NCBI GenBank assembly: GCA_007693595.1
Contig: REDI01000080.1
Coordinates: forward strand, 124,001 to 188,000
Length of the DNA: 64,000 bases
Reading direction: 5' to 3'
Source: Deltaproteobacteria bacterium
Lineage (GTDB): Bacteria > Myxococcota_A > UBA796 > GCA-2862545
In this document: piece by piece, positions 1 through 64,000 of the stretch
How positions within the stretch are numbered: the first letter of the stretch is position 1
Layout of the letters: every line of letters begins with the position of its first letter
Made by a program: the position numbers and the translations under genes
The notes under the pieces: generated by a model
The model's database searches: none
What the model was told of the DNA's origin: nothing
Seen by the model: only the letters and a program-made list of their open reading frames with translations

Positions 1-2
1 TC

Positions 3-1337
3 GTGGTCGGGGTCGACGAGGTCGAGCCCTTCGAGGACTACTCCGCCGAGACGTACCTCAGGGCCTGCCCCCTCGATCGGCTGGCCGGGTGCGCCTATGT
101 GATCGGCGAGCGCGCCCGCGCGGACTGGGCGGTCGATGGCTACGTGACCTTCCTCGACGAGGACAAGGAGGCCTATCGGATCGAGTCGTCGATCGTGGAT
201 GTGGCGCGATCTCGTACGGTGGTCACCTTCGAGGTGCAGATCGACGAGGGCCGCGGCGACACCTGGGCCTCGGCGGTCGCCAGCATGATCGATCAGCTCG
301 CTGCGGGGGGCGAGCCGGAAGATGTGCGAGATCGTACCGACCGGACCACGGAGCTCGAAGACTATCGCCGCGGTGCGGTGGAGCGGGCAGCCATCGCCGA
401 GGGGCTCGCCGCCCTGACCGCCGGGCTCGAGCAGGTCGATGTGCGCGCGCAGGGCGCCGCCCTGCGACCCACCCGCGTCACCGCCGCCGACCTTGAGCGA
501 CTTCAGCAGCAGGAGTCGGCCCCCCCCTGGCAGCGCTTGGGGCTCACACCGGCCCAGTATCGACGAATGCGAAATCGGGGCATGGACGCCGACGCCTTCC
601 GAGACCGGCTCTCGGGCCGTGCGGGACGGCTCTTGTTCCGCGCCAGCCTCGCGGGGGGGCTCGCACCGGCGCGGATGACCTACGATGGACGGTGGACGGT
701 GGACCCCGAGACCCAGGTGGTGGTCGGGCTCGAGGCGACGAACCGGATCATGCAGGGCAGTGGCTTCGGCGGCGAAGTCGAGGTCGGGATCGGCTTGTTG
801 AGCTGGATCGACGTCTCTCTCGGTCTGGCGAGCCGCGGGGGCACCCACGACTGGCTCGTGCACGCCGAGGCGACCAACCGTCCCCGAGAGGCCCCTGCGC
901 GGACCCAGGTCGCGGCCTCCGATCTCGAAGGGATCGCCCGCGCGACCCTCGCCCCTTGGCCGCTGGGACCCGTGCGCCCCTTGGCCAGCGTCGGTGTGAG
1001 CCTATGGCGAGGACCTTCCGTCGGCCGCATGATCGACTTCAGCTCGGTGGGCCCCTTGGAGCCTCCCCCTGTGCCCACGGCCTTACGGCTTCGACTGGGG
1101 GCGGGGGTCGAGGCTGATCTCGACCGTCGGATCCGGTTGTTTGGGCGGGTCGAGCTACTGCCTCAAGTCGGTGGTCTCTACGAGGCGCGACAGATCATGG
1201 GGGACGCGTCTCAGATCAGCGATCGTGATGAGCGTCATCTTCGAGCTGGACTCGGCATGATCGCCTCGGCGGGGCTGCTGGTCCTCACCGATCCTCTCTG
1301 GCGGCGCCAGAAGGTGCGTGGGGACGGTCGGCCTTGA
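3..1337 (+). CDS. Envelope protein of unknown function, 5' end cut by window
   Basis: The reading frame is already open at the left edge, so the GTG at base 3 is probably internal and the true N-terminus lies outside. The visible 444 residues begin with an acidic region containing two cysteines (around residues 22-30). A charged helical stretch follows (about 90-200). The second half is rich in Gly and aromatic residues with alternating hydrophobic positions, which suggests an outer-membrane beta-barrel or beta-sandwich. I recognise no family. It is upstream of the MMPL transporter, 58 bases from that gene's likely start, so the two may be cotranscribed. An envelope role is inferred from composition only. 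Confidence 0.6.
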   Translation: MVGVDEVEPFEDYSAETYLRACPLDRLAGCAYVIGERARADWAVDGYVTFLDEDKEAYRIESSIVDVARSRTVVTFEVQIDEGRGDTWASAVASMIDQLAAGGEPEDVRDRTDRTTELEDYRRGAVERAAIAEGLAALTAGLEQVDVRAQGAALRPTRVTAADLERLQQQESAPPWQRLGLTPAQYRRMRNRGMDADAFRDRLSGRAGRLLFRASLAGGLAPARMTYDGRWTVDPETQVVVGLEATNRIMQGSGFGGEVEVGIGLLSWIDVSLGLASRGGTHDWLVHAEATNRPREAPARTQVAASDLEGIARATLAPWPLGPVRPLASVGVSLWRGPSVGRMIDFSSVGPLEPPPVPTALRLRLGAGVEADLDRRIRLFGRVELLPQVGGLYEARQIMGDASQISDRDERHLRAGLGMIASAGLLVLTDPLWRRQKVRGDGRP

Positions 1338-1395
1338 GCGGGGGCGGCTCGCTTTGGGCTTGCTGGGCCGGACCGGCTGGCTACACCTCAACACC

Positions 1396-3789
1396 ATGAA
1401 CGACGACCGCAACGAGCGCTCAGGACCCTACGCTCGCCTCGCCCTGTTTGCGCTCCGGCGGCGGGGCTGGGTGGCGCTCGTCTGTGCGGTGATCGTCGCT
1501 GTGGCGGCGGGGATCGGGCTGCCGCCCAAGGTCGACAATGACGTGATGACCATGCTCCCCGGCGACGACGAGGTCATCGCTGCCTCCTCGGAGTTGGTGT
1601 CGGAAGGGGGCGTGGATCTTCTCACGCTCGGCGTCGCCGACCCCGAGTCGTCCACCGAGACCTCCGAGCGCTTGCGCGACTACATCCAGAGCCTCGCCGA
1701 GGCCTTCGAGCGCAGCGAGCGGGTCGACTTCGTCTTTCACCAGATCGACCCGGACCTGGCTTTTCAGATAGGCCTCCTACAGCTCGACCCTGACGATGTG
1801 CATGAGCTGACCAAGCGCCTTCGCGGGGCCGTCGCCCTCGGGCCCGCCCTCAACCCGGTGGTGATCCAACGCCTGCTCGACCTGGGCCCCGTCACCGAGC
1901 GCTTGGATCAGGCCCATCGGGCCTCGCTCTTTTCGGCCGACGATGGGATCGGGCGACTGGTGGTCCGACCTACGGGTGCCGCCCAGGATCGGGCCTTCGT
2001 TATGGCCTTCTACGATGAGGTCGACGAGATCCTCGCCGCGAACCCGCCCGAGGCCAAGGGGCTTGAGCTGGTCTATTTGGGTGGTCCCTTCCGGACCGTC
2101 CCCGATGATCTGCGCACGATAACGAGGGATCTTGGCTGGACGAGTCTGCTGGCGGCCGTGCTGGTTCTCGGGCTCGTCACCTTGGCCTTTCGGGACGTGC
2201 GGGCGACCCTGATGGTCTTCGTGCCCATCCTCGGCGCGAATATCCTTACGCTGGGCATGGTCGCGCTGGTCTACGGTCACCTCAACTCCTTCACCTCGGC
2301 GGCCATCCCAGTCCTGGTGGGTCTGGGCATCGACTTTGGGGTGCACCTTCTCGGACGCTACCGCGAGCTCCGCGGCCGTGGCGCCTCCCTCGAGGGCGCG
2401 CTGGCCGAGGCCTGGGAGCGCACCGGCCCCCCTTGCGTGGTCGCCGGCGTCACGTCGGCTGCGGGTTTTCTGGCCTTGGTCGCGGCGCAGTTCCGCGGCT
2501 TCTCGCAGTTCGGGGTGGTGCTTGCCTTTGGGCTCCTGACCAGCCTTGCCCTCATGCTCGTGCTCTTGCCTGCCTTGATCGGGTGGTTTGATCGCAGCGG
2601 CGGGCACCCGCTTCCTGGTGCGGCCTCGGAAGGGCCGATCTCTACCTCTACCTATCGGCTCGCCCCGCTGGGCCTGATGGTTGCTGTGCTGGTCACCGTG
2701 CTCTTTGGCGCGGTGCGCTTGCCCTTGCTCTCCTTCGACTTCGACATCTCCTCTATGCGGGCCGAAGGAAAGGCCTACGCCGATCTCGATCCGCGCAAGC
2801 AACAGCTCGCCGAGGCCAGCTATGGGCCCGCCGTGCTCACCTTCTCGGAGGACCGACAGCTCGACGCGGCCCACCGCCGCCTTAAGCGCAAGCTCTCCGA
2901 CCACGAGCTCCGCCATGTCGGGCGCGTGCTCTCGATCCGCGATGCCCTACCGCGGGACATGGCGCGTCGGGTGGCCGAGCTGGCCGAGCTGGCCGAGGTC
3001 GTGCGTCATCCGAACCTACGGTATGTGCACGCCTCCCCAGCCCGCCCCATGGTCGAGGCGCTCCTTCCCCTGCGCGACAACCCACCGCGGGGCTTGACTG
3101 AAGACGACCTGCCCTCGGGCTTGGTGCGCCTCCTTGGGGGAGGCACGGACGAGCGGCGCCTCTTGGTGCTTCCGAAAGGTAATATGTGGGATATGCGCAA
3201 CGCGCTCGCCTTGCTTGAAGAGCTGCGCGAGGCCGAGCCTCAGGCGCGCGTCGCGGGTAGCGTCCCCGTCCAGGGCTTGCTGTTTCACTACGTCATGCGC
3301 GATGTGCCGATCGTCGGGGGCCTCGCCTTGTTGCTCGTGTTGATCCTCTCGGGGATCGATCTGCGAAGGCCGGTGCTCGTGGTGGGCGCCATGGGGACCC
3401 TGCTCGCGGGGCTCACTTGGTCGGGCGTCATGCTGGAGCTGTTTGGGGTCAAGCTGTCGGTCGTCAACCTGGTCGGGGTTCCTATTCTGCTTGGGATCGG
3501 GATCGACGTCGTGATTCACCTGCTGCATCGCCTCCAAGAGGAAGGGCCTGGCGGGGTGCGGCGCGCCTGGCGTACCACGGGGGTCGCGTCCGCCATCTCG
3601 ACCGCGACCACCGTGGCCTCCTTCGGCGCCTTGCTGCTGGCGTCCTCGCGCGGAGTGCGTTCGCTGGGCCTCTTGGTCGTGATCGGGCTGTCGACCCTCA
3701 CCATCGTCGGCGCGCTGCTGCTGCCGTTGGCCTGGGCGACCGGCTGGCGGGTCACGGGCAAGGCGCCGGGCGATCAGGAGTCCTCATAG
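1396..3789 (+). CDS. MMPL/RND-superfamily transporter (HpnN-like)
   Basis: Inner-membrane RND-superfamily exporter of about 797 residues with the family's duplicated layout. TM1 lies at about 18-40, then a periplasmic domain, then a TM bundle (about 245-400), a second periplasmic domain and a second TM bundle (about 650-785). Each bundle carries the conserved Gly/Asp helix: VGLGIDFGVH near 308-318 and LGIGIDVVIHLLHR near 698-712. Members export lipids or other hydrophobic molecules using the proton gradient; HpnN moves hopanoids. The substrate here cannot be read from sequence. ATG at 1396 was chosen because it places TM1 correctly; the open frame reaches further back into the preceding gene. 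The 3' end overlaps the facing gene at 3774 by 16 bases. Confidence 0.85.
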   Translation: MNDDRNERSGPYARLALFALRRRGWVALVCAVIVAVAAGIGLPPKVDNDVMTMLPGDDEVIAASSELVSEGGVDLLTLGVADPESSTETSERLRDYIQSLAEAFERSERVDFVFHQIDPDLAFQIGLLQLDPDDVHELTKRLRGAVALGPALNPVVIQRLLDLGPVTERLDQAHRASLFSADDGIGRLVVRPTGAAQDRAFVMAFYDEVDEILAANPPEAKGLELVYLGGPFRTVPDDLRTITRDLGWTSLLAAVLVLGLVTLAFRDVRATLMVFVPILGANILTLGMVALVYGHLNSFTSAAIPVLVGLGIDFGVHLLGRYRELRGRGASLEGALAEAWERTGPPCVVAGVTSAAGFLALVAAQFRGFSQFGVVLAFGLLTSLALMLVLLPALIGWFDRSGGHPLPGAASEGPISTSTYRLAPLGLMVAVLVTVLFGAVRLPLLSFDFDISSMRAEGKAYADLDPRKQQLAEASYGPAVLTFSEDRQLDAAHRRLKRKLSDHELRHVGRVLSIRDALPRDMARRVAELAELAEVVRHPNLRYVHASPARPMVEALLPLRDNPPRGLTEDDLPSGLVRLLGGGTDERRLLVLPKGNMWDMRNALALLEELREAEPQARVAGSVPVQGLLFHYVMRDVPIVGGLALLLVLILSGIDLRRPVLVVGAMGTLLAGLTWSGVMLELFGVKLSVVNLVGVPILLGIGIDVVIHLLHRLQEEGPGGVRRAWRTTGVASAISTATTVASFGALLLASSRGVRSLGLLVVIGLSTLTIVGALLLPLAWATGWRVTGKAPGDQESS

Positions 3790-4241
3790 AGCTCGCGCAC
3801 GAAGCCGACGTGGGGGGCGTTGGGAGCGACCATGACCGTGACCTGTTGCCCTATCTGGAGCCGTCGGGGTCCCCCGTGACGGACGGCGTTGCGTCGCTGG
3901 TAGGTCTCGCCTTCGAGCACGTATTCGACCCAGACCGCGCACATGGTCTGCTGCTCCTGGCACTGAACGACTTTGGCTTGCAAGGGGCGACCCTCCAAGA
4001 GCACGCGGCGGATCACCGAGATCCGCCACAGGAGCAGGGGTAGGGCGAGCGTCGACATCCCCAGCGCCAGCATCCAGAGGTTTGCTGAACCATAGCGATG
4101 GATCGCAGCCGCTTGGGCTCCGCCGAGTCGCCCCATCAGCTCGAAGAGGATCACGAAGCCCCAGATCCCCAGGCCCACCCGAGCGAGGGCCGAGGCGAGG
4201 AAGTCCCTCCAGAGGATGGTGCGGGAGGTGGGAGCGCTCAT
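3774..4241 (-). CDS. Small two-TM membrane protein, DUF3592-like
   Basis: A 155-residue protein with two hydrophobic segments (about 15-37 and 50-72), followed by a soluble C-terminal domain of about 80 residues rich in beta-strand pattern and Val/Gln. It has the size and layout of DUF3592-type proteins, which have no assigned role. Its ATG overlaps the nadK stop codon (ATGA, 4238-4241), so it is the last gene of the acyltransferase-dapF-nadK operon. Its 3' end overlaps the end of the facing MMPL gene, so nothing further is expected downstream on this strand. Confidence 0.7.
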   Translation of the reverse strand: MSAPTSRTILWRDFLASALARVGLGIWGFVILFELMGRLGGAQAAAIHRYGSANLWMLALGMSTLALPLLLWRISVIRRVLLEGRPLQAKVVQCQEQQTMCAVWVEYVLEGETYQRRNAVRHGGPRRLQIGQQVTVMVAPNAPHVGFVRELYEDS

Positions 4242-4984
4242 GGGTGGAGGATCTTGTGCATCATGCGGGCGGTGAAGTCGTGGTCGGCGAAGTAAGCAAG
4301 ACGCAGGTTCTTGGGGCCGTAGCCGATCGAGACGCTCGATACGGGTCCCGCGTCGCGGCCGTCGACCACGGCGCGAACCGGGCGACGCTCGGGGTGCTGG
4401 ACGTCCACCTGGATCTGAGCCGTGTGCGGCAGGGCAAAGGCGGAGAGTCTAGGAAGATGAGGGCAGATGGGTGTGATGGACAGCACTTTGAGGCTCGGGT
4501 GACAAGGCGGACCGCCCGCCGAGAAGTTGTAGGCGGTGCTGCCGAGCGCGGTCGAGACGACCACCCCGTCGGCGACGAGAGTGTCGACGACCTCGGTTCC
4601 ATCGACCGACAGCGAGAGTCGTGCGGTCTGGCCGCTGGCACGCTCGAGGTAGACATCGTTGACCGCATCGTGGACGCTGGCTTCGCCGCCTGGGCTATGG
4701 ACCTGAGCCCGGATCAGTGGGAACTCCCAAGTGATCAGGTCGTGGTGCAAGAGGGCTCGGGCCGCCTCGGCCCAGTCCGTCACGTCGTTGAGCAGAAAGC
4801 CGACCCGGCCTGCGTTGAGGCCGACGAAGGGTCGCTCCAGCCCTAGCTTGGCGACCGTGTGTAGCATGAAGCCGTCGCCGCCGACGACGACCGAGAACCG
4901 CTCGAGCTCGTCCCCTCCGAGGTGGGCGCGGAGGAGCTCCGCGTGTCGAACGGCGACGGGGTTGCGCGGATCGTGGACGATCAT
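4238..4984 (-). CDS. nadK: NAD kinase
   Basis: Phosphorylates NAD to NADP in the cytoplasm. The 248-residue protein has the GGDG motif at 35-38, the NxxxxGFL motif at 57-64, VNDVYLER at 108-115, and the DGxxxST-LGSTAYNFSAGG block at about 139-158 that binds NAD. It is shorter than the usual 280-300 residues because the N-terminal Rossmann start is brief. ATG at 4984 overlaps the stop of the preceding gene (ATGA), which supports this start. The frame stays open upstream to 5602, but that extension is antisense-like Arg/Pro-rich sequence and is not counted. Confidence 0.93.
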   Translation of the reverse strand: MIVHDPRNPVAVRHAELLRAHLGGDELERFSVVVGGDGFMLHTVAKLGLERPFVGLNAGRVGFLLNDVTDWAEAARALLHHDLITWEFPLIRAQVHSPGGEASVHDAVNDVYLERASGQTARLSLSVDGTEVVDTLVADGVVVSTALGSTAYNFSAGGPPCHPSLKVLSITPICPHLPRLSAFALPHTAQIQVDVQHPERRPVRAVVDGRDAGPVSSVSIGYGPKNLRLAYFADHDFTARMMHKILHP

Positions 4985-5724
4985 GGCTTGGCCTCGGGAG
5001 TGAGCAGGGCGAAGACCGCGCGGCCCAGGGAGAGGAGGCGCTCGGGATCTTCGGTGCCGTGGAGGGGGACCTGGACCGTGAGCACGACCAGGGCGTCTTT
5101 GAGCGTGAGAGCGTGCAGCTCCACGACCTGGGGCTGGCTGGGGTGCGGGATCCGCCAGCGAGTCCGCTCCCCTCGAAGGAGGCCGTGCCACAGAGCGCTC
5201 CGGTCTTCGAGGACCGCTCCCCGTGCCGACAGGTCGGAGAGGGCCTCGGCCAGCGCTTGGTTGGCGTTTGAGGTGAGATCGCGCGAGATCGAGATCGTGG
5301 TGTCGGGGCCGCGCCAGACCAGGGCCGCCTCGGTGGTTGTGGTCTCGCCTTGGGGGAGCTGGAGCTGCAGCCCGTCGTGGAGGTGCTCCCTCCACTCGGC
5401 GGTCGGAAAGACGTAGGCTTGTGTGCGAAAGACATGGACGGTCGGGGCTTCGTCTTCGGGGCGGTCGACCCGGAGGGCCGGGTATCCACGGGCGTCGTAG
5501 ACGTGGAGCTGCGCCCCGCCTTTTTGGAGGCGCTCCACGCACTGGGCGGCGATCCCATCGGGCCAGGTCAGGCAGGAGAAGCGGCCCCTCCGGTTGATCC
5601 ACATGGGGCGCGCGGGCGGCTCGTCGACCTTGTACCAGGTCCTCTCGGTGAGTGCCTGCTCCGACCGGGCCGGAGCGTCGGGTGGCCCCGCGAGGGCACT
5701 GAGCAGCAGCGCGAGAGAGAACAT
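4981..5724 (-). CDS. Secreted protein of unknown function upstream of nadK
   Basis: About 247 residues. The N-terminus (MFSLALLLSALAGPP) is a short signal peptide with likely cleavage after about residue 13-18. The mature part has two cysteines (WP-flanked), many Trp and charged residues and a mixed alpha/beta pattern. I do not recognise the family. The frame is open to 5814, but starting there would bury the signal peptide and overlap dapF, so ATG at 5724 is preferred. The stop overlaps the nadK start by 4 bases, so the two are translationally coupled. The gap from dapF is 53 bases. Confidence 0.65.
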   Translation of the reverse strand: MFSLALLLSALAGPPDAPARSEQALTERTWYKVDEPPARPMWINRRGRFSCLTWPDGIAAQCVERLQKGGAQLHVYDARGYPALRVDRPEDEAPTVHVFRTQAYVFPTAEWREHLHDGLQLQLPQGETTTTEAALVWRGPDTTISISRDLTSNANQALAEALSDLSARGAVLEDRSALWHGLLRGERTRWRIPHPSQPQVVELHALTLKDALVVLTVQVPLHGTEDPERLLSLGRAVFALLTPEAKP

Positions 5725-5777
5725 GAGCGCCTCGAAGTTTCGAACAAGGCCGGTGTATCGGTTATCGTCGCCGACGT

Positions 5778-6620
5778 CTACCCAGCGGCCCGCGCCGCTC
5801 GGCGGAGCAGCCATCGAGGATCCACCGCGAACTCACCTACGACCTCTACGGGCCCTTCCAGGACGAGATCGAGCGCTTCGGTGAGGGTGACGGTGAGCTC
5901 CCCGCCCGGCATCTGCACGGTGACTCGGCCCGGCGGGATCCGATGGGTCAGCATGGCAGCACACACCGCAGCGCAGGACGAGCTCCCCGAGGCAAGGGTC
6001 GGGCCGGCCCCGCGCTCCCAGATCCGGATCTCGAGGCGATCGGGTGCGAGGACCTTGACGAACTGAACATTGGCACGGTTCGGTACGCTCGCGTGGTTCT
6101 CGAGCAGGGGGCCCAACCGGCGCCAGTCCAGGGCGTCGAGGTCGCCGTCGACGAAGGTGACGAGGTGGGGGTTGCCGGTCGCGAGCGCGGTGATCTGCAG
6201 GGTCTGTCCCCCCACCTGCCAGGTCGCGTCGATCACTGGTTCTCGCGCGTGGACCGGCACCTGCGCAGGCTCGATCGTCGCCCGCCCCATGGCGATGGAG
6301 ATCCGGTCGCCCTGCACCGTACACCCCACGACCTCGGCGCCTGTATCGACGGAGAAGCGCTCGGGGGCCCCCAGGTGATCGACGAGGTAGCGAGCGAAGA
6401 TCCGAAGCCCGTTCCCAGACTTTTCGGCCACGGACCCATCGGGGTTCCAGATGGTGACCCCGTGGTCCGCCCGCCCGGTCGGGGTGGGTTCGAGCACGCC
6501 ATCGCCACCGACCCCACGGTGGCGGTCGCAGAGGGCCCGTACCAGCGCGGGGCTCGCGGGAGGCCCCTCGTGCAGCACGAGGTAGTCGTTGCCGAGCCCG
6601 TGGCTGCGGACCAGACGCAT
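5778..6620 (-). CDS. dapF: Diaminopimelate epimerase-like protein with both catalytic Cys replaced by Ser
   Basis: DapF interconverts LL- and meso-diaminopimelate for lysine and peptidoglycan synthesis using a pair of cysteines as acid and base. This 280-residue protein has the full DapF frame: HGLGNDYL at 7-14, WNPDGS at 58-63, GNPHLVTF at 149-156, and ERGAG at 202-206. At the two catalytic sites it reads KSGNG (Ser68) and LASGSSSC (Ser211), where classic enzymes have Cys (CGNG and ACGSG/ACGTG). Both codons are clear Ser codons (TCT, TCG). Either a DapF subgroup works with serine, or this protein acts on another substrate. It abuts the TPR protein gene (stop 6621, start 6620) in an operon with nadK. 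Confidence 0.8.
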   Translation of the reverse strand: MRLVRSHGLGNDYLVLHEGPPASPALVRALCDRHRGVGGDGVLEPTPTGRADHGVTIWNPDGSVAEKSGNGLRIFARYLVDHLGAPERFSVDTGAEVVGCTVQGDRISIAMGRATIEPAQVPVHAREPVIDATWQVGGQTLQITALATGNPHLVTFVDGDLDALDWRRLGPLLENHASVPNRANVQFVKVLAPDRLEIRIWERGAGPTLASGSSSCAAVCAAMLTHRIPPGRVTVQMPGGELTVTLTEALDLVLEGPVEVVGEFAVDPRWLLRRAARAAG

Positions 6621-7640
6621 TCAGCCGTCCTTGCTGCGGCGCATCCAGCCGAGCCAGCCCCCACCGTTGCTGGGCTTGGGCTCGACCTCGGGGACCAGGC
6701 GCTGAAGCGCGAGGCGGGCCTCGCGGTGAGAGGGGTCGAGCTCGAGGGTGACTCGGAGCCAGGCCTTCGCCTCTTCCCACTGGTGCAGCCGCGCTGCGAT
6801 CCGGGCGGTGAGCCACGCGATCCGCACGCTGCGCTTCTTGAACTTGCCCGCGCGCTGCACGGCGGCGACGGCCTGTTGGAGCTTGTCTTCGGACTCGTAG
6901 GTCTCGGCGATCAGGGCGACGACGTCGAGGGCCCGGTTGCGGTACTCTGGGCTCGAGAGCCCGTAGGAGGCGGCCTCGAGCGCGTCCTCACGCTCGTCGA
7001 AGTGGGCGAGGATCTCAGCGTAGTCCGTCCAGAGCCGGGTATTCTGAGGGTCGGTACTCAGCCCCAAGCGCAAGACGTCGAGGGTGCCGTCGAGGTTGCC
7101 CCGCGCCGCTTCGAGCCCAGCCGTGATCGAGAACACGCTCGCTGGCGCGCCGCGGTCGATCCAGTCTTTGGCCTCGACGAGGGCAGGCTCGATCAGACCT
7201 AAGCCTTCGAGGGCTTGCAGGCGGAGCTCTCGCGCTTCGATGGTGTCGCTACGGTAGGCGATCTGAGCGGTCGCAAGTTTGAAAGCGAGCACGAGTCGGC
7301 CGAGATCGCGGCAGGCCTTGGCAGCCTCGAGGTAGTCGCCGGTGGGATGGAGGCGCACCAGCCGCTTGTGGAGCTTCTTGGCGTCGGCGACGGAGAGGCC
7401 GCAGTCGTTGCACTTGGCGGCGGGGTCGGGGGGGCCACTGTACGGGACCCGGTCGAGGCGCCCCCCGCAGTTCGTACACCGCTCGGGTTGAGGAAGGTCG
7501 AGGCTAATCGCCCAGTCTTCGAGCTTGAGGGTGCGCCGGCAGCTCTTGCAGACCAGCGCGTCGGCGAAGCGTCCCACCACCTCGCGGGACTCCCAATGGG
7601 GGTCGGGCGCGTCGCAGCAGGGCTCGTCGGCGGAGCTCAA
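6621..7640 (-). CDS. Zinc-ribbon protein with TPR-like helical repeats
   Basis: About 339 residues. The first 90 hold a cluster of cysteines: CC near 8, then CxxC, CxxC and CxxC pairs between about 30 and 80, typical of tandem zinc ribbons. The rest is a helical repeat region with TPR character (about 95-310), ending in a Gly/Trp-rich basic tail. It probably serves as a protein-protein adaptor; no enzymatic motif is seen. TTG at 7640 is chosen because AGAGG lies 5 bases upstream and because an earlier start would overlap the acyltransferase gene, which ends at 7684. It directly abuts dapF. Confidence 0.65.
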   Translation of the reverse strand: MSSADEPCCDAPDPHWESREVVGRFADALVCKSCRRTLKLEDWAISLDLPQPERCTNCGGRLDRVPYSGPPDPAAKCNDCGLSVADAKKLHKRLVRLHPTGDYLEAAKACRDLGRLVLAFKLATAQIAYRSDTIEARELRLQALEGLGLIEPALVEAKDWIDRGAPASVFSITAGLEAARGNLDGTLDVLRLGLSTDPQNTRLWTDYAEILAHFDEREDALEAASYGLSSPEYRNRALDVVALIAETYESEDKLQQAVAAVQRAGKFKKRSVRIAWLTARIAARLHQWEEAKAWLRVTLELDPSHREARLALQRLVPEVEPKPSNGGGWLGWMRRSKDG

Positions 7641-7683
7641 CGGGACCTCTGGGCATGCAGCAGGTGGGGGATCGCGGAGGGAT

Positions 7684-8571
7684 TCATGAGGGTCGAAGCT
7701 CCGGGGGGAGAAGATCGGCGACGTATCGGTGGGCGAGCAGGAGGGTGTCCTTGGGCCCACCGTGCTCCGCAACGCGTAGAGGCTCTCCGATGCGAAGTGT
7801 AACGCCTCCGGGGCGCACATGGGTGTTGCCGAGGGGCATGATCGCTCGGGTTCCGATGAGGGCCGCGGGAAGGAGCTGGGCCCCTTCTAGCTTTAGGTAT
7901 CGCGCAACGCCTGGAATGAAGTCGCCAAGGCGACCCGTACGGCTTCGGGATCCCTCGGCGTAGATCAACACGGCTCGACCCTGGATGGCGGCGTCTTGGG
8001 CGACCTTGATGGCGGCGAGCGCGCGCCGAGCCAGCTCGCGCGGAGAGAGTTGGGCGGTGTGGGAGAGCTGCGTGGACTGCGGGACGGGGACGGTCGCCAG
8101 ACAAGCGGAGGCGAAGCGCCGGAAGAGGTCCTCATAGACCTTGGGTCCGGCGAGGGAGATCACGCGATCGCCCAGCTCGGGGTGGCCTCCTTGGTCGAGC
8201 ACGCTGTCGATGGCGGTGCTGTCGAAGTAGGAGTGGTGGTTGCACACGATAAACGTGGGGCCTTGCTGCAGGGCCCTCTCGAGGTGCTCGGCGCCCGAGA
8301 GGCTCGTGCGGGGAAGCACGTGTCGGCACCAGGCGCGCGAGATGCGACGGGCCTGGGGGTGGGGGGGGTACAGCCGGATTTCGTCGCCCATGGTTTGGAG
8401 CGTCTCGAGCAGCTCTTCGGCGGTCTGGGGGGACCACGTCGAGACGATCTGCTGGACGGCTCGACCCGCGACCGGCCCGACGACGGGGTCGTCGATGTAA
8501 GAAGCAAGAAACCCGGGCAGCAGCTCCATCAGGGTGGCCGGCTTCAGTCGCGCTAATGAGGTCAGATCCAC
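7684..8571 (-). CDS. PlsC-family acyltransferase
   Basis: Lysophospholipid (1-acylglycerol-3-phosphate-type) acyltransferase at the membrane. Motif I NHHSYFDS (the HX4D catalytic pair) and motif III YAEGSRSRTG, which binds the phosphate of the acceptor, are both visible, spaced about 120 residues apart as in PlsC. The N-terminal 80 residues are an extra helical segment not needed for the fold. GTG at 8571 has GGAG 5 bases upstream; a GTG at 8601 is also in frame but has no ribosome-binding site. First gene of the operon that runs through dapF and nadK. The acceptor lipid cannot be told from sequence. Confidence 0.85.
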   Translation of the reverse strand: MDLTSLARLKPATLMELLPGFLASYIDDPVVGPVAGRAVQQIVSTWSPQTAEELLETLQTMGDEIRLYPPHPQARRISRAWCRHVLPRTSLSGAEHLERALQQGPTFIVCNHHSYFDSTAIDSVLDQGGHPELGDRVISLAGPKVYEDLFRRFASACLATVPVPQSTQLSHTAQLSPRELARRALAAIKVAQDAAIQGRAVLIYAEGSRSRTGRLGDFIPGVARYLKLEGAQLLPAALIGTRAIMPLGNTHVRPGGVTLRIGEPLRVAEHGGPKDTLLLAHRYVADLLPPELRPS

Positions 8572-8638
8572 GATCGCTCCGTCGGAGGGGTTGTTTATCA
8601 CAAGGAAGGGTTAGAGGGGAAGCCGAGGAGGTGGCCTC

Positions 8639-9043
8639 ATGGAGGGCTCGGGACGTCCGTGTATTCGCGTAGTGAGCGCAGAGATCGCTGAAGATGGCCG
8701 GTTCTTGATCACCCAGCGCTTGCCGACCGCCTCCTTGCCCTTGCTCTGGGAGTTTCCCGGAGGTCGCGTGCGCGAGGGCGAGTCCGACGCCCAGGCCCTC
8801 TCGCGAGCGCTGCTCGATCGATTGGGTGTGCAGGCTCGCGTGGGCGAGCGCCTGCTCGAGGTGCGGCACCGCTACGCGGAGTACGATCTCACCATGGCCG
8901 TCTACGAGGTCACCTTGCGCTCCTCGCCGCGTACGCTCCGGGTCCATGCCCTCGCCTGGGCGCTTTCCAGCGACTTCTCGCGCTACACCTTCCCAGGCGC
9001 GGATCAGCGAACGGTCGACGCCCTGCTAGCGGACGAGCCGTAG
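8639..9043 (+). CDS. Nudix-fold protein with degenerate Nudix box
   Basis: A 134-residue protein of MutT size. The Nudix region at 42-64 keeps the first Gly, the GE pair (Glu48), Arg56 and the final Gly-Val. The metal-binding core REUxEE reads R-A-L-L-D-R, so two of three glutamates are lost and the third is Asp60. MutT/NudG-like enzymes hydrolyse oxidised or modified nucleotides; this one may have weak or altered activity or serve as a binding module. A strong GAGGAGG site lies about 8 bases before the ATG. It is divergent from the acyltransferase operon, with only 67 bases between the start codons. Confidence 0.75.
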   Translation: MEGSGRPCIRVVSAEIAEDGRFLITQRLPTASLPLLWEFPGGRVREGESDAQALSRALLDRLGVQARVGERLLEVRHRYAEYDLTMAVYEVTLRSSPRTLRVHALAWALSSDFSRYTFPGADQRTVDALLADEP

Positions 9044-9088
9044 CTGGGTGTTGGGCATCGGCGTGTTCTGCACCGTTCCAGGGCGAGC

Positions 9089-10081
9089 TCAGGGCTCGCG
9101 GTCGGCGGGCGCTGGGTCGGGGCTCGGAGGGTCGCGCTGAATCGGCTCTGGGGAGCGCCACGTCGCGGGGCCTGGACCCTCGCTGACCTTCAGGCGTGCG
9201 CGTCGCTGGCTGGGAGAGAGCTCCATACGAAGCGAGGCGAGCACATCGAGGCCGAGCAAGGACTGGCGCCCTGGCCCCCTTATGCGGGAGAAGGCCCGGA
9301 GTCCTTCGGGGACCTCGGCGGTTCCAAGCTGGAAGGCGGGCAGATCGTAGGCGTTGACCGTCCGGATCTTGCTGCCTCCGGTGGCGGTGATCTTTACGGT
9401 GCGTTGCCCATCCTCTGGAAAGCCGGGCTTCAGGAGGAGGGTCCGGTTGCTTCCGGTGTCGATCAGAAAGCGGATGGGCTGCTCGCGGATCCTGCTCTCG
9501 ATCTCGAAGCGGCGACCGATCCGACGCTCGCGGTAGAGTCGGATCACGTCGGGGTCGGACGACGACAGGGGGGCATGATCTGGGGCGTGGAGCTCGAACC
9601 GGCCCGGTCCACCGTCCAAGACCGTAAAGAAGCGACGGAGCAGGTCGGCCCCGATCACCCCCGCGATGGGCCCTTCGGGTACGTCGTGGACGGAGCTGGT
9701 GGTGTTCAGGTCGCGGACCACACAGACGAGCCGGGTGATGCGGTGCTCACCGATCGAGAAGGGCGGCAATGTCGCGACTCGAGCTTGGAGCTTGCCCGCT
9801 TCGCCTCGGACGCGCGTGCGGCCTCGGGGTGCGACCCCGATCGCCCGCACGAAGTCATCATCGCAGGTCGTCCGCGAATAGCCGGTGTCGACGAACCAGG
9901 TGTGGATGCCCAGCGCCCCCATGTCCAGGTGCACGAACCATCGCCCCGGAGCGGACGCCGGCGTGACCAGCTGGAGCTCCGCGGGCTGTGGGGCGGGCTT
10001 CACGGAGGGTCGGCCGAGTCTTAGGTGGCACGCGCTGCCGAGGCAGGCCACGAGCAGCAAGGAGCGGATCATGGGGCGCAC
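9089..10081 (-). CDS. Retropepsin-like aspartyl protease, lipoprotein
   Basis: A 330-residue secreted protein with two retropepsin-like lobes in one chain. The active-site triplets are VDTGYS (Asp65) and IDTGSN (Asp208), and each lobe ends in a conserved hydrophobic-Gly segment (GVIGADLL and SLLGLDVL). The N-terminus is a short hydrophobic signal with two candidate lipidation cysteines, Cys13 (LVAC) and Cys18 (GSAC). The C-terminal 30 residues are Pro/Asp-rich. Bacterial proteins of this type are probably periplasmic peptidases; the substrate is unknown. Start: GTG at 10081 has GAGG 4 bases upstream; ATG at 10072 is the alternative. Confidence 0.75.
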   Translation of the reverse strand: MRPMIRSLLLVACLGSACHLRLGRPSVKPAPQPAELQLVTPASAPGRWFVHLDMGALGIHTWFVDTGYSRTTCDDDFVRAIGVAPRGRTRVRGEAGKLQARVATLPPFSIGEHRITRLVCVVRDLNTTSSVHDVPEGPIAGVIGADLLRRFFTVLDGGPGRFELHAPDHAPLSSSDPDVIRLYRERRIGRRFEIESRIREQPIRFLIDTGSNRTLLLKPGFPEDGQRTVKITATGGSKIRTVNAYDLPAFQLGTAEVPEGLRAFSRIRGPGRQSLLGLDVLASLRMELSPSQRRARLKVSEGPGPATWRSPEPIQRDPPSPDPAPADREP

Positions 10082-10264
10082 TCTACCTCAATCGGGGCTT
10101 GGGGCGGGACCGCAAGTTGAGAGAAGGGGACCAACCCACTAGGGGCCTTGCGGCTGTGCGTGTTTTTTCGCCCAGCTCAATGACGCTCTCTGGCGCAGCC
10201 CTGCCCGGCTCCACACCGAGAAGATCGCCGAGCGTCGTCCTTCCCTTCAGCCCAATGAGAGATT

Positions 10265-11116
10265 ATGTCACCCCAGATCAAGACCGTCACCTTCATCGGA
10301 GGCGGTAACATGGCGACAGCCATGGTCGAAGGCCTTGAGAGCCTCGACGAACCTCCGTCTATCACCCTCTGCGACCCCTCCGAGGCCGCCCGACAGCGAC
10401 ACCGTCGGGCCGGGCGTCGGACCGTCGCAGGACCCGCGCAGCTCGACCGACCTCGGGTGATCGTGCTCGCCTTCAAGCCTCAACACCTCGCCGCTGCGGC
10501 GCCCGATCTCGACGCTTGCCTGCCCGATGATGCCTTGGTCGTCTCGGTGCTCGCCGGGGTCTCGACGCAGACGTTGCACGCCTGCTTCCCCCGCGCGCGG
10601 GTGGTGCGCGTCATGCCGAACACCCCGATGGCGATCGGGCAGGGCATGGCGGGAGTGGCCGCTGGCGACCGCGCGACCCCGCACGATGTCGAGACCGCGG
10701 CGGCCCTCTGCCGTCCTTCGGGCGAGGTGCTCATCGTCCCCGAAGCGCGCCTCGATGCCATCACCGCCGTCTCCGGGAGTGGACCGGCCTACTTCTTCCG
10801 CTTCTGCGAGGTCCTCGTGCGCGCCGCGCGCGAAGAGCTCGACTTCAGCGACGCCGAGGCTCGGCTGCTCGTCTCGCAGACGGCCAAGGGCGCCATCGCC
10901 TACCTCGACTCCGAAGAGGGCTTCCCCGCGCAACGCCTTCGCTCCGAGGTCACCAGCCCCGGCGGCACCACCGAAGCCGCGCTTCGGGTCTTCGACCAAG
11001 GTGGCATCGCGGAGCTGGCAGAGAACGCCTTGCGCGCCGCCGCCCACCGGGCTCGCGAGCTCGACGCGGCGGCCTCCGCTCGCATGCAGCGCCTCGACCG
11101 AGGGAGGGTCGCATGA
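10265..11116 (+). CDS. proC: Pyrroline-5-carboxylate reductase
   Basis: Last step of proline synthesis: reduces pyrroline-5-carboxylate to proline with NAD(P)H. The 283-residue protein starts with the dinucleotide-binding FIGGGNMA motif (10-17). It carries the VMPNTP segment in the middle, SGSGPAYFF near residues 171-179, and the C-terminal TSPGGTT signature of the family. The length is normal. Its TGA overlaps the proB ATG by 4 bases, and it heads a complete proC-proB-proA operon. The 183 bases upstream (10082-10264) hold no clear promoter motif. Confidence 0.95.
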   Translation: MSPQIKTVTFIGGGNMATAMVEGLESLDEPPSITLCDPSEAARQRHRRAGRRTVAGPAQLDRPRVIVLAFKPQHLAAAAPDLDACLPDDALVVSVLAGVSTQTLHACFPRARVVRVMPNTPMAIGQGMAGVAAGDRATPHDVETAAALCRPSGEVLIVPEARLDAITAVSGSGPAYFFRFCEVLVRAAREELDFSDAEARLLVSQTAKGAIAYLDSEEGFPAQRLRSEVTSPGGTTEAALRVFDQGGIAELAENALRAAAHRARELDAAASARMQRLDRGRVA

Positions 11117-12282
11117 TAGCGCCAGCACTGATCGACGCGGTCCCTGCCGAGATCCCCTCCACCTTCTCCCCCGAGCACCCCGTGAGAGCTGCGCTGCGCG
11201 ATGCGCGCCGGATCGTGATCAAGGTCGGAACGGGCATCGTCACCGAGCACGGAGGGCGTCCTTGCATGCGGCGACTGCGGCAGCTCACGGCCGCGGCCGC
11301 GGCCTTGCGCGCCGAAGGGCGTGAGGTCGTCCTCGTCAGCTCGGGATCGGTCGGCGTAGGCACCGACGCCCTGGGCCTTCGGCGACCGCTTTCGGTGGTC
11401 GATCGCCAGGCGGCAGCGGCGGCGGGACAGAGCCTGCTCATGGGCGCGTACCTGCGTCTCTTCGGGGCGCTCGGCCAGCGCTGCGCCCAGGTCCTCCTCT
11501 CCGAGGAGGACTTCTCGAACCGCGGGAGGCATGTGCACCTCAACGCGACCCTCAACCGTCTGCTCGATCTCGGCGTCATCCCCGTGGTCAACGAGAACGA
11601 TGCCGTCACGACCGCCACCATGGCGACCGAGGGCGGGGTGGTCTTCTCTGACAACGATCGTCTCGCGGCGCTGACGGCCTCAGCGCTGACGGCGGACGCG
11701 CTCCTGCTCCTCACCGATGTTGAGGGCGTCCTCTCGGCGCCTCCTGGCACGCCGGGCTCTTCGCGCCTGCCTATCTACACCGGCGACGAAGAGATCCGTA
11801 TCGGCACCGCCTCCAGCCTGGGTCGTGGCGGGATCGCCGCCAAGATCCAGGCGGCGGTCCTCGGCGCTCGCGCCGGCGTTCACGTCGTCATTGGATCGGG
11901 CGAGCGTATCGACACGATCTCAGAGGTCCTCTCAGGGCAGGACGTCGGCACGTGGTTCCCCGCCGAGAAGGCTCCTTCGGGCAAGCGGCGCTGGCTTGCA
12001 TGGGCGACCGCCCCCGAGGGGCGGCTGGTCGTCAACGAGGGCGCGAGGCGAGCCCTGGTCGAGCGGCGTGCCAGCCTGCTCCGGCCAGGGATCATCGAGG
12101 TCGAGGGCTACTTTGACGGCGGGGTCGTCGTCAGTCTGGTCGACGAGAACGGCGTGGAGTTCGGCCGGGGTCGGTGCGACGTGCCTGCCTCGCACATCAT
12201 GGAGCCCACCGTCGATCGTGCGCCGCCGATCGTGCACGCCGACCACCTGGTGATCTTCTCGGAAGGGGGCGTGGATGACTGA
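11113..12282 (+). CDS. proB: Glutamate 5-kinase with PUA domain
   Basis: First step of proline synthesis: phosphorylates glutamate to gamma-glutamyl phosphate. 389 residues. The amino-acid kinase domain fills about 25-285 (IKVGTGIVT near 37-45, SSGSVGVG near 76-83, NENDAV near 160). A PUA domain follows at about 300-380, as in the longer bacterial ProB proteins. The first 25 residues are extra; a later start within the frame is possible. It is coupled to proC (ATGA) and overlaps proA by 8 bases. Feedback inhibition by proline is known for the family; nothing in the sequence shows whether it applies here. Confidence 0.95.
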   Translation: MIAPALIDAVPAEIPSTFSPEHPVRAALRDARRIVIKVGTGIVTEHGGRPCMRRLRQLTAAAAALRAEGREVVLVSSGSVGVGTDALGLRRPLSVVDRQAAAAAGQSLLMGAYLRLFGALGQRCAQVLLSEEDFSNRGRHVHLNATLNRLLDLGVIPVVNENDAVTTATMATEGGVVFSDNDRLAALTASALTADALLLLTDVEGVLSAPPGTPGSSRLPIYTGDEEIRIGTASSLGRGGIAAKIQAAVLGARAGVHVVIGSGERIDTISEVLSGQDVGTWFPAEKAPSGKRRWLAWATAPEGRLVVNEGARRALVERRASLLRPGIIEVEGYFDGGVVVSLVDENGVEFGRGRCDVPASHIMEPTVDRAPPIVHADHLVIFSEGGVDD

Positions 12283-13576
12283 GTCCGCCGATCCCAGATC
12301 GCTCGCGCTGGCGGCACGGCGAGGGGCGCGATCCCTCGCAGCGCTCAGCTCCGAGGCGCGAGCGTCCGCGCTCCGACGGGTGGCGGACGCACTCGTCGCG
12401 CGCTCGTCCGAGATCTGCGAGGCCAACGCCCTCGACGTGGCGGACGGGGAGCGGGCGGTCGCCGCCGGTTCCTTGGCCCCGGCCCTGCTCGCCAGACTTC
12501 GGATCGATGAGGCCCGCCTTCGCTCGCTGGCGGAGGGGATCCGCACCCTCGCGGACATGCCTGAGCCGGTGGGTCGCACCGTGGCGCGGCGAGCGCTCGG
12601 AGAGGGCCTCGAGCTCCGCCAGGTGACCTCGCCCCTCGGGGTGTTGCTCATCATCTTCGAGGCCCGCCCCGACGCGCTGCCGCAGATCGCCTCGCTCGCG
12701 CTGCGTGCTTGCGATGGGGTGATCCTCAAGGGAGGCCGCGAGGCCCAGCGCAGCAACACGGCCATCCACCGGGTCATCACCGAGGCCCTGGCCCCCGACG
12801 TACCTCCGCAGACCGTCGGGCTGGTCCACACGCGCGCCGACATCGCCGAGCTGCTGGCCCTCGATGAGGTCATCGATCTGGTGATCCCGCGGGGCTCCAA
12901 CGCCTTGGTCCGCCACATCCAAGAAAATACCCGCATTCCCGTGCTGGGTCACGCCGACGGGGTCTGCCATATCTACGTCGACGAGCACGCCGATCTAGCG
13001 CGTGCCAAGAGGGTCGTGCTCGACGCCAAGACCGACTACCCCTCCGCCTGCAACGCCGTCGAGACGTTGCTCGTCCACCGCTCCCTGCACCGCGATGGGC
13101 GGCTCGGCGAGCTCCTCTCCGCGCTTGGGGGGATCCGGCTGCACGCGTCCCCCGATCAGGCGGAGCTCCTGGGGCTGCCCCCGGCGCCGGACCTTCACCA
13201 CGAGTGGGGGGATCTGGATCTGACGGTGGTGCTGGTCGAGGATCTCGAGGCGGCGATCGATCACATCCACGCCCATGGCAGCGGTCACACCGAGTCGATC
13301 CTGACCGAGAACACCGACCGTGCAGAGGCCTTCTTGCGCCGGGTCGACAGCGCGGCGGTCTTTCACAACGTGAGCACCCGCTTCGCGGACGGATACCGCT
13401 TCGGCTTGGGGGCCGAGGTCGGCGTGAGCACCTCGCGTCTTCATGCGCGTGGGCCTGTGGGGGTCGAGGGGCTGCTCACGACCCGCTGGATCCTCCGAGG
13501 TGGGGGTCATACCGTGCAAGACGTTCGGTCTGGGGCGTGGTCCTTCGCCTGGAAGGAGCTCCCGCTGGGCGGCTGA
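12275..13576 (+). CDS. proA: Gamma-glutamyl phosphate reductase
   Basis: Second step of proline synthesis: NADPH-dependent reduction of gamma-glutamyl phosphate to glutamate semialdehyde. 433 residues with the aldehyde-dehydrogenase-like fold. IFEARPDALPQIASL and KGGREA lie in the first half, and the catalytic cysteine is in the YPSACNAVETLL segment (about residue 258). The C-terminal third has the expected HGSGHTE and GLGAEVGVS motifs. It ends 3 bases from the stop of the facing fpr gene. With proB and proC it gives a full proline pathway in 3.3 kb. Confidence 0.95.
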   Translation: MTESADPRSLALAARRGARSLAALSSEARASALRRVADALVARSSEICEANALDVADGERAVAAGSLAPALLARLRIDEARLRSLAEGIRTLADMPEPVGRTVARRALGEGLELRQVTSPLGVLLIIFEARPDALPQIASLALRACDGVILKGGREAQRSNTAIHRVITEALAPDVPPQTVGLVHTRADIAELLALDEVIDLVIPRGSNALVRHIQENTRIPVLGHADGVCHIYVDEHADLARAKRVVLDAKTDYPSACNAVETLLVHRSLHRDGRLGELLSALGGIRLHASPDQAELLGLPPAPDLHHEWGDLDLTVVLVEDLEAAIDHIHAHGSGHTESILTENTDRAEAFLRRVDSAAVFHNVSTRFADGYRFGLGAEVGVSTSRLHARGPVGVEGLLTTRWILRGGGHTVQDVRSGAWSFAWKELPLGG

Positions 13577-13579
13577 GGC

Positions 13580-14320
13580 CTACCAGTAGCGCTCGGTGGT
13601 GATGTGGCCCGGCACGCGCCGGCTGTGCCGCTCGAGGCCCCGCGCCAGTAACAGGCCGACCATCTCGTCGATCATCGTGGGGTTGCCACAGAGCAGCACG
13701 TGGCTGGTCTCGGCCGCGATGCTCACGCCAGCGGTGTACTCCAAGGTCCCGTCGATCAGGCGATCCGTCACCCGTCCTCGCAGGCCGCCCTTTGGGGGAT
13801 CGGTGCGGGAGCACAGGGGCACAACGGTGAGGGGGTGTGCTCCCTGCATGGCCTGTAGCTCGTCGAGGTAGGCGAGGTGCTCGGGCTGGCGCACTCCGTA
13901 GGCGAGCACGATGCGGTCTGCGGCCTCGTAGATCGCGCCCTCACGGAGCATCGAGAGGTAGGGGGCCAGGCCGGTGCCGGTGGCGATGAGCCAGAGATCG
14001 CGGCGGCGGGGTAGGTCGTCGAGGGTGAACAGGCCCTTGCCCCGTTCCGAGACGTAGAGGGTGTCGCCAGGCTTGGCGTGGGCGAGCATGGGGCTGACCC
14101 GACCGTCCTCGACCTCGACCACCAAGAGCTCCAAGGGCTGACCGGGGGCGGAGGCGGCGGAGTAGGCGCGACGGGTGTGACGATCCCCCTGCGGGGCGAG
14201 TCCGACGGTGACGAACTGTCCCGCCTTCATCGGGATCTGCACCTCGAGCACCAGGCTGAAGAGCCCAGCGGCCCAGTCTCGCCGGGAGACGACGCGCGTC
14301 GGTTGTAGGGTGATCGCCAT
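13580..14320 (-). CDS. fpr: Ferredoxin/flavodoxin-NADP+ reductase
   Basis: FAD-containing reductase of about 246 residues that passes electrons between NADPH and ferredoxin or flavodoxin. RRAYSAASAP is the FAD-binding RxYS motif, GTGLAPYLSML the NADP-binding loop, and the chain ends ERYW, the aromatic C-terminus that stacks on the flavin in the Azotobacter/Rhodobacter-type enzymes. ATG at 14320 gives the normal N-terminus (MAITLQPTRV). It lies 13 bases downstream of the mutS2 stop, so the two genes are likely cotranscribed. It is convergent with proA. Confidence 0.9.
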   Translation of the reverse strand: MAITLQPTRVVSRRDWAAGLFSLVLEVQIPMKAGQFVTVGLAPQGDRHTRRAYSAASAPGQPLELLVVEVEDGRVSPMLAHAKPGDTLYVSERGKGLFTLDDLPRRRDLWLIATGTGLAPYLSMLREGAIYEAADRIVLAYGVRQPEHLAYLDELQAMQGAHPLTVVPLCSRTDPPKGGLRGRVTDRLIDGTLEYTAGVSIAAETSHVLLCGNPTMIDEMVGLLLARGLERHSRRVPGHITTERYW

Positions 14321-14333
14321 GGAACTCTCGGAG

Positions 14334-16691
14334 TCAGGGTGCGTCGAGGACCGCGATGGTGAAGGCGTCTCCACCTTGCTCGGAGGTCGCGGGGCCCCAG
14401 CGTGAGACGGCGGGGTGAGAGGGTAACCATTTCCGAATCGCTTGCTTGAGGGCGCCCGTTCCGTGGCCGTGCAGCAAGAAGACAGCGCCGTGCCCGGCTA
14501 GAAGCGCCTTGCTGAAGAACCGCTCGATCTCGTCGAAGCTCTCGTCGACCCGGTGCCCACGCAGATCGAGGGTGTTGCTCGGCATGCGCAGGGCGTCGGC
14601 GGGATCGTCGGGTCCGGGCCTGTGCGGCCGCGCAGCCGGCGGGTTGGGGCGGGCTTCGGGCTGGGTGCGATCGAGCTCCAGCTCCGACAGGGGGACCCGC
14701 AGATGGAGCGCTCCGGCTCGCACTTGGGCCGCACCGCCGCTCAGCGTGGTGATCATCCCCTTCGTCCCGTGCTTGCGGAGCTTCACCGCGTCCCCGACCC
14801 TCAGGGAGGGGGGCTCTTGTTGTGGCTCGGGCTCCGGGGCCGGGGCGAGGGCGGTCAGCGCGCCCAGACTCGCTTTGGCCGCCTTGACGCGGGCGTGGCT
14901 GGGGTCGCGCTGGAGGTCGGCCACGACGGCCCGGATGGCTTGCTCCGCTTGGGCGAGCCGGTCCCGGTATTGGCGGGCGGCCTGTTCCCGCAGGGCGTCG
15001 GCCTGGTTCTTGAGCTTCGCCTCGCGTCGGGCGACCTCGGCCTCACGGGCCGCGAGGCGCTCGGCTTGCGTGCGGGCGTCGGCGCGGGCTTCGAGGGCCT
15101 CGGCTCGGGCGCGATCGAGAGCCTGAAGGAGATCCGCCAAGTCGCGCTCACCCTCGTCCATCAGCGCGCGAGCTCGGTCGATCAGCGCGTCGTCGAGGCC
15201 CATCTTGGCGGCGATCGACAGGGCGTGGCTCTGCCCGTGCGCGTCGGGGAGGACGCGGTAGGTGGGCTGACCGTCGGCGTACTCCACTGCGGCTGCGGCG
15301 AAGCGAGGGTCCGAGGCGGGCATCGCCTTGAGTCGGGCGTAGTGGGTCGTGAGCACGACTCGGGGGCCCTGACCGAGGAGGCGTTCAAGCACCGCCTGGG
15401 CCAAGGCAGCGCCCTGGGAGGGGTCCGTCCCGCTCGCCAGCTCATCGAGGAGCAGGAGGTGGCCCGGCGCGGCGCGGGCGATCATCTTCGAGAGCACGAA
15501 GAGGTGACCCGAGAAGCTGGATAGATCGTCGTGGACGGTCTGGGTGTCGCCGATGGAGGCGAGCACCGCGTCGAAGAAGTCCACCCGGCTCCCGGGTTCG
15601 GCGGGTACGAAGCAACCGTGCTGTACGAGCAGGGCGCACAGGCCGATGGTCTTGAGGCTGACCGTTTTACCGCCTGCGTTCGGCCCCGAGAGCACCAGCG
15701 CGGGGCGCTCCGCGCTCAGCGAGAGGTCGTTGCCGACGACCTCGATCTCTCGCAGGACCAGCACGGGGTGGCGGGCCTGGCGGAGCTGGATCACCCCTTG
15801 CTGAGCGACCACCGGCCGGCTGGCCCCCAGGGCGTGGGCCAGGGCGCGTCGCGCGACGGCGAGATCGAGGGTGGCGGTGGCCTGAAGGGCGTGGAGGACC
15901 TCGTCGCGGGCGCGGCCCAGAGCGGCCGAGAGCTGGATCAGGATCCGGCGCTCGGCCTGCTCCAAGGCGGCCTCGGCCAGGCGCAGCCGGTTGTTCAGCT
16001 CGACCACCTGCCGGGGCTCGATGTAGACCGTCTGCCCCGATCCCGAGGTGCCGTGGACGATCCCCAGGTCCCAGCGCTTGGCGTGGGCCTTGATCGGCAG
16101 CACGTATCGATCGTTGCGCTGGGTGACGAAGTCGTCCTGCAGCAGGTCGTGCAGCGCATCGCCCCGGAGGAGCTGCTGCAGGGTCTCGCGCACGTTGGCG
16201 TGTAGGTCGGTGATCCGGCGCCGCAGTTCGCCGAGCTCGGGGTAGGTCCTGGCCGACAGGGTGCCGTCTGTGTCGAAGGCCATCAGCAGATCATCGGCGA
16301 GCACGTCGTCGATCTGGATCGCGGCGGCGCGCTCGGCGAGCCGTGGGACGCGCTCGCCCTGCCGGTCGAAGAACCACGAGAGCTCGCGGAGGGTCCCCAG
16401 GGTCAGCCCGACCCGGCGGAGGTCGGGTCCCGCCAGAACCTCGCCCTTGTGGGCTCCGATCACCTCGGCCCGGATGTCTTCGATGCCACCGATGGGTAGA
16501 TCGTCGCCCGCCTCGGCGAGGAGCTCGAGCTCGTCGACCTCGTCGAAGGCCCGAAGCGCGTGCTCGGGATCGGGCAGGGGTGCCAGGGCGCGAGCGGCGG
16601 CCGCGCCGAGGGAGGTGCGGGCGCGCTGGGCGAGGGCCTGCACCACGACAGGCCAGTCCAGCGCGTTCAGGGTGTCGGTGTGCAGGTCCAT
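14334..16691 (-). CDS. mutS2: MutS2 family ATPase/endonuclease with Smr domain
   Basis: About 785 residues, the usual MutS2 length. The MutS core and clamp regions (about 1-320) precede the ABC-type ATPase with Walker [15 protein letters not shown] (near 335-350) and the [15 protein letters not shown] Walker B/signature block. A long Arg/Ala/Glu coiled coil (about 530-620) and a C-terminal Smr nuclease domain with LDLRGH and [10 protein letters not shown] follow. MutS2 suppresses recombination or rescues collided ribosomes in the species studied; it is not a mismatch-repair protein. ATG at 16691 gives the standard start MDLHTDTL. The frame is open to 17063, but that part is antisense to aroC. 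Confidence 0.93.
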
Positions 16692-16802
16692 CGAGCGTCC
16701 AGGGAGGCGAAGCCCCTTGGCTACCCCGGGGCTTGGGACGGGTCCAGCCAGGGGAGTGGCGGACGAGCCTCGTCCGGGCGAAGAGAGAGAGGGAGGCAGA
16801 CG

Positions 16803-17903
16803 ATGGGATCGAGCTTTGGGCGACTGCTGCGGGTGACGACGTACGGGGAGAGCCACGGGGGCGGCGTCGGCTGTATCCTCGAGGGCTGTCCCCCAGGGCT
16901 GCGCCTGGATCTGGAGCGCGTACAAGCCGAGCTGGATCGTCGCCGGCCCGGCCAGTCCTCGCTCACCACGCCGCGAAAGGAGCTCGATAAGGTCGAGATC
17001 CTCTCGGGTCTCTTTGAGGGGCGCACCCTCGGCACCCCCATCGCCATGGCGGTCCGCAACCAAGACGCCGACCCCGCCGCCTATAGGAACCTGAAGGATC
17101 GGTACCGACCGTCACACGCCGACTTTACCTATGAAGCGCGGTATGGTCTGCGGGCCTGGGCGGGTGGCGGCCGGGCGAGCGCCCGCGAGACGGTGGGGCG
17201 CGTCGCGGCCGGGGCGATCGCCCGCCAGATCCTCGAGCACCTCGGGCCTGTCCAGGTGGTTGCTTGGGTCGAACGGGTTCACGATATCTCGGCACAGGTC
17301 GAGGTCGACAGGGTCAGCTCCCGCGCCGTCGACGCCCACCCTGTCCGCTGCCCCGACCCCGAGGCCGCAGCCCTCATGGAGGCCCGAATTCGTGAGGTCC
17401 GCCGCGATGGCGACACGGTCGGAGGGGTGATCCGCTGTGTCGCCCGGGGGGTCCCTGCCGGCCTTGGCGCCCCCGTCTTCGACAAGCTCGAGGCCGACCT
17501 CGCCCGCGGCCTGCTCTCGCTCCCCGCCTGCAAGGGCTTCGAGATCGGCAGCGGCTATCCCGGGACCTTTCTCAAGGGATCCCAGCACAACGACGCCTTT
17601 GTCCCCGACGGGTTGGGGGGCGTGGCGACCAAGACCAATCGTTCCGGCGGGATCCAGGGGGGGATCAGCAATGGGATGCCCATCGTGCTCTCGGCGGCGT
17701 TCAAGCCCGTCGCCACGATCTTCAAGGAGCAGCAGACCGTCAACGACCGGGGTGAGGCCGTCCTGGTCAAGCCCCGGGGCCGGCACGATCCCTGCGTGCT
17801 GCCCCGAGCCGTGCCCATGGTCGAGGCCATGGTCTGCCTTGTGCTGGCCGACCACTGGCTTCGGTGGCGCGGTCAGGTCGGCTCAGCACCGCTGGAAGGC
17901 TGA
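16803..17903 (+). CDS. aroC: Chorismate synthase
   Basis: Makes chorismate from EPSP, the last common step to aromatic amino acids, using reduced FMN. 366 residues. The N-terminus contains [15 protein letters not shown], with the conserved GESHG, and the protein keeps [29 protein letters not shown] and [11 protein letters not shown], all classic AroC signatures. AGGGAGG lies about 7 bases before ATG 16803. It is divergent from mutS2 (start codons 111 bases apart) and its last 21 bases overlap the facing methyltransferase gene. Confidence 0.96.
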
Positions 17904-18596
17904 GAGGATCACGACCCGCAGCCGCGACAGCGCGTCCGTCGCGTTGACGGTCCGCTCCCAGGCTGCACCCGCGAGCAGGGTCGGGACGCTGAAGGTCAGG
18001 TAGTTGGGCGCGACCTCGAGCCGCTGGAAGTGTGCGGTACGAAAGCTGGGAGGGCCGAGCCACCGCTCCTGATCATGGCGGCTGTTGAGGCGGTAGGTGG
18101 TCGGAAACGTGTCTTCGGCGGGGCGCCCGCGGCGGGCGTTGACCCAGCGGTGGAAGGAGGTGGGGGTCAGGCTCGCGATCGCCGCCACATAGTGCCACTT
18201 ATTGGGGGTCAGCCCCAGCACGACCCCGCCGGGTTTGAGCACGCGCGCGACCTCGCGGGCGTAGGCTCCAGGATCCGCGATGTGCTCCAAGACGTAGATC
18301 GAGAAGATGACATCGAAGGAGGCGTCGTCGAAGGGCAGCCGCACCCCGTCGCTCACCACGCCGTGATCGAGCAAGGGGTTGGTCCGAACGCGAGAGTCGA
18401 CGTCAACCCCGACGATCTCCGCGCATCGCCCCTTGAGGTGGTGCACGTTGCGTTCTCCGGCGCCTGCGCCGAACTCAAGGACCCGGGACGTCGGTGTGAC
18501 GTAGCGGTCGACGAGCTCCAAAAACGGGATCACCGGGTCTCGTTGTCGGGCCTCGGGGTAGAGACGTTCGAGCAGTCGCGCGCGCAGTTCACTCAT
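17883..18596 (-). CDS. Class I SAM-dependent methyltransferase
   Basis: 237 residues. Motif [11 protein letters not shown] (about 39-48) binds S-adenosylmethionine. VGVDVDSR supplies the acidic ribose-binding residue, and [20 protein letters not shown] is the post-motif block of methyltransferase type 11 (UbiE/BioC-like) enzymes. The C-terminal half lacks a recognisable substrate domain. The acceptor is unknown. It overlaps the aroC end by 21 bases and lies 40 bases downstream of bipA, so it may be reached by read-through from that gene... but its own order places it after bipA on the same strand. Confidence 0.82.
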
Positions 18597-18636
18597 AGGG
18601 GGGGGCTATCTCGCACAGGGCGCAGACGCCCGGCGC

Positions 18637-20454
<1,818 letters not shown>

Positions 20455-20568
20455 CCCGTCCTCGGGCTCAGGGGGGCGCCGTGTAACGCCACGCCGAGCT
20501 CCCCGCCTCACCCCTCGGCCACATCGACGAGGGCCGGCGATGCAGCGCCGCGATGGGCGGGGGAAATC

Positions 20569-20590
20569 AGCCCACCCCCCTCGGGGGGCT
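20569..20590 (-). terminator. GC-rich hairpin after the AgmX-like gene
   Basis: Directly after the TAA of the AgmX-like gene the minus strand reads AGCCCCCCGAGGGGGGTGGGCT, given here in two parts: AGCCC and CCC pair with the later GGG and GGGCT arms. It is followed by GATTT, only a weak T-tract. It may act as a terminator or 3' mRNA hairpin between this gene and bipA. Confidence 0.35.
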
Positions 20591-22251
20591 TACTCGAAGA
20601 CGAAGGGGAAGGTGATGGTGGTCCCCTTCTGGGATGGCGGGAAGGTGATGCCGCGAATCGCCTTGATCAAGCAGGCTTCGAGCGCGCCTCCCGCGTAGCG
20701 GCCCTGCTTGACGCTGATGTCGGTGGCGTCGCCGTTGGGCTTGATGGTGAAGGGCACGTCGATACGGTTCGGCAGCTTCCCTTCGGCACGATTATAATCG
20801 AAGAAGCACCGCTTCACGTTCTTGTTGGACTTCACCATGACGTCGATGGCCTGCGGGGGTGGGCGCTCGGGCAGGTTGGACCGCGCCGGGGGCGGTGGGT
20901 CCGAGGCGATCAGGTCCAGATCGTCGGGGAGCTCCTTCTCGTCGATGGGGGGCGGGGGGGGCTCGCGCCGAGGCGGGGGGGGCTCGCTCGTCCGATCTTC
21001 GATGATGCGCGGGGCGGGCGCGGAGCTGGTGCTGCGCGGCGGGGGCTCGGTGCTGCGCGATGCGACTCGGGTGGGGGTCGGAGCGGGTGCGGAGGTGGCC
21101 TTGGCGGTGGTGGTCGTGCGGGTTGGGGCCGAGGTAGACGGCTTGGGCTTGGGCGTGGACGCGGCCTTCGCCTCGGCGGCGTCTTCGGCTTGGTCGTCCT
21201 CGTCGATCTCGGGTTCGGGGTCTTTGGCCCCGTCAGCGTCCGTCTCGGCGTCGGCGACGGGCTCGCGCAGGTCACCGAGGGTCGGGGGGGGCTCTTCGTA
21301 GCCGTTCGCGACAAGACCTGAGAGGGAGTCGGAGAAGGTGCTCGCGCCGTCGACGCCGACTCGCACGGTGGCTGGGACGCCGCCTGCGATGAGCCCAAGC
21401 AGCACGGCGACCAGGATGGAGGTGACTTTCCAGGCGGGTCGCCGGCCGCGCCCGCTCGTGAGCAGGAGCAGGAAGGCGGCGAGTAGGCCGCTGACCGCCA
21501 GGGTTGTGCCGAGCCACGCGCCGATCATGACGAGCCAGTAAAACCCGCTCTCGTCGAGCACAGCGTCGATACCTAAGATGACCACACCCAGGGTCGCGAT
21601 CACGACCGCCGCGAGCACCAGACCCATGTCTGTGCCGGGATCATGTTTTTTTGGCGCAGACTTTCGCTTGGCGGGCGCGGGGGTGCCTCGGTCGCTGGAG
21701 GGGCTGATGGCGTCGACGGGCAGCGGGGTGCCGCTGTCGAGCTCAGGCTCGCGCGGGACGGGGGTAGGGGCCTGCGAAGGGGTCGCCGCTCCGCCGTGAG
21801 CTGGGACCCGCTCTGTCATGGCGTTGCGATCGGGTGGGGCGGAGACCGCCGCGCTCGCGCCGACCCGTGGGCCCGCGCTGACGCGCGGGGAGGGGCTCGG
21901 GGTGCGCTGCTGCGGGTTGGGTCGGATCTCGTTGCGGATCCACCGGGTCTCGTCGGCGGAGGGGCGGCTGCCCACGGGCATGGTCTTTTCTTCGTTCGCT
22001 TCGGCGAGGGCTGAGTCTTTGAAGAAGGGTTGCGTGGTCGAGCCCGAGGAGTCGTCACGCGCGGGGGGAGGAGCGGGGGTTGGAGGGACCGCCGTGACCA
22101 GGGTTCGCTCGTCGGGATCGGCGCCGCGGCGAGGCCGAGGGATCAGCATGCGGTGGCCGCACTGCCTACAGGTGGCCTTGTTGACCGGCTTCACGAGCTT
22201 TTCGTCGGGGATTTTATACATGGCCCCGCAGTTATCGCAAACCACCTTCAT
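20590..22251 (-). CDS. Zinc-ribbon, single-TM, Pro-rich protein with AgmX/PglI C-terminus
   Basis: 553 residues. An MJ0042-type zinc ribbon (CDNCGAMY and CRQCGHRM, Cys at 5, 8, 28 and 31) sits at the N-terminus. A Pro/Ser/Thr linker follows (about 40-200), then four hydrophobic segments at about 215-315. A long Pro/Glu/Thr-rich stretch (about 320-460) and a TonB-like C-terminal domain (about 465-553) with an IKPNGDATDISVKQG core complete it. This is the architecture of myxobacterial AgmX/PglI-type proteins, linked to gliding motility and envelope-spanning work in Myxococcus. The long linker could cross the periplasm. It has its own promoter at 22289-22317 and a GAGGG ribosome site. Confidence 0.8.
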   Translation of the reverse strand: MKVVCDNCGAMYKIPDEKLVKPVNKATCRQCGHRMLIPRPRRGADPDERTLVTAVPPTPAPPPARDDSSGSTTQPFFKDSALAEANEEKTMPVGSRPSADETRWIRNEIRPNPQQRTPSPSPRVSAGPRVGASAAVSAPPDRNAMTERVPAHGGAATPSQAPTPVPREPELDSGTPLPVDAISPSSDRGTPAPAKRKSAPKKHDPGTDMGLVLAAVVIATLGVVILGIDAVLDESGFYWLVMIGAWLGTTLAVSGLLAAFLLLLTSGRGRRPAWKVTSILVAVLLGLIAGGVPATVRVGVDGASTFSDSLSGLVANGYEEPPPTLGDLREPVADAETDADGAKDPEPEIDEDDQAEDAAEAKAASTPKPKPSTSAPTRTTTTAKATSAPAPTPTRVASRSTEPPPRSTSSAPAPRIIEDRTSEPPPPRREPPPPPIDEKELPDDLDLIASDPPPPARSNLPERPPPQAIDVMVKSNKNVKRCFFDYNRAEGKLPNRIDVPFTIKPNGDATDISVKQGRYAGGALEACLIKAIRGITFPPSQKGTTITFPFVFE

Positions 22252-22288
22252 GGGATACCCTCAGCGCGCGCAACATCGCGAGTGCATA

Positions 22289-22317
22289 CTTACATCACGT
22301 CTGCGTCGGTTCGTCAA
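22289..22317 (-). promoter_or_regulatory. Sigma-70-type promoter for the AgmX-like gene
   Basis: On the minus strand TTGACG (22312-22317) and TGTAAG (22289-22294) are separated by exactly 17 bases, 5/6 and 4/6 matches to consensus. The expected start of transcription is about 30 bases before the ATG at 22251. In this very GC-rich window it is the best consensus match I found. Confidence 0.55.
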
Positions 22318-22402
22318 GGGAACGCGCGCCATCCCCGGACCTTACACGGACACGGTGCGGCTCTTTGGCGATGAACGCGAGGCGGTCCATCCAGGGAGCG
22401 GC

Positions 22403-23566
22403 TCAGCGGACGACCCGGACTTGGAGCTGCCAGGCCTCTTTGGGAGGCTGTAGCGTCTGGCCGTAGAGGATGCCGGCGGTGGTCAGGCCCGCGGCGACGA
22501 GTCCGAGGGTGACGCCCAGGGCGATGGCTCCGCCTCGCTTTCGCTTCTCGGGAGGAGGGGGCTCGTCGGGGATGGTCGGGTGGGGTTGCCCGAGGGCAGC
22601 TGCGACCAGAGGGCGCGCCAAGGACTCATACTTGGGATCGCCCAGTCGCGGCGCCTGGAAGGGTCCTGGCTGGACGACGGTGGTGATCGGGTTGCCCTGC
22701 GGATCGTAGAGGCTGAGGGAGAGATCGCCTCGGGGCTGGACCAGGCCGTGGATCAGGCGGTCGGCTTGCAGGTCGTCGCCCAGCTTTTGGGCTCCGCTGC
22801 GCGAGAGTCGTCGTGGCGGTCGGTCGAAGAGGCTCACTTCGACCTCGCGGGCCAGCTCGCGCAGATCGGCGTCGATCGCGTCGGGGTGCACGTCGAGGTA
22901 GTCGGGGACGAGCCGCAGGGCCAGGGCGAGGACCTCGGCGGCTTCGGAGCGCTTCCCGGTCTCGAGCCACGCCTTGGCCAGCGCGAAGGCGGAGTCTGCC
23001 ATCTCTTCGCGCCGGGCCACGGCCGAGCCCGCGCGGTCGTGGGCCGCGACCGCCTCTTCGAGGAAGGAGATGCCGATGTCGGGGTCCCCCTCGGCGAGCA
23101 GGAGCACCCCCTCGGTCATCGCGTCGCGAGCCTCGAGCAAGGAGCGCTGGTTGCCTTCGGTGAGCCGGTTGACCAGCTCCGATCCGCTCACCACCGAGAG
23201 CTGAGGCTCGACCGCCATCGCCTCCGCCAAGCCTCGGACGAAGACCTCGAGGTCGCGAAAGGAGGTGCCGGGCACGCCGTCGAGGGGGACGATCGCCACC
23301 ACGGTCGGAGGATCGTCGAGTCGGGACTCGGCCTGCGTGGCCTCGTCGGTCACGGTGGGCGCGTCGGGCTGGGCGTCGCGCGCGGGATCTTGGAGCGACT
23401 CAGGAGTGGCCTCGTCGTCTTCGTCGTCTTCGTCGTCGCCGAAGAGCAGATCGAAGTCCTCGTCGTCGTCGAGGTCGAGGATCGGCGCGGGGTCCGGCTC
23501 GTCGGGCTCCGACGCGAGCGCGGAGGCGGAGCAAAGCCACAGCAGGGGCAGGAGGATCCAGGTCAC
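22403..23566 (-). CDS. Secreted/anchored acidic protein with TPR-like region
   Basis: About 387 residues. Signal peptide (MTWILLPLLWLCSASALA), then a very acidic Asp/Glu run (about 25-50), a CsgG/TolB-like segment beginning VVAIVPLDGVPG (about 90), helical repeats (about 130-230), and near the C-terminus a basic KRKRGG followed by one TM helix (about 345-367). It resembles the unnamed periplasmic TPR proteins common in myxobacteria; the function is unknown. The GTG at 23566 overlaps the kinase stop (GTGA) and gives a clean signal peptide. The frame upstream of that is a shadow over the kinase gene. Confidence 0.7.
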   Translation of the reverse strand: MTWILLPLLWLCSASALASEPDEPDPAPILDLDDDEDFDLLFGDDEDDEDDEATPESLQDPARDAQPDAPTVTDEATQAESRLDDPPTVVAIVPLDGVPGTSFRDLEVFVRGLAEAMAVEPQLSVVSGSELVNRLTEGNQRSLLEARDAMTEGVLLLAEGDPDIGISFLEEAVAAHDRAGSAVARREEMADSAFALAKAWLETGKRSEAAEVLALALRLVPDYLDVHPDAIDADLRELAREVEVSLFDRPPRRLSRSGAQKLGDDLQADRLIHGLVQPRGDLSLSLYDPQGNPITTVVQPGPFQAPRLGDPKYESLARPLVAAALGQPHPTIPDEPPPPEKRKRGGAIALGVTLGLVAAGLTTAGILYGQTLQPPKEAWQLQVRVVR

Positions 23567-24174
23567 AAGTGGTTCTCGATGGCTTTGTGAAAGGCGATGC
23601 GATCGACGAGATCGGTCAGGTAGTCCTGGCTCTGTGTATCCCATGTCAGCACGGGTGACCGATCCCAGGTCTCGATCCAGTCTTCGTAGAGGTGGTTGAG
23701 GGTTCTCAGGTATCGCGCCGGGATGTCCTGTTCCGCGGGTCTTCCCCGCGCTCGGATGCGACGTCGGATCGCGCGGACCCCGCACCGTAGGTAGAGCAGC
23801 AGCGTGGGGGGCTCCAGGTCTTGCTGCAAGGCCTGGTATAGCTCTTGGTAGGTCCGCCAGTCTCGGGGGCTCATGCGGCGGGAGCGGTGAAGGTACGCGG
23901 CGAAGATCTCGGCGTCCTCGTAGATGGTGCGGTCTTGCACCAGCGGCTGGCCTCGACGCTCCAGCTCCTTGTGAAGCCGGAACTTGTGCGAGAGGAACCA
24001 GACCTGACTGTGAAAGGCCCACCCTCGCATGTCGGCGTAGAAGTCCTCGAGGTAGGGATTGTCGGCGAAGGGCTCGTAGATCGGCACCAGGTCGTACTGC
24101 TCCGCTAAGTAGTTGACCAGTGAGGACTTTCCTACCCCGATATTCCCTGCGACGGCGATGTAAGGCTTGCGCAT
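23563..24174 (-). CDS. Deoxynucleoside kinase family protein
   Basis: Phosphorylates deoxynucleosides (dAK/dGK-type) in nucleotide salvage. About 203 residues. P-loop GNIGVGKSS near 11-19, the DR(S/T)-type motif QDRTIYED in the middle, and the Arg-rich lid RRRIRARGR near 150 are all present. The length fits bacterial dNK. Start ATG 24174 (MRKPYIAVAGN); a GTG at 24183 overlaps the stop of the ceramidase-like gene and would add three residues. It sits between two envelope genes, which is an odd place for a salvage enzyme. The substrate cannot be told from sequence. Confidence 0.87.
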   Translation of the reverse strand: MRKPYIAVAGNIGVGKSSLVNYLAEQYDLVPIYEPFADNPYLEDFYADMRGWAFHSQVWFLSHKFRLHKELERRGQPLVQDRTIYEDAEIFAAYLHRSRRMSPRDWRTYQELYQALQQDLEPPTLLLYLRCGVRAIRRRIRARGRPAEQDIPARYLRTLNHLYEDWIETWDRSPVLTWDTQSQDYLTDLVDRIAFHKAIENHL

Positions 24175-24179
24175 CGCGC

Positions 24180-26669
24180 TCACCGAGGCTCGAGGAGGCC
24201 CGCGTTTCCATAGGCATCTTCGATATAGACGGCGCCGGTCACGTCGAGCGGGACGAAGGTCCGGCTCCCGACCCGCGTGATCCCTTCGGGGTGGACCTCG
24301 TCGTCGCCGATCCAGACGCGCAGCGGGCCGGTCAGGGGGTTGTGGCCTCGGGCCTCGCCGTCGTCGTGGATCATGCGGTAGCCGCGCGACGGGCCGGGCA
24401 AGGACGCGAGCACCCCCCCTTCGGTGGCATCGATCTGAAGGGCCGCGGGAACGATCTCGAAGCTTGGGGAGGTGAGATCGTAGGGCTCGGTGGTAAAGGG
24501 CCAGACCTCCTCGTCGCCGGTGAAGTGGTGGCCGTCAACCTTGAAACGGTAGGTTCCAAGGGGAAGGCCCGCCTTGTCGGAGACGTGGTCGACCGCCTGC
24601 CACACGATCCACCATCTGTGCGTTTGAAGGGCGGTGACTGGGAAGAGGGGGTCGGGGGTCCAAGTCATCAGCAGGTCGTGGAAGGCGTCGGTGATCGGCC
24701 GGCCCGACCGGGTGGTCGCGGGCACCCAGTCTTCGCCGTCGAGGCGCTGCAAGGTGACGGTAGGCAGATCGACGCGGGCGTCTCCTCCCTGCCACGCGAA
24801 CTGCACCAGGCCTTGCACCCGCGGGACCTCGGCTGGAATGTCGAGATCGACCTCGAAGTCGTCGGGGGTCCACAGGGGTGGCTCCGGGGCTTCGGTGAGG
24901 GCCGTGCCTGCCGAGGGGGTCCGATCGGGGCTGAGGGGGACTTTCGGGCGGTCGGGGTAGCGGGTGGGCGCGAAGGCCGAGCCGACGCCTGGTCGGCCGT
25001 GAAGGCCATTACCAAGGTATTCAGCGCTCATGTCGAGTACCCCCTCCATGATGTGCTCGCCTTGGAGCGGGCCCCAGACGTTGATGTTCGGCTCATAGCC
25101 GCCCAAGAGCCAGTCTTCGGGGATCATGAGGTAGCCCTCGTGATCCTGGGCGTAGCCCACGAGCAGGGCGTGGGGATGGTCGAGCTCCGCGTGGGCTCTA
25201 CGGCGGAACTGCTCGCCGTAGGTCCCGGTGGGTTCCCCGGGAAAGAAGCCGACGTACAGTGGCTCGCTCCGTTCTTCGCCCGAGGGCGTGAGGGTGGGCA
25301 GAGGGCCGAGGAGCGAGGCGGTGGTGCCCGCCTTGAGGGTCTCGGGGAGCGGCAGGGGGATCTCGCCTTCGTCGATGTTGAACACGGCATAGAGGATGCG
25401 ACTCACCAGCTCCACGTCCATGCACGCGGAGTAGGGGAAGACCTCGCTGCCGATGTTGCCCGCGGGGATCAGCGGGGCGTCGGATCCGCAGAACGCCGCA
25501 CCGTACGGCGCGTTGAACTCATCGATCGGAGAGATGATGTCGCCGTTCTCGTCGTAGATCTGCTCGTCGGGCATGGGGTTGTCGGTCAGCGGCGCGTAGT
25601 GCCAGTCGACCGTGCCGTTGCGCGTCACCCGGATCTGAGAATGAAACTGCGGGATGTGTCGAGATACGGTCTCGATGGTGATCGGGGCGTCGCTGGTGGG
25701 GGTGGCGTCCCAGAGGTCGACGATCGCGTCCACGGCGCGCTCTCCGATGGACTCCAGGCGAGCCAGTCGAGCGCCCCGCCCGCCGGGTGAGGCGTCGCCT
25801 CCAGACCCTTGGAGGTGCATCGCGACCACCGGCTCGGGAAAGGCGTCTTGGACGGCGACTTCGACGTGGCCCGGTGCATCGGTCGAGATCATGGGGCTGG
25901 ACTGCCCGACCACGGTGCCGTGGATGCCGAAGGTGAAGGCGAAGGCCATGGGGGTGCCGTCGAGACGATCGATCCGCAGCATGTGGAGGTAGGGATCCTT
26001 GCCGTAGCCGGGCTCCGCATCGTCCCAGATCTGGAGGTCGTCGTTCTCGGATCGACGATCCCGGTAGACCCGATCGTCGGGGTCCCAGTCCTTGGCCCAC
26101 CCGCTACCGATCTGGACTTCTTCTCGGCTGTTCCAGGCCCGCTCGGCGACCTCGACGGTCTCGTCGAGTAGGCGGGCGTAGATCTCGGGGTGGAAGCGGT
26201 CACCGCCCAGGTAGAAGTGGAACTGATCGGAGAAGGGGCCGTAGGACTGGTGGGTGTGGCTGGTGCTGATGGTGACGCGGCCTTCGAGGTCGAGGCCCAG
26301 GCGACTCCCAAGCTCTCGAGCGACGTCTTCGACGTAGTGGTCGTTGCTATAGATGAGATCGGCCTTGATCAGCACCAAGTGCTCGTCGTCGTTGTGGAGC
26401 CAGATCACCTTGAGGGTCGGTCGCGTCTGCACGCCCGCCGACGGTGCGAAGCCGGTGATGTAGTGGGTGCGACGAGGATCGGGACGCGAGGAGCTGCCCA
26501 GGAGAGTGGATCGCGCGGAGAAACCACCCAGGGGGGTGCCCACGGGGAGGTCGAGGGTGCGCTCGGCAGCCCCGGCGAGGGGGGCACCGGGCTGGACCTC
26601 GGGCCACGCGACTTCGACGGAGGAACAAGCGAGCATCAAGAGGGGGGCGAGGGGGCTCAAGCGGATCAC
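24180..26669 (-). CDS. Neutral/alkaline ceramidase-like lipoprotein
   Basis: 829 residues with a lipobox signal (LLMLAC, Cys15), so anchored in the envelope. The body follows the neutral/alkaline non-lysosomal ceramidase family, which cuts the amide of ceramide. GGFSAR lies near residue 48. STSHTHQSYGPF is the zinc-binding HTH segment, FGIHGTVVG and ISTDAPGH form the next metal/active block, and SGGDASPGG matches the GD(I/V/A)SP active-site loop. A beta-sandwich-like C-terminal part ends the chain, which is longer than most relatives (about 650-700). GTG 26669 has GGAG about 6 bases upstream. Activity on ceramide itself is an inference. Confidence 0.78.
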   Translation of the reverse strand: MIRLSPLAPLLMLACSSVEVAWPEVQPGAPLAGAAERTLDLPVGTPLGGFSARSTLLGSSSRPDPRRTHYITGFAPSAGVQTRPTLKVIWLHNDDEHLVLIKADLIYSNDHYVEDVARELGSRLGLDLEGRVTISTSHTHQSYGPFSDQFHFYLGGDRFHPEIYARLLDETVEVAERAWNSREEVQIGSGWAKDWDPDDRVYRDRRSENDDLQIWDDAEPGYGKDPYLHMLRIDRLDGTPMAFAFTFGIHGTVVGQSSPMISTDAPGHVEVAVQDAFPEPVVAMHLQGSGGDASPGGRGARLARLESIGERAVDAIVDLWDATPTSDAPITIETVSRHIPQFHSQIRVTRNGTVDWHYAPLTDNPMPDEQIYDENGDIISPIDEFNAPYGAAFCGSDAPLIPAGNIGSEVFPYSACMDVELVSRILYAVFNIDEGEIPLPLPETLKAGTTASLLGPLPTLTPSGEERSEPLYVGFFPGEPTGTYGEQFRRRAHAELDHPHALLVGYAQDHEGYLMIPEDWLLGGYEPNINVWGPLQGEHIMEGVLDMSAEYLGNGLHGRPGVGSAFAPTRYPDRPKVPLSPDRTPSAGTALTEAPEPPLWTPDDFEVDLDIPAEVPRVQGLVQFAWQGGDARVDLPTVTLQRLDGEDWVPATTRSGRPITDAFHDLLMTWTPDPLFPVTALQTHRWWIVWQAVDHVSDKAGLPLGTYRFKVDGHHFTGDEEVWPFTTEPYDLTSPSFEIVPAALQIDATEGGVLASLPGPSRGYRMIHDDGEARGHNPLTGPLRVWIGDDEVHPEGITRVGSRTFVPLDVTGAVYIEDAYGNAGLLEPR

Positions 26670-26766
26670 AGGCGCTCCAGGGGGGGCGGGCCCCTGTACT
26701 CTACGCCGCCCTCCCCTCGTCGTCGACGTGCTTGCCGTCCGCTCATCTGCGGGTGAGGTTGAGTCG

Positions 26767-27363
26767 ATGAAGCGCGCCCTGCCACTGTTGTGGCTCTCGG
26801 GTTGCTTGGGCACGCCACCGCAGCCCTGGCAGCCGAGCGGAGAGGTCTGCTCTGAGGCGCGTCGCCCCTTGGAGCTCGATGAGCTGACCCCGTGGGGAAC
26901 CTCACCCTCCGCGGTGCGGTCACGGCTCGGGGGCTCGGTGGACCTGACCGACTCCGAGGGCGAGCCGGTCTCGGCTTCGCTGGGCTTTCGGGGGGGCCCG
27001 GAGTGGCTCATCTTCGCGACCCTCGAGGAGCAGGTCGAGGTCGAGCCTCCCGCCTTCTGCGAGGATGGCATCGAGCTCCCAGCGCGGGTACGGCTGGGCC
27101 TGGGCGAGGTCGAGGTCGAGGTCCCAGGCGTGCTCCGCGCGGTCGGTCCCATGTCGCAGGTCCTCGGGGGTTTCGTCGGTCGGATCTCAACGTCAGAGCT
27201 TCCCTCCCTCGATCTCGAAGCCCCCGAGGCGGAGGTCTGGGGGTGGTGGGAGGCGGCCCACGGAGGGGCTGAGGTGCGCATCGAGGTGCGGCCTGTCGAG
27301 CCCGATGCCCCATCCTACGAGGCGGGTGAGGCGGTGATCGTGCTCCAGAGTGTCGGGCCCTGA
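26767..27363 (+). CDS. Lipoprotein of unknown function
   Basis: 198 residues. Signal with lipobox LSGC (Cys13), then a beta-rich mature domain with three further cysteines and many Glu, Val and Pro. No family recognised. ATG 26767 is chosen because it gives the lipoprotein signal; the frame is open further upstream over the ceramidase-like gene. It is divergent from that gene with 97 bases between start codons, so the two may share a control region, though I see no clear promoter there. Confidence 0.65.
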   Translation: MKRALPLLWLSGCLGTPPQPWQPSGEVCSEARRPLELDELTPWGTSPSAVRSRLGGSVDLTDSEGEPVSASLGFRGGPEWLIFATLEEQVEVEPPAFCEDGIELPARVRLGLGEVEVEVPGVLRAVGPMSQVLGGFVGRISTSELPSLDLEAPEAEVWGWWEAAHGGAEVRIEVRPVEPDAPSYEAGEAVIVLQSVGP

Positions 27364-27385
27364 CAGGGGACTTTCCGATCCGTCC

Positions 27386-27423
27386 TTGTACGATCGGCCC
27401 CGGTTCGGCTACAACGAGGGGCC
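27386..27423 (+). promoter_or_regulatory. Possible promoter and inverted repeat before the 27445 gene
   Basis: TTGTAC (27386-27391) and TACAAC (27410-27415) lie 18 bases apart, a weak sigma-70-like pair. CGGCCCC (27395-27401) and GGGGCCG (27417-27423) form a 7-base inverted repeat around the second element, as an operator or leader hairpin might. Both could be chance in GC-rich DNA. Confidence 0.25.
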
Positions 27424-27444
27424 GAGAAGCCAGGGAGCGCAGAG

Positions 27445-28347
27445 ATGAGGACGTTCGTAACACTTAGTTTTATCATGTTCGTCGCCTGTAATGGCTCGAG
27501 CGGCACCGACACCAGCACCGATACCGACGGGCCGGATGGCCCGATCGTCTTCGAAGATCTGATCAACACCACCTTTGAAGCCAGGGGTGACTTCTCTTGC
27601 TACACCGCCGGGGATCCCTGGCTCGTCCAACAGGTCGATGCCGAGAAGGTCGAGATCATCAGCGGCGGCGGCGAAGTCCTCGACTTCCAGAGCGACGACC
27701 CCGTCCCCGAGGCCACGGTGCAGGTCTGGCACGACAACGTGCCCGACGGTGCCCCCGACGACTTCGGCATGTCCAACCAGGATGGCCAAGTGAGCGTCGA
27801 CGTGCAGGTCTGCGCGCCCTTCACCTACAAGACCTTCACCAACCCCGATCTCGAAGCCACGATCGATACCTACCAGGCCCACTTCATCCTCGACCCCGCC
27901 GAGGCCGATCGGGCGGAGTTCCTCTCGGTCTCGATCACGACCTATCGCCTCATTCCTTCGGTCCTCGGGCTCTCGGTGCGTGATGGGCACGCGGTCATTG
28001 CGGGGCGGGCTTACGACTGTCAGCGCGAGCCCGTCGAGGGCGCCCAGGTGATCGTGCGCGACCGCGACACCGGCGAGATCCAGCAGGATCAGCGCGTCCG
28101 GTACTTTGTCGATGAGTTCCCCAACCGCGATCAGCCTCACACCTCGGACGACGGACTGTGGAACGTCATCGACGTCGCGACGGGTTTCTACACCGTCGAG
28201 ATGTGGATCAACGACGGCGAAGAGCTGGTGCTCATCGGGTCGACCGAGCTCGACATCGTGCCTGACAGCATCAACATCAGCAATACCTATGTCGGCTTTG
28301 GCGATGGCGTTCGCTACCCCGACAGCTGCCTGGTCGAAGGGGAATGA
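27445..28347 (+). CDS. Lipoprotein with carboxypeptidase-regulatory-like fold
   Basis: 300 residues. Lipobox FVAC (Cys15), a short Thr/Asp/Gly spacer, then two beta-sandwich-like modules. The second, from about residue 182 (VIAGRAYDCQREPVEGAQVIV), has the pattern of carboxypeptidase regulatory-like (CarboxypepD_reg) domains, which are beta-sandwiches found in surface proteins. Function unknown. The TGA overlaps the ATG of the next gene (28344-28347), so it is coupled to the large barrel protein and both probably act at the outer membrane. Confidence 0.7.
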   Translation: MRTFVTLSFIMFVACNGSSGTDTSTDTDGPDGPIVFEDLINTTFEARGDFSCYTAGDPWLVQQVDAEKVEIISGGGEVLDFQSDDPVPEATVQVWHDNVPDGAPDDFGMSNQDGQVSVDVQVCAPFTYKTFTNPDLEATIDTYQAHFILDPAEADRAEFLSVSITTYRLIPSVLGLSVRDGHAVIAGRAYDCQREPVEGAQVIVRDRDTGEIQQDQRVRYFVDEFPNRDQPHTSDDGLWNVIDVATGFYTVEMWINDGEELVLIGSTELDIVPDSINISNTYVGFGDGVRYPDSCLVEGE

Positions 28348-30302
28348 CCCCCCCATCGCGGGTCCGAGGTGTGCTCGGGCTGAGCCTGGTCGCGCTCACG
28401 ACGGTCGCGCTCACGACGGTCGCGCTCGCGCAAGAGCCCGCGACCCCGCCCACCGAAGAGGCGCGTCCAGTCCCCGATCTGGAGGAGCCTGAGCCCTCGG
28501 TGAGCCCGGTCGAAGCCCCCGACGTCGAAGACGACTCCGCCCCGCTCGAGGTCGAGCCCGATGGCTCTTCGCCGCCTGATCTCAGGGCCGAGCCCGAAGA
28601 GGAGGGCCCCTTGGATCTCGATGCCGAGATCAAGGCGCTCAAGTCCGAGCTCGCCGATCTGCGCCAACAGGTCGGCGCGCAAGGCGACCGCCTCACGGCG
28701 CAAGGGGCCGATCTGCTGGGGCAGAAGCGAGTGCTTCGCGAGAAAGAAGAGGTGCAAGTCGATCTCGAGGGCTATTATCGCACTCGTGGCTACATCTACC
28801 CGCGGCTCAACGAAGGCCAGACGCGGCACGCGCGGGTCATGGACATGCGCCTCCGGTTGCGCCCGATCATCTCTTATAAGAAGCTCGCGCGGGTGATCTT
28901 TCAGGTCGATGCTTTCGATGATGTGGTGTGGGGCGACAACGCGGGCGTCGCCCAGACTCCGATCTTTGCGGCCGACCCCTCCAATACCAACCGCGAGGGC
29001 CTCACGATCCCCAGCATCCAGATGACCCGGGCCTGGCTCGAGGTCACCACCCCCATCGGCGAGGTGCGGGCGGGGCGAATGGCGAGTCACTGGGGCCTGG
29101 GGCTCATCGCGAACGACGGCAATGGCTTCGACGACACCTTCGGCGAGAACCGCTTCGGCAACACCTTCGATCGGGTCATGTACGCCACCCGTCCCATCGC
29201 CATCGCCCAGGCCATCGCCGGCAAGAAAGACACCGAGGTCCCCTTCTTCTTCGTCGCTGCGGTCGACCGGCTGGTGAACCAGCCCATCCAGCAGTTCTAC
29301 GGCTTCCGCTGCACGGCCGGCCTGCGTGAAGGCGTGGACCCAGGCTACGATCCTCGCTGCGACCGGAGCGGCGATGGCTTCACCGACGTCTCGCACGACT
29401 TCACCGAAGATCGCGATCCGGAGCGCCGCTCCCAGCGGTGGTGGGCCGATCAGGACACCGACGTCGCCGAGTCGGTCTTCGCGCTGATCTACCGGGGCGA
29501 AGATCTCAAGCTGCTCGGGGACTCCGACAAGTTCACGATCGGGGGCTACCTGATCACCCGCTGGCAGCACTCCACCGACAGCCTGGTCTATGTGCCCGAC
29601 CTGTGGATCGACTTCAACCTCGACGGCTGGGTCGGGGAGTTCGAGGGGCTACACATCACGGGCCAGTCTCGTGGTCTTGTGCTGCCGGGGGCTTACGATC
29701 CCACCGGCGAGATCGACGATCCGCTCTACAAAGAGGTCTCGATCTGGGGCTATGTGGGTCGCTTCGGCCATCGCAAGAGCGACTGGGAGATCATCTTCGA
29801 GCACGGCTTTGCCAGCGGCGACAGCAACGTGGCGGATCGCCGGTTCACCGGGCGCGCTCTCGAGCCCGACCACAACGTCGGGCTGATCATCTACGACCAG
29901 ATCATGGCGCGGGTCACGGCGGGGGCATGGTCCCGCGACGCGCGACCCTTGTGGAGCCGGGGTGGGGTGGTGAACAGCCGCTACATCTTCCCGCACGCGC
30001 GCTACAGCCCCATGGACGACGTCGACATCGTCGGCGCCTTCTTGATGGCCTGGCCGCACCGCCCCGACGGCGCCACGATCCTCTGTCGTCCGGGCGAGGG
30101 GTGCGGGCAGGCGCAGGCGACCGCCAACGCGCTGGGCTGGGAGGTCGACCTCGCGCTCAAGGTTCGGTGGCAGCGTCACGTTCTCTTCTCGATTGAGGCG
30201 GCCTATGCGCGGGTGACCGATCGGGTGCCCTTGGGGGTGGCCGGCCTCGACAGCCGGGGTCACTTCACCACGCTGCAGAGCCGGTTGGCGTATCAGTTTT
30301 AA
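28344..30302 (+). CDS. Outer-membrane beta-barrel candidate with acidic, coiled-coil N-terminus
   Basis: 652 residues. A signal peptide with a repeated hydrophobic core (VALTT twice), an acidic Pro/Glu/Asp segment (about 30-95), a short coiled coil (about 96-125), then about 500 residues of aromatic-flanked alternating strands ending in Phe (RLAYQF), the usual last residue of outer-membrane barrels. It is compatible with the TIGR04551-type outer-membrane proteins of myxobacteria. It may be a porin or an export pore, since the polysaccharide operon starts 114 bases downstream. Coupled to the preceding lipoprotein by ATGA. Confidence 0.7.
   Translation: MTPPSRVRGVLGLSLVALTTVALTTVALAQEPATPPTEEARPVPDLEEPEPSVSPVEAPDVEDDSAPLEVEPDGSSPPDLRAEPEEEGPLDLDAEIKALKSELADLRQQVGAQGDRLTAQGADLLGQKRVLREKEEVQVDLEGYYRTRGYIYPRLNEGQTRHARVMDMRLRLRPIISYKKLARVIFQVDAFDDVVWGDNAGVAQTPIFAADPSNTNREGLTIPSIQMTRAWLEVTTPIGEVRAGRMASHWGLGLIANDGNGFDDTFGENRFGNTFDRVMYATRPIAIAQAIAGKKDTEVPFFFVAAVDRLVNQPIQQFYGFRCTAGLREGVDPGYDPRCDRSGDGFTDVSHDFTEDRDPERRSQRWWADQDTDVAESVFALIYRGEDLKLLGDSDKFTIGGYLITRWQHSTDSLVYVPDLWIDFNLDGWVGEFEGLHITGQSRGLVLPGAYDPTGEIDDPLYKEVSIWGYVGRFGHRKSDWEIIFEHGFASGDSNVADRRFTGRALEPDHNVGLIIYDQIMARVTAGAWSRDARPLWSRGGVVNSRYIFPHARYSPMDDVDIVGAFLMAWPHRPDGATILCRPGEGCGQAQATANALGWEVDLALKVRWQRHVLFSIEAAYARVTDRVPLGVAGLDSRGHFTTLQSRLAYQF
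28391..28427 (+). repeat. 15-base tandem repeat in signal peptide
   Basis: CGCGCTCACGACGGT occurs twice in a row (28391-28405, 28406-28420) followed by a 7-base partial copy. It encodes VALTT-VALTT-VALA in the hydrophobic core of the signal peptide. Gain or loss of a unit stays in frame and would change the length of the signal by five residues. Confidence 0.85.
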
Positions 30303-30416
30303 GTCCGCCTTCGAGCCTTCGCCTTGGTCGGTGGCTCCCACCCTTTGAGGCCGTCCCTTGGCCAGGATCGATCGGCGAGACCGTGGAGATCCGATAGGGA
30401 TGGCTCTGGAGGAGCG

Positions 30417-31619
30417 ATGACGGAGCAGCGGATCTGCGTGATGGGACTCGGCTACATCGGCCTACCGACCGCGAGCTTGCTGGCGACGAAAGGCTTTCGC
30501 GTGCACGGGGTCGACGTGAATCCACGGGTCGTGCGGACGATCTCGGAGGGTCGCATCCACATCGTCGAGCCGGATCTCGACGTGTTGGTCCGAGCCGCGG
30601 TGTCGAGCGGGAACCTGACCGCCAGCACCGAGCCGGTCGAGGCCGAGGTCTTCATCCTCGCCGTGCCTACCCCCTTCGGGGAGGGACACGCCCCCGACCT
30701 GCGCTTCGTCGAGGCTTCGACCCAGGCCATCGCTCCCAGGGTGCGCGCCGGGGATCTGGTGATCCTCGAGTCCACCTCTCCGGTAGGGACCACTGAGCGG
30801 GTGGCCGAGATCCTCTTTGGCGCTCGCCCCGAGCTCCGGGGTGAGATCGCCGTGGCCCACTGCCCCGAGCGGGTCCTGCCCGGCCAGATCCTCCGGGAGC
30901 TCGTCGACAACGATCGGGTCGTCGGGGGGATCGACGCACGCTCGACCGAGCAGGCGAGCACCTTTTACCGACGCTTTGTGCGGGGCGAGGTCGTCTGTAC
31001 GTCCGCTCGCACCGCGGAGCTCTGCAAGCTGGTCGAGAACTCCTATCGCGACGTCAACATCGCCTTTGCCAATGAACTCTCGCTGATCTGCGACGCGCTG
31101 GGCGTCCCTGTGTGGGAGGTCATCGAGCTCGCGAACCGCCACCCTCGGGTCGCGATGCTCCGCCCCGGCCCTGGCGTCGGAGGTCACTGTCTCGCGGTGG
31201 ATCCGTGGTTCATCATTCACTCGGTCCCCGAGCACGCGCGACTCATCCGAACGGCGCGCCAGGTCAATGACGCCAAGACAGACTGGGTCATCGAGCGGGT
31301 GCTCGCTCAAGCGGACCGCTTCCGTGATCCGGTGGTGGCCTGTTTGGGGCTCGCGTATAAGCCCGACGTCGACGATCTGCGCGAGTCGCCGGCCCTGCGG
31401 ATCTATGAGCGATTGAAGGAAGCGCTCGGTGAGCACAAGGTCTTGGCTGTGGAGCCCAACCTCCCATCGTCGGACGCGCGAGCTCTGGTCGACCTCGACC
31501 ACGCCCTGGAACGGGCCGATGTCGTGGTGGCCCTGGTGGCCCACCGACCGTTTCGAGCCGTCGATCCCGAGCGTTTGAAGGCCAAGGTGGTGATCGACAC
31601 CTGCGGGGTATTTCGGTGA
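30417..31619 (+). CDS. wecC: UDP-N-acetyl-D-mannosamine dehydrogenase
   Basis: Oxidises UDP-ManNAc to UDP-ManNAcA, an acidic sugar donor for surface polysaccharides. 400 residues. The NAD-binding [11 protein letters not shown] lies at 9-19, ESTSPVGT in the middle, and the catalytic cysteine in [12 protein letters not shown] near residue 258. The C-terminal UDP-binding domain carries [24 protein letters not shown] site precedes ATG 30417. It overlaps wecB by 4 bases and is the first gene of a ten-gene plus-strand polysaccharide operon. The 114 bases before it show no clear promoter. Confidence 0.93.
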
Positions 31620-32752
31620 GCAAGCGCGTGCTTTCAGTCTTTGGCACTCGCCCTGAGGCGATCAAGATGGCCCCCGTCGTTCGGGCCATCGATGCGACCC
31701 ATGGACTCGATGGGCGGGTCTGCGTGACGGGACAACATCGCGACATGCTCGACCCGGTGCTCGAGATCTTTCAGATCCGCCCCGATCACGATCTCGATCT
31801 CATGCAGCCGGGCCAGGACCTCACCGATCTGACCTGCCGGATCCTACAGGGGCTCAAGCGGATCTTCGTAGCGGAGCGTCCCGACATGGTCCTGGTCCAC
31901 GGTGACACCACCACGACCTTCGCGACCACCCTCGCAGCCTTCTACGCGCAGATCCCTGTTGGGCACGTCGAGGCTGGTCTTCGCACGGGCGATCTGGCGG
32001 CGCCCTTTCCCGAAGAAGCCAACCGGGTGCTCACCGATCGGCTCTGTCGGCTCTTCTTCGCGCCGACCGCGCTGAGCCGCTCCCACCTGCTCGCCGAGGG
32101 TGTCCCCGAGGATCGCATCTTCGTGACCGGCAACACCGTGATCGATGCCTTGCTCATGGTGCGCGATCGGGTCCGTGCCGAGCCCCTGGAGCGCTATGCG
32201 ACACCGCTCGGCTCCGCGCTGGACGCGGTCGCGAGCGCGCGGCCCTTGGTGCTGATCACCGGCCATCGGCGCGAGAGCTTCGGAGCGGGCTTCCAGAGTA
32301 TCTGCCGCGCGATCCGAACGCTGGCTCGTCGCTTTCCCGAGGCCTCTTTCGTCTATCCGGTGCACCTCAACCCCAACGTGCAGGGGCCGGTGCGGGAGCA
32401 CCTCAGCGATCAGCCCAATGTCTATCTTCTCCCTCCACTCGACTACGAACCCTTCGTGCGGCTGATGGACCGGGCGACGATCGTGCTTACAGACTCGGGG
32501 GGCATCCAAGAAGAAGCCCCCTCGCTCGGCAAGCCGGTGCTGGTCATGCGCGAGGTGACCGAGCGCCCCGAGGGGGTGGAGGCCGGGACGGTCGCCTTGG
32601 TCGGCACGAGCGAGGATCGGATCGTTGAAGGAGTGAGCCTGCTGTTCCAAGATCGTGTCCACTATGACGCCATGAGCCGCGCCTCCAACCCGTATGGCGA
32701 CGGCCAGGCGAGTGCGCGCATCGTCGAGGCCTTGCTCGAGGGGTGGTCATGA
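31616..32752 (+). CDS. wecB: UDP-N-acetylglucosamine 2-epimerase (non-hydrolysing)
   Basis: Converts UDP-GlcNAc to UDP-ManNAc, feeding wecC. 378 residues. [12 protein letters not shown] at 10-21, [16 protein letters not shown] and the TGHRRESFG loop with the catalytic histidine are present, as is the C-terminal [20 protein letters not shown] block. GTG 31616 overlaps the wecC stop (GTGA), and its own TGA overlaps the next ATG. wecB and wecC together point to ManNAcA in the polymer. Confidence 0.95.
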
Positions 32753-33606
32753 GGCCCTGGCTGCTGGCGCTCCTCGTGGCGGGAGCTCGGGCCTGGGCGG
32801 GCGAGCCCTCGCCCGAGACCGTCGATGCTGACGAGCTCGCCACCGAAGGCGTGACCGCGGCGGCCTCGTCTTCCCAGGCCATGCGAGCGAAGATCTATCT
32901 TGTAGGGGCCGGCGATACGCTGAAGATCGAGGTCTATGGGCAGCCTACGCTGAGCCGAGAAGTGCGGGTCACGCCCTCGTGCAAGGTGGAGGTCCAGCTC
33001 ATCGGTCAGGTGCCGGTGTGTCGCGCCTCCACCACCGAGATCGCCGAGCGGATCCGTACTCGCCTCGCCGATGGGTACCTGCGAAGCCCCACGGTCTTTG
33101 TCGATGTCTCGGAGTACGGCAGCCAGCGGGTCGAGGTCAAAGGCGCGGTCCGGCAGCCTGGGGTCTACACCCTCGAGGGCGTCACGACCCTCTCCGAGGC
33201 GATCACCATGGCGGGTGGTCCAGAGTCCCAGAGTGTCTACCGGGTCACGGTCTCGGGCGAGGGCGAGCGAGCGGACTACGATCTGGCCGAGATCGATCTC
33301 TCGCCCGAGAAGGTTTACCTTCACGCGGGCCAGGTGGTGAACGTACACCCCGGCCTCAACGTGAGCGTCTTTGGCGAGGTTCGCGATGCGGGGCCGGTGC
33401 CTTACCGTCAAGGGCTCACCGTCACCGAGGCGCTGGGGCTGGCGGGCGGCGCGACCGAGACGGCGGGCCTCGGCCGCGCGTATATTCGTCGGGCCGAGGG
33501 CGAGGGTCGGGAGCGGGTGAACATCCGGCGGATCCAGCGCGGCTCAGCCCCCGATCCCGTGCTGCGTCCCGGCGACCAGCTCGTGATCCGCCGCAGCCTG
33601 CTCTGA
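32749..33606 (+). CDS. Polysaccharide export (OPX/Wza-family) protein, periplasmic type
   Basis: 285 residues. A signal peptide ([13 protein letters not shown]) without lipobox cysteine, a polysaccharide-export domain from about 48 ([14 protein letters not shown]) and two SLBB domains (about 125-200 and 205-283). The chain stops right after the last SLBB strand ([13 protein letters not shown]), so it lacks the C-terminal amphipathic helix that forms the outer-membrane pore in E. coli Wza (379 residues). In Myxococcus, OPX proteins of this kind work with a separate outer-membrane barrel. ATG 32749 overlaps the wecB stop. Confidence 0.88.
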
Positions 33607-33651
33607 GCGGTTCGTCGCGCGCCCTGTGTTGACCCACGCCTTGGATGGCCC

Positions 33652-35331
33652 TTGAACGACGCGGATTCGCCCACCGAAGAAGTCTCGGAGCACCCGACCC
33701 CGCCTCCCCTCCGGATCGGGTTGCTCCTCGATGATCTCGTGGCGCCAGCCTGGGTCGCCGAGATCGTGCGGCAGATCGCCGAGGCCCCTTTCGCCGAGAT
33801 CGTGCTCCTCGCGGTCGACGCCTCCCCCAAGCCTCCCCCCAAGACGCTCGGGGAGCGCGTTCAGACCCAGCGCCACGCCGCGGCCTGGATCGCGTATGAG
33901 CGCCTGGATCGAGCGCTCTTCTCGCCCGCCCACGATCCCTATGCGCCGGTGGATCTGGGGCCCGTCGTGGGGGATGCGCCACGCCTCGAGGTCGTGCCGG
34001 AGCGGCAGCGCTTCTCGGATCGCTTCCCGGAGCCGGCTCTCGACGCGCTGCGCGAGGCGAAGCTCGACGTGGTCTTTCGCTTCGGCTTTCGGATCCTTCG
34101 GGGCGAGGTGCTCGAGGTGGCTCGCCACGGGGTCTGGTCCTATCACCACGGTGACAACCGGGTGAACCGGGGTGGTCCCCCGGCCTTGTGGGAGGTTTTC
34201 CGGCAGGAACCGACCACCGGCGCCATCCTGCAGCGGCTCACCGAGCGGCTGGACGGGGGCGAGGTGCTGGAGCGGGTGCAGGTCCCGACCGATCGTCGGT
34301 CGGTGTCGCGCAACCGGGCGGCGGTCGTGTGGCGTTCGGTCCCGTTGGCGGTTCGCGCACTCAAGGCCCTGGCGTCACGGGGTGAGCGCTCGCCCGAGCC
34401 CGAGTATCAGCGTCGCATGGTCTACGACGGCCCGCTCTACCGTCGCCCCACCAACGGCGTGGTCCTGGCTGCCGCGGGCCGGATCGCGATGCAGTACGCG
34501 CGCGATCGCCTGCGGCGGTGGGGCACCATCGAGCAGTGGCAGCTCGCCTATGCCTTCGGCTCCACCTTGCCCGAGCTGAGGAAGTTCCGGGTGATCGAGC
34601 CGCCCCCCGATCGGTTCTGGGCCGACCCCTTTCCGGTGGTCCGTGACGGTCGCTACTTTCTGTTCTTCGAGGAGTACCTCCTCGGGCGCGCCAAGGGGCG
34701 TATTGCGGTCATGGAGCTGACCCCCGACGGTCCGACCTCGGATCCCCAGCCGGTGCTCGAGCTCGACACGCACCTGTCTTACCCCTTTTTGATCGCGCAC
34801 GAAGGCGAGCTCTACATGGTGCCCGAGAACGCGGCGAGCGGGGATCTGCGGGCGTGGCGCTGTGAGCGCTTTCCCGATCGATGGCAGCCCGCAGCGACCC
34901 TGCTGGAGGGGGTACGCATCGCAGACGCGAGCTTCATCGAACACCAGGGGAGCTGGTTCATGTGGGCCCCTACTGCCGAGCCGCGGTGCACGACCTACGA
35001 CGAGACGTGGCTCTACGTCGCCCCGCACCCGCTGGGCCCTTACCGCAAGGTGGGGGAGCGGCCGGTCGTCAGCGATCCGCGCGCGGCTCGCGGCGCCGGT
35101 GCGCCCTTCTGGCGCGCGGGCACCTTGGTCCGCCCGGCACAGGACGGCTCGGTGCGCTACGGTCGCTGTGTGCGATTCATGGCGGTCGAGGGCTTGGGAA
35201 GCCAGGCTTACCGCGAGCATGAGATCGACCGATTCGAGCCGCTATGGGACGAGAGCTTGCTCGCGACCCACACCTTCAACCAGGCCGGCCGCTTGTTCGT
35301 TATCGACCAGCAGCGCCGCCGTCGCCTCTAG
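33652..35331 (+). CDS. Formyltransferase-fold/GH43-like beta-propeller fusion (GINT1 N-domain-like)
   Basis: 559 residues in two parts. Residues 1-230 look like a formyltransferase fold. SYHHGDNRVNRGGPP (about 163-177) aligns with the NxHxSxLPxxRG site, but Asn is Ser; LDGGEVL keeps the Asp. Residues 290-555 match the GH43-like domain named after plant glucosamine inositolphosphorylceramide transferase 1: RFWADPFPVV, YFLFFEEY, HLSYPFLI and YMVPEN are its marks. Such proteins occur in polysaccharide loci; the reaction is not known to me. The start is a TTG with only a weak ribosome site, 45 bases after the OPX gene; the first 20 residues are Pro/Glu-rich. Confidence 0.75.
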   Translation: MNDADSPTEEVSEHPTPPPLRIGLLLDDLVAPAWVAEIVRQIAEAPFAEIVLLAVDASPKPPPKTLGERVQTQRHAAAWIAYERLDRALFSPAHDPYAPVDLGPVVGDAPRLEVVPERQRFSDRFPEPALDALREAKLDVVFRFGFRILRGEVLEVARHGVWSYHHGDNRVNRGGPPALWEVFRQEPTTGAILQRLTERLDGGEVLERVQVPTDRRSVSRNRAAVVWRSVPLAVRALKALASRGERSPEPEYQRRMVYDGPLYRRPTNGVVLAAAGRIAMQYARDRLRRWGTIEQWQLAYAFGSTLPELRKFRVIEPPPDRFWADPFPVVRDGRYFLFFEEYLLGRAKGRIAVMELTPDGPTSDPQPVLELDTHLSYPFLIAHEGELYMVPENAASGDLRAWRCERFPDRWQPAATLLEGVRIADASFIEHQGSWFMWAPTAEPRCTTYDETWLYVAPHPLGPYRKVGERPVVSDPRAARGAGAPFWRAGTLVRPAQDGSVRYGRCVRFMAVEGLGSQAYREHEIDRFEPLWDESLLATHTFNQAGRLFVIDQQRRRRL

Positions 35332-35364
35332 ACCGTCTCTCTCTCGCCCCACGGATGTCCGATC

Positions 35365-37203
35365 GTGTCAGTCCCCGCCTCGGCCGCGCCCGCCCCTCAG
35401 ACCGCCCTGCGCAAGATGATGCGGCTACTCACCCCGCGGGAGCGGCGACAGCTTCTCGTGTTGGCGCCGGCGGTCGCGCTCATGGGCCTGGTGGAGACGC
35501 TCACGATCGCGGCGATCGTGCCTTTTCTCGCCCTGCTCTCGAACCCTGCCTCGATCACCGAGGACCCCTACCTGGCCCAGATGTACGTCTTGGCGGGCTC
35601 CCCGTCGACCGAGGCCTTCTTTTTTGCGGTGGGGATCGGGGTCTTGGTGGTGCTGACCCTCGGCAACGCCTTCAGCGCCCTGACGACCTGGGGGCTCCTT
35701 CGCTTCTCGTGGATGCGCAACCACAGCCTCTCGTCCCGGCTGCTCGAAGCGTACGCGAACAAGCCTTATTCCTTCTTTCTTGAGCACAACACCTCCGGGC
35801 TGACCCAGCGCATCCTCTCGGAGGTGCAAGAGGTGGTCGCCCGGATCATCGTGCAGTCCATGCTGCTCGTCGCGCGAACGGTGGTGGTGGCCTTTATCCT
35901 GATCGCCTTGCTGATCATCGATCCGGCGCTCTCGCTGGGGGTCGCGCTCGCGCTGGGGCTACCCTATGGGCTGCTCTTTCTCGCCGTGCGCAACCGCCTG
36001 CATCGCCTGGGTGAAGAGCGGGTCGAGGCGAACCGTATGCGCTTCAAGCTGGCCTCGGAGCTCCTGACCGGCATCAAGGAGGTCAAGCTGGCGGGTCTGG
36101 AGCGGGCCTTCCTCGCCCGCTACGCCGAGCCGTCATCCCACTATGCGGCCTCCTTCGCCAATGCGCAGGTGATCAGTCAGATCCCCCGGTACGCCCTCGA
36201 GACGGTCGCCTTCGGCGGGCTGCTCCTGGTGGTGCTCTACCTACTCTGGCAAGAGCGGGAGCTGGTGGACGTCCTACCCTTCCTGGGCCTCTACGCCTTC
36301 GCCTCGGTGCGTATGCTCCCCGGCTTGCAGATCATCTTCTCGGGCCTGTCGGCGGTCAAGAACAACCTCGCCTCCCTCGATGTCGTGCTCGAAGATCTCC
36401 CCGCCGAGGATCGGCTCGATGCACAGGCGCCGCCACCTGCGCCCCTGCCCTTCTCGCAGAGCGTGGCGTTGCGCGGGGTGAGCTACCTCTACGCTCGCCA
36501 AGAGATCCCGGTGTTCAAGGGGCTCGATCTTTGCGTCGAGCGCGGCCAGTGGGTCGCCTTCGTCGGGCCCACGGGCTCGGGCAAGAGCACGCTGGTCTCC
36601 TTGCTGCTCGGCTTGTTGAGCCCGCACGAAGGCGCGCTATGTGTCGATGGTCGCCCGCTTGCCCACGCCGAGATCACGGCCTGGCAGCGCAACTGCGGCT
36701 ACGTCCCGCAGCAGATGTTCCTCGCCGATGACACGATCGAGGCCAACATCGCCTTCGGGGTCGAGCCGGAGCGGATCGATCGCGCGTGGCTCCGTCGGGC
36801 GGCACAGATCGCCCAGATCCACACCTTCATCGAAGAGGACCTTCCCAAGGGCTACCGGACGGTGGTCGGCGAGCGGGGGCTCCGGCTGAGCGGCGGGCAG
36901 CGGCAGCGTTTGGGGATCGCGCGTGCGCTCTACCGTCGACCGGCGCTCCTGGTCCTCGACGAGGCGACGAGCGCGCTCGATGGTGCGACCGAAGAAGCCT
37001 TCTTTGTGGCGCTGCGCGCGGAGCTCCGAGACTGCACGGTACTCTCGATCGCCCACCGCCTCACCACCACCCGCGACTTCGATCGGATCTTCGTCATCGA
37101 CCGAGGGCGCGTCGCCGACGATGGCACCTTCGAAGAGCTTCGGGCCCGCCACCCGATGTTCACCTCGCTTCGGGAAGACGGTGTGACCGAGGTGGAGGGG
37201 TGA
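35365..37203 (+). CDS. ABC transporter, fused permease-ATPase, PglK/MsbA-like
   Basis: 612 residues. Six TM helices (about 30-340) followed by a nucleotide-binding domain. Walker A GPTGSGKST is near 402, Q-loop YVPQQMFL near 450, signature LSGGQRQRLG near 508, Walker B LLVLDEATSALD near 529, and the switch His in IAHRL near 562. The TM domain resembles Campylobacter PglK, the flippase for lipid-linked glycans, more than lipid A flippase MsbA. With no Wzx in the window it is the likely flippase for the repeat unit. Start GTG 35365 is tentative. Confidence 0.88.
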   Translation: MSVPASAAPAPQTALRKMMRLLTPRERRQLLVLAPAVALMGLVETLTIAAIVPFLALLSNPASITEDPYLAQMYVLAGSPSTEAFFFAVGIGVLVVLTLGNAFSALTTWGLLRFSWMRNHSLSSRLLEAYANKPYSFFLEHNTSGLTQRILSEVQEVVARIIVQSMLLVARTVVVAFILIALLIIDPALSLGVALALGLPYGLLFLAVRNRLHRLGEERVEANRMRFKLASELLTGIKEVKLAGLERAFLARYAEPSSHYAASFANAQVISQIPRYALETVAFGGLLLVVLYLLWQERELVDVLPFLGLYAFASVRMLPGLQIIFSGLSAVKNNLASLDVVLEDLPAEDRLDAQAPPPAPLPFSQSVALRGVSYLYARQEIPVFKGLDLCVERGQWVAFVGPTGSGKSTLVSLLLGLLSPHEGALCVDGRPLAHAEITAWQRNCGYVPQQMFLADDTIEANIAFGVEPERIDRAWLRRAAQIAQIHTFIEEDLPKGYRTVVGERGLRLSGGQRQRLGIARALYRRPALLVLDEATSALDGATEEAFFVALRAELRDCTVLSIAHRLTTTRDFDRIFVIDRGRVADDGTFEELRARHPMFTSLREDGVTEVEG

Positions 37204-37322
37204 TGCGAGGCCGCCGTCCATCCTCAACCCCCTCGACGAGGCCGGGCTCGCTTATGGGCTCAAGACGGTCCCAGGGCCATCCCCTGGGATCCGGTGCGCC
37301 CTCACGCTGGAGCATGATGTGA
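37203..37322 (+). CDS. Possible 39-residue coupled small ORF
   Basis: ATG at 37203 overlaps the ABC-transporter stop by one base (TGATG), and its TGA overlaps the GTG of the next gene (GTGA, 37319-37322), so it would fill the 115-base gap with perfect coupling. The product is Arg/Ser/Pro/Gly-rich with a Met-Met end and matches nothing I know. It contains the 37267-37292 hairpin. Its frame is also open upstream inside the ABC gene, as is common in GC-rich DNA, so it may be chance. Confidence 0.25.
   Translation: MRGRRPSSTPSTRPGSLMGSRRSQGHPLGSGAPSRWSMM
37267..37292 (+). repeat. Inverted repeat between ABC transporter and dehydrogenase genes
   Basis: TCCCAGGG (37269-37276) and CCCTGGGA (37282-37289) form a perfect 8-base stem with a 5-base loop, extended by GG/CC with a one-base bulge. 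No T-tract follows, so it is more likely an mRNA structure or protein site than an intrinsic terminator. It is inside the polysaccharide operon, 30 bases before the next start codon. Confidence 0.5.
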
Positions 37323-39520
37323 AGCAAGTCCTTCAGTCCTACCGTACCGGGGAGCTCTGGCTCGCCGACCTCTCTCCGCCGCAGCTCAAGGAGCGGGGCG
37401 CGAGGGTGCGCACCGTAGCCTCGCTCATCTCGGCAGGCACGGAGCGGTCGATGATCGCGCTCGCGCAAAAGAGCCTCATCGGCAAGGCCCGGAGCCGACC
37501 TGATCTGGTTCGTCGGGTGATCAAGAAGATGCGTCAGGATGGGGTGCGTAAGACCGTCGAGCAGGTCCAGAGCAAGCTCAACGAGCCCGTGCCGCTCGGC
37601 TACTCCTGCGCCGGAGTGGTCGTCGACGCCCTGCAGGCTGATCACCTGCGCCCTGGCATGAGGGTGGTCTGCGCCGGGGCGGGCTACGCGAACCACAGCG
37701 AGATGAACTGGGTGCCCCGAAACCTGATCGCACCCTTGCCCGACACCGTCTCGTTCGAACATGGCGCGACGGCTACCGTCGGGGCGATCGCCCTGCAAGG
37801 GGTACGGCACGCGGCCCCGCGTCTTGGGGATCGGATCGTGGTGATCGGGCTCGGCTTGATCGGCAACCTCGCGGCCCAGCTCGCTCGAGCGAGCGGGGCG
37901 AGGGTCTTTGGGATCGACCTCGACCCGAGCAAGGTGGAGCTGGGGCGTCGGACCGGCTGTGTCGGGGGTACGTCCGAGATGGATCGTGCAGTCGAGGCGG
38001 TGATGGCGTTCACCCAGGGTCACGGCGCGGATGCTGTCATCCTCGCGGCGGGTGCCCCCGAGGACAGCCGCCCCACCCAGCTCGCGGTCGAGCTCGTTCG
38101 GCAGCGGGGAAAGGTGGTGATCCTCGGGGTCGTCGGCATGAACATCCCGCGAAACGAGGCGTACCGCAAGGAGCTCGACGTCCACGTCTCGATGTCGTAT
38201 GGGCCCGGTCGGTACGACTCTGCCTACGAGGAGCGCGGCGAAGACTACCCCTTCGCCTTTGTGCGCTACACCGAGCAGCGAAACCTCGTGGCCTACCTCG
38301 ACGCCGTCGCCGACGGCCGCCTCGTCCTCGATCCGCTCCTCACGCACCGCTTCCCCATCGACGAGGCGCTGGACGCCTACGGGTTGATCCAGTCGGGTCG
38401 CGAGCCCCATCTAGGGATCCTCCTCCGCTACGCTGCGACCGATGACCCCGAGCTCGGTGTCCCCGCTGTGCCTCGACCGGCGATGCCCGCCGCGACCCCG
38501 GCCAGGGCGCCGATCGAGGCGTTGCGGGGTCCGATCGGGATCGGGCTCCTCGGGGCGGGCAGCTATGTGCGGGGCGTGCTGCTACCCGCCTTGGCGAAGC
38601 AGGACGTCGAGCGGATCGGCGTGGTGAACCGCTCAGGGCCAAGCGCGGAGCAGTCGCGCGAGGCGGGCGGCTTTCGGTGGTCCGGCACCGAGGTAGATCG
38701 TGTGCTCTCCGATCCCTCCATCCACGCGGTCGTGATCGGCACCCCTCACCACCTGCACGCCGAGCAGGTGATCGCCTGCCTTGATGCGGGGAAGCACGTC
38801 TTCGTCGAGAAGCCGCTCTGCTTGAGCCATGTCGAGCTCCAGGCGATCGCCGCGGCGCTGGAGCGATCCGGACGCTTCCTTCAGGTAGGCACGAACCGGC
38901 GACACAGTCCCTATGCCTCGGCGCTGCGGGAGCAGTTCTCCCCCCGCGCCGACCCGCTCGTGATCTCTGTGCGGGTCAACGCGGGCCGTCTGCCCGCGGG
39001 GCACTGGCTCCGCGACCCTCAAGTCGGCGGGGGCCGCTTGCTCGGAGAGGGGGTGCACTGGGTCGATCTGTGTGCGGCGCTGGTCGGCCGTCCGGTGCGA
39101 TCGGTCGTCGCGACGCCGAGCCCGGGGGGGGCTACCTCGCTGGCGGGCGACACTTGGGCCGCACAGCTCAGCTTCGTCGATGGATCCCTCGCGACCATCA
39201 CCTACGCGGCCGACGGTCCCACAAGCCTCGAGAAAGAGCGGATCGAGGTCGTGGGTCTGGGCTGCGCGGCCGAGGTGCTCAACTGGAGCTCCGGGCGGGT
39301 CTACACGACCGCTGGCCGGCGCCCCCTCCGCGTCGGCCGAGGGCAGCTCAAGGGCACCGACGAGCAGCTCACGGCCTTCTTTCGAACCTTACGAGGTGAG
39401 CCTCCGGCGGTGGACCTCGACGAGACCCTGCATGTGCAGCACGCCACCCTCCTGTTGGTCGATACGCTCCGCGACGGCGTACCCGCGCAAGCGACCTGGC
39501 CTTACCCGGAGGCTGGATGA
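37319..39520 (+). CDS. Two-domain oxidoreductase (zinc-type dehydrogenase + Gfo/Idh/MocA)
   Basis: 733 residues. The N-terminal 370 form a medium-chain alcohol-dehydrogenase-like unit with a Rossmann loop (VVIGLGLIGNLAAQLA near 178-193). The C-terminal 330 form a Gfo/Idh/MocA unit starting IGLLGAGSYVRG near 406, with VEKPLCLS in the nucleotide/substrate cleft. This fused type is recurrent in polysaccharide loci and is thought to oxidise or epimerise sugar donors, but no reaction is settled. GTG 37319 gives the typical start MKQVLQSYRTGEL. Its TGA overlaps the next ATG. Confidence 0.87.
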   Translation: MKQVLQSYRTGELWLADLSPPQLKERGARVRTVASLISAGTERSMIALAQKSLIGKARSRPDLVRRVIKKMRQDGVRKTVEQVQSKLNEPVPLGYSCAGVVVDALQADHLRPGMRVVCAGAGYANHSEMNWVPRNLIAPLPDTVSFEHGATATVGAIALQGVRHAAPRLGDRIVVIGLGLIGNLAAQLARASGARVFGIDLDPSKVELGRRTGCVGGTSEMDRAVEAVMAFTQGHGADAVILAAGAPEDSRPTQLAVELVRQRGKVVILGVVGMNIPRNEAYRKELDVHVSMSYGPGRYDSAYEERGEDYPFAFVRYTEQRNLVAYLDAVADGRLVLDPLLTHRFPIDEALDAYGLIQSGREPHLGILLRYAATDDPELGVPAVPRPAMPAATPARAPIEALRGPIGIGLLGAGSYVRGVLLPALAKQDVERIGVVNRSGPSAEQSREAGGFRWSGTEVDRVLSDPSIHAVVIGTPHHLHAEQVIACLDAGKHVFVEKPLCLSHVELQAIAAALERSGRFLQVGTNRRHSPYASALREQFSPRADPLVISVRVNAGRLPAGHWLRDPQVGGGRLLGEGVHWVDLCAALVGRPVRSVVATPSPGGATSLAGDTWAAQLSFVDGSLATITYAADGPTSLEKERIEVVGLGCAAEVLNWSSGRVYTTAGRRPLRVGRGQLKGTDEQLTAFFRTLRGEPPAVDLDETLHVQHATLLLVDTLRDGVPAQATWPYPEAG

Positions 39521-40611
39521 GGCGGGGGCGCGTCCTGCTCCTGACGGCGCTGCCCCCTCCTGCGGGAGGGGTGGCGACCTGGGCCTCGGATCTCCTGTCG
39601 TGGGGGGGCTTCTCCGGTGTGGAGCTGCGCGCCATCCGTCGAACGGCGGGCAAGCTCGATGGATCGCGCTGGCAGAACCGTTGGCATCGGCTGCGGATCG
39701 CCTCCTCCAGCACCCTCGAGGCCTTGGGCGCGCTGCAGCGGGGTGAAGCAGACGTGCTGCACCTCTGCCAGACGGGGCGCCCCCAAGGCGTGGTTCGCGA
39801 TCTTCCCCTGCTGATCGCGGCTCATCGGGCAGGTGTCCCGGTGGTCGTGCACATCCACGGGTCCGCGACCCGCCTCGCCCCGTGGGTCCTTCGGTCTCCC
39901 GTGCGTCGCCTGCTCCGCGCCGTCAGGGCGTGGATCGTCCTGGATCAGTCCTCTCAAGAGCACCTTGAGCGCTTGGGTCTCGGCCCGGTGGTGCGGATCC
40001 CCAACGCTGTCCCTGCTGTGGGCTTGCCTCGTGCGCTGCCCACGGAGGGGAAGCGGCTGCGGGTCGTCTACGTCGGCTGGATGAAGCCCGCGAAGGGGGT
40101 GCTCGACTTGCTCTGCGCCTGTCGGGATCTACCCGAGGTCGAGCTGACCATGATGGGTCGATATGTGTCCGAGGAGGGGGTGGTCTGCGAGCCGCAGGTC
40201 ACGGCACTTGCGGCATCGGCCGAGCTGCGCGGGCGGGTCCACCTACGGGGGGAGGTCTCGCGGGAGCAGGTGCACCAAGAGCTGGCCCGAGCGCAGGTCT
40301 TCGCGCTTCCGTCGTATTCCGAGGGGCTGCCCATGGCGCTGCTCGAGGCGATGATGGCCGGGCTGCCAGCGATCGTGACGCGGGTGGGAGGCATGCCCGA
40401 GGCGGTGATCGAGGGCCGCACGGGGCGGGTGATCGATCCCGGCGACGTGGCCGCCCTGCGTGAGGCGCTGGCGAGCTACGCGCGCGAGCCCGACCTCGCA
40501 GCGGCGCACGGGCGGGCGGCGCGCGAGCTGGCGGTGGCTCGCTATGGGCAGCAGGCGATCTACGCGCGGCTCGAGGCCCTGTGGTCTGAGCTGATCGAGG
40601 CGGCCCCATGA
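39517..40611 (+). CDS. Glycosyltransferase family 4
   Basis: 364 residues, GT-B fold. The Gly-rich N-terminal donor-side start (ALPPPAGGVATWA) and the C-terminal EX7E motif (EGLPMALLE) with the following GLPAIVTRVGGMPE loop are typical of GT4 retaining enzymes. It probably adds one sugar of the repeat unit on the cytoplasmic face. Coupled on both sides by 4-base overlaps. Donor and acceptor are unknown. Confidence 0.88.
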   Translation: MRRGRVLLLTALPPPAGGVATWASDLLSWGGFSGVELRAIRRTAGKLDGSRWQNRWHRLRIASSSTLEALGALQRGEADVLHLCQTGRPQGVVRDLPLLIAAHRAGVPVVVHIHGSATRLAPWVLRSPVRRLLRAVRAWIVLDQSSQEHLERLGLGPVVRIPNAVPAVGLPRALPTEGKRLRVVYVGWMKPAKGVLDLLCACRDLPEVELTMMGRYVSEEGVVCEPQVTALAASAELRGRVHLRGEVSREQVHQELARAQVFALPSYSEGLPMALLEAMMAGLPAIVTRVGGMPEAVIEGRTGRVIDPGDVAALREALASYAREPDLAAAHGRAARELAVARYGQQAIYARLEALWSELIEAAP

Positions 40612-41573
40612 AGCCGGTCTTGGTCACCGGAGTGGCGGGCTTCATCGGATCGCAGACGGCCCACGCCTTGCTCGACGCGGGACGAGAGGTGGTGGGGGTC
40701 GATCATCTCGGGGGGGCCCTGGCGGCGGAGCGCCTCTCCACCCTGAGCCCACGTAGAGGCTTTACCTTCTACCGTCACGATCTGACCGAGATGTCGGCCA
40801 CCCGCTCGCTCTTTGGCACGGTCGCTCCGAGTCGGGTCGTGCACCTCGCCGCCTCGGCAGGGGTGCGAAGGGCGGTGGAGCACCCTAGGGAATACGCCGA
40901 CAACAACCTCGTGGCTTTCGTCTCGGTCTGTGAGGCTGCCCGGCACGCCCGCATCGACCACCTGATCTTCGCCTCGTCGAGCTCGGTCTACGGGGCGAAC
41001 CCGCATCGACCCTCCTCGGTGCATGAGTGCGCGGCGCGCCCGCTCAGCCTGTACGCGGCCACCAAGATCGCCAACGAGGCGATCGCCTACAGCTACGCGC
41101 ACCAGCACGGGCTGGCTTGCACCGGGCTGCGCTTCTTTACGGTGTATGGTCCCTGGGGTCGGCCGGACATGGCGGTCTTTGCCTTTACGCGCAAGATCCT
41201 CGCGGGGGAGCCCCTGAGGCTCTTCAACGGCGGCGACATGCGCCGTGACTTCACCTACATTGACGATGTCACACGGATTATCATGCATCTCATCGAACGG
41301 TGTCCCGAGCCTCCACCGACCGGGCCGCCTTCTCGCGTGCTCAATGTGGGAGCGGGCCGTCCGGTCTCGGTGCGGGAGCTGGTCGAGGTGCTCGAGCAGG
41401 CGCTTGGGGTCCAGGCCGTCTGCCACCACGCGCCCATGTCTTCGGCCGAGGTGCAGGTCACCCACGCGCAGCTCGACGCGCCATGGCTCGAACCCACCCT
41501 CCGACCTGCCACCACCCTGCGGGAAGGCGTGGGCTCCTTTGTCGAGTGGTATAGGAGCTTCCATGAAGTCTGA
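40608..41573 (+). CDS. NAD-dependent sugar-nucleotide epimerase/dehydratase
   Basis: 321 residues of the extended short-chain dehydrogenase family. GVAGFIGS at 8-15 binds NAD, SSSSVYG supplies the catalytic Ser, and SLYAATKIANE carries the Tyr-x3-Lys pair. GLRFFTVYGPWGRPDMA is typical of UDP-glucuronate 4-epimerase-like enzymes, so UDP-galacturonate production is a fair guess. Coupled to the GT4 gene by ATGA and overlapping the next gene by 11 bases. Confidence 0.88.
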   Translation: MKPVLVTGVAGFIGSQTAHALLDAGREVVGVDHLGGALAAERLSTLSPRRGFTFYRHDLTEMSATRSLFGTVAPSRVVHLAASAGVRRAVEHPREYADNNLVAFVSVCEAARHARIDHLIFASSSSVYGANPHRPSSVHECAARPLSLYAATKIANEAIAYSYAHQHGLACTGLRFFTVYGPWGRPDMAVFAFTRKILAGEPLRLFNGGDMRRDFTYIDDVTRIIMHLIERCPEPPPTGPPSRVLNVGAGRPVSVRELVEVLEQALGVQAVCHHAPMSSAEVQVTHAQLDAPWLEPTLRPATTLREGVGSFVEWYRSFHEV

Positions 41574-42813
41574 CCTCATCGTTCTCCTCGTCGGGGTGTT
41601 GGGGGCGCCATCCCCCGCCCTCGCCGAGCAGACCGAGACATCGGTCGAGGTGGTGGTCCAGCCGGACCCTCCCCGGATCCCAGGAAAGCCCCTCGGTTCC
41701 CCCAAGCCCAAGATCCCCCTCGGGATCTCGGACCAGCCCCCGACCCTCGATGGTCGCCTCGACGAGCCGCTCTGGCTCGACGCGGAGCCGGGGCCCCCGC
41801 CAGAGTCTCTGGTCAACCTGCCTCCGCCCGATCCACGGTGGGGGCTCACCGCTGTCGCGACGCCAGGGGGGCTGGCCATCGCGTTGCGGGGCGTGCCGCT
41901 GCGGTCCGAGACCCGGGTGAGCGTCGATCCCAACGCGAGCCGGATCGGGTGGGCCGAGCTCGACCTCTCGGCCGATCCTCCAACGATCCGGCGCTGTCGT
42001 GCGCGCGATCTCGACGCCGTGCCTCCCTTTGCCGCGCCCGCTCGGGTCTACGTGCGGCCCTGTGGCGCGGCGGTGCCAGCTCAGGCCAGCCACGGGCCAG
42101 ACGGCTGGGAGCTGCTCGTGCCTTGGAGCGCGCTCGACCCTTCCACCGACGATCTGCAGATCCAGTGGTACACCAAGACCCCCGAGGCGAGCGCGACCTA
42201 CGACGTCGGCCGAGCCGCACGGACCTTCGCGGGGGCGGGGCGCTCGGTCCAGATCGAGGGCCAGCGAGGCCGATCCGAGAGCGTGGGCGTGAGCTGGGAT
42301 CGCGCCCGGGGGGTGGCGACCTGGACCGTGCGGGCCGCGGGGCTGAAGGGGCCCGAGGACTGGGACTGGCAGGTGCACTACAACGGCCAGTGGATCCATG
42401 CGGGGCGGCTGACCCTCGAGCCCAACCCGAGCGGCGCCGCCCTCGCGACCCTCGAGACCCCGAACCAGCCGCACACGGGCACCGGCATCTTGGTCGCGCA
42501 GAGCGGGGGCGCTCCCTTGGTGCGGGGGGCGTGGCATCTGCCCTGGGGCTTGACGGAGCGCGCTACGGTGGCGACCCCGGTTCATGCGGGGCGGGTCGAG
42601 CTTCGGTATACCCAGCAAGGCGTGCGAGAGCGGACCCTCAGGTTCCGCGGCCCGGACGGCGCTCTGCTGCTGGAGCGCGCGGTCGAGCTCAGCTCGGGCA
42701 AGGGGTCCGTGCTGGTGGCGATCCCCGAGTCCTGGCCCGACCACCTTGAGGTCGAGCTCGAAGGGCTCTTCCCGGAAGGGTCGGTCCCCGTCAAGCGTCA
42801 GGAGGCCCCATGA
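41563..42813 (+). CDS. Secreted CBM9-like carbohydrate-binding protein
   Basis: 416 residues. Signal peptide (LIVLLVGVLGAPSPALA) then a Pro-rich spacer. A domain beginning PTLDGRLDEPLW (about 60) has the DGxLDExxW opening of CBM9-like carbohydrate-binding modules, which here runs to about 210. The remaining 200 residues are further beta-sandwich. No catalytic motif is seen. ATG 41563 overlaps the epimerase end by 11 bases and gives a good signal peptide; its TGA overlaps the next ATG. It likely binds the polymer outside the cytoplasm. Confidence 0.72.
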   Translation: MKSDLIVLLVGVLGAPSPALAEQTETSVEVVVQPDPPRIPGKPLGSPKPKIPLGISDQPPTLDGRLDEPLWLDAEPGPPPESLVNLPPPDPRWGLTAVATPGGLAIALRGVPLRSETRVSVDPNASRIGWAELDLSADPPTIRRCRARDLDAVPPFAAPARVYVRPCGAAVPAQASHGPDGWELLVPWSALDPSTDDLQIQWYTKTPEASATYDVGRAARTFAGAGRSVQIEGQRGRSESVGVSWDRARGVATWTVRAAGLKGPEDWDWQVHYNGQWIHAGRLTLEPNPSGAALATLETPNQPHTGTGILVAQSGGAPLVRGAWHLPWGLTERATVATPVHAGRVELRYTQQGVRERTLRFRGPDGALLLERAVELSSGKGSVLVAIPESWPDHLEVELEGLFPEGSVPVKRQEAP

Positions 42814-45113
42814 TCCTGCTCCTCTCGAGCCTCGCCGCCCTGGCGGCGCCGGTCCAGCTCGACTTTGGGGGGGAGGGCTCGCCGGTTCTGCCCGGCTTTG
42901 CCAAAGTGACCCCTTGGAGCAGCGAGGACGGTCGGGCGGGTTGGGTCGGAGACCCGCCGCGGGCGCGGGAGGGGACGTGGCCCGACGCGCTGCTGGCGGA
43001 TCACGTCACGGGGGGCACGCTGCACCTCGACGTACCCGAGGGCGACTACACCCTCGCGGTGCTCTTCTCGGAGGAGCTGGGGCGCTCTCCCAAGCCTGCT
43101 TGGAAGAGCGGCGTCCGGATCGAAGGTCTGGGCGAGCGCCTCGTCGATGGCTATACGATCGAGACCTTCTTCGGCTCTCGCTTCTTCGCTCGGAACCCCC
43201 GCCCGGACTTCCGGGCCGAGCCCACGGTCTGGGATCGGCAGATCGGCCCGGCGACGCCGTGGCGGGTCGAGGCGGTTCGAGCGCAGGAGGGGGGCTTGCA
43301 GCTCACGGCCTTCGGGGCCCCGATGGCTGCGCTGGTCTTGACCCCCGCCGATCGCGCGACCACCGAGGTCGAGCTCTTCCTGATCGACGATGCGCGCAAG
43401 CGCTGGTACCTCGACCATCACCCCGAGCAGCGGCCCGACAAGCCCATGGCGGGCGAGGGGCTCGCAGGGCTGGAGCTCCTCCCCTGGTCGGGCCTACCGA
43501 GCGAGCCTCGCCCGGCGAAGGTCGAGGCGGCCCTGAGCCCCGGAGAGAGTCATAGCTGGCTCTTCGCGGTGCACGGATCGGATGAGCCAGCTCAGGTGGA
43601 GCTCCACGGTCTTGAAGGCCTCCATCCCGAGCTCCACGAAGTGGACTGGCTCGACGTACAAGACAAGCGACTGCTCGCGCCGCGGCCCCACGTCGTGCGA
43701 CCGCTCGACGGGGAGCTGAAGGCCTCGCAGGGGCTCGTCCCCCTCCTCGCGCTCTCGGTGCGGGTGCCGGCGGAGGCGCGACCCGGTTCGGTGCGGGGGC
43801 AGGTTCGGATCCGCCGTGGCGAAGACGTGCTGGTGCTGCCGGTCTCGCTCCGCGTTCGCGCGCTGCAGCTCGAGGCGCCTCGGGCCCCGCTCGGGGTGTG
43901 GGTCGATCTGCGATCGCACCAGGCGAGCCTCTACGGTCCGGACTCCGACGAGGCCAAGGCGAGCTGGGATCGGGATGTTGCGCTCCTCCGCCGCTACGAG
44001 TTCACCTCGATCAACCTCCGCGGCCTGTACTTTCCAGGGCCTTGGCCCCGCCCCGGCGCGTTGCCTCCCCCCGAGCGTCTCCGCTGGGCGGCCCAGGCGT
44101 GGAAGCGCGCGGGCGGCGAGGAGCTCATGTGGGTCGATCCCATGTTCCTTCTCCAGCCCGCCCTTCGCGAAGACCACTACCTGCCGGTCCTCGACCCTCC
44201 TGCGCGCGAGGCGGTCATGGAGATGATGCGGTCCGCCGCCGAGGTCGGGGCGGGGATCTACCTCTTTGATGAGTTCGGTGCGCAGAAGGGGTTGGAGCTC
44301 TCGGAGCGCTACCGGCGCATGTTCGAGCTCGCAGACACCCTGCGCGACGAGGGCGAGCCCCCTCTCGGAGTGGCTGAGCCCGTCCCGGCCTTCTGGGATC
44401 TGCTGGCAGATCACGCCGACCAGGTCTACCTGCACTACCCCCTCGATCCGGTGCATGTCGACTTCTTCGCTGGGCGGCGGGCCGAGCCCCGCAGCTATGG
44501 CTGGCACTACGCCCGCGAGACCAGCGGCCGACTCTCATGGCTTCAGGGGGTCCGCATGGTCTCGTTCTGGCACATGGGGGACTTCGAGGCCGATCCGTAC
44601 GCCGATGTTCGTCCCAGGGTCCACTTCCACCTCGCCATGCCCACCCCCGATGGCCATGCGATGTACCCGACCCGTCGCCTGCAGATGGCCCACCGGGGCC
44701 TGCAGGATCAGCGGGTGCTCCTCACCCTCTCGGCCTTGCTCCACGAGGTGCGTGCGGCGCGGGGGCGTCGGATCACCGCCCTCCGCGAGCGAGGCTGCGC
44801 CCTGCTTCAGGTCGCGGGTCGGGGCCTGGTCGGCAGGGATCCAAGGTCTGATGCCCTCGAGGGCCTGAGCCAGGAGCGATCCCTCGATCGGATGATCCAC
44901 GAGGTCGGCGAGGTCGCCGAGGCCCTCGCGAGGTCGTCGAGACGTCAGCGCCTCCTGCGCCGAGGTCGTGTCGACACGCTCTCCGAGGCGCCGGCCTGGC
45001 CCGATCAGGCCTGCGGACCCCGTCCAGACCAAGACGACGCCTGGCGCTATGGCCCTGGGTCGGCCCCCCGCGGGCAGGATCCGTCCGACCACGGAGGAGG
45101 GTTCGCCCGGTAG
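42810..45113 (+). CDS. Secreted putative glycoside hydrolase (DUF4091-like)
   Basis: 767 residues. A short signal (MILLLSSLAALAA), an N-terminal malectin-like beta-sandwich (about 15-180), a linker sandwich (about 230-345) and a TIM-barrel-like part (about 350-640). The barrel has YLFDEFGAQKG, with an Asp-Glu pair suited to catalysis, and later SFWHMGDFEADPY. The end TRRLQMAHRGLQDQRVLLTL resembles the DUF4091 C-terminus. A role in trimming or degrading the locus's own polymer is inferred. Coupled to the CBM9-like gene. The last 67 bases overlap the facing glycosyltransferase gene, so its C-terminal tail may be dispensable. Confidence 0.68.
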   Translation: MILLLSSLAALAAPVQLDFGGEGSPVLPGFAKVTPWSSEDGRAGWVGDPPRAREGTWPDALLADHVTGGTLHLDVPEGDYTLAVLFSEELGRSPKPAWKSGVRIEGLGERLVDGYTIETFFGSRFFARNPRPDFRAEPTVWDRQIGPATPWRVEAVRAQEGGLQLTAFGAPMAALVLTPADRATTEVELFLIDDARKRWYLDHHPEQRPDKPMAGEGLAGLELLPWSGLPSEPRPAKVEAALSPGESHSWLFAVHGSDEPAQVELHGLEGLHPELHEVDWLDVQDKRLLAPRPHVVRPLDGELKASQGLVPLLALSVRVPAEARPGSVRGQVRIRRGEDVLVLPVSLRVRALQLEAPRAPLGVWVDLRSHQASLYGPDSDEAKASWDRDVALLRRYEFTSINLRGLYFPGPWPRPGALPPPERLRWAAQAWKRAGGEELMWVDPMFLLQPALREDHYLPVLDPPAREAVMEMMRSAAEVGAGIYLFDEFGAQKGLELSERYRRMFELADTLRDEGEPPLGVAEPVPAFWDLLADHADQVYLHYPLDPVHVDFFAGRRAEPRSYGWHYARETSGRLSWLQGVRMVSFWHMGDFEADPYADVRPRVHFHLAMPTPDGHAMYPTRRLQMAHRGLQDQRVLLTLSALLHEVRAARGRRITALRERGCALLQVAGRGLVGRDPRSDALEGLSQERSLDRMIHEVGEVAEALARSSRRQRLLRRGRVDTLSEAPAWPDQACGPRPDQDDAWRYGPGSAPRGQDPSDHGGGFAR

Positions 45114-46210
45114 AGCGCATCGTAGGCCGACACCATGGCCGTGGTACCGTAGGATTTTCTCGCCTTTTCCTGGGCCCTACGAGCCTGAGTCGCCATCGCG
45201 GCCGGCGCCCTCAGGGCCGTCTGGAGCGCTTCGGCGAGGATCCGGGGATCGCCGGGCTCGACGAGCACCCCCGTCTGCCCGTGCTCGATCAGCTCGACGA
45301 TCCCGCCGGTCCTCGAGGCGATGATCGGTACCCCGACGGCCTGAGCCTCCATGATCGCCAGCCCGAGCCCTTCGTGCAGGGAGGGGTGGACCAAGAGATC
45401 GGCGGCGTGCAGAGCCTGTGGGATGTCGGTGCGCGCCCCCAGTAGACGCACCCGATCGCTCAGTCCGTAGCGATGGATCAGGTCGGTCAGGCCCCGATGC
45501 TCGGGGCCATCCCCGATGAGGAAGGCCTGGACGGGGCGCAGGTCCGTGTCGAGCTGTCGCAGCGCTTCGATCAGGACCCTGTGCCCCTTCTCGCGACGTA
45601 GCCGACCGACGCTGAGGATCAGCGAGGCGTTGGAGGGAACGCCCTGGGCCTCGCGCCACGCGGCCGCAGGACCCGCCGAGGGCGCCAGGGCGTGGAGATC
45701 GATCCCGTTGCGCACGATCGCGGGGCTCGCTACGCCGTAGACGTTCGCGATGGAGGTGGCGACCGCCTCCGAGATGGCGACGGGGAGGACGTGCCCGGTC
45801 CGCATGAGGCCACCGATGACGCCTTGCATGCTCGACGGCAGCTCGTGCTGAGCGAGACAGTGGACGGTGTGGACGCGCCGAGGCCGGCGCCGGGAGGCGA
45901 AGGTGCCGGGCAGGGCGTAGGGGAGCCCCATCCCGTGCGTGTGCACGAGGTGGGGTCGGAAGGTTCGCACGAGCCGGGCGAGACGGACCACGGCCGTCGG
46001 ATCGGCGCCGGCGCGCTTGCGGAGCTCATGGGTCTGCAGCCCGCAGCGCTCGACCCGCTCCCGCAGGGTGGCCGCCGTAGCGATCGGGCGCTCGAGCAGG
46101 ACGAGCTGGACCTGATGCCCGCGGTCCTTGAGGCCGGCAGCGAGCTCGACGGCCATCGTCTCGGCGCCGGCACGGGTCAGCGAACGGGAGACTTGCAGGA
46201 TGCGCATCAT
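45047..46210 (-). CDS. Glycosyltransferase family 4
   Basis: 387 residues, GT-B fold. The start RILQVSRSLTRAGAETMAVEL is the usual acceptor-side loop. SVGRLRREKGH and EGLGLAIMEAQAVGVPIIAS (with EX7E) are GT4 hallmarks. The start is ATG 46210 or the adjacent ATG 46207, which sits better behind GAGG. Last gene of the minus-strand half of the polysaccharide locus, 19 bases after the polymerase-TPR gene. Its 3' end overlaps the facing hydrolase gene by 67 bases. Confidence 0.88.
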   Translation of the reverse strand: MMRILQVSRSLTRAGAETMAVELAAGLKDRGHQVQLVLLERPIATAATLRERVERCGLQTHELRKRAGADPTAVVRLARLVRTFRPHLVHTHGMGLPYALPGTFASRRRPRRVHTVHCLAQHELPSSMQGVIGGLMRTGHVLPVAISEAVATSIANVYGVASPAIVRNGIDLHALAPSAGPAAAWREAQGVPSNASLILSVGRLRREKGHRVLIEALRQLDTDLRPVQAFLIGDGPEHRGLTDLIHRYGLSDRVRLLGARTDIPQALHAADLLVHPSLHEGLGLAIMEAQAVGVPIIASRTGGIVELIEHGQTGVLVEPGDPRILAEALQTALRAPAAMATQARRAQEKARKSYGTTAMVSAYDALYRANPPPWSDGSCPRGADPGP

Positions 46211-46228
46211 CGACCTCGGTGGGGACGG

Positions 46229-48565
46229 TCAGTCGCAGAAGCTACACGCGCTGACGCAGCGTTCGTAGAGCTGGGGTGCTGTCGTTTCTTGGGACTGACG
46301 AAGCCAGTCTACGCAGACGCTCCACAGCATACGCTCTTCGGCGGCGCGCGCGATGCGCAGGGCGACGTGAGGGTGCCGGCGGGCTTGGCCTGGCGGGAGG
46401 CTCTTGGCTTCGCTCAGCACTGCCGTGGGCCCCCCCGTGGTCTGAAGGGTGTCGAGGAGCAGGGTCGCCGACCGGGGGTCGTCGGGGTTGAGTCGCAGGG
46501 CGCGGCGGGCGTCGACGATCGCCTCGTCGTGGCGGCCGAGCTCGGCGAGGGCTTCGGCGCGAAAGCGCCAGGCATCCGGGCTATCGTGGTTCACGCCCAC
46601 CCGGCTCAGGTGAGCGAGCCCCTCGTCGGTTCGACCCACCTCGAGGAGCGCGCGCCCGTGGTGGGCCCCCTCAGCATAGGAGGGCCGCAGGAAGGCAGCC
46701 TGTTCGAAGGCCAAGAGGGCGGACTCCGGATCGTTCTGCTTGAGGAGGTGGATCCCCAGGTAGAGCGAGAGGGGAGGGCTCGGACCATCCCGAAGGGCCT
46801 CGACCCAGTAGAGGCCGACGGGCATCAGCCTGAGGGCTCGCTCGAAGACCCCTTGGGTGAAGACCCGTTCGTGTGGCCACCGCTGGACGGCCTCGGTCCA
46901 CCAGCGCAGGGCGGCCTCGCGATCCCCGTCGGCCTCGGCGATCCGGCTCAGGACGGCCCGGGGGCGATGATCGGCGGCCCCCCGCTGGCTCGCGCGCTCC
47001 AGGGCGCTCCGCCCCGACTCGAGGTCCCCCAGGGTCAGCGACACCAGTCCACAGCGGAACAGGCTCTCGTGATCGCGGTGGGGGGATGCGAGCAGCTTCG
47101 CGCAGAGCGAGCGTGCGCGCTCGGGATCTTCGGTGGGGTCCGCGAGCCGGGTCGCGAGCATCCAGCGGGGCTCGGGCCGGAGAGGTGCGAGCGCGAGCAG
47201 GGACTCGGCGGCGGTCGGATCCCGTTCCAGGCGCGGGGACAGGGTGCTCACGGTCGCCTCGACCCAGGCGCGGTGGGTGGTGACCGAGATCCCAAGGAGG
47301 GTAGCCACGAGGGCGACGAGGCCGAGCGTGGGTAGCGACCACCGCGGGGCAGGCTCGTAAACGGTATGGCGCCAGGCGAGCAGGACCGAGAACAGGAGCG
47401 CGAGCCCGGGGAGCTGGAGCGGAAAGTCGACGAAGCTGTGGATGAGGCCACCCGCGAGCCCCAGCTCGATCAAGGTGGCGCGTGAGTTCACCTTGTAGAC
47501 CGATCTTGGCCACACCACGAACGCGGCGAGGCCGAGGGCCACCGCGCCGACGCTTCCGCCCTCGGTGAGCCACTGGATCGGGTCGCTGTGGGCGTGGTCG
47601 AACCGCATGTTTCGATAGGGGTCTTGGTAGGTGGTGAAGATCTCGCCGTACCCCCCGAGTCCGACCCCCGCGATCGGGTAGTCCCACAGCATCCTCAAGG
47701 AACGACCCCACTGATCTAGTCGTTGCGCCGCCGAGGAGGGCCCGTCGGGGTTGGTGTCGAGCCAGCCTCCCGCGGCGAAGACGAGGGCGGTCAAGGCGAC
47801 GACCGCGGGGAGTCCAGCCCACGAGAGCCGCGTCGGGAGCAGCCGACTCAGCCCCAGGAGCAGGACGCACAGCACCGCCAGGATCGCCCCGAGGGAACCC
47901 GTCCCTACGATGAGCGCGAGCCCGGCGAGCCCGGCGAGCCCGGCGAGCGCGGCGAGCCCTAGTCGGTGGGAGGGGTGCCCCTTGGGATGCAGTAGAGGCT
48001 TGAGCGCGAGCGGGAGCAGCACGACCGCGAGGGTGGCGTTGAAGTTCGGGTTGACCAGGGGCGCCCAGCCATCGTAGGCCTGCGTGCGCAGCGGGATGAG
48101 GCCGTAGAGGGTGGGTGGCGCGAGCAGCTTGTGGGCGAGGACGAGCGCGCCGAGCGCCAGGAGAGACCAGGCCGCGATCCGCTCGATCCGAACCGACTTG
48201 CGAGGCGAGATCAGGGCGAGGGTCATGGTGGCGGGGATCGCGAGGAGGAGTCCGCCGCTGCCGAAGGTGAGTCGATCGAGTCCGGTCGGGGTGAGCGGGC
48301 TTAGAAGGCAGAAGAGGGCGAGGAGCGCCAGCAGGGCGGTGGGGACCAACCAGCCTCGGGTCGAGGGCTCGGGAACGGTTGCGGAGGGGGTCGGAGAGGC
48401 TGCGAGCATGCGTCGAGTGAGGAGCGCGAGCCCGAGGGCCGCGAGCAGCAGCGTCAGGACCACCGCCTGCGCCCAGGGCGCAACAGCCCCGTTGAGGGCG
48501 ATCCCGAGGGCGACCGCCAAGCCAAGAAGCACGCCAGCCGCTACCCGGGTCCCCACCTGTCGCAT
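46229..48565 (-). CDS. O-antigen ligase/polymerase-type protein with TPR tail
   Basis: 778 residues. About twelve TM helices (1-430) with the Wzy/WaaL-type periplasmic loop containing GVGLGGYGEIFTTYQDP and HAHSDPIQWLTEGG, the conserved His/Asp region of the O-antigen ligase family. From about 440 to 775 the protein is soluble TPR-like helices (for example ALRRALRLNPDDPRSA-type units). Such proteins polymerise or ligate glycans, or transfer them to protein; the TPRs may hold a partner. It abuts the second polymerase gene (stop 48566). It contains a 9-base tandem repeat. Confidence 0.85.
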   Translation of the reverse strand: MRQVGTRVAAGVLLGLAVALGIALNGAVAPWAQAVVLTLLLAALGLALLTRRMLAASPTPSATVPEPSTRGWLVPTALLALLALFCLLSPLTPTGLDRLTFGSGGLLLAIPATMTLALISPRKSVRIERIAAWSLLALGALVLAHKLLAPPTLYGLIPLRTQAYDGWAPLVNPNFNATLAVVLLPLALKPLLHPKGHPSHRLGLAALAGLAGLAGLALIVGTGSLGAILAVLCVLLLGLSRLLPTRLSWAGLPAVVALTALVFAAGGWLDTNPDGPSSAAQRLDQWGRSLRMLWDYPIAGVGLGGYGEIFTTYQDPYRNMRFDHAHSDPIQWLTEGGSVGAVALGLAAFVVWPRSVYKVNSRATLIELGLAGGLIHSFVDFPLQLPGLALLFSVLLAWRHTVYEPAPRWSLPTLGLVALVATLLGISVTTHRAWVEATVSTLSPRLERDPTAAESLLALAPLRPEPRWMLATRLADPTEDPERARSLCAKLLASPHRDHESLFRCGLVSLTLGDLESGRSALERASQRGAADHRPRAVLSRIAEADGDREAALRWWTEAVQRWPHERVFTQGVFERALRLMPVGLYWVEALRDGPSPPLSLYLGIHLLKQNDPESALLAFEQAAFLRPSYAEGAHHGRALLEVGRTDEGLAHLSRVGVNHDSPDAWRFRAEALAELGRHDEAIVDARRALRLNPDDPRSATLLLDTLQTTGGPTAVLSEAKSLPPGQARRHPHVALRIARAAEERMLWSVCVDWLRQSQETTAPQLYERCVSACSFCD
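47921..47956. repeat. 9-base tandem repeat in polymerase-TPR gene
   Basis: CCCGGCGAG occurs three times exactly (47921-47947) and once with one mismatch (47948-47956). On the coding (minus) strand it gives a run of Leu-Ala-Gly units in a TM helix. Slippage by one unit keeps the frame but shifts the helix by three residues. Confidence 0.85.
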
Positions 48566-49918
48566 CTACGCCATCCCCAGCTCTCTAAGGCGTTCCGTAC
48601 TCTTCCTGCTCTCAGCGTACCACAGGAAGATGATGCCGAACCAGAAGTAGGCGGGGGCGTAGGTGAGTGCGTCGAAGACGAGCGCGTACAGAACGAACAC
48701 GAGGAAGGCACAGGCCAGGCCCACGGCGACGGTGCGGAAGCGGGGCGAGTGGTCGGCGCGGAGGAGCGCGAGCACATGCCAGCCGATGTAGCCCAGGTAG
48801 AGCAAGGTGATCAGAAACCCCACCACGCCTTGCTCCGCGAGGATCCCGAGGTAGGCGTTGTGGGGAACCAGCGAGACCTGGCCACCGCTCGAGAAGTGAA
48901 CCTCGGTGGCGAACGAGGCGGTTCCCGTCCCGAAGACGGGGTTTTCGGTGAAGATCCGCCAGCCGTGCTCGGCGACGATCTGTCGGTCCCGCAGACTGCC
49001 GTCGGTCTCGAAGTAGTGCCCCTCCACCAGGGGGTTGAGTCGGAACAGGAGCCCCTGCACGTCGACGAAGGCCGGGGCCGCGATCAGCACCCCGGCCCCG
49101 CCGGCGAGTACGGCGACGATCTGCTTCCGAACGATCCACAACAGGATCGGTGAGATCGCGACGAGGAGCAGGATGGCGGCGCGGGTCACGCTCGCGGCGA
49201 TCGCCACGCTACCCACCAAGACGACCATCGGCGCGAAGGCGCGGAGGACCCGGCTCGAGGACGCTTGAAGCATCGCCGCGCAGGGCCCCAGCCCCAGCAG
49301 GAGCGAGAAGGACCACTCCGTCGCGATGCCTCCGAATCCTGCGCTTCGGGTGACGCCATAGCCCTCGTCGATCTCGCCAAAGAGCATCCCTGTGGCCGCG
49401 ACGACGAGGTAGGCCAGCCCGAGCAAGGGACCGACTCTCGCGATCCACGTCTCGCGAGGGAGGTTGAGGGCGAGCTGGGTCAGCACGCCCAGGAGCAGGA
49501 AGCCAAACACGACCTGCACGTCGCGGGACGAGAAGTATTGAGAACGGGAGAAGCCTACAACGAACAGGAGGGTCATCGCCAGGTGAGGGATCCAGTGCAG
49601 GTTGGGACGGAGCGGATGCTGGCGGAAGAGGAGCCCATGGGCGAGAGTCGCGCCGAGCACGCCGAGCACGGTGAGCTTTCCAACCGAGAGGATCACGCCC
49701 ACGTTGATGCCGAACTCCAGCCCATCCGAGATCATGACCGCGGCCAGCAAGACGGGGGCCGACAGGGTGGGGTTCCAGGCCATGAGCACCAGCGTCGCGA
49801 GCACCGGGACCGCGAGCACGACCCAGAGCGGCTCGAGGTAGAGGAGCGGCGCGAAAGCGAGGAGCGCGACGAGAGGCGCCGCGGGAAGCAGGAAGGGCAG
49901 CCTCTCTCTCAGGATCAC
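48566..49918 (-). CDS. O-antigen ligase/polymerase-type membrane protein
   Basis: 450 residues with about ten to twelve TM helices along its whole length. A large periplasmic loop near 300-370 has the family motif GWRIFTENPVFGTGTASF followed by VPHNAYLGILAEQG, the H-N-x-Y-L mark of O-antigen polymerase/ligase proteins. It is a Wzy-type polymerase candidate. GTG 49918 overlaps the Wzc-like stop codon (GTGA), and its TAG directly abuts the start of the second polymerase. Two such proteins in one locus could split polymerisation and ligation. Confidence 0.87.
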   Translation of the reverse strand: MILRERLPFLLPAAPLVALLAFAPLLYLEPLWVVLAVPVLATLVLMAWNPTLSAPVLLAAVMISDGLEFGINVGVILSVGKLTVLGVLGATLAHGLLFRQHPLRPNLHWIPHLAMTLLFVVGFSRSQYFSSRDVQVVFGFLLLGVLTQLALNLPRETWIARVGPLLGLAYLVVAATGMLFGEIDEGYGVTRSAGFGGIATEWSFSLLLGLGPCAAMLQASSSRVLRAFAPMVVLVGSVAIAASVTRAAILLLVAISPILLWIVRKQIVAVLAGGAGVLIAAPAFVDVQGLLFRLNPLVEGHYFETDGSLRDRQIVAEHGWRIFTENPVFGTGTASFATEVHFSSGGQVSLVPHNAYLGILAEQGVVGFLITLLYLGYIGWHVLALLRADHSPRFRTVAVGLACAFLVFVLYALVFDALTYAPAYFWFGIIFLWYAESRKSTERLRELGMA

Positions 49919-52032
49919 GACGACATCCTCGCCGGGGGCTCTGCCTCCTTGTCGTCCGAGCCGTAGGCGTACTTGCCATATCCGTAGTAATAGTAGGGAT
50001 CTCCGCTGTCGCGGGATCGCGAGGCATTGAGCACCAAGCCCGTGACATCACACCCGGCCTTCTCGAACTTGTTGAGGGTAAATCGAACGAGAGAGCGCGA
50101 CGAGGACCCCGCCTTGACCACCAGGATGATGTTGTCGACGTGTCGTCCCAGGTGCACGGGATCGGCGAGCCCCCCCGCGGGAGGTGTGTCGATCACGATC
50201 AGATCGTAGCTCTCTTCGGCCATCGAGATGAACTCCTGCATCGCGGGGCTCGCCAGGACCTCCCAGGTCCGCCCGGTGTGGCTTCCCCGGGTGAGCAAGC
50301 GCAGCCGGGGGACCATGGTCTCGGTGACCACGCTGTCCATCGGCGCGTTGTCGAGGAGGATGTTGTTGAGGCCGGGACGGTTGCGGGCCACGTCGAAGAC
50401 CTGATGCAAGCGGGGCCTACGGTGGTCCCCCTCGACCAGAAGCACGGACTTGCCCGATTGGGCGAAGGTGACGCCGATCTGTACCGCGATGCTGGTCTTG
50501 CCCTCGGAGGAGAGGCTCGAGGTCACCAGGATGTGTCGCGCGTTCAGGCCATCGCGGGTTCGGCCGGCCATGGTGCACAGGCCACGGATCGCCTCGGAGA
50601 GCATGGAGGTCGGCTCGAACTGAGGAGTCAGCTCGATCTTCTCGCGACTGCCGCTGATGTTTGGCAAGACGGCCAGGATGGGGACGCGAATGTAGGGCTC
50701 GATGTCGGCCGGACCGGAGATGGACTCATCGGTGAGGCCGCGGGCGACGACGGCGAGCAGGCCGAGAAAGCCCCCGAGAAGCCCCGCGGCTAACAGGGTA
50801 AGCAGCACCCGAGGACGAATGGGTTGCTCGGGCGCTGTCGCTTTATCTACGTTGTAGGCATTGTTTAGGCGAGTCTCGGAGACCCGCTGGAGCTCGTCTC
50901 TCCGGTCGACGAGCTGTTGGTGATTGCGCTCGATCTGCCGTAGCTCTCGCTCGAGCTCGCGGTACTGGGCCGCCAGCCGCTCGGCCTGCAGGACTTCCGC
51001 CTTGGCCTTCTCGCGCTCTGAGACGAGCTGTCGCTCCTGTTGACGCATCAAAGCCAGGTTCTTCTGTTCGGCGCGGACGGCGAGGGCTGTCTCGCTCGCG
51101 ACCTGCTCCTCGATCTCACGAAGGGCAGCGTTCGCCTGGATATAGTCGGGGTGTCGCTCCCCGTAGGAGGCGCGCGCGGTACTGGCGGCGGCTCGAGCAG
51201 CCTCGTAGGCGCGGGTGATCTCTCGGCTGATGGGGAGTCCCGGCATACGGAGTAGCGCGTCGATGTCCTTGCGGCCGAGCAGCTCGGTGAGGGTGTCGAC
51301 CCGAGCCTCGAGCAGGACCCGCTGGGCGGTGAGGCGGCCGTACTCCTGCTCGAGCTCTTCGAGCATCGAAGACAGGGTGCCGCCGTCGCGGTCGTCGCGG
51401 CCGTCGCGGTGCCCCTGGATGAGGTTGTGCTCGTCTTTGAAGGCGATCAGCTCGGCGAAGGCTACCTCGCGTCTGCGCGCGGCATCGGCGAGGCGCTCCT
51501 CGATCCATCGGTTGGCCTCGCGCGCGAGGGCTCGACGCCGCTCCAGGTTCTCGTCTACGAAGGCGCGCGCCACCAAGTCGGCGAGGAGCTGCGCCCTCTC
51601 CGGTTCTTGGTCGGTCATCGAGATGCGCATCAGGTGGCTACGCTCGACCGGGACGACGGTCATGCGGTCGAGGATATCGCGCGGGCTCAGCTCGTCGCCG
51701 GTGACCTGATTGTACTCTACGGCGACTCGCCCCGCGAAGCTCCGGCTCTGGAAGAGCTGTACCTGGGTTCGGTAGAAGCGCTCGATCTCTTGAAAGCCGT
51801 GGGCCTCGGGAGGCTGGATGCCCCGGCCCGGCACCTCTTGCTGCTGACTTGGGTAGATGAGCACCGAGGCGGTGGCGCGGTAGATCCGTGGAGAGACGAC
51901 GAGCACGGCGCCAGCGATCAGGAAGCTGAAGACCAACGCGACCCCCACCAGCCACCAGTGCTTGCGGAGCATCGGCAGCAAATCCATGAGGCTGAAGCGC
52001 TCAGCGAGGGTTGGTGCGGGGTTCAGCGACAT
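49915..52032 (-). CDS. Wzc-type tyrosine autokinase/chain-length regulator
   Basis: 705 residues. TM1 (about 27-47), a Wzz domain with a long coiled coil (about 160-410), TM2 (about 425-445), then a BY-kinase domain. Walker A reads SSLSSEGKTS (near 507), Walker A' VLLVEGDHRRPR, and IVIDTPPAGG is Walker B. The tail has a tyrosine cluster (YYYYGYGKYAY), the autophosphorylation site of Wzc proteins. It controls polymer length and export together with an OPX protein. ATG 52032 (MSLNPAPTL) is preferred to a GTG 36 bases earlier. First gene of the minus-strand half-operon, with 172 bases upstream holding no clear promoter. Confidence 0.92.
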   Translation of the reverse strand: MSLNPAPTLAERFSLMDLLPMLRKHWWLVGVALVFSFLIAGAVLVVSPRIYRATASVLIYPSQQQEVPGRGIQPPEAHGFQEIERFYRTQVQLFQSRSFAGRVAVEYNQVTGDELSPRDILDRMTVVPVERSHLMRISMTDQEPERAQLLADLVARAFVDENLERRRALAREANRWIEERLADAARRREVAFAELIAFKDEHNLIQGHRDGRDDRDGGTLSSMLEELEQEYGRLTAQRVLLEARVDTLTELLGRKDIDALLRMPGLPISREITRAYEAARAAASTARASYGERHPDYIQANAALREIEEQVASETALAVRAEQKNLALMRQQERQLVSEREKAKAEVLQAERLAAQYRELERELRQIERNHQQLVDRRDELQRVSETRLNNAYNVDKATAPEQPIRPRVLLTLLAAGLLGGFLGLLAVVARGLTDESISGPADIEPYIRVPILAVLPNISGSREKIELTPQFEPTSMLSEAIRGLCTMAGRTRDGLNARHILVTSSLSSEGKTSIAVQIGVTFAQSGKSVLLVEGDHRRPRLHQVFDVARNRPGLNNILLDNAPMDSVVTETMVPRLRLLTRGSHTGRTWEVLASPAMQEFISMAEESYDLIVIDTPPAGGLADPVHLGRHVDNIILVVKAGSSSRSLVRFTLNKFEKAGCDVTGLVLNASRSRDSGDPYYYYGYGKYAYGSDDKEAEPPARMSS

Positions 52033-52204
52033 AGGCGGGGACCTCTTGGGCTCGTCGGATCGGGGCACTTGGCCCGCGGTAGGCGCCTGGAGCGCACAGG
52101 GCGGCCGAACCCTATCGTGCAGTGTGCCGAAGGGCGCTCCAGCTTCAGACGTTGTGATCGGTCCCCTGGTAACCTCACGGCATGGGCCGGGGCGTCCTCA
52201 TCGG

Positions 52205-53011
52205 TCAGGGAGGGGAGCGCGGACCGCTGGCTTCGAGCTTGGCGCGCGAGACGCGCTGGAGAGACGGGTGCATGATGAAGTACTGCTTACCATCCTTGAC
52301 TTGCTGGGGTTGAGCTCTGAGCTGACCACTCAGGTATTCCGTGGCGGCAGTCGCTACGGTCGAGGGCATGGCGGCGTGCAGCTTCTTGCGCAGGTCGGTG
52401 AAGTTCTTCAGCCCTGTGGGGTCTACGCGGACCTTGCGCAGGATGGGGCCCGTGTCGATGCCGTCGTCCATGAGGTGGACGGTGAGTCCCACGTGGTCCC
52501 AGCGGTCCTCGAGGATGGCCCATTCCACCACGTCCATGCCCCGATAGCGCGGCAAGATCCCCATGTGGCAGTTCAGCACGCCCCTTGGCGTCGCGCGGAG
52601 GAGGGGCTGACGGATGAGGCCGCCGCCGGTGAAGACGACACCCTGAGCGCCAGACCTGGCGACGGCGTCGACGGCCTCGGGATCGTTGAGATCGCTGACC
52701 AAGCGGATCGCGATCCCCAGCCGGCGGCAGGTGCGTAGAAGGTGGTCTTCCTTGAGGGCTGCCTCGGTGAGCTCCTCGCGGATGCTCGGCACGCCAGGCG
52801 TCGCGGGCTCCCGCAGGACGAGCTTCGAGAAAGCCTTCTTCAGGAGACGGGTTCCGTCGCGCCGCAGCTCGTCCCGAATACGCGAAGGCGTGACCATCCT
52901 GCGCACGACGACCAGCGGCACCTCGACGCCGAGGGCCGTGAGCTTCTCGACGGTCGCGATGGAGTAATAGCTCTTGATAGAAGGGCTTAACAAGGCGGCC
53001 CGTGGCGTCAT
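52205..53011 (-). CDS. Formyltransferase-family enzyme
   Basis: 268 residues. The active site is intact: LNCHMGILPRYRG gives Asn147 and His149, and DDGIDTGPIL gives Asp185, the Asn-His-Asp triad of 10-formyltetrahydrofolate-dependent formyltransferases. It lacks the C-terminal tRNA-binding domain of Fmt and is not PurN. Position next to a polysaccharide locus suggests N-formylation of an amino sugar, which is inference. ATG 53011 overlaps the stop of the propeller gene (ATGA). The gap to wzc is 172 bases. Confidence 0.82.
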   Translation of the reverse strand: MTPRAALLSPSIKSYYSIATVEKLTALGVEVPLVVVRRMVTPSRIRDELRRDGTRLLKKAFSKLVLREPATPGVPSIREELTEAALKEDHLLRTCRRLGIAIRLVSDLNDPEAVDAVARSGAQGVVFTGGGLIRQPLLRATPRGVLNCHMGILPRYRGMDVVEWAILEDRWDHVGLTVHLMDDGIDTGPILRKVRVDPTGLKNFTDLRKKLHAAMPSTVATAATEYLSGQLRAQPQQVKDGKQYFIMHPSLQRVSRAKLEASGPRSPP

Positions 53012-54573
53012 GGCCGCCCCTCTCGCCCGAGGCGGTCGAGGCTGGCGTGCAAGAGCGAGAACACGAGGCTCTGTGCCCGGGCGCTCGGTGAGCGTTGAGG
53101 ATCTGAGAGGGGGTTGAAAACGCTGGCGCGGCGTACCCCGGCTTCGCTGAGGAGCGTCGCTGCGGCGTTGACATAGCGCGCATCCCCGCGGGTCTGCGCG
53201 CACCGAAGGAGGAAGGCGCTGACGGCGAGCACCGAGGCCTCCCTCCGCTCGATGTCCGGCCAGCGATGGTTCACCCGCTGTCGGATCTCGGCACGCCTTA
53301 CGCCGATAAAGCGAGTGATAGCTTCGGCCCACGCCGAGCTCCCCCGGTCGAGGGCGAGGAGCGCTGACGGAGAGCAGTGTCGAAAGGAAGGGCGCTGGTC
53401 CTTCAGGGTCTCGGGATCCTCGAGCCCCAGGGTCGCGCTCAGGTCCGCCCGCAGGCGCTGCCACGGATCCGAACTCAGACCCTGCACATCGTCTAGGCGG
53501 CAGCGCCACGAGACCCCATCCAGGCCGCACAGCGCCTCGCCCGAGACCCAGAAGCCCTCGGAGCTACAGGAGCCCTCGGCGAAGCTGATCACGCCGAACT
53601 TGAAGATCCGACGCGGCAGGCCATCGTGAGAGAACCGGGCGACCTCGGTCCATCGTTCAAGGTCACGACTTGCGAAGAGGTGGGCGTACCGATCCGAGAC
53701 CGAAGGGCCCGGCTCGTAGGCCGTGGCCGCGAGGGCGACCCCGTCGGAGAGGGTCGTGCCGTACCAGACCGGGCCGGGCATAGGCTGCAGCCGCGCGAGC
53801 TGAGAGCGCGCGCGATCGAGCCGGACCACGTAGCTGAGCTGGAGGGGGGAGTCCATGATCCAGAAGACGGCGTCCTCGGTGAACCAGAGGTGGCATGTCC
53901 GGTAGAGCTGGCTTCCATCTCCGTGGATCGCAACCAGTTCCAGGGACTCCGAGAGCTGGATGAGCCAGCACTCGCCGTCGAGATCCCCGGTCGTCAGCCA
54001 ATAGGTGCAGGTGAAGGGGTCGAACGCTGCGTGGTGGATGTGGCGAGCCTGACCGGGATCCAGCCGCATGGGCGTATGCCAGGTGCGTCCACCGTCGTGC
54101 GAGGCGTGGATCGGTACGGGTCGCCTCTGGGGGTTCGAGCCGTACTCCCCGAAGATCAGGGTGGAGCGATGGCGGGCGATGGAGCCATGGAGCAAGTTTC
54201 GGCACTGGGAGAGGCGCAGCGTGGGTCGCCACCGCCCGGTCGCGAGCTCCAGATCGTAGACCACTCCGCGCCGGATAACGACGAGCCGGTCTTCGTTCGA
54301 GTAGGGGACGACGTTGCACTTGTCTAGTCGGGCGGCGCGGCGCGCGAGCCTGCTGCGCCCCGCCACCCTTTCGATGGGCGTGCTCGGCGCGTCGAAGTGG
54401 TGGGTGCCATCCCTACGGCGCCACGTGATCCTGCGCCCTCGAGTCGAGACGCGCTCCTCGGCGGTCGCGTAGTGCACGATCTCGGCTCGGTCGTCGACGA
54501 CGAGGCGGCGGAGGCGAGGCGACGCGGAGGAGGGATGCGTTTCAGGGCGCGCCAAGCTTACGGGTCCAGGCAA
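53008..54573 (-). CDS. Beta-propeller (Asp-box) protein of unknown function
   Basis: 521 residues. Repeated beta-blades with an Asp-box SHDGGRTWHTP near residue 182, as in sialidase-type propellers, and several Trp/His-rich blades to about 380. A helical C-terminal domain (about 395-520) follows. No signal peptide is visible, so cytoplasmic. Its stop overlaps the formyltransferase start by 4 bases, so the two probably act together. The start is uncertain: TTG 54573 overlaps the upstream gene by 16 bases; TTG 54555 just after that gene's stop is the alternative. Family not recognised. Confidence 0.68.
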   Translation of the reverse strand: MPGPVSLARPETHPSSASPRLRRLVVDDRAEIVHYATAEERVSTRGRRITWRRRDGTHHFDAPSTPIERVAGRSRLARRAARLDKCNVVPYSNEDRLVVIRRGVVYDLELATGRWRPTLRLSQCRNLLHGSIARHRSTLIFGEYGSNPQRRPVPIHASHDGGRTWHTPMRLDPGQARHIHHAAFDPFTCTYWLTTGDLDGECWLIQLSESLELVAIHGDGSQLYRTCHLWFTEDAVFWIMDSPLQLSYVVRLDRARSQLARLQPMPGPVWYGTTLSDGVALAATAYEPGPSVSDRYAHLFASRDLERWTEVARFSHDGLPRRIFKFGVISFAEGSCSSEGFWVSGEALCGLDGVSWRCRLDDVQGLSSDPWQRLRADLSATLGLEDPETLKDQRPSFRHCSPSALLALDRGSSAWAEAITRFIGVRRAEIRQRVNHRWPDIERREASVLAVSAFLLRCAQTRGDARYVNAAATLLSEAGVRRASVFNPLSDPQRSPSARAQSLVFSLLHASLDRLGREGRP

Positions 54574-55022
54574 TCCGGCCCGAGGACGGTCTGGGTGCGG
54601 GGATCGACCGCGGTCAAGGAGGGGACGAAGTCGGGGTCCAGCCCCAGGCTGTCGTCGAAGTCATCGGCGGTATTGCACGGGATGGTGCGCACCCCATCGA
54701 GGCCATCGCAGTCGTGGTCGATGCCGTCGCCCTCGACCTCGTGGGGGCTGCATGGGTAGATCGTGGGGTCTGTGGGGTCGCAGTCGGCGGCGTCGGGCCA
54801 GTCGTCGCCGTCGGAGTCGATCGTGGTCCCACAGTCGGCGTCGCAGCCGTCCCCCCGCACGTCGGGAGCGAAGGGGTGGATGTCGGGGTTGTTGTCGTTG
54901 CAGTCCTCGTCGACGCCCCAACCGTCCCCATCTGCGTCGAAGAGGGCGTCGAACTGATTTCGGCTCATGTAGCCACAGGCCGTCAAGGCCAAGCAGAGCG
55001 CGAGGGTGAGTGGACGGGACAT
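54558..55022 (-). CDS. Small lipoprotein with MopE-type metal-binding motifs
   Basis: 154 residues. Lipobox LTAC (Cys16). The mature part repeats D-x-D-G-D-G-W/D-x-x-x-x-D-C-D/N-D motifs: DADGDGWGVDEDCNDNNPD, DSDGDDWPDAADCDPTDP and DGIDHDCDG. These match the Asp/Asn/Cys motif of MopE-like proteins, which bind metal, with calcium the usual ligand for DxDxDG loops. ATG 55022 follows GGAGG by 5 bases. It overlaps the propeller gene on the same strand. Confidence 0.8.
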   Translation of the reverse strand: MSRPLTLALCLALTACGYMSRNQFDALFDADGDGWGVDEDCNDNNPDIHPFAPDVRGDGCDADCGTTIDSDGDDWPDAADCDPTDPTIYPCSPHEVEGDGIDHDCDGLDGVRTIPCNTADDFDDSLGLDPDFVPSLTAVDPRTQTVLGPDCLDP

Positions 55023-55101
55023 CGGACCTCCGCGGGCAGCATAGCGCAAGAGGATGGCGCTCGTGAAGTCTTGCGCACGGCGAGGCGCCAGGGGCGTCCG
55101 A

Positions 55102-56406
55102 CTACAGAGCATCTAGAACGCTTACGCCGAACTGGAGGCCTGGCCTTCGCGGTCCTCCGAGGGTCTGGGCCCTCCAGCCCCAGGCGACGAAGGGTCGAAC
55201 TTGCACCGCCTGCTGCCAGAGCAAGGGAAGTCCGACGCCGAGCGTGGGGAGTGGAGGGCCCGCAGACCAGCCGTCGTACAGCACGCCGATCTCGGCGGTG
55301 AGCGAGAGGTGGGTCTGCAGGTCGAACCAGTCGCGCTGGATTCGGAAAAGGGCGGGACGAAGCTCCACCAACGCCGCGAATAGCCCATCACCTCGGGTGC
55401 GGGTGCGACCGTACCCCGCCAGCGCTTGCTCGCTCCCCAGCTCATCGCGCCAGCGTCCCGCGGCCTTGTCTTGTTCGAAGAAGGGTTGCCGACCTGTGCT
55501 CTTGTCGAAGACCACGCGTCCACCCAGCACCAGGTGCTCCCCGAAGAGGGGTCGCCATCCTGCACCCTCGATGAATAGGCCGGCAAGGGGGCGTATCTGG
55601 TCGGGGGTAAAGGTCGAGCCGATCCGTACGCTGGCCTCGAAGACATGGCCAGCGATAGGCATCGGCCAGCGGTCGTGCTCCCGGTTCTCGACGCCCAGGG
55701 AGATGTCAGTGTAGAGGCCGCCATCGACGCCGAAGGGGCGGGTCTGATCGAGCAGGCTGTCCTCGCGGGTGCGCACCGCCGCCCACCGGGCGTAGCCTTG
55801 CCCGAACACCGACCACCCCTGGTAGCCGACGGGCTGGTTGACCGTGAGGAAGGCGTAGGGTGTCCAGATCCGGTTGCCGATCTCGGCCTCGCCGTGATCG
55901 ACGAGCACGGAAGCCCCTCCGGCGCCCGCATAAGAAAGGTTAGCCCACTGCTGGTAGCCGACCATCATCAGCCAGCGCCGCTCCCCCTCCCACTCGATCC
56001 GCACGAAGTTGTTCGTGTAGTCCAGTCGAGTATTTAAGTAGATCGACGGCGTCAGCTTGAAGTCGTAGCCCTTCTCCCAGTCGCTCGGTCGCCGGTAGAT
56101 CTCGCCCCCGAAGCCGAAGCCCAGCCCGTCGACCGGGTTGGCGCCGACGAGAGGAATGAGCATGCCTCCCCACGTGAAGGGCCTCTGGGGTCCCTCGACT
56201 TCGGTCTCGTCCCCTCCCTCGACCGGGAGGGGGGCCTGGTCCTCGAGGGGCTCGGGCTCCGGGCTCGACGGATCGGCGGCGTAGGCCAGAGGGAGACTCC
56301 CCGCCGCGCCGAGGAGGCCCAAGAGACTCCAGCGCCCGCTTGCGCAGCCCAGGAGACCTGGTCGGGGGGCGGTCACCCCGCCGATGGCGGTCCGACGTTG
56401 GATCAA
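55102..56406 (-). CDS. Omp85/D15-like outer-membrane barrel without POTRA domains
   Basis: 434 residues. A long signal region ending in LPLAYA (about 45), an acidic Pro/Glu linker (to 75), then one barrel-sized domain. It contains GGMLIPLVGANPVDGLGFGFGGEIY at its start, given here only in part (LIPLVGANPVDGLGFG), and GYGRTRTRGDGLFAALVELR near the end, which resembles the BamA/TamA L6-loop and last strands. No POTRA domain is visible. It could be an outer-membrane export pore. TTG 56406 is preferred because AGGAG lies 8 bases before it; GTG 56376 is the alternative. Confidence 0.72.
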   Translation of the reverse strand: MIQRRTAIGGVTAPRPGLLGCASGRWSLLGLLGAAGSLPLAYAADPSSPEPEPLEDQAPLPVEGGDETEVEGPQRPFTWGGMLIPLVGANPVDGLGFGFGGEIYRRPSDWEKGYDFKLTPSIYLNTRLDYTNNFVRIEWEGERRWLMMVGYQQWANLSYAGAGGASVLVDHGEAEIGNRIWTPYAFLTVNQPVGYQGWSVFGQGYARWAAVRTREDSLLDQTRPFGVDGGLYTDISLGVENREHDRWPMPIAGHVFEASVRIGSTFTPDQIRPLAGLFIEGAGWRPLFGEHLVLGGRVVFDKSTGRQPFFEQDKAAGRWRDELGSEQALAGYGRTRTRGDGLFAALVELRPALFRIQRDWFDLQTHLSLTAEIGVLYDGWSAGPPLPTLGVGLPLLWQQAVQVRPFVAWGWRAQTLGGPRRPGLQFGVSVLDAL

Positions 56407-56434
56407 GCTCTCGCTCCTGCCCCGCGCGCGGGGT

Positions 56435-57001
56435 TCATGGGGGCGTGTCGAAGAACCACGCTTCGGCGAAGGTGGTGAATCGTGCGGTGAGGACCGCGAT
56501 CGCGATGATGGGGGCCTTGGGGATGTAGGTCTGCGGAGGTGGCTCGCCCGGCTCCAAGCGCATGAATCGGTAGTAAGGCTGCTTGAGGAACCACAGCAGC
56601 GTACGACCGACGTTCGGAAGCTTGCCCGCGAAGGTGGCGTAGAGGAGCGAGACGGGCAGCATGAGAAGGATCCCCCAGAGCGTAGCTTCCACACCGATCC
56701 ACCACCCAAGGCAGGCGCCGACGCCCGCCATGAGCTTCGCGTCCCCGCCGCGGTCGAGCCCGATCGCGAACAAGCCGAAGTGCAGGGGGAGGGTCACCGC
56801 CAGACCGAGCAGGCCGAACCACCACTCTCCGGTGCCCAGCAGGCCGGCTAGCAGGTGCCAGACCACGCCGATGCCCCAGAGGGGGAAGGTGAGTCTATTT
56901 GGGATCTTCCGGGAGGATAGATCGTTGTAGATCGCCAGGATCAGCGCCAGCGCGACGAGGCCCTCAAGCGGGGTCGGGCTGTAGGTGGCGAGATCGATCA
57001 T
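56435..57001 (-). CDS. Prepilin-type peptidase, short A24 family
   Basis: 188 residues, six hydrophobic segments. The two catalytic aspartates are visible in YNDLSSRKIPN (about 26-36) and RGGDAKLMAG (about 83-92), the GxGD-type active site that cuts type IV prepilin or pseudopilin leaders. It lacks the N-terminal methylase domain of PilD, as in CpaA/TadV. No pilin genes lie in the window. A TATACT element at 57043-57048 could serve it. Confidence 0.87.
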   Translation of the reverse strand: MIDLATYSPTPLEGLVALALILAIYNDLSSRKIPNRLTFPLWGIGVVWHLLAGLLGTGEWWFGLLGLAVTLPLHFGLFAIGLDRGGDAKLMAGVGACLGWWIGVEATLWGILLMLPVSLLYATFAGKLPNVGRTLLWFLKQPYYRFMRLEPGEPPPQTYIPKAPIIAIAVLTARFTTFAEAWFFDTPP

Positions 57002-57042
57002 CCAAGGGTCCTGGGTGTGTGGCAGCTCGCGCTGGGCTCGGG

Positions 57043-57048
57043 AGTATA
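57043..57048 (-). promoter_or_regulatory. Possible -10 element for the prepilin peptidase
   Basis: TATACT on the minus strand (5/6 to TATAAT) lies 42 bases before the ATG at 57001. No convincing -35 box stands 16-18 bases upstream. The rest of the 268-base gap (57002-57269) holds only GC-rich inverted repeats of the GCGC type. Confidence 0.28.
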
Positions 57049-57269
57049 GCCGAGCGGGCCGCGCTCGGAGCGCGAAGCGCGACCGCGCCTGGACGCGCCG
57101 GTGTCCGGGTCACGGGCATCGGGCGGGAGGACTGGCGGAACGGGACTGTGGTTGCCACCGGCCGTCGTCCGTGAGAGGCTGGAGAGGCCGGGCCTGCGGG
57201 TACGGCTGTGCGCGTCTGCGCCGCAGCGCTCCTGGCGCTCCGCAGATTCCTCCTTCGAAGGGACCGCTC

Positions 57270-59024
57270 GTGGCGAAGGCCGCCATCAAGACATTCGGAA
57301 AGTACCAGATCCTCGAGCGTATTGCGACCGGGGGAATGGCCGAGATCTATAAGGCGCGCCTCGAAGGTATCGGAGGCTTTCAGCGTACCTTTGCCATTAA
57401 AACGATCCTTCCGCACCTCTCTCAGAGCGCCGAGTACGTCACCATGCTCATCGAGGAGGCTCGGGTCGCGGGCTTGCTCTCGCACGCCAACATCGTGCAG
57501 ATCCTCGATCTCGGGCAGGTCGATCAGACGTGGTACATCGCGATGGAGTACGTCCACGGGCCTGATCTGGGCTCGGTGCTGCGTCGCTGCCGCGAGAAGG
57601 GCATCGAGCTTCCGCTCCCTCACACCCTCTTCGTCGCGATCGAGCTGCTCAAGGGGCTCGAGTATGCTCACAACAAGCAGGTGATGCGCAACGGCAAACA
57701 GGTGCCCTTGAATATCATCCACCGCGACATTTCACCGCCTAACGTCTTGCTGTCGATGCAGGGCGAAGTCAAGCTGACCGACTTCGGGATCGCGCGGGCG
57801 GGGCATACGGCCCTCGAGACCGTCTCGGGCGTCATCAAGGGACGATACGACTACATGAGCCCCGAACAGGCGGCGGGGGTGCGCGATCTCGACCAGCGGA
57901 GCGATCTCTTCAGCGTCGGGGTCGTGCTCTACGAGATGTTGACCGGCGTCCACCCCTTTCGCGCTGACAACGAGCTTGTCACCGCCGAGCGGATCCGCAC
58001 GGGCACCTACCGACCCGCCAGCGAGGTCAACCCCGGCGTGCCCTTCACCCTCGAGACCATCGTCGATCGTGCGCTGCGGGTCGATCGCAACGAGCGCTAT
58101 CCTTCGGCGACCTCTTTCAAAGACGCGCTCGACAAGTTCTTTCACGACGCGGGGTTCCTCTTTACCCACCACAGCCTATCTCAGTATATCGGGGGGCTCT
58201 TCCCTGACTTCAAGCCAGGAAGCGCCCGCCCTCAGGCCGAAGAGCCCGACGATTTCGATCCACCCACCGAGATCGAAGACGACGAGGAGCTCGACGCCGG
58301 AGAGGGTCCGACCCGCGTGATCGACCGCCGCGAGGTGCTCCGTGCCGAGGCCGAAGCCAACGCCCCTGCGCTCTTCGGCCTCCGCAAAGACGACACCGAG
58401 ACCCTCGTTCGAAAGAAGCTCTCGGAGGCGGAGTGGGACGACGAACAAGAGACCTTGGTCCGCCATACCGCCGATCTCGGAGGGATCGACCATCGGGGGC
58501 CACCTCGCAAGGCCTTCCAGGATGATCCGCAAGAGACGGTGGTGCGCCGCCGCCCCGACGCTCCCCCGAGCACGCGGGACCGCTCCTTGCCGGATCTGCG
58601 TGCTCTCGAGGAGCGATCCTTGGCGGAGCCCATGGATCAGGGGCCGGTCTCTCCCTGGGTGATCGGGGTCGCGGTCATCGCGGGGGTGCTCACCTTTCTG
58701 ATCGGGCTCTTTTTGGGGGGCGCGCTCGGCATGCTTGGGGCGAACTACATGTTCAACATCCGAACGGCTCCTCCCAAACTCCAGGTTCACGCCCCGCCGG
58801 GCGTTGAGGTCAAGGTGGACGGGGTGCATGTGCAAGGGGTTGTCCAGCTCGAGCCCGGCCGGCAATACAAGGTCGAGGTCATGCCGCCCGGTGCCGAGGG
58901 ATCCAGCCTCACGGTCTCGGCGGGCCCGGGCGAGGTGCGGGTGCTCACCATCCAGCCGGTCGAGCTTCCCTCGGCTGAGCCCTCTGACCCTGCTCAGCCT
59001 GCCGATCAGGATCCCTCCGAGTGA
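57270..59024 (+). CDS. Membrane-anchored Ser/Thr protein kinase with PEGA-like C-terminus
   Basis: 584 residues. Kinase domain at about 11-290: ATGGMAEIYKA (Gly loop), AIKTI (catalytic Lys near 43), HRDISPPNVLL (near 152) and DFGIARA (near 172). An acidic linker follows (about 320-455). It has one TM helix at about 462-488, then a short extracytoplasmic beta-rich domain (KLQVHAPPGVEVKVDG) like PEGA. This is the Hanks-type kinase layout typical of myxobacteria. GTG 57270 has GAAGGGA about 8 bases upstream. Its stop overlaps the start of the UbiA gene, which suggests a shared function. Confidence 0.9.
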   Translation: MAKAAIKTFGKYQILERIATGGMAEIYKARLEGIGGFQRTFAIKTILPHLSQSAEYVTMLIEEARVAGLLSHANIVQILDLGQVDQTWYIAMEYVHGPDLGSVLRRCREKGIELPLPHTLFVAIELLKGLEYAHNKQVMRNGKQVPLNIIHRDISPPNVLLSMQGEVKLTDFGIARAGHTALETVSGVIKGRYDYMSPEQAAGVRDLDQRSDLFSVGVVLYEMLTGVHPFRADNELVTAERIRTGTYRPASEVNPGVPFTLETIVDRALRVDRNERYPSATSFKDALDKFFHDAGFLFTHHSLSQYIGGLFPDFKPGSARPQAEEPDDFDPPTEIEDDEELDAGEGPTRVIDRREVLRAEAEANAPALFGLRKDDTETLVRKKLSEAEWDDEQETLVRHTADLGGIDHRGPPRKAFQDDPQETVVRRRPDAPPSTRDRSLPDLRALEERSLAEPMDQGPVSPWVIGVAVIAGVLTFLIGLFLGGALGMLGANYMFNIRTAPPKLQVHAPPGVEVKVDGVHVQGVVQLEPGRQYKVEVMPPGAEGSSLTVSAGPGEVRVLTIQPVELPSAEPSDPAQPADQDPSE

Positions 59025-60004
59025 TGGCCGGAGCGCGAGGGTTCCGAGACCTGCTCAACGCCGTGGTGCGGGCGGCCCGGCCGAAGCAGTGGGCGAAGAA
59101 CGTCCTAATCTTCGCTCCGCTCGTCTTCTCGCTCGCTTTTCTTGACTCCTCGAGCCTGCTCTCGGCCCTGCTCGCCGCCGCGTCGTTCTCGCTTCTCGCT
59201 TCGTCGGGCTACCTGCTCAACGACATCCTGGATCGCAAGGCGGACGCCCGCCACCCCAAGAAGCGTCACCGCCCCATCGCATCCGGCGCGCTTCCGGTGG
59301 GCTTGGCCATCGTCGAGATGGTCGGGTTGCTCGCTGCCGGGCTCACGCTGGGCTTCTTCGTCTCCCCGGCCTTCCTGGTGATCGGGCTCGCCTACCTCGT
59401 ACTCACCGTGAGCTACAGCTTTTGGCTCAAGCATCGAGTGATCCTCGATGTGATGATCCTCTCGGTGTTCTACCTGCTTCGTGTCGTGGCGGGCGCGGTC
59501 GCCATCGAGGTCCGCGTGAGCGAGTGGCTGCTGTTGTGTACGGTGTTTTTGGCTCTATTCCTTGGGTTCCACAAGCGAAGGGCGGAGCTTGTTCGGATGG
59601 GGGATGGCGACTCTCGTCGAACCCTCGACTTCTACAGCCTTCCGATGCTCGATCAGTTCCAGGCGATCACGACGGGGGCCGTGGTGCTCTGCTACGCGCT
59701 GTACGCTGCGCAGGGCAGCCCGACCCCGTGGATGACCCTCACCATCCCCTTCGTTCTCTATGGGATCTTTCGCTATATCTGGCTGGTCGATCAGCGTGGA
59801 GAGGGCGGCGCGCCCGACGAGACGCTGCTCAAGGACGGGCCGATCCTCATGGCGGGGCTCGGCTTTGCGCTGACCGCCGCGATTGTGCTCCTCTCGCACG
59901 ATGCGGGCCTCCTCCCTGAGGCCTTTCAAGATCCTCTCCCCGGGCGCCTCCCTCCGATGCCGACCTTCGACTCCGATGGGCTAGAGCTACCGTTCTCTCC
60001 ATAA
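59024..60004 (+). CDS. UbiA-family prenyltransferase (decaprenyl-phosphate phosphoribosyltransferase-like)
   Basis: 326 residues, nine TM helices. The start RPKQWAKNVLIFAPLV and the Asp-rich motif NDILDRKADARHPKKRHRPI are those of the UbiA branch that adds phosphoribose to decaprenyl phosphate, used for arabinose donors in mycobacteria. The second Asp motif reads DGDSRRTLDFY (near 195). The true polyprenyl acceptor and product here are unknown. ATG 59024 overlaps the kinase stop by one base (TGATG); GTG 59021 gives the GTGA version. Confidence 0.85.
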   Translation: MAGARGFRDLLNAVVRAARPKQWAKNVLIFAPLVFSLAFLDSSSLLSALLAAASFSLLASSGYLLNDILDRKADARHPKKRHRPIASGALPVGLAIVEMVGLLAAGLTLGFFVSPAFLVIGLAYLVLTVSYSFWLKHRVILDVMILSVFYLLRVVAGAVAIEVRVSEWLLLCTVFLALFLGFHKRRAELVRMGDGDSRRTLDFYSLPMLDQFQAITTGAVVLCYALYAAQGSPTPWMTLTIPFVLYGIFRYIWLVDQRGEGGAPDETLLKDGPILMAGLGFALTAAIVLLSHDAGLLPEAFQDPLPGRLPPMPTFDSDGLELPFSP

Positions 60005-60109
60005 AACGGAGCGGCTCCTGGTGTCGGGGCTCTGGATTGAGCGCGTCCTGATCGGTCGTCGCCTGAGCGCGGGGCCTCTTCGTTGGCTAGACTAGAGGTC
60101 GGAGGTGGG

Positions 60110-62656
60110 ATGCTCGGGTCTCGAACCGGCGGTCTGTTGCTCCTCGGGCTACTCCTGGGGGGGGCATCCCATGCGGGTGTTCGTGGCGGGGCCTACGCCG
60201 AGGCGATCCGTCTCATCGACTCGCTCTACCTCTACCCCGACGAGGTCGATGCGGGCGTCTTGCTCCATGCTTCCGCTCGGGGCCTCTCCGAGCGGGTGGA
60301 CTGGTTGCTCGTAGAGGGGGAGGGGCGGTCGATCTACCTCAACCACGGGGATGGGACCCACCTCGGAAGCCTCTCTGTCGCGTCGATCGAGACTTTGCCC
60401 GAGGCGCTGCTCGCCCTCGAAGACCTCGTGATCTCCTCCGGCTTCGATCTGGACGGCGTCGACGTACGCCTCGGCCTGCTCCAGGGCCTCACGGGGGCGC
60501 TCGACCGCTACTCTACCGTGCTCGCGGGAGACCGGCTGGAGCGCTTCGATGTCCGCCTCAAGGGAACGATGGTGGGGGTTGGGCTGTCGATGCGGTCGGC
60601 GGGGGAGGCCATGGTGATCACCGATGTGCTCGCCGACTCTCCGGCCTCCAAGGCGGGGCTGGAGGTCGGGGATCGCGTGGTTCGAATCGATGGTCTCTCG
60701 GTCATGAACCTGCCGCTGCGCGAGGCGACCCGTCGCATCCGGGGCGAGGCTGGCACGCTGGTGGGGCTCACGGTGCTGCGCGAGGGCCGAACGCGCGAGA
60801 TCTTCCTTACTCGTGAGGAGATCGTGGTGCCCAACGTCGAGCATCGAGTGCTCGAGGGGAACGTCGGCTACATCCGCATCACGCACTTCAGCCAGCGCAC
60901 CGACGAGAACCTTCGCCTGGCCCTCAACGAGCTGCAGGAGCGCGGGGGGCTGAGTGGGGGGCTCGTCATCGACCTCCGGGGGAATACGGGGGGCTCGATG
61001 AAGGACTCGGCACGATCCGCCGATGAGCTCGTGCACGAAGGCACCCTGCTCCGCACGTCGGGCCGAGGGGGGCGGCCGGTCCGCAACCTCCAGGCGCGCA
61101 TGGATGCTCGCTCGGTGGGCAACGAGCCCGACGTCCCGGTCATCGTGCTCATGAACGGGCGCACGGCCTCGGGCTCGGAGATCATGGCGGGGGCGCTGGT
61201 CGAGCTGGGGAGGGCGGCCTTGGTGGGGCACCGCTCCTTTGGCAAGGGCACGGTGCAGAAGGTCTATCCCATTGATCCTGAGGCCAGGCTCAAGCTCACC
61301 GTCGCCCGCTATCTGCTCGCGGGAGATCGGCAGATCTCGAGTGATGGGCTGGCTCCTGATGTAGCGGTCGAAGACATCGTGCTCGATCGCGGCGGGGTGC
61401 GGGTCCGGCGCGTCGATCAGGACGAGGAAGAGGATCGTGAGGACGGCGCCGAGGCGGTTCAGGTGGTCGTCGAACGCTTCGGATGGCGCGAGAAGAAGCG
61501 GCCCTCGATCGACGAGCGGCTCGAGCTCGCACGGCGTGCGGTGCTCGGTGCGCGGGGACCAGACCGCGAAGACATCCTGCTCAGTCTGCGTCAGGCGGGC
61601 GAGGAGATGCGCGGCGAACACGCGGAGCGCCTGGCCGAGGCGCTGTTGGCGCGCGAGATCGACTGGAGCCTGACGGAGCGCTCCTCCACCTCGCTCGACG
61701 CCCCTCCACAGGTCGCGATCCAGCTCCGAACCGAGCCGGCCGACGGGGATCTGGTCCGCGTCGAACTCGAGATCGAGAACCTTGGATCCCAGGAGCTCGA
61801 GCAGGTCTGGGTGGAGCTCGACTGTCAGACCTTCTCGGCCTGGCGCGGGATCGCCTACCCCATCGGCCGACTCGCCCCCGGAGCGACCGCCCGCGGGGTG
61901 CACTTCCTGCGCCCCTCCATCGGGCTGGAGCTCCGCGAAGACGTGGTCACTCCCAGGGTGCGTGCCGCAGGTCGGGCGGAGCTGTTGAGCGAGAGCGTCG
62001 CGCTGTCCCTTCAGGGGCCCCCGTCCCCCGAGATCGCGGTGTCCGCCCGCTACGTCGATGCAGGAGAGCAGGGTCGGGCTGAGGTCACCGTACACAACCT
62101 TGGCTCAGGTTCCCTCTCGGGCATCGAGGTCGCCTTCGGCCATCCGGGCGAGGTCGACGTCGAGCTGCTCGACCACGCGGCCCTCATCCCCGAGCTCGCC
62201 CCGTCGGCGGCCGCCCAGGTCGGCCTCCGCCTCCAGCCTGGCGCCTCTGCTCCCGAGCGTCTGCCGCTCGGGCTGGTGGTGAGCCAAGGAGGAAGGCGCG
62301 CGCCTCTCGTGGAGTGGCCGGTCGATCTGCCACGGGATGGCTCCGAGGTCTACCTCAGGGCGCCTCGGATCACCTTCCAGACCGAGGAGCGCTCGGGCCC
62401 GGTGGGCCTCTGGGCGCTACCACTCACCGTCGCGGACGAGACGCGACTCGATCACGTCGTCGTCTATCTGAACGACCAGAAGATCGCCTGGGCTCCTGGG
62501 GGGGGAGGCCAGACCGAGCTCGTGCCCAGGATCCCGCTCAAGGCGGGGCAGAACCGCGTCACGGTCGTCGCCTACGACGAGCACGGCCTGCGCACCAACC
62601 GAAGCCTGGTGGTCCGGGGGGAGCTGCCGATCTCCGTCGACGCCGACAGCGACTAA
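60110..62656 (+). CDS. S41-family C-terminal processing peptidase with Ig/CARDB-like tail
   Basis: 848 residues. Signal peptide (1-23). An N-terminal helical part precedes a PDZ domain (about 165-245; VGVGLSMRS, SPASKAGLEVGD), followed by the S41 protease core. The catalytic Ser lies in NGRTASGSEIMAG (near 353), and the Lys in RSFGKGTVQKVYP (near 378). After about 430 come a helical region and two or three beta-sandwich repeats of CARDB/Ig type (EIENLGSQELEQV, VHNLGSGSLSGIEV), to the end. It resembles the myxobacterial MXAN_5808 peptidase type. ATG 60110 follows GGAGG. A periplasmic or outer-membrane role is likely; the substrate is unknown. Confidence 0.88.
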   Translation: MLGSRTGGLLLLGLLLGGASHAGVRGGAYAEAIRLIDSLYLYPDEVDAGVLLHASARGLSERVDWLLVEGEGRSIYLNHGDGTHLGSLSVASIETLPEALLALEDLVISSGFDLDGVDVRLGLLQGLTGALDRYSTVLAGDRLERFDVRLKGTMVGVGLSMRSAGEAMVITDVLADSPASKAGLEVGDRVVRIDGLSVMNLPLREATRRIRGEAGTLVGLTVLREGRTREIFLTREEIVVPNVEHRVLEGNVGYIRITHFSQRTDENLRLALNELQERGGLSGGLVIDLRGNTGGSMKDSARSADELVHEGTLLRTSGRGGRPVRNLQARMDARSVGNEPDVPVIVLMNGRTASGSEIMAGALVELGRAALVGHRSFGKGTVQKVYPIDPEARLKLTVARYLLAGDRQISSDGLAPDVAVEDIVLDRGGVRVRRVDQDEEEDREDGAEAVQVVVERFGWREKKRPSIDERLELARRAVLGARGPDREDILLSLRQAGEEMRGEHAERLAEALLAREIDWSLTERSSTSLDAPPQVAIQLRTEPADGDLVRVELEIENLGSQELEQVWVELDCQTFSAWRGIAYPIGRLAPGATARGVHFLRPSIGLELREDVVTPRVRAAGRAELLSESVALSLQGPPSPEIAVSARYVDAGEQGRAEVTVHNLGSGSLSGIEVAFGHPGEVDVELLDHAALIPELAPSAAAQVGLRLQPGASAPERLPLGLVVSQGGRRAPLVEWPVDLPRDGSEVYLRAPRITFQTEERSGPVGLWALPLTVADETRLDHVVVYLNDQKIAWAPGGGGQTELVPRIPLKAGQNRVTVVAYDEHGLRTNRSLVVRGELPISVDADSD

Positions 62657-62673
62657 GCGAGGGTCCGCTCGCT
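62656..62673. terminator. Hairpin between convergent genes
   Basis: AGCGAG (62656-62661) and CTCGCT (62668-62673) pair over a 6-base loop directly after the peptidase stop codon and just before the end of the facing gene. It has no T-tract, so it is at best a weak bidirectional terminator. Confidence 0.35.
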
Positions 62674-62680
62674 CGGCCGC

Positions 62681-64000
62681 TCAGGGGGCCTCGAAGAAGG
62701 CCCAGCCGATCCGGTGCGTGGGTCCATCGAACCCGCGGGCCGCGATCAAGAGGTGCTGCTCGGATCGGGCCACGGCGACGCTGTCGATGTCGAGAGGGCC
62801 GTGCTCGGCGTCGATGGTGAAGCTCTGTCGCTCGAGATCGGAGGGATCGCCGTAGGCGAAGATGAGCTCCCCCGCGCGAGTCAGACCCACGACGTAGACG
62901 CGCAGCTCACTGCCGGACTCGATCACGACGGCGTCGGCGTCGATGAGGTCCAGATCGGTCAGCAGGTCGAGGCTTCCCCCGCTCGCTCCCCACAGGGTGA
63001 GTCCCGCCTGATCGCGGCCCAGCAGGAGCCAGTCTTGATGGCTCCGGACGAAGGTGGTGTCGGAGCCCGAGGGGAAGGGGTGCTCGGTGGCGACCCGGAG
63101 CTCCCCATCGCCGTCGTCTTCCAGCACGAAAAAGGAGCCATCATCGCCGAGTATGCCCATCGCGAAGCCCTCAGGGGCGAGGCTCGAGGGAAGGACGCTA
63201 CAAGAGGTGGGGAAGAACTCGGGCTCTGCGAGATCGTCGAAGCGGTCGAAGCTCGTGCCCTGATTGGTGGTGCCCGTGGCCGTGGTCTGCACGGTCATCC
63301 ACTGCAGGCTGGTCTCGTCGCAGGCCACGATCCAGCACTCGTCGAGGCCCTCGCCCGAGACGGGGTCACAACGCACGTCGATCCCCAGGTAGGACTCTGG
63401 ATCCCCCGATCGAGTGCCGGAGTCAGCCTGGGAGCGGACGCGGTAGCTCGAGGAGCCGATCCGGTCGCGCACCGAGCGGCTCAGCACCAAGCGGTGCCGG
63501 TCGACGAACCAGGAGTGGCCCACGAGGTAGCCATCGCCGATCGCGTAGGGGCTCACGAACGGATCGAGGGTGGCGGTGGGCAGGGCGACGGTGAACGGGG
63601 CCTCGTTGACGGCGTAGTCTTCGGCGCTGGTGGACTCGGCTCCCCACGACAGGCTGACTGAGCGCACCGAGCGTTGCCCGAGCCCGTCTTGGAAGTCGAC
63701 CCCACCGATTGCGCTCGCGATGAGCACCACATGCTCGGACGTCTCGGTCGCGCGGACCGGCCCGGGCCCGTCCCACTCGATGTCTCCGAAGGAGAACGAG
63801 GTGTTGTCGGGATCGCCGTCGCAGTCGCGATCCACACCATCGCCCAGCCGCTCGATCGCAGAGGGGTTGATGGTCGGATCGGTGTCGTCGCAGTCGTTGG
63901 AGCGCGCTTCGTACCAGGCGAGCATCTCTTCTTCGGTGGTGCCGAAGGTCTGCTCGAAGGCCGCGCGGTACGGCTGCTCGCCCCGTGAGTTGGTGAAGGC
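62681..64000 (-). CDS. Secreted protein with MopE-type motif, 5' end outside the window
   Basis: The frame is open to the right edge, so the N-terminus is missing; 439 residues are visible. Near the visible start lies CDDTDPTINPS followed by GDGVDRDCDGD, the Asp/Cys metal-binding motif of MopE-like proteins. The rest (about 60-439) is a beta-rich region of about 380 residues with repeated short strands and few cysteines, compatible with a propeller. It ends 24 bases from the facing S41 peptidase gene. Function unknown. Confidence 0.75.
   Translation of the reverse strand, partial: AFTNSRGEQPYRAAFEQTFGTTEEEMLAWYEARSNDCDDTDPTINPSAIERLGDGVDRDCDGDPDNTSFSFGDIEWDGPGPVRATETSEHVVLIASAIGGVDFQDGLGQRSVRSVSLSWGAESTSAEDYAVNEAPFTVALPTATLDPFVSPYAIGDGYLVGHSWFVDRHRLVLSRSVRDRIGSSSYRVRSQADSGTRSGDPESYLGIDVRCDPVSGEGLDECWIVACDETSLQWMTVQTTATGTTNQGTSFDRFDDLAEPEFFPTSCSVLPSSLAPEGFAMGILGDDGSFFVLEDDGDGELRVATEHPFPSGSDTTFVRSHQDWLLLGRDQAGLTLWGASGGSLDLLTDLDLIDADAVVIESGSELRVYVVGLTRAGELIFAYGDPSDLERQSFTIDAEHGPLDIDSVAVARSEQHLLIAARGFDGPTHRIGWAFFEAP

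Follow-up and report, generated by a model that had tools for sequence, protein, structure and literature searches.

Whether diaminopimelate (DAP) epimerase, an enzyme essential for the cell wall, can work with serine at both of its catalytic cysteine positions is the question raised by a gene in the window, the whole 64,000-nucleotide stretch of contig REDI01000080.1 that was analysed. The gene lies on the minus strand at 5778..6620 and encodes a 280-residue homologue of DapF (P0001), recognised from its open reading frame, from NCBIfam and Pfam profiles and from an AlphaFold2 model. The accepted mechanism of this enzyme class is described as resting on a thiol–thiolate pair (PMC12039745). 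The catalytic Cys/Cys pair of the canonical two-thiol DAP epimerase is absent here. The first position is Ser68 (codon TCT, 6417..6419, minus strand), within AEKSGNGLRIF, and the second is Ser211 (codon TCG, 5988..5990, minus strand), within GPTLASGSSSC. A first-pass annotation of this DNA had already reported serine at both positions; its reading frame, strand and coordinates are exact, and both residues are found in the translation. The protein scores 204.4 bits with the NCBIfam equivalog model for DapF, TIGR00652 (cut-off 114.65), and 151.4 bits with PF01678 (cut-off 34.7), which matches two stretches. The model for the bifunctional DapF/glutamate racemase, NF038284, gives only 72.1 bits against a cut-off of 350, and PF05544 of the proline racemase superfamily does not match the protein, for which PF01678 is the sole Pfam match at E 0.001. 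The protein is therefore a member of the DapF homologous family that lacks the catalytic cysteines, and it is not filed as a canonical thiol DAP epimerase.

Apart from these two residues, the protein closely resembles characterised DapF enzymes (TIGR00652, PF01678; 9mro, 3ejx and 1gqz), sharing their fold, length, six DAP contacts and placement of the catalytic pair at helix starts. The model (pLDDT 96.9, pTM 0.93) has the two-domain DapF fold, and its best structural match is the DAP epimerase 9mro (Z 37.5, rmsd 1.7, 265 residues, 36% identity), compared with Z scores of about 23–27 for proline racemase family entries. Each serine directly precedes a helix (69–83 and 212–224, respectively), as the cysteines do in DapF. 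The substrate site is likewise kept, as the first-pass annotation had proposed from its motifs. Asn11, Asn59, Asn150, Asn184, Glu202 and Arg203, whose counterparts bind DAP analogues in the Anabaena and Haemophilus influenzae enzymes (PMC12039745, PMC8225329; numbering against the solved structures was matched in this analysis), are present in all 53 genomes of the bacterium's order in which a DapF was found. The same six residues occur in 47 of 47 Ser/Ser alignment rows (28 from the order and 19 scattered, with L214 dropped). By sequence, the protein thus has the four asparagines and the Glu-Arg pair that contact both ends of DAP.

The serines are a fixed property of the order. A DapF match was obtained in 53 of the 58 order genomes searched, with one TIGR00652 gene in each and 31 genera represented, and every one of the 53 is Ser/Ser at the two catalytic positions, both of which could be read throughout; the count leaves out three duplicate rows, the duplicate locus L033 (CAJXRZ010000152.1, agreeing with order member G028 in place and length) and the outside locus L035. 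No Cys-containing DapF was found in the 58 genomes. No DapF at all was found in five of them (G011, G029, G032, G036 and G054), two of which (G011 and G054) are at least 90% complete and yet have DapB and LysA over cut-off. Sequencing or assembly error at both codons is ruled out by the agreement of the 53 genomes. The first-pass annotation had foreseen that its reading might fail through such an error or through cysteines in close relatives, and the alignment of relatives that it called for shows neither. Its statement that no other dapF is in view holds for the complete set of contigs (4.92 Mb, 98.4% complete), where PF01678 finds one gene with two domains and no second gene, and hence no Cys-type dapF of the kind it had suggested seeking. 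PF05544 has no match anywhere in that genome.

Codon usage at the two positions was also examined. Among 71 distinct Ser/Ser genes, Ser68 is encoded by AGY in 36 and TCN in 35, and Ser211 by AGY in 30 and TCN in 41; these genes were chosen by their Ser/Ser motif, and the counts are uninformative on other residues at those sites. On a tree of 47 rows, at least seven switches between the codon sets occurred at Ser68 and at least seven at Ser211. However, control serines switch 6 times (Ser63) or 14 times each (Ser213 and Ser214), so that codon-set switching is not special to the catalytic serines and was rejected as a sign of selection.

In phylogenetic trees, the Ser/Ser proteins are separate from Cys/Cys DapF. 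Both trees were quick, with SH-aLRT support only and several long branches. In the first, from which the motif columns, the duplicate L033 and the partial genes L221 and L222 were left out, the 59 Ser/Ser rows (53 from the order and 6 others) fall together with one long row, L036, at a support of 87, and the Ser/Ser rows alone are not separated from this Ser/Cys sequence. In the second, 47 Ser/Ser rows group at 86, or at 83 with L036 added, and divide into an order part (28 rows, support 95) and a scattered set (19 rows, support 99). A Ser-type DapF subgroup, one of two options that the first-pass annotation had left open, therefore exists, fixed in the order and joined in its clade by genes from outside. 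Compared with 86 Cys rows, all 59 Ser/Ser rows share Tyr13, Leu14, Pro60, Ser68, Ile74, Gln186, Ala205, Ser211 and Ser214, and 55 of the 59 have Lys67; at least one row added later (L280) has a residue other than Ala205. In this comparison of 59 Ser/Ser with 86 Cys rows, the changes most typical of the clade are Ser214 for Gly, Lys67 for Met, Ile74 for Cys and Gln186 for Glu. In the later row set, position 67 is Lys in 42 of 47 Ser/Ser rows and in none of 40 Cys rows, 39 of which have Met, and the other five Ser/Ser rows have Thr, Arg or Ile.

A search of the phylum found DapF in 109 of 112 genomes, 91 of the 112 lying outside the order, and the 94 loci read outside the order comprise 86 Cys/Cys genes, seven Ser/Ser genes and one that ends before the second position. 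Members of the Ser/Ser clade occur in 5 of the 91 genomes. Three of these (G133, G079 and G098) have a Cys/Cys gene beside the Ser/Ser gene, and in two (G114 and G091) only the Ser/Ser DapF was found. Two further Ser/Ser genes, L214 and L217 (genomes G062 and G105), group among the Cys rows in genomes that also have a Cys/Cys gene, and they look like separate paralogues.

Ser/Ser genes are also found in what is likely another phylum. The locus L035, from an unclassified metagenome-assembled genome (MAG; G149), encodes a Ser/Ser protein, and its genome has no other DapF match. Of 198 genomes searched from the group around G149, 145 have a DapF match, and the motif was read in 37 loci, a minority of those 145: 14 are Ser/Ser (G149 included), 20 are Cys/Cys and 3 are Cys/Ser. 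A second DapF gene accompanies the Ser/Ser gene in 7 of the 14 genomes; six of these second genes are Cys/Cys and one is Cys/Ser. Genomes of this group with a Ser/Ser gene alone provide weak evidence, because the assemblies may be incomplete; G235 has no second dapF, whereas G168, with a nearly identical Ser/Ser protein, has one. Mixed pairs occur as well. The three Cys/Ser genes, which keep the first cysteine (L265 and L269 in G253 and G199, where they are the only DapF match, and L285 in G168), form their own clade among the Cys rows of the second tree, separate from the Ser/Ser clade, and L036:5995-6849, which has no companion DapF match in its Actinomycetota MAG, is Ser/Cys, with the first cysteine replaced. 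The single DapF match of an Acetobacteraceae strain (L034) is Cys/Cys. From the mixed forms and the separate clades it follows that replacement of the catalytic cysteines took place on more than one occasion, sometimes at one position and sometimes at both.

The pathway encoded in the order calls for an epimerase. In the window's genome, dapA and dapB are over cut-off, and dapB is over cut-off in 54 of 58 order genomes. The bacterium's own genome (C27) also encodes a 952-residue fusion of aspartate kinase and DAP decarboxylase (lysC-lysA; L220:2678-5533, 1217.7 bits against a cut-off of 802). LysA is over cut-off in 21 of the 58 order genomes, in every case in an open frame of 843–1110 residues, which suggests the same fusion. 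DAP decarboxylase acts on the meso isomer. MurE is over cut-off in 27 of 29 order genomes, and all 27, as well as the window's own, carry DNPR, the motif that presumably marks a DAP-adding MurE; bacteria that use LL-DAP also have a DNPR-type MurE, so the motif is not proof of the meso isomer. Known routes around DapF appear closed. DAP dehydrogenase, which makes meso-DAP directly, is over cut-off in none of the 58 order genomes (weak fragments occur in three), and proline racemase is found in none of the 58; both the dehydrogenase bypass and a substitute from the proline racemase family were rejected on these searches. The search for an enzyme that makes LL-DAP covered DapL (TIGR03540), which as a source of LL-DAP has no match over cut-off among 29 order genomes. 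Weaker aminotransferase matches to the DapL model, up to 273.8 bits, occur in all 29, and the window's genome encodes, close to dapB, an aminotransferase that does not fall clearly under either DapL or DapC. With dapA, dapB, the fusion and a DAP-type MurE present, and DAP dehydrogenase and proline racemase missing, an LL-to-meso-DAP epimerase should therefore be needed. As a separate observation, DapB in G023, G027, G037, G042, G048 and others, from several families of the order, aligns to its profile in disconnected segments only, leaving positions 1 to about 70 and about 180–205 uncovered, as in a shortened or divergent DapB.

The dap cluster itself offers a clue to how the two-cysteine gene may have disappeared. 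In G060 and G065, which represent two sister families within the class, one genome each, and are the only genomes sampled from its other families, a porin-like gene is followed by a Cys/Cys dapF, dapA and dapB, in that order. In the order, the porin-like gene stands directly before dapA in 13 of 21 dap loci (the window's own and 12 of 20 chosen); in the other 8, no dapA or no porin was seen next to dapB. The profile search that finds dapF in both sister loci finds it in none of the 21, and the order's Ser/Ser dapF lies away from the cluster, usually near nadK. The simplest account is that, once the Ser/Ser gene had taken over, the Cys dapF disappeared from the dap cluster, although a gain of dapF in the sister clusters, in place of a loss in the order, could also have occurred. 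In three loci (L291, L298 and L306, from G013, G014 and G006), unlike most of the order loci examined, the porin-like gene comes just before dapB and no dapA match separates the two.

Around the gene itself, the minus strand reads plsC-like gene, TPR protein, dapF, a 277-residue protein, nadK and a DUF3592-like protein (below cut-off). The TPR-repeat protein, immediately upstream of dapF (6621..7820, minus strand; PF13428 26.3 bits, over cut-off), has relatives near dapF in 6 of 29 order loci. The 277-residue protein (4981..5814, minus strand) has an uncertain start, the listed one overlapping dapF; neither NCBIfam nor Pfam gives it a match at E 0.001, and relatives occur in 5 of the 29 loci. 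The NAD kinase gene (4238..4999, minus strand, 4999 being an approximate start) is over the cut-off of PF20143 at 71.1 bits, and its best NCBIfam NAD kinase model gives 152.5 bits, below the cut-off of 211. The first-pass annotation had placed dapF in an operon with nadK. This is close to correct: nadK is on the same strand but two genes downstream, with the 277-residue protein between. Within 1.5-kb flanks, nadK accompanies dapF in 24 of the 29 order loci read, in either relative orientation (25 of 30 if the duplicate L033 is included). An ordinary proline biosynthesis cluster, with proC, proB and proA in a row, lies at 10265-13576 of the window. Outside the order, the Ser/Ser dapF of L035 is followed by genes for alanine racemase, an M20 protein, an M55 D-aminopeptidase and an S66 LD-carboxypeptidase, and a peptide-type transporter is encoded on the opposite strand. 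The Ser/Ser dapF of L228 (G098) has a YkuD L,D-transpeptidase gene as its divergent neighbour. Both settings fit DAP-containing wall peptides; by eye, no wall-peptide link was seen in the remaining loci read.

Enzymes of the same fold bear on whether two serines could do the chemistry. The O-ureidoserine racemase 7vdy (Z 35.9, 34% identity to the model), whose substrate differs as judged by its title, presumably has Cys/Cys as its catalytic residues. The histidine racemases CntK (6jiw, Z 25.5) and HisR (9cr6, Z 23.1) are more distant structural matches, and HisR uses Cys67 and Cys209, unlike Ser68 and Ser211 here (PMC11602996). Changing cysteine in such enzymes is costly: C67S and C209S of HisR have greatly reduced activity and far slower turnover (PMC11602996), single Cys-to-Ser changes in PddB leave <0.1% of activity (PMC8225329), and a Cys-to-Ala change almost abolishes that of Corynebacterium glutamicum DapF (PMC5296763). 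Entries 4lb0 and 4k7g, from A. vitis and the proline racemase superfamily, have the common fold (Z 25.4 and 26.3, respectively) but belong to another family (18% and 14% identity to the 280-residue protein). Some members of that superfamily lack one or both cysteines (PMC4113996, PMC4364671): one enzyme of this fold, a 4-hydroxyproline epimerase, naturally uses a Ser and a Cys (PMC4113996), and another, carrying Ser/Thr, is a trans-3-hydroxyproline dehydratase (PMC4113996, PMC4364671). The excerpts of these two papers describe no Ser/Ser pair in the superfamily. In another racemase family, an aspartate/glutamate racemase with Thr for one Cys is reported to work in one direction only (PMC8142540). 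Since natural Ser/Cys and Thr-containing enzymes work, a lineage that retains Ser/Ser within conserved surroundings of its own may have evolved what a point mutant lacks. Searches of the open-licence PMC literature turned up no title or abstract describing a Ser/Ser DapF.

A working mechanism can be proposed along these lines. DAP would occupy the usual DapF cleft so that the carbon which reacts is flanked by Ser68 and Ser211, both of them at a helix start. One serine would take the alpha proton and the other would return one from the opposite face. The reacting serine may be activated by the helix dipole and by the polar neighbours Ser213, Ser214 and, in most members, Lys67. A possible benefit of losing the thiols would be insensitivity to the active-site disulfide reported for Cys DapF (PMC5296763).

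On balance, the Ser/Ser clade protein is probably the working DAP epimerase of this bacterium and its order, predicted to convert LL- to meso-DAP and to have replaced the two-cysteine DapF. The fuller picture, in which a cofactor-free epimerase acts through two serine hydroxyls, serving, after displacement of the Cys enzyme, as the only DAP epimerase of the order and elsewhere as a second form beside a Cys-containing DapF, is one on which judgement is evenly poised. DAP epimerisation by the subgroup is favoured because of the genomic need and the kept DAP contacts, and disfavoured because Cys DapF coexists with it elsewhere and Cys-to-Ser mutants are weak. The lack of a DapL over cut-off, the LysA count of 21 in 58 and the five order genomes without a DapF match also count against it. 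The coexistence and the weak mutants feed the main rival: that the protein's ligand is DAP or a similar diamino acid but its reaction is another one, such as dehydration, elimination or racemisation of another amino acid, as the first-pass annotation had allowed, while an unrecognised enzyme makes meso-DAP in the order. A paralogue with another task would fit the 3 of 5 and 7 of 14 Ser/Ser genomes outside the order that keep a Cys-containing DapF; the nearly inactive laboratory mutants (PMC11602996, PMC8225329) and the Ser/Thr dehydratase in a superfamily with Cys-less members (PMC4113996, PMC4364671) point the same way. Against this reading, the bacterium has no other PF01678 gene, the 58 order genomes show no proline racemase match and no DAP dehydrogenase over cut-off, and 53 genomes from 31 genera each have the Ser/Ser gene as their sole DapF match. 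The contacts to either end of DAP analogues are also kept, and a changed reaction is considered rather unlikely.

It is more doubtful still that the order dispenses with epimerisation, its MurE using LL-DAP directly and the Ser/Ser protein being a leftover or a binding protein. Such a scheme would accommodate the ambiguity of the DNPR motif, the 37 of 58 genomes in which LysA is not over cut-off and the 5 of 58 with no DapF match, but it is at odds with the meso-acting decarboxylase fusion of the window's genome and with serines and contacts kept in 53 of 53 order genomes, unlike a decaying gene. Least probable of all is catalysis by a residue other than the two serines, for example Lys67 beside Ser68. 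Although this lysine is frequent in the clade and absent from the Cys rows, it is not essential to the clade because five of the 47 Ser/Ser rows do without it.

If the Ser/Ser protein is the sole epimerase of the order, a natural lineage would show the same chemistry carried out by the DapF fold without thiols, and the clade-typical residues Ser214, Gln186, Ile74 and, in most members, Lys67 indicate where to look for it. The finding also carries a warning for annotation, as a curated model names these proteins DapF well above its cut-off despite their different catalytic residues. DapF inhibitors designed to react with cysteine would be expected to miss organisms with the Ser/Ser form. More broadly, a Ser/Ser version as the apparent sole form in a whole bacterial group calls into question how the DAP epimerase reaction must work.
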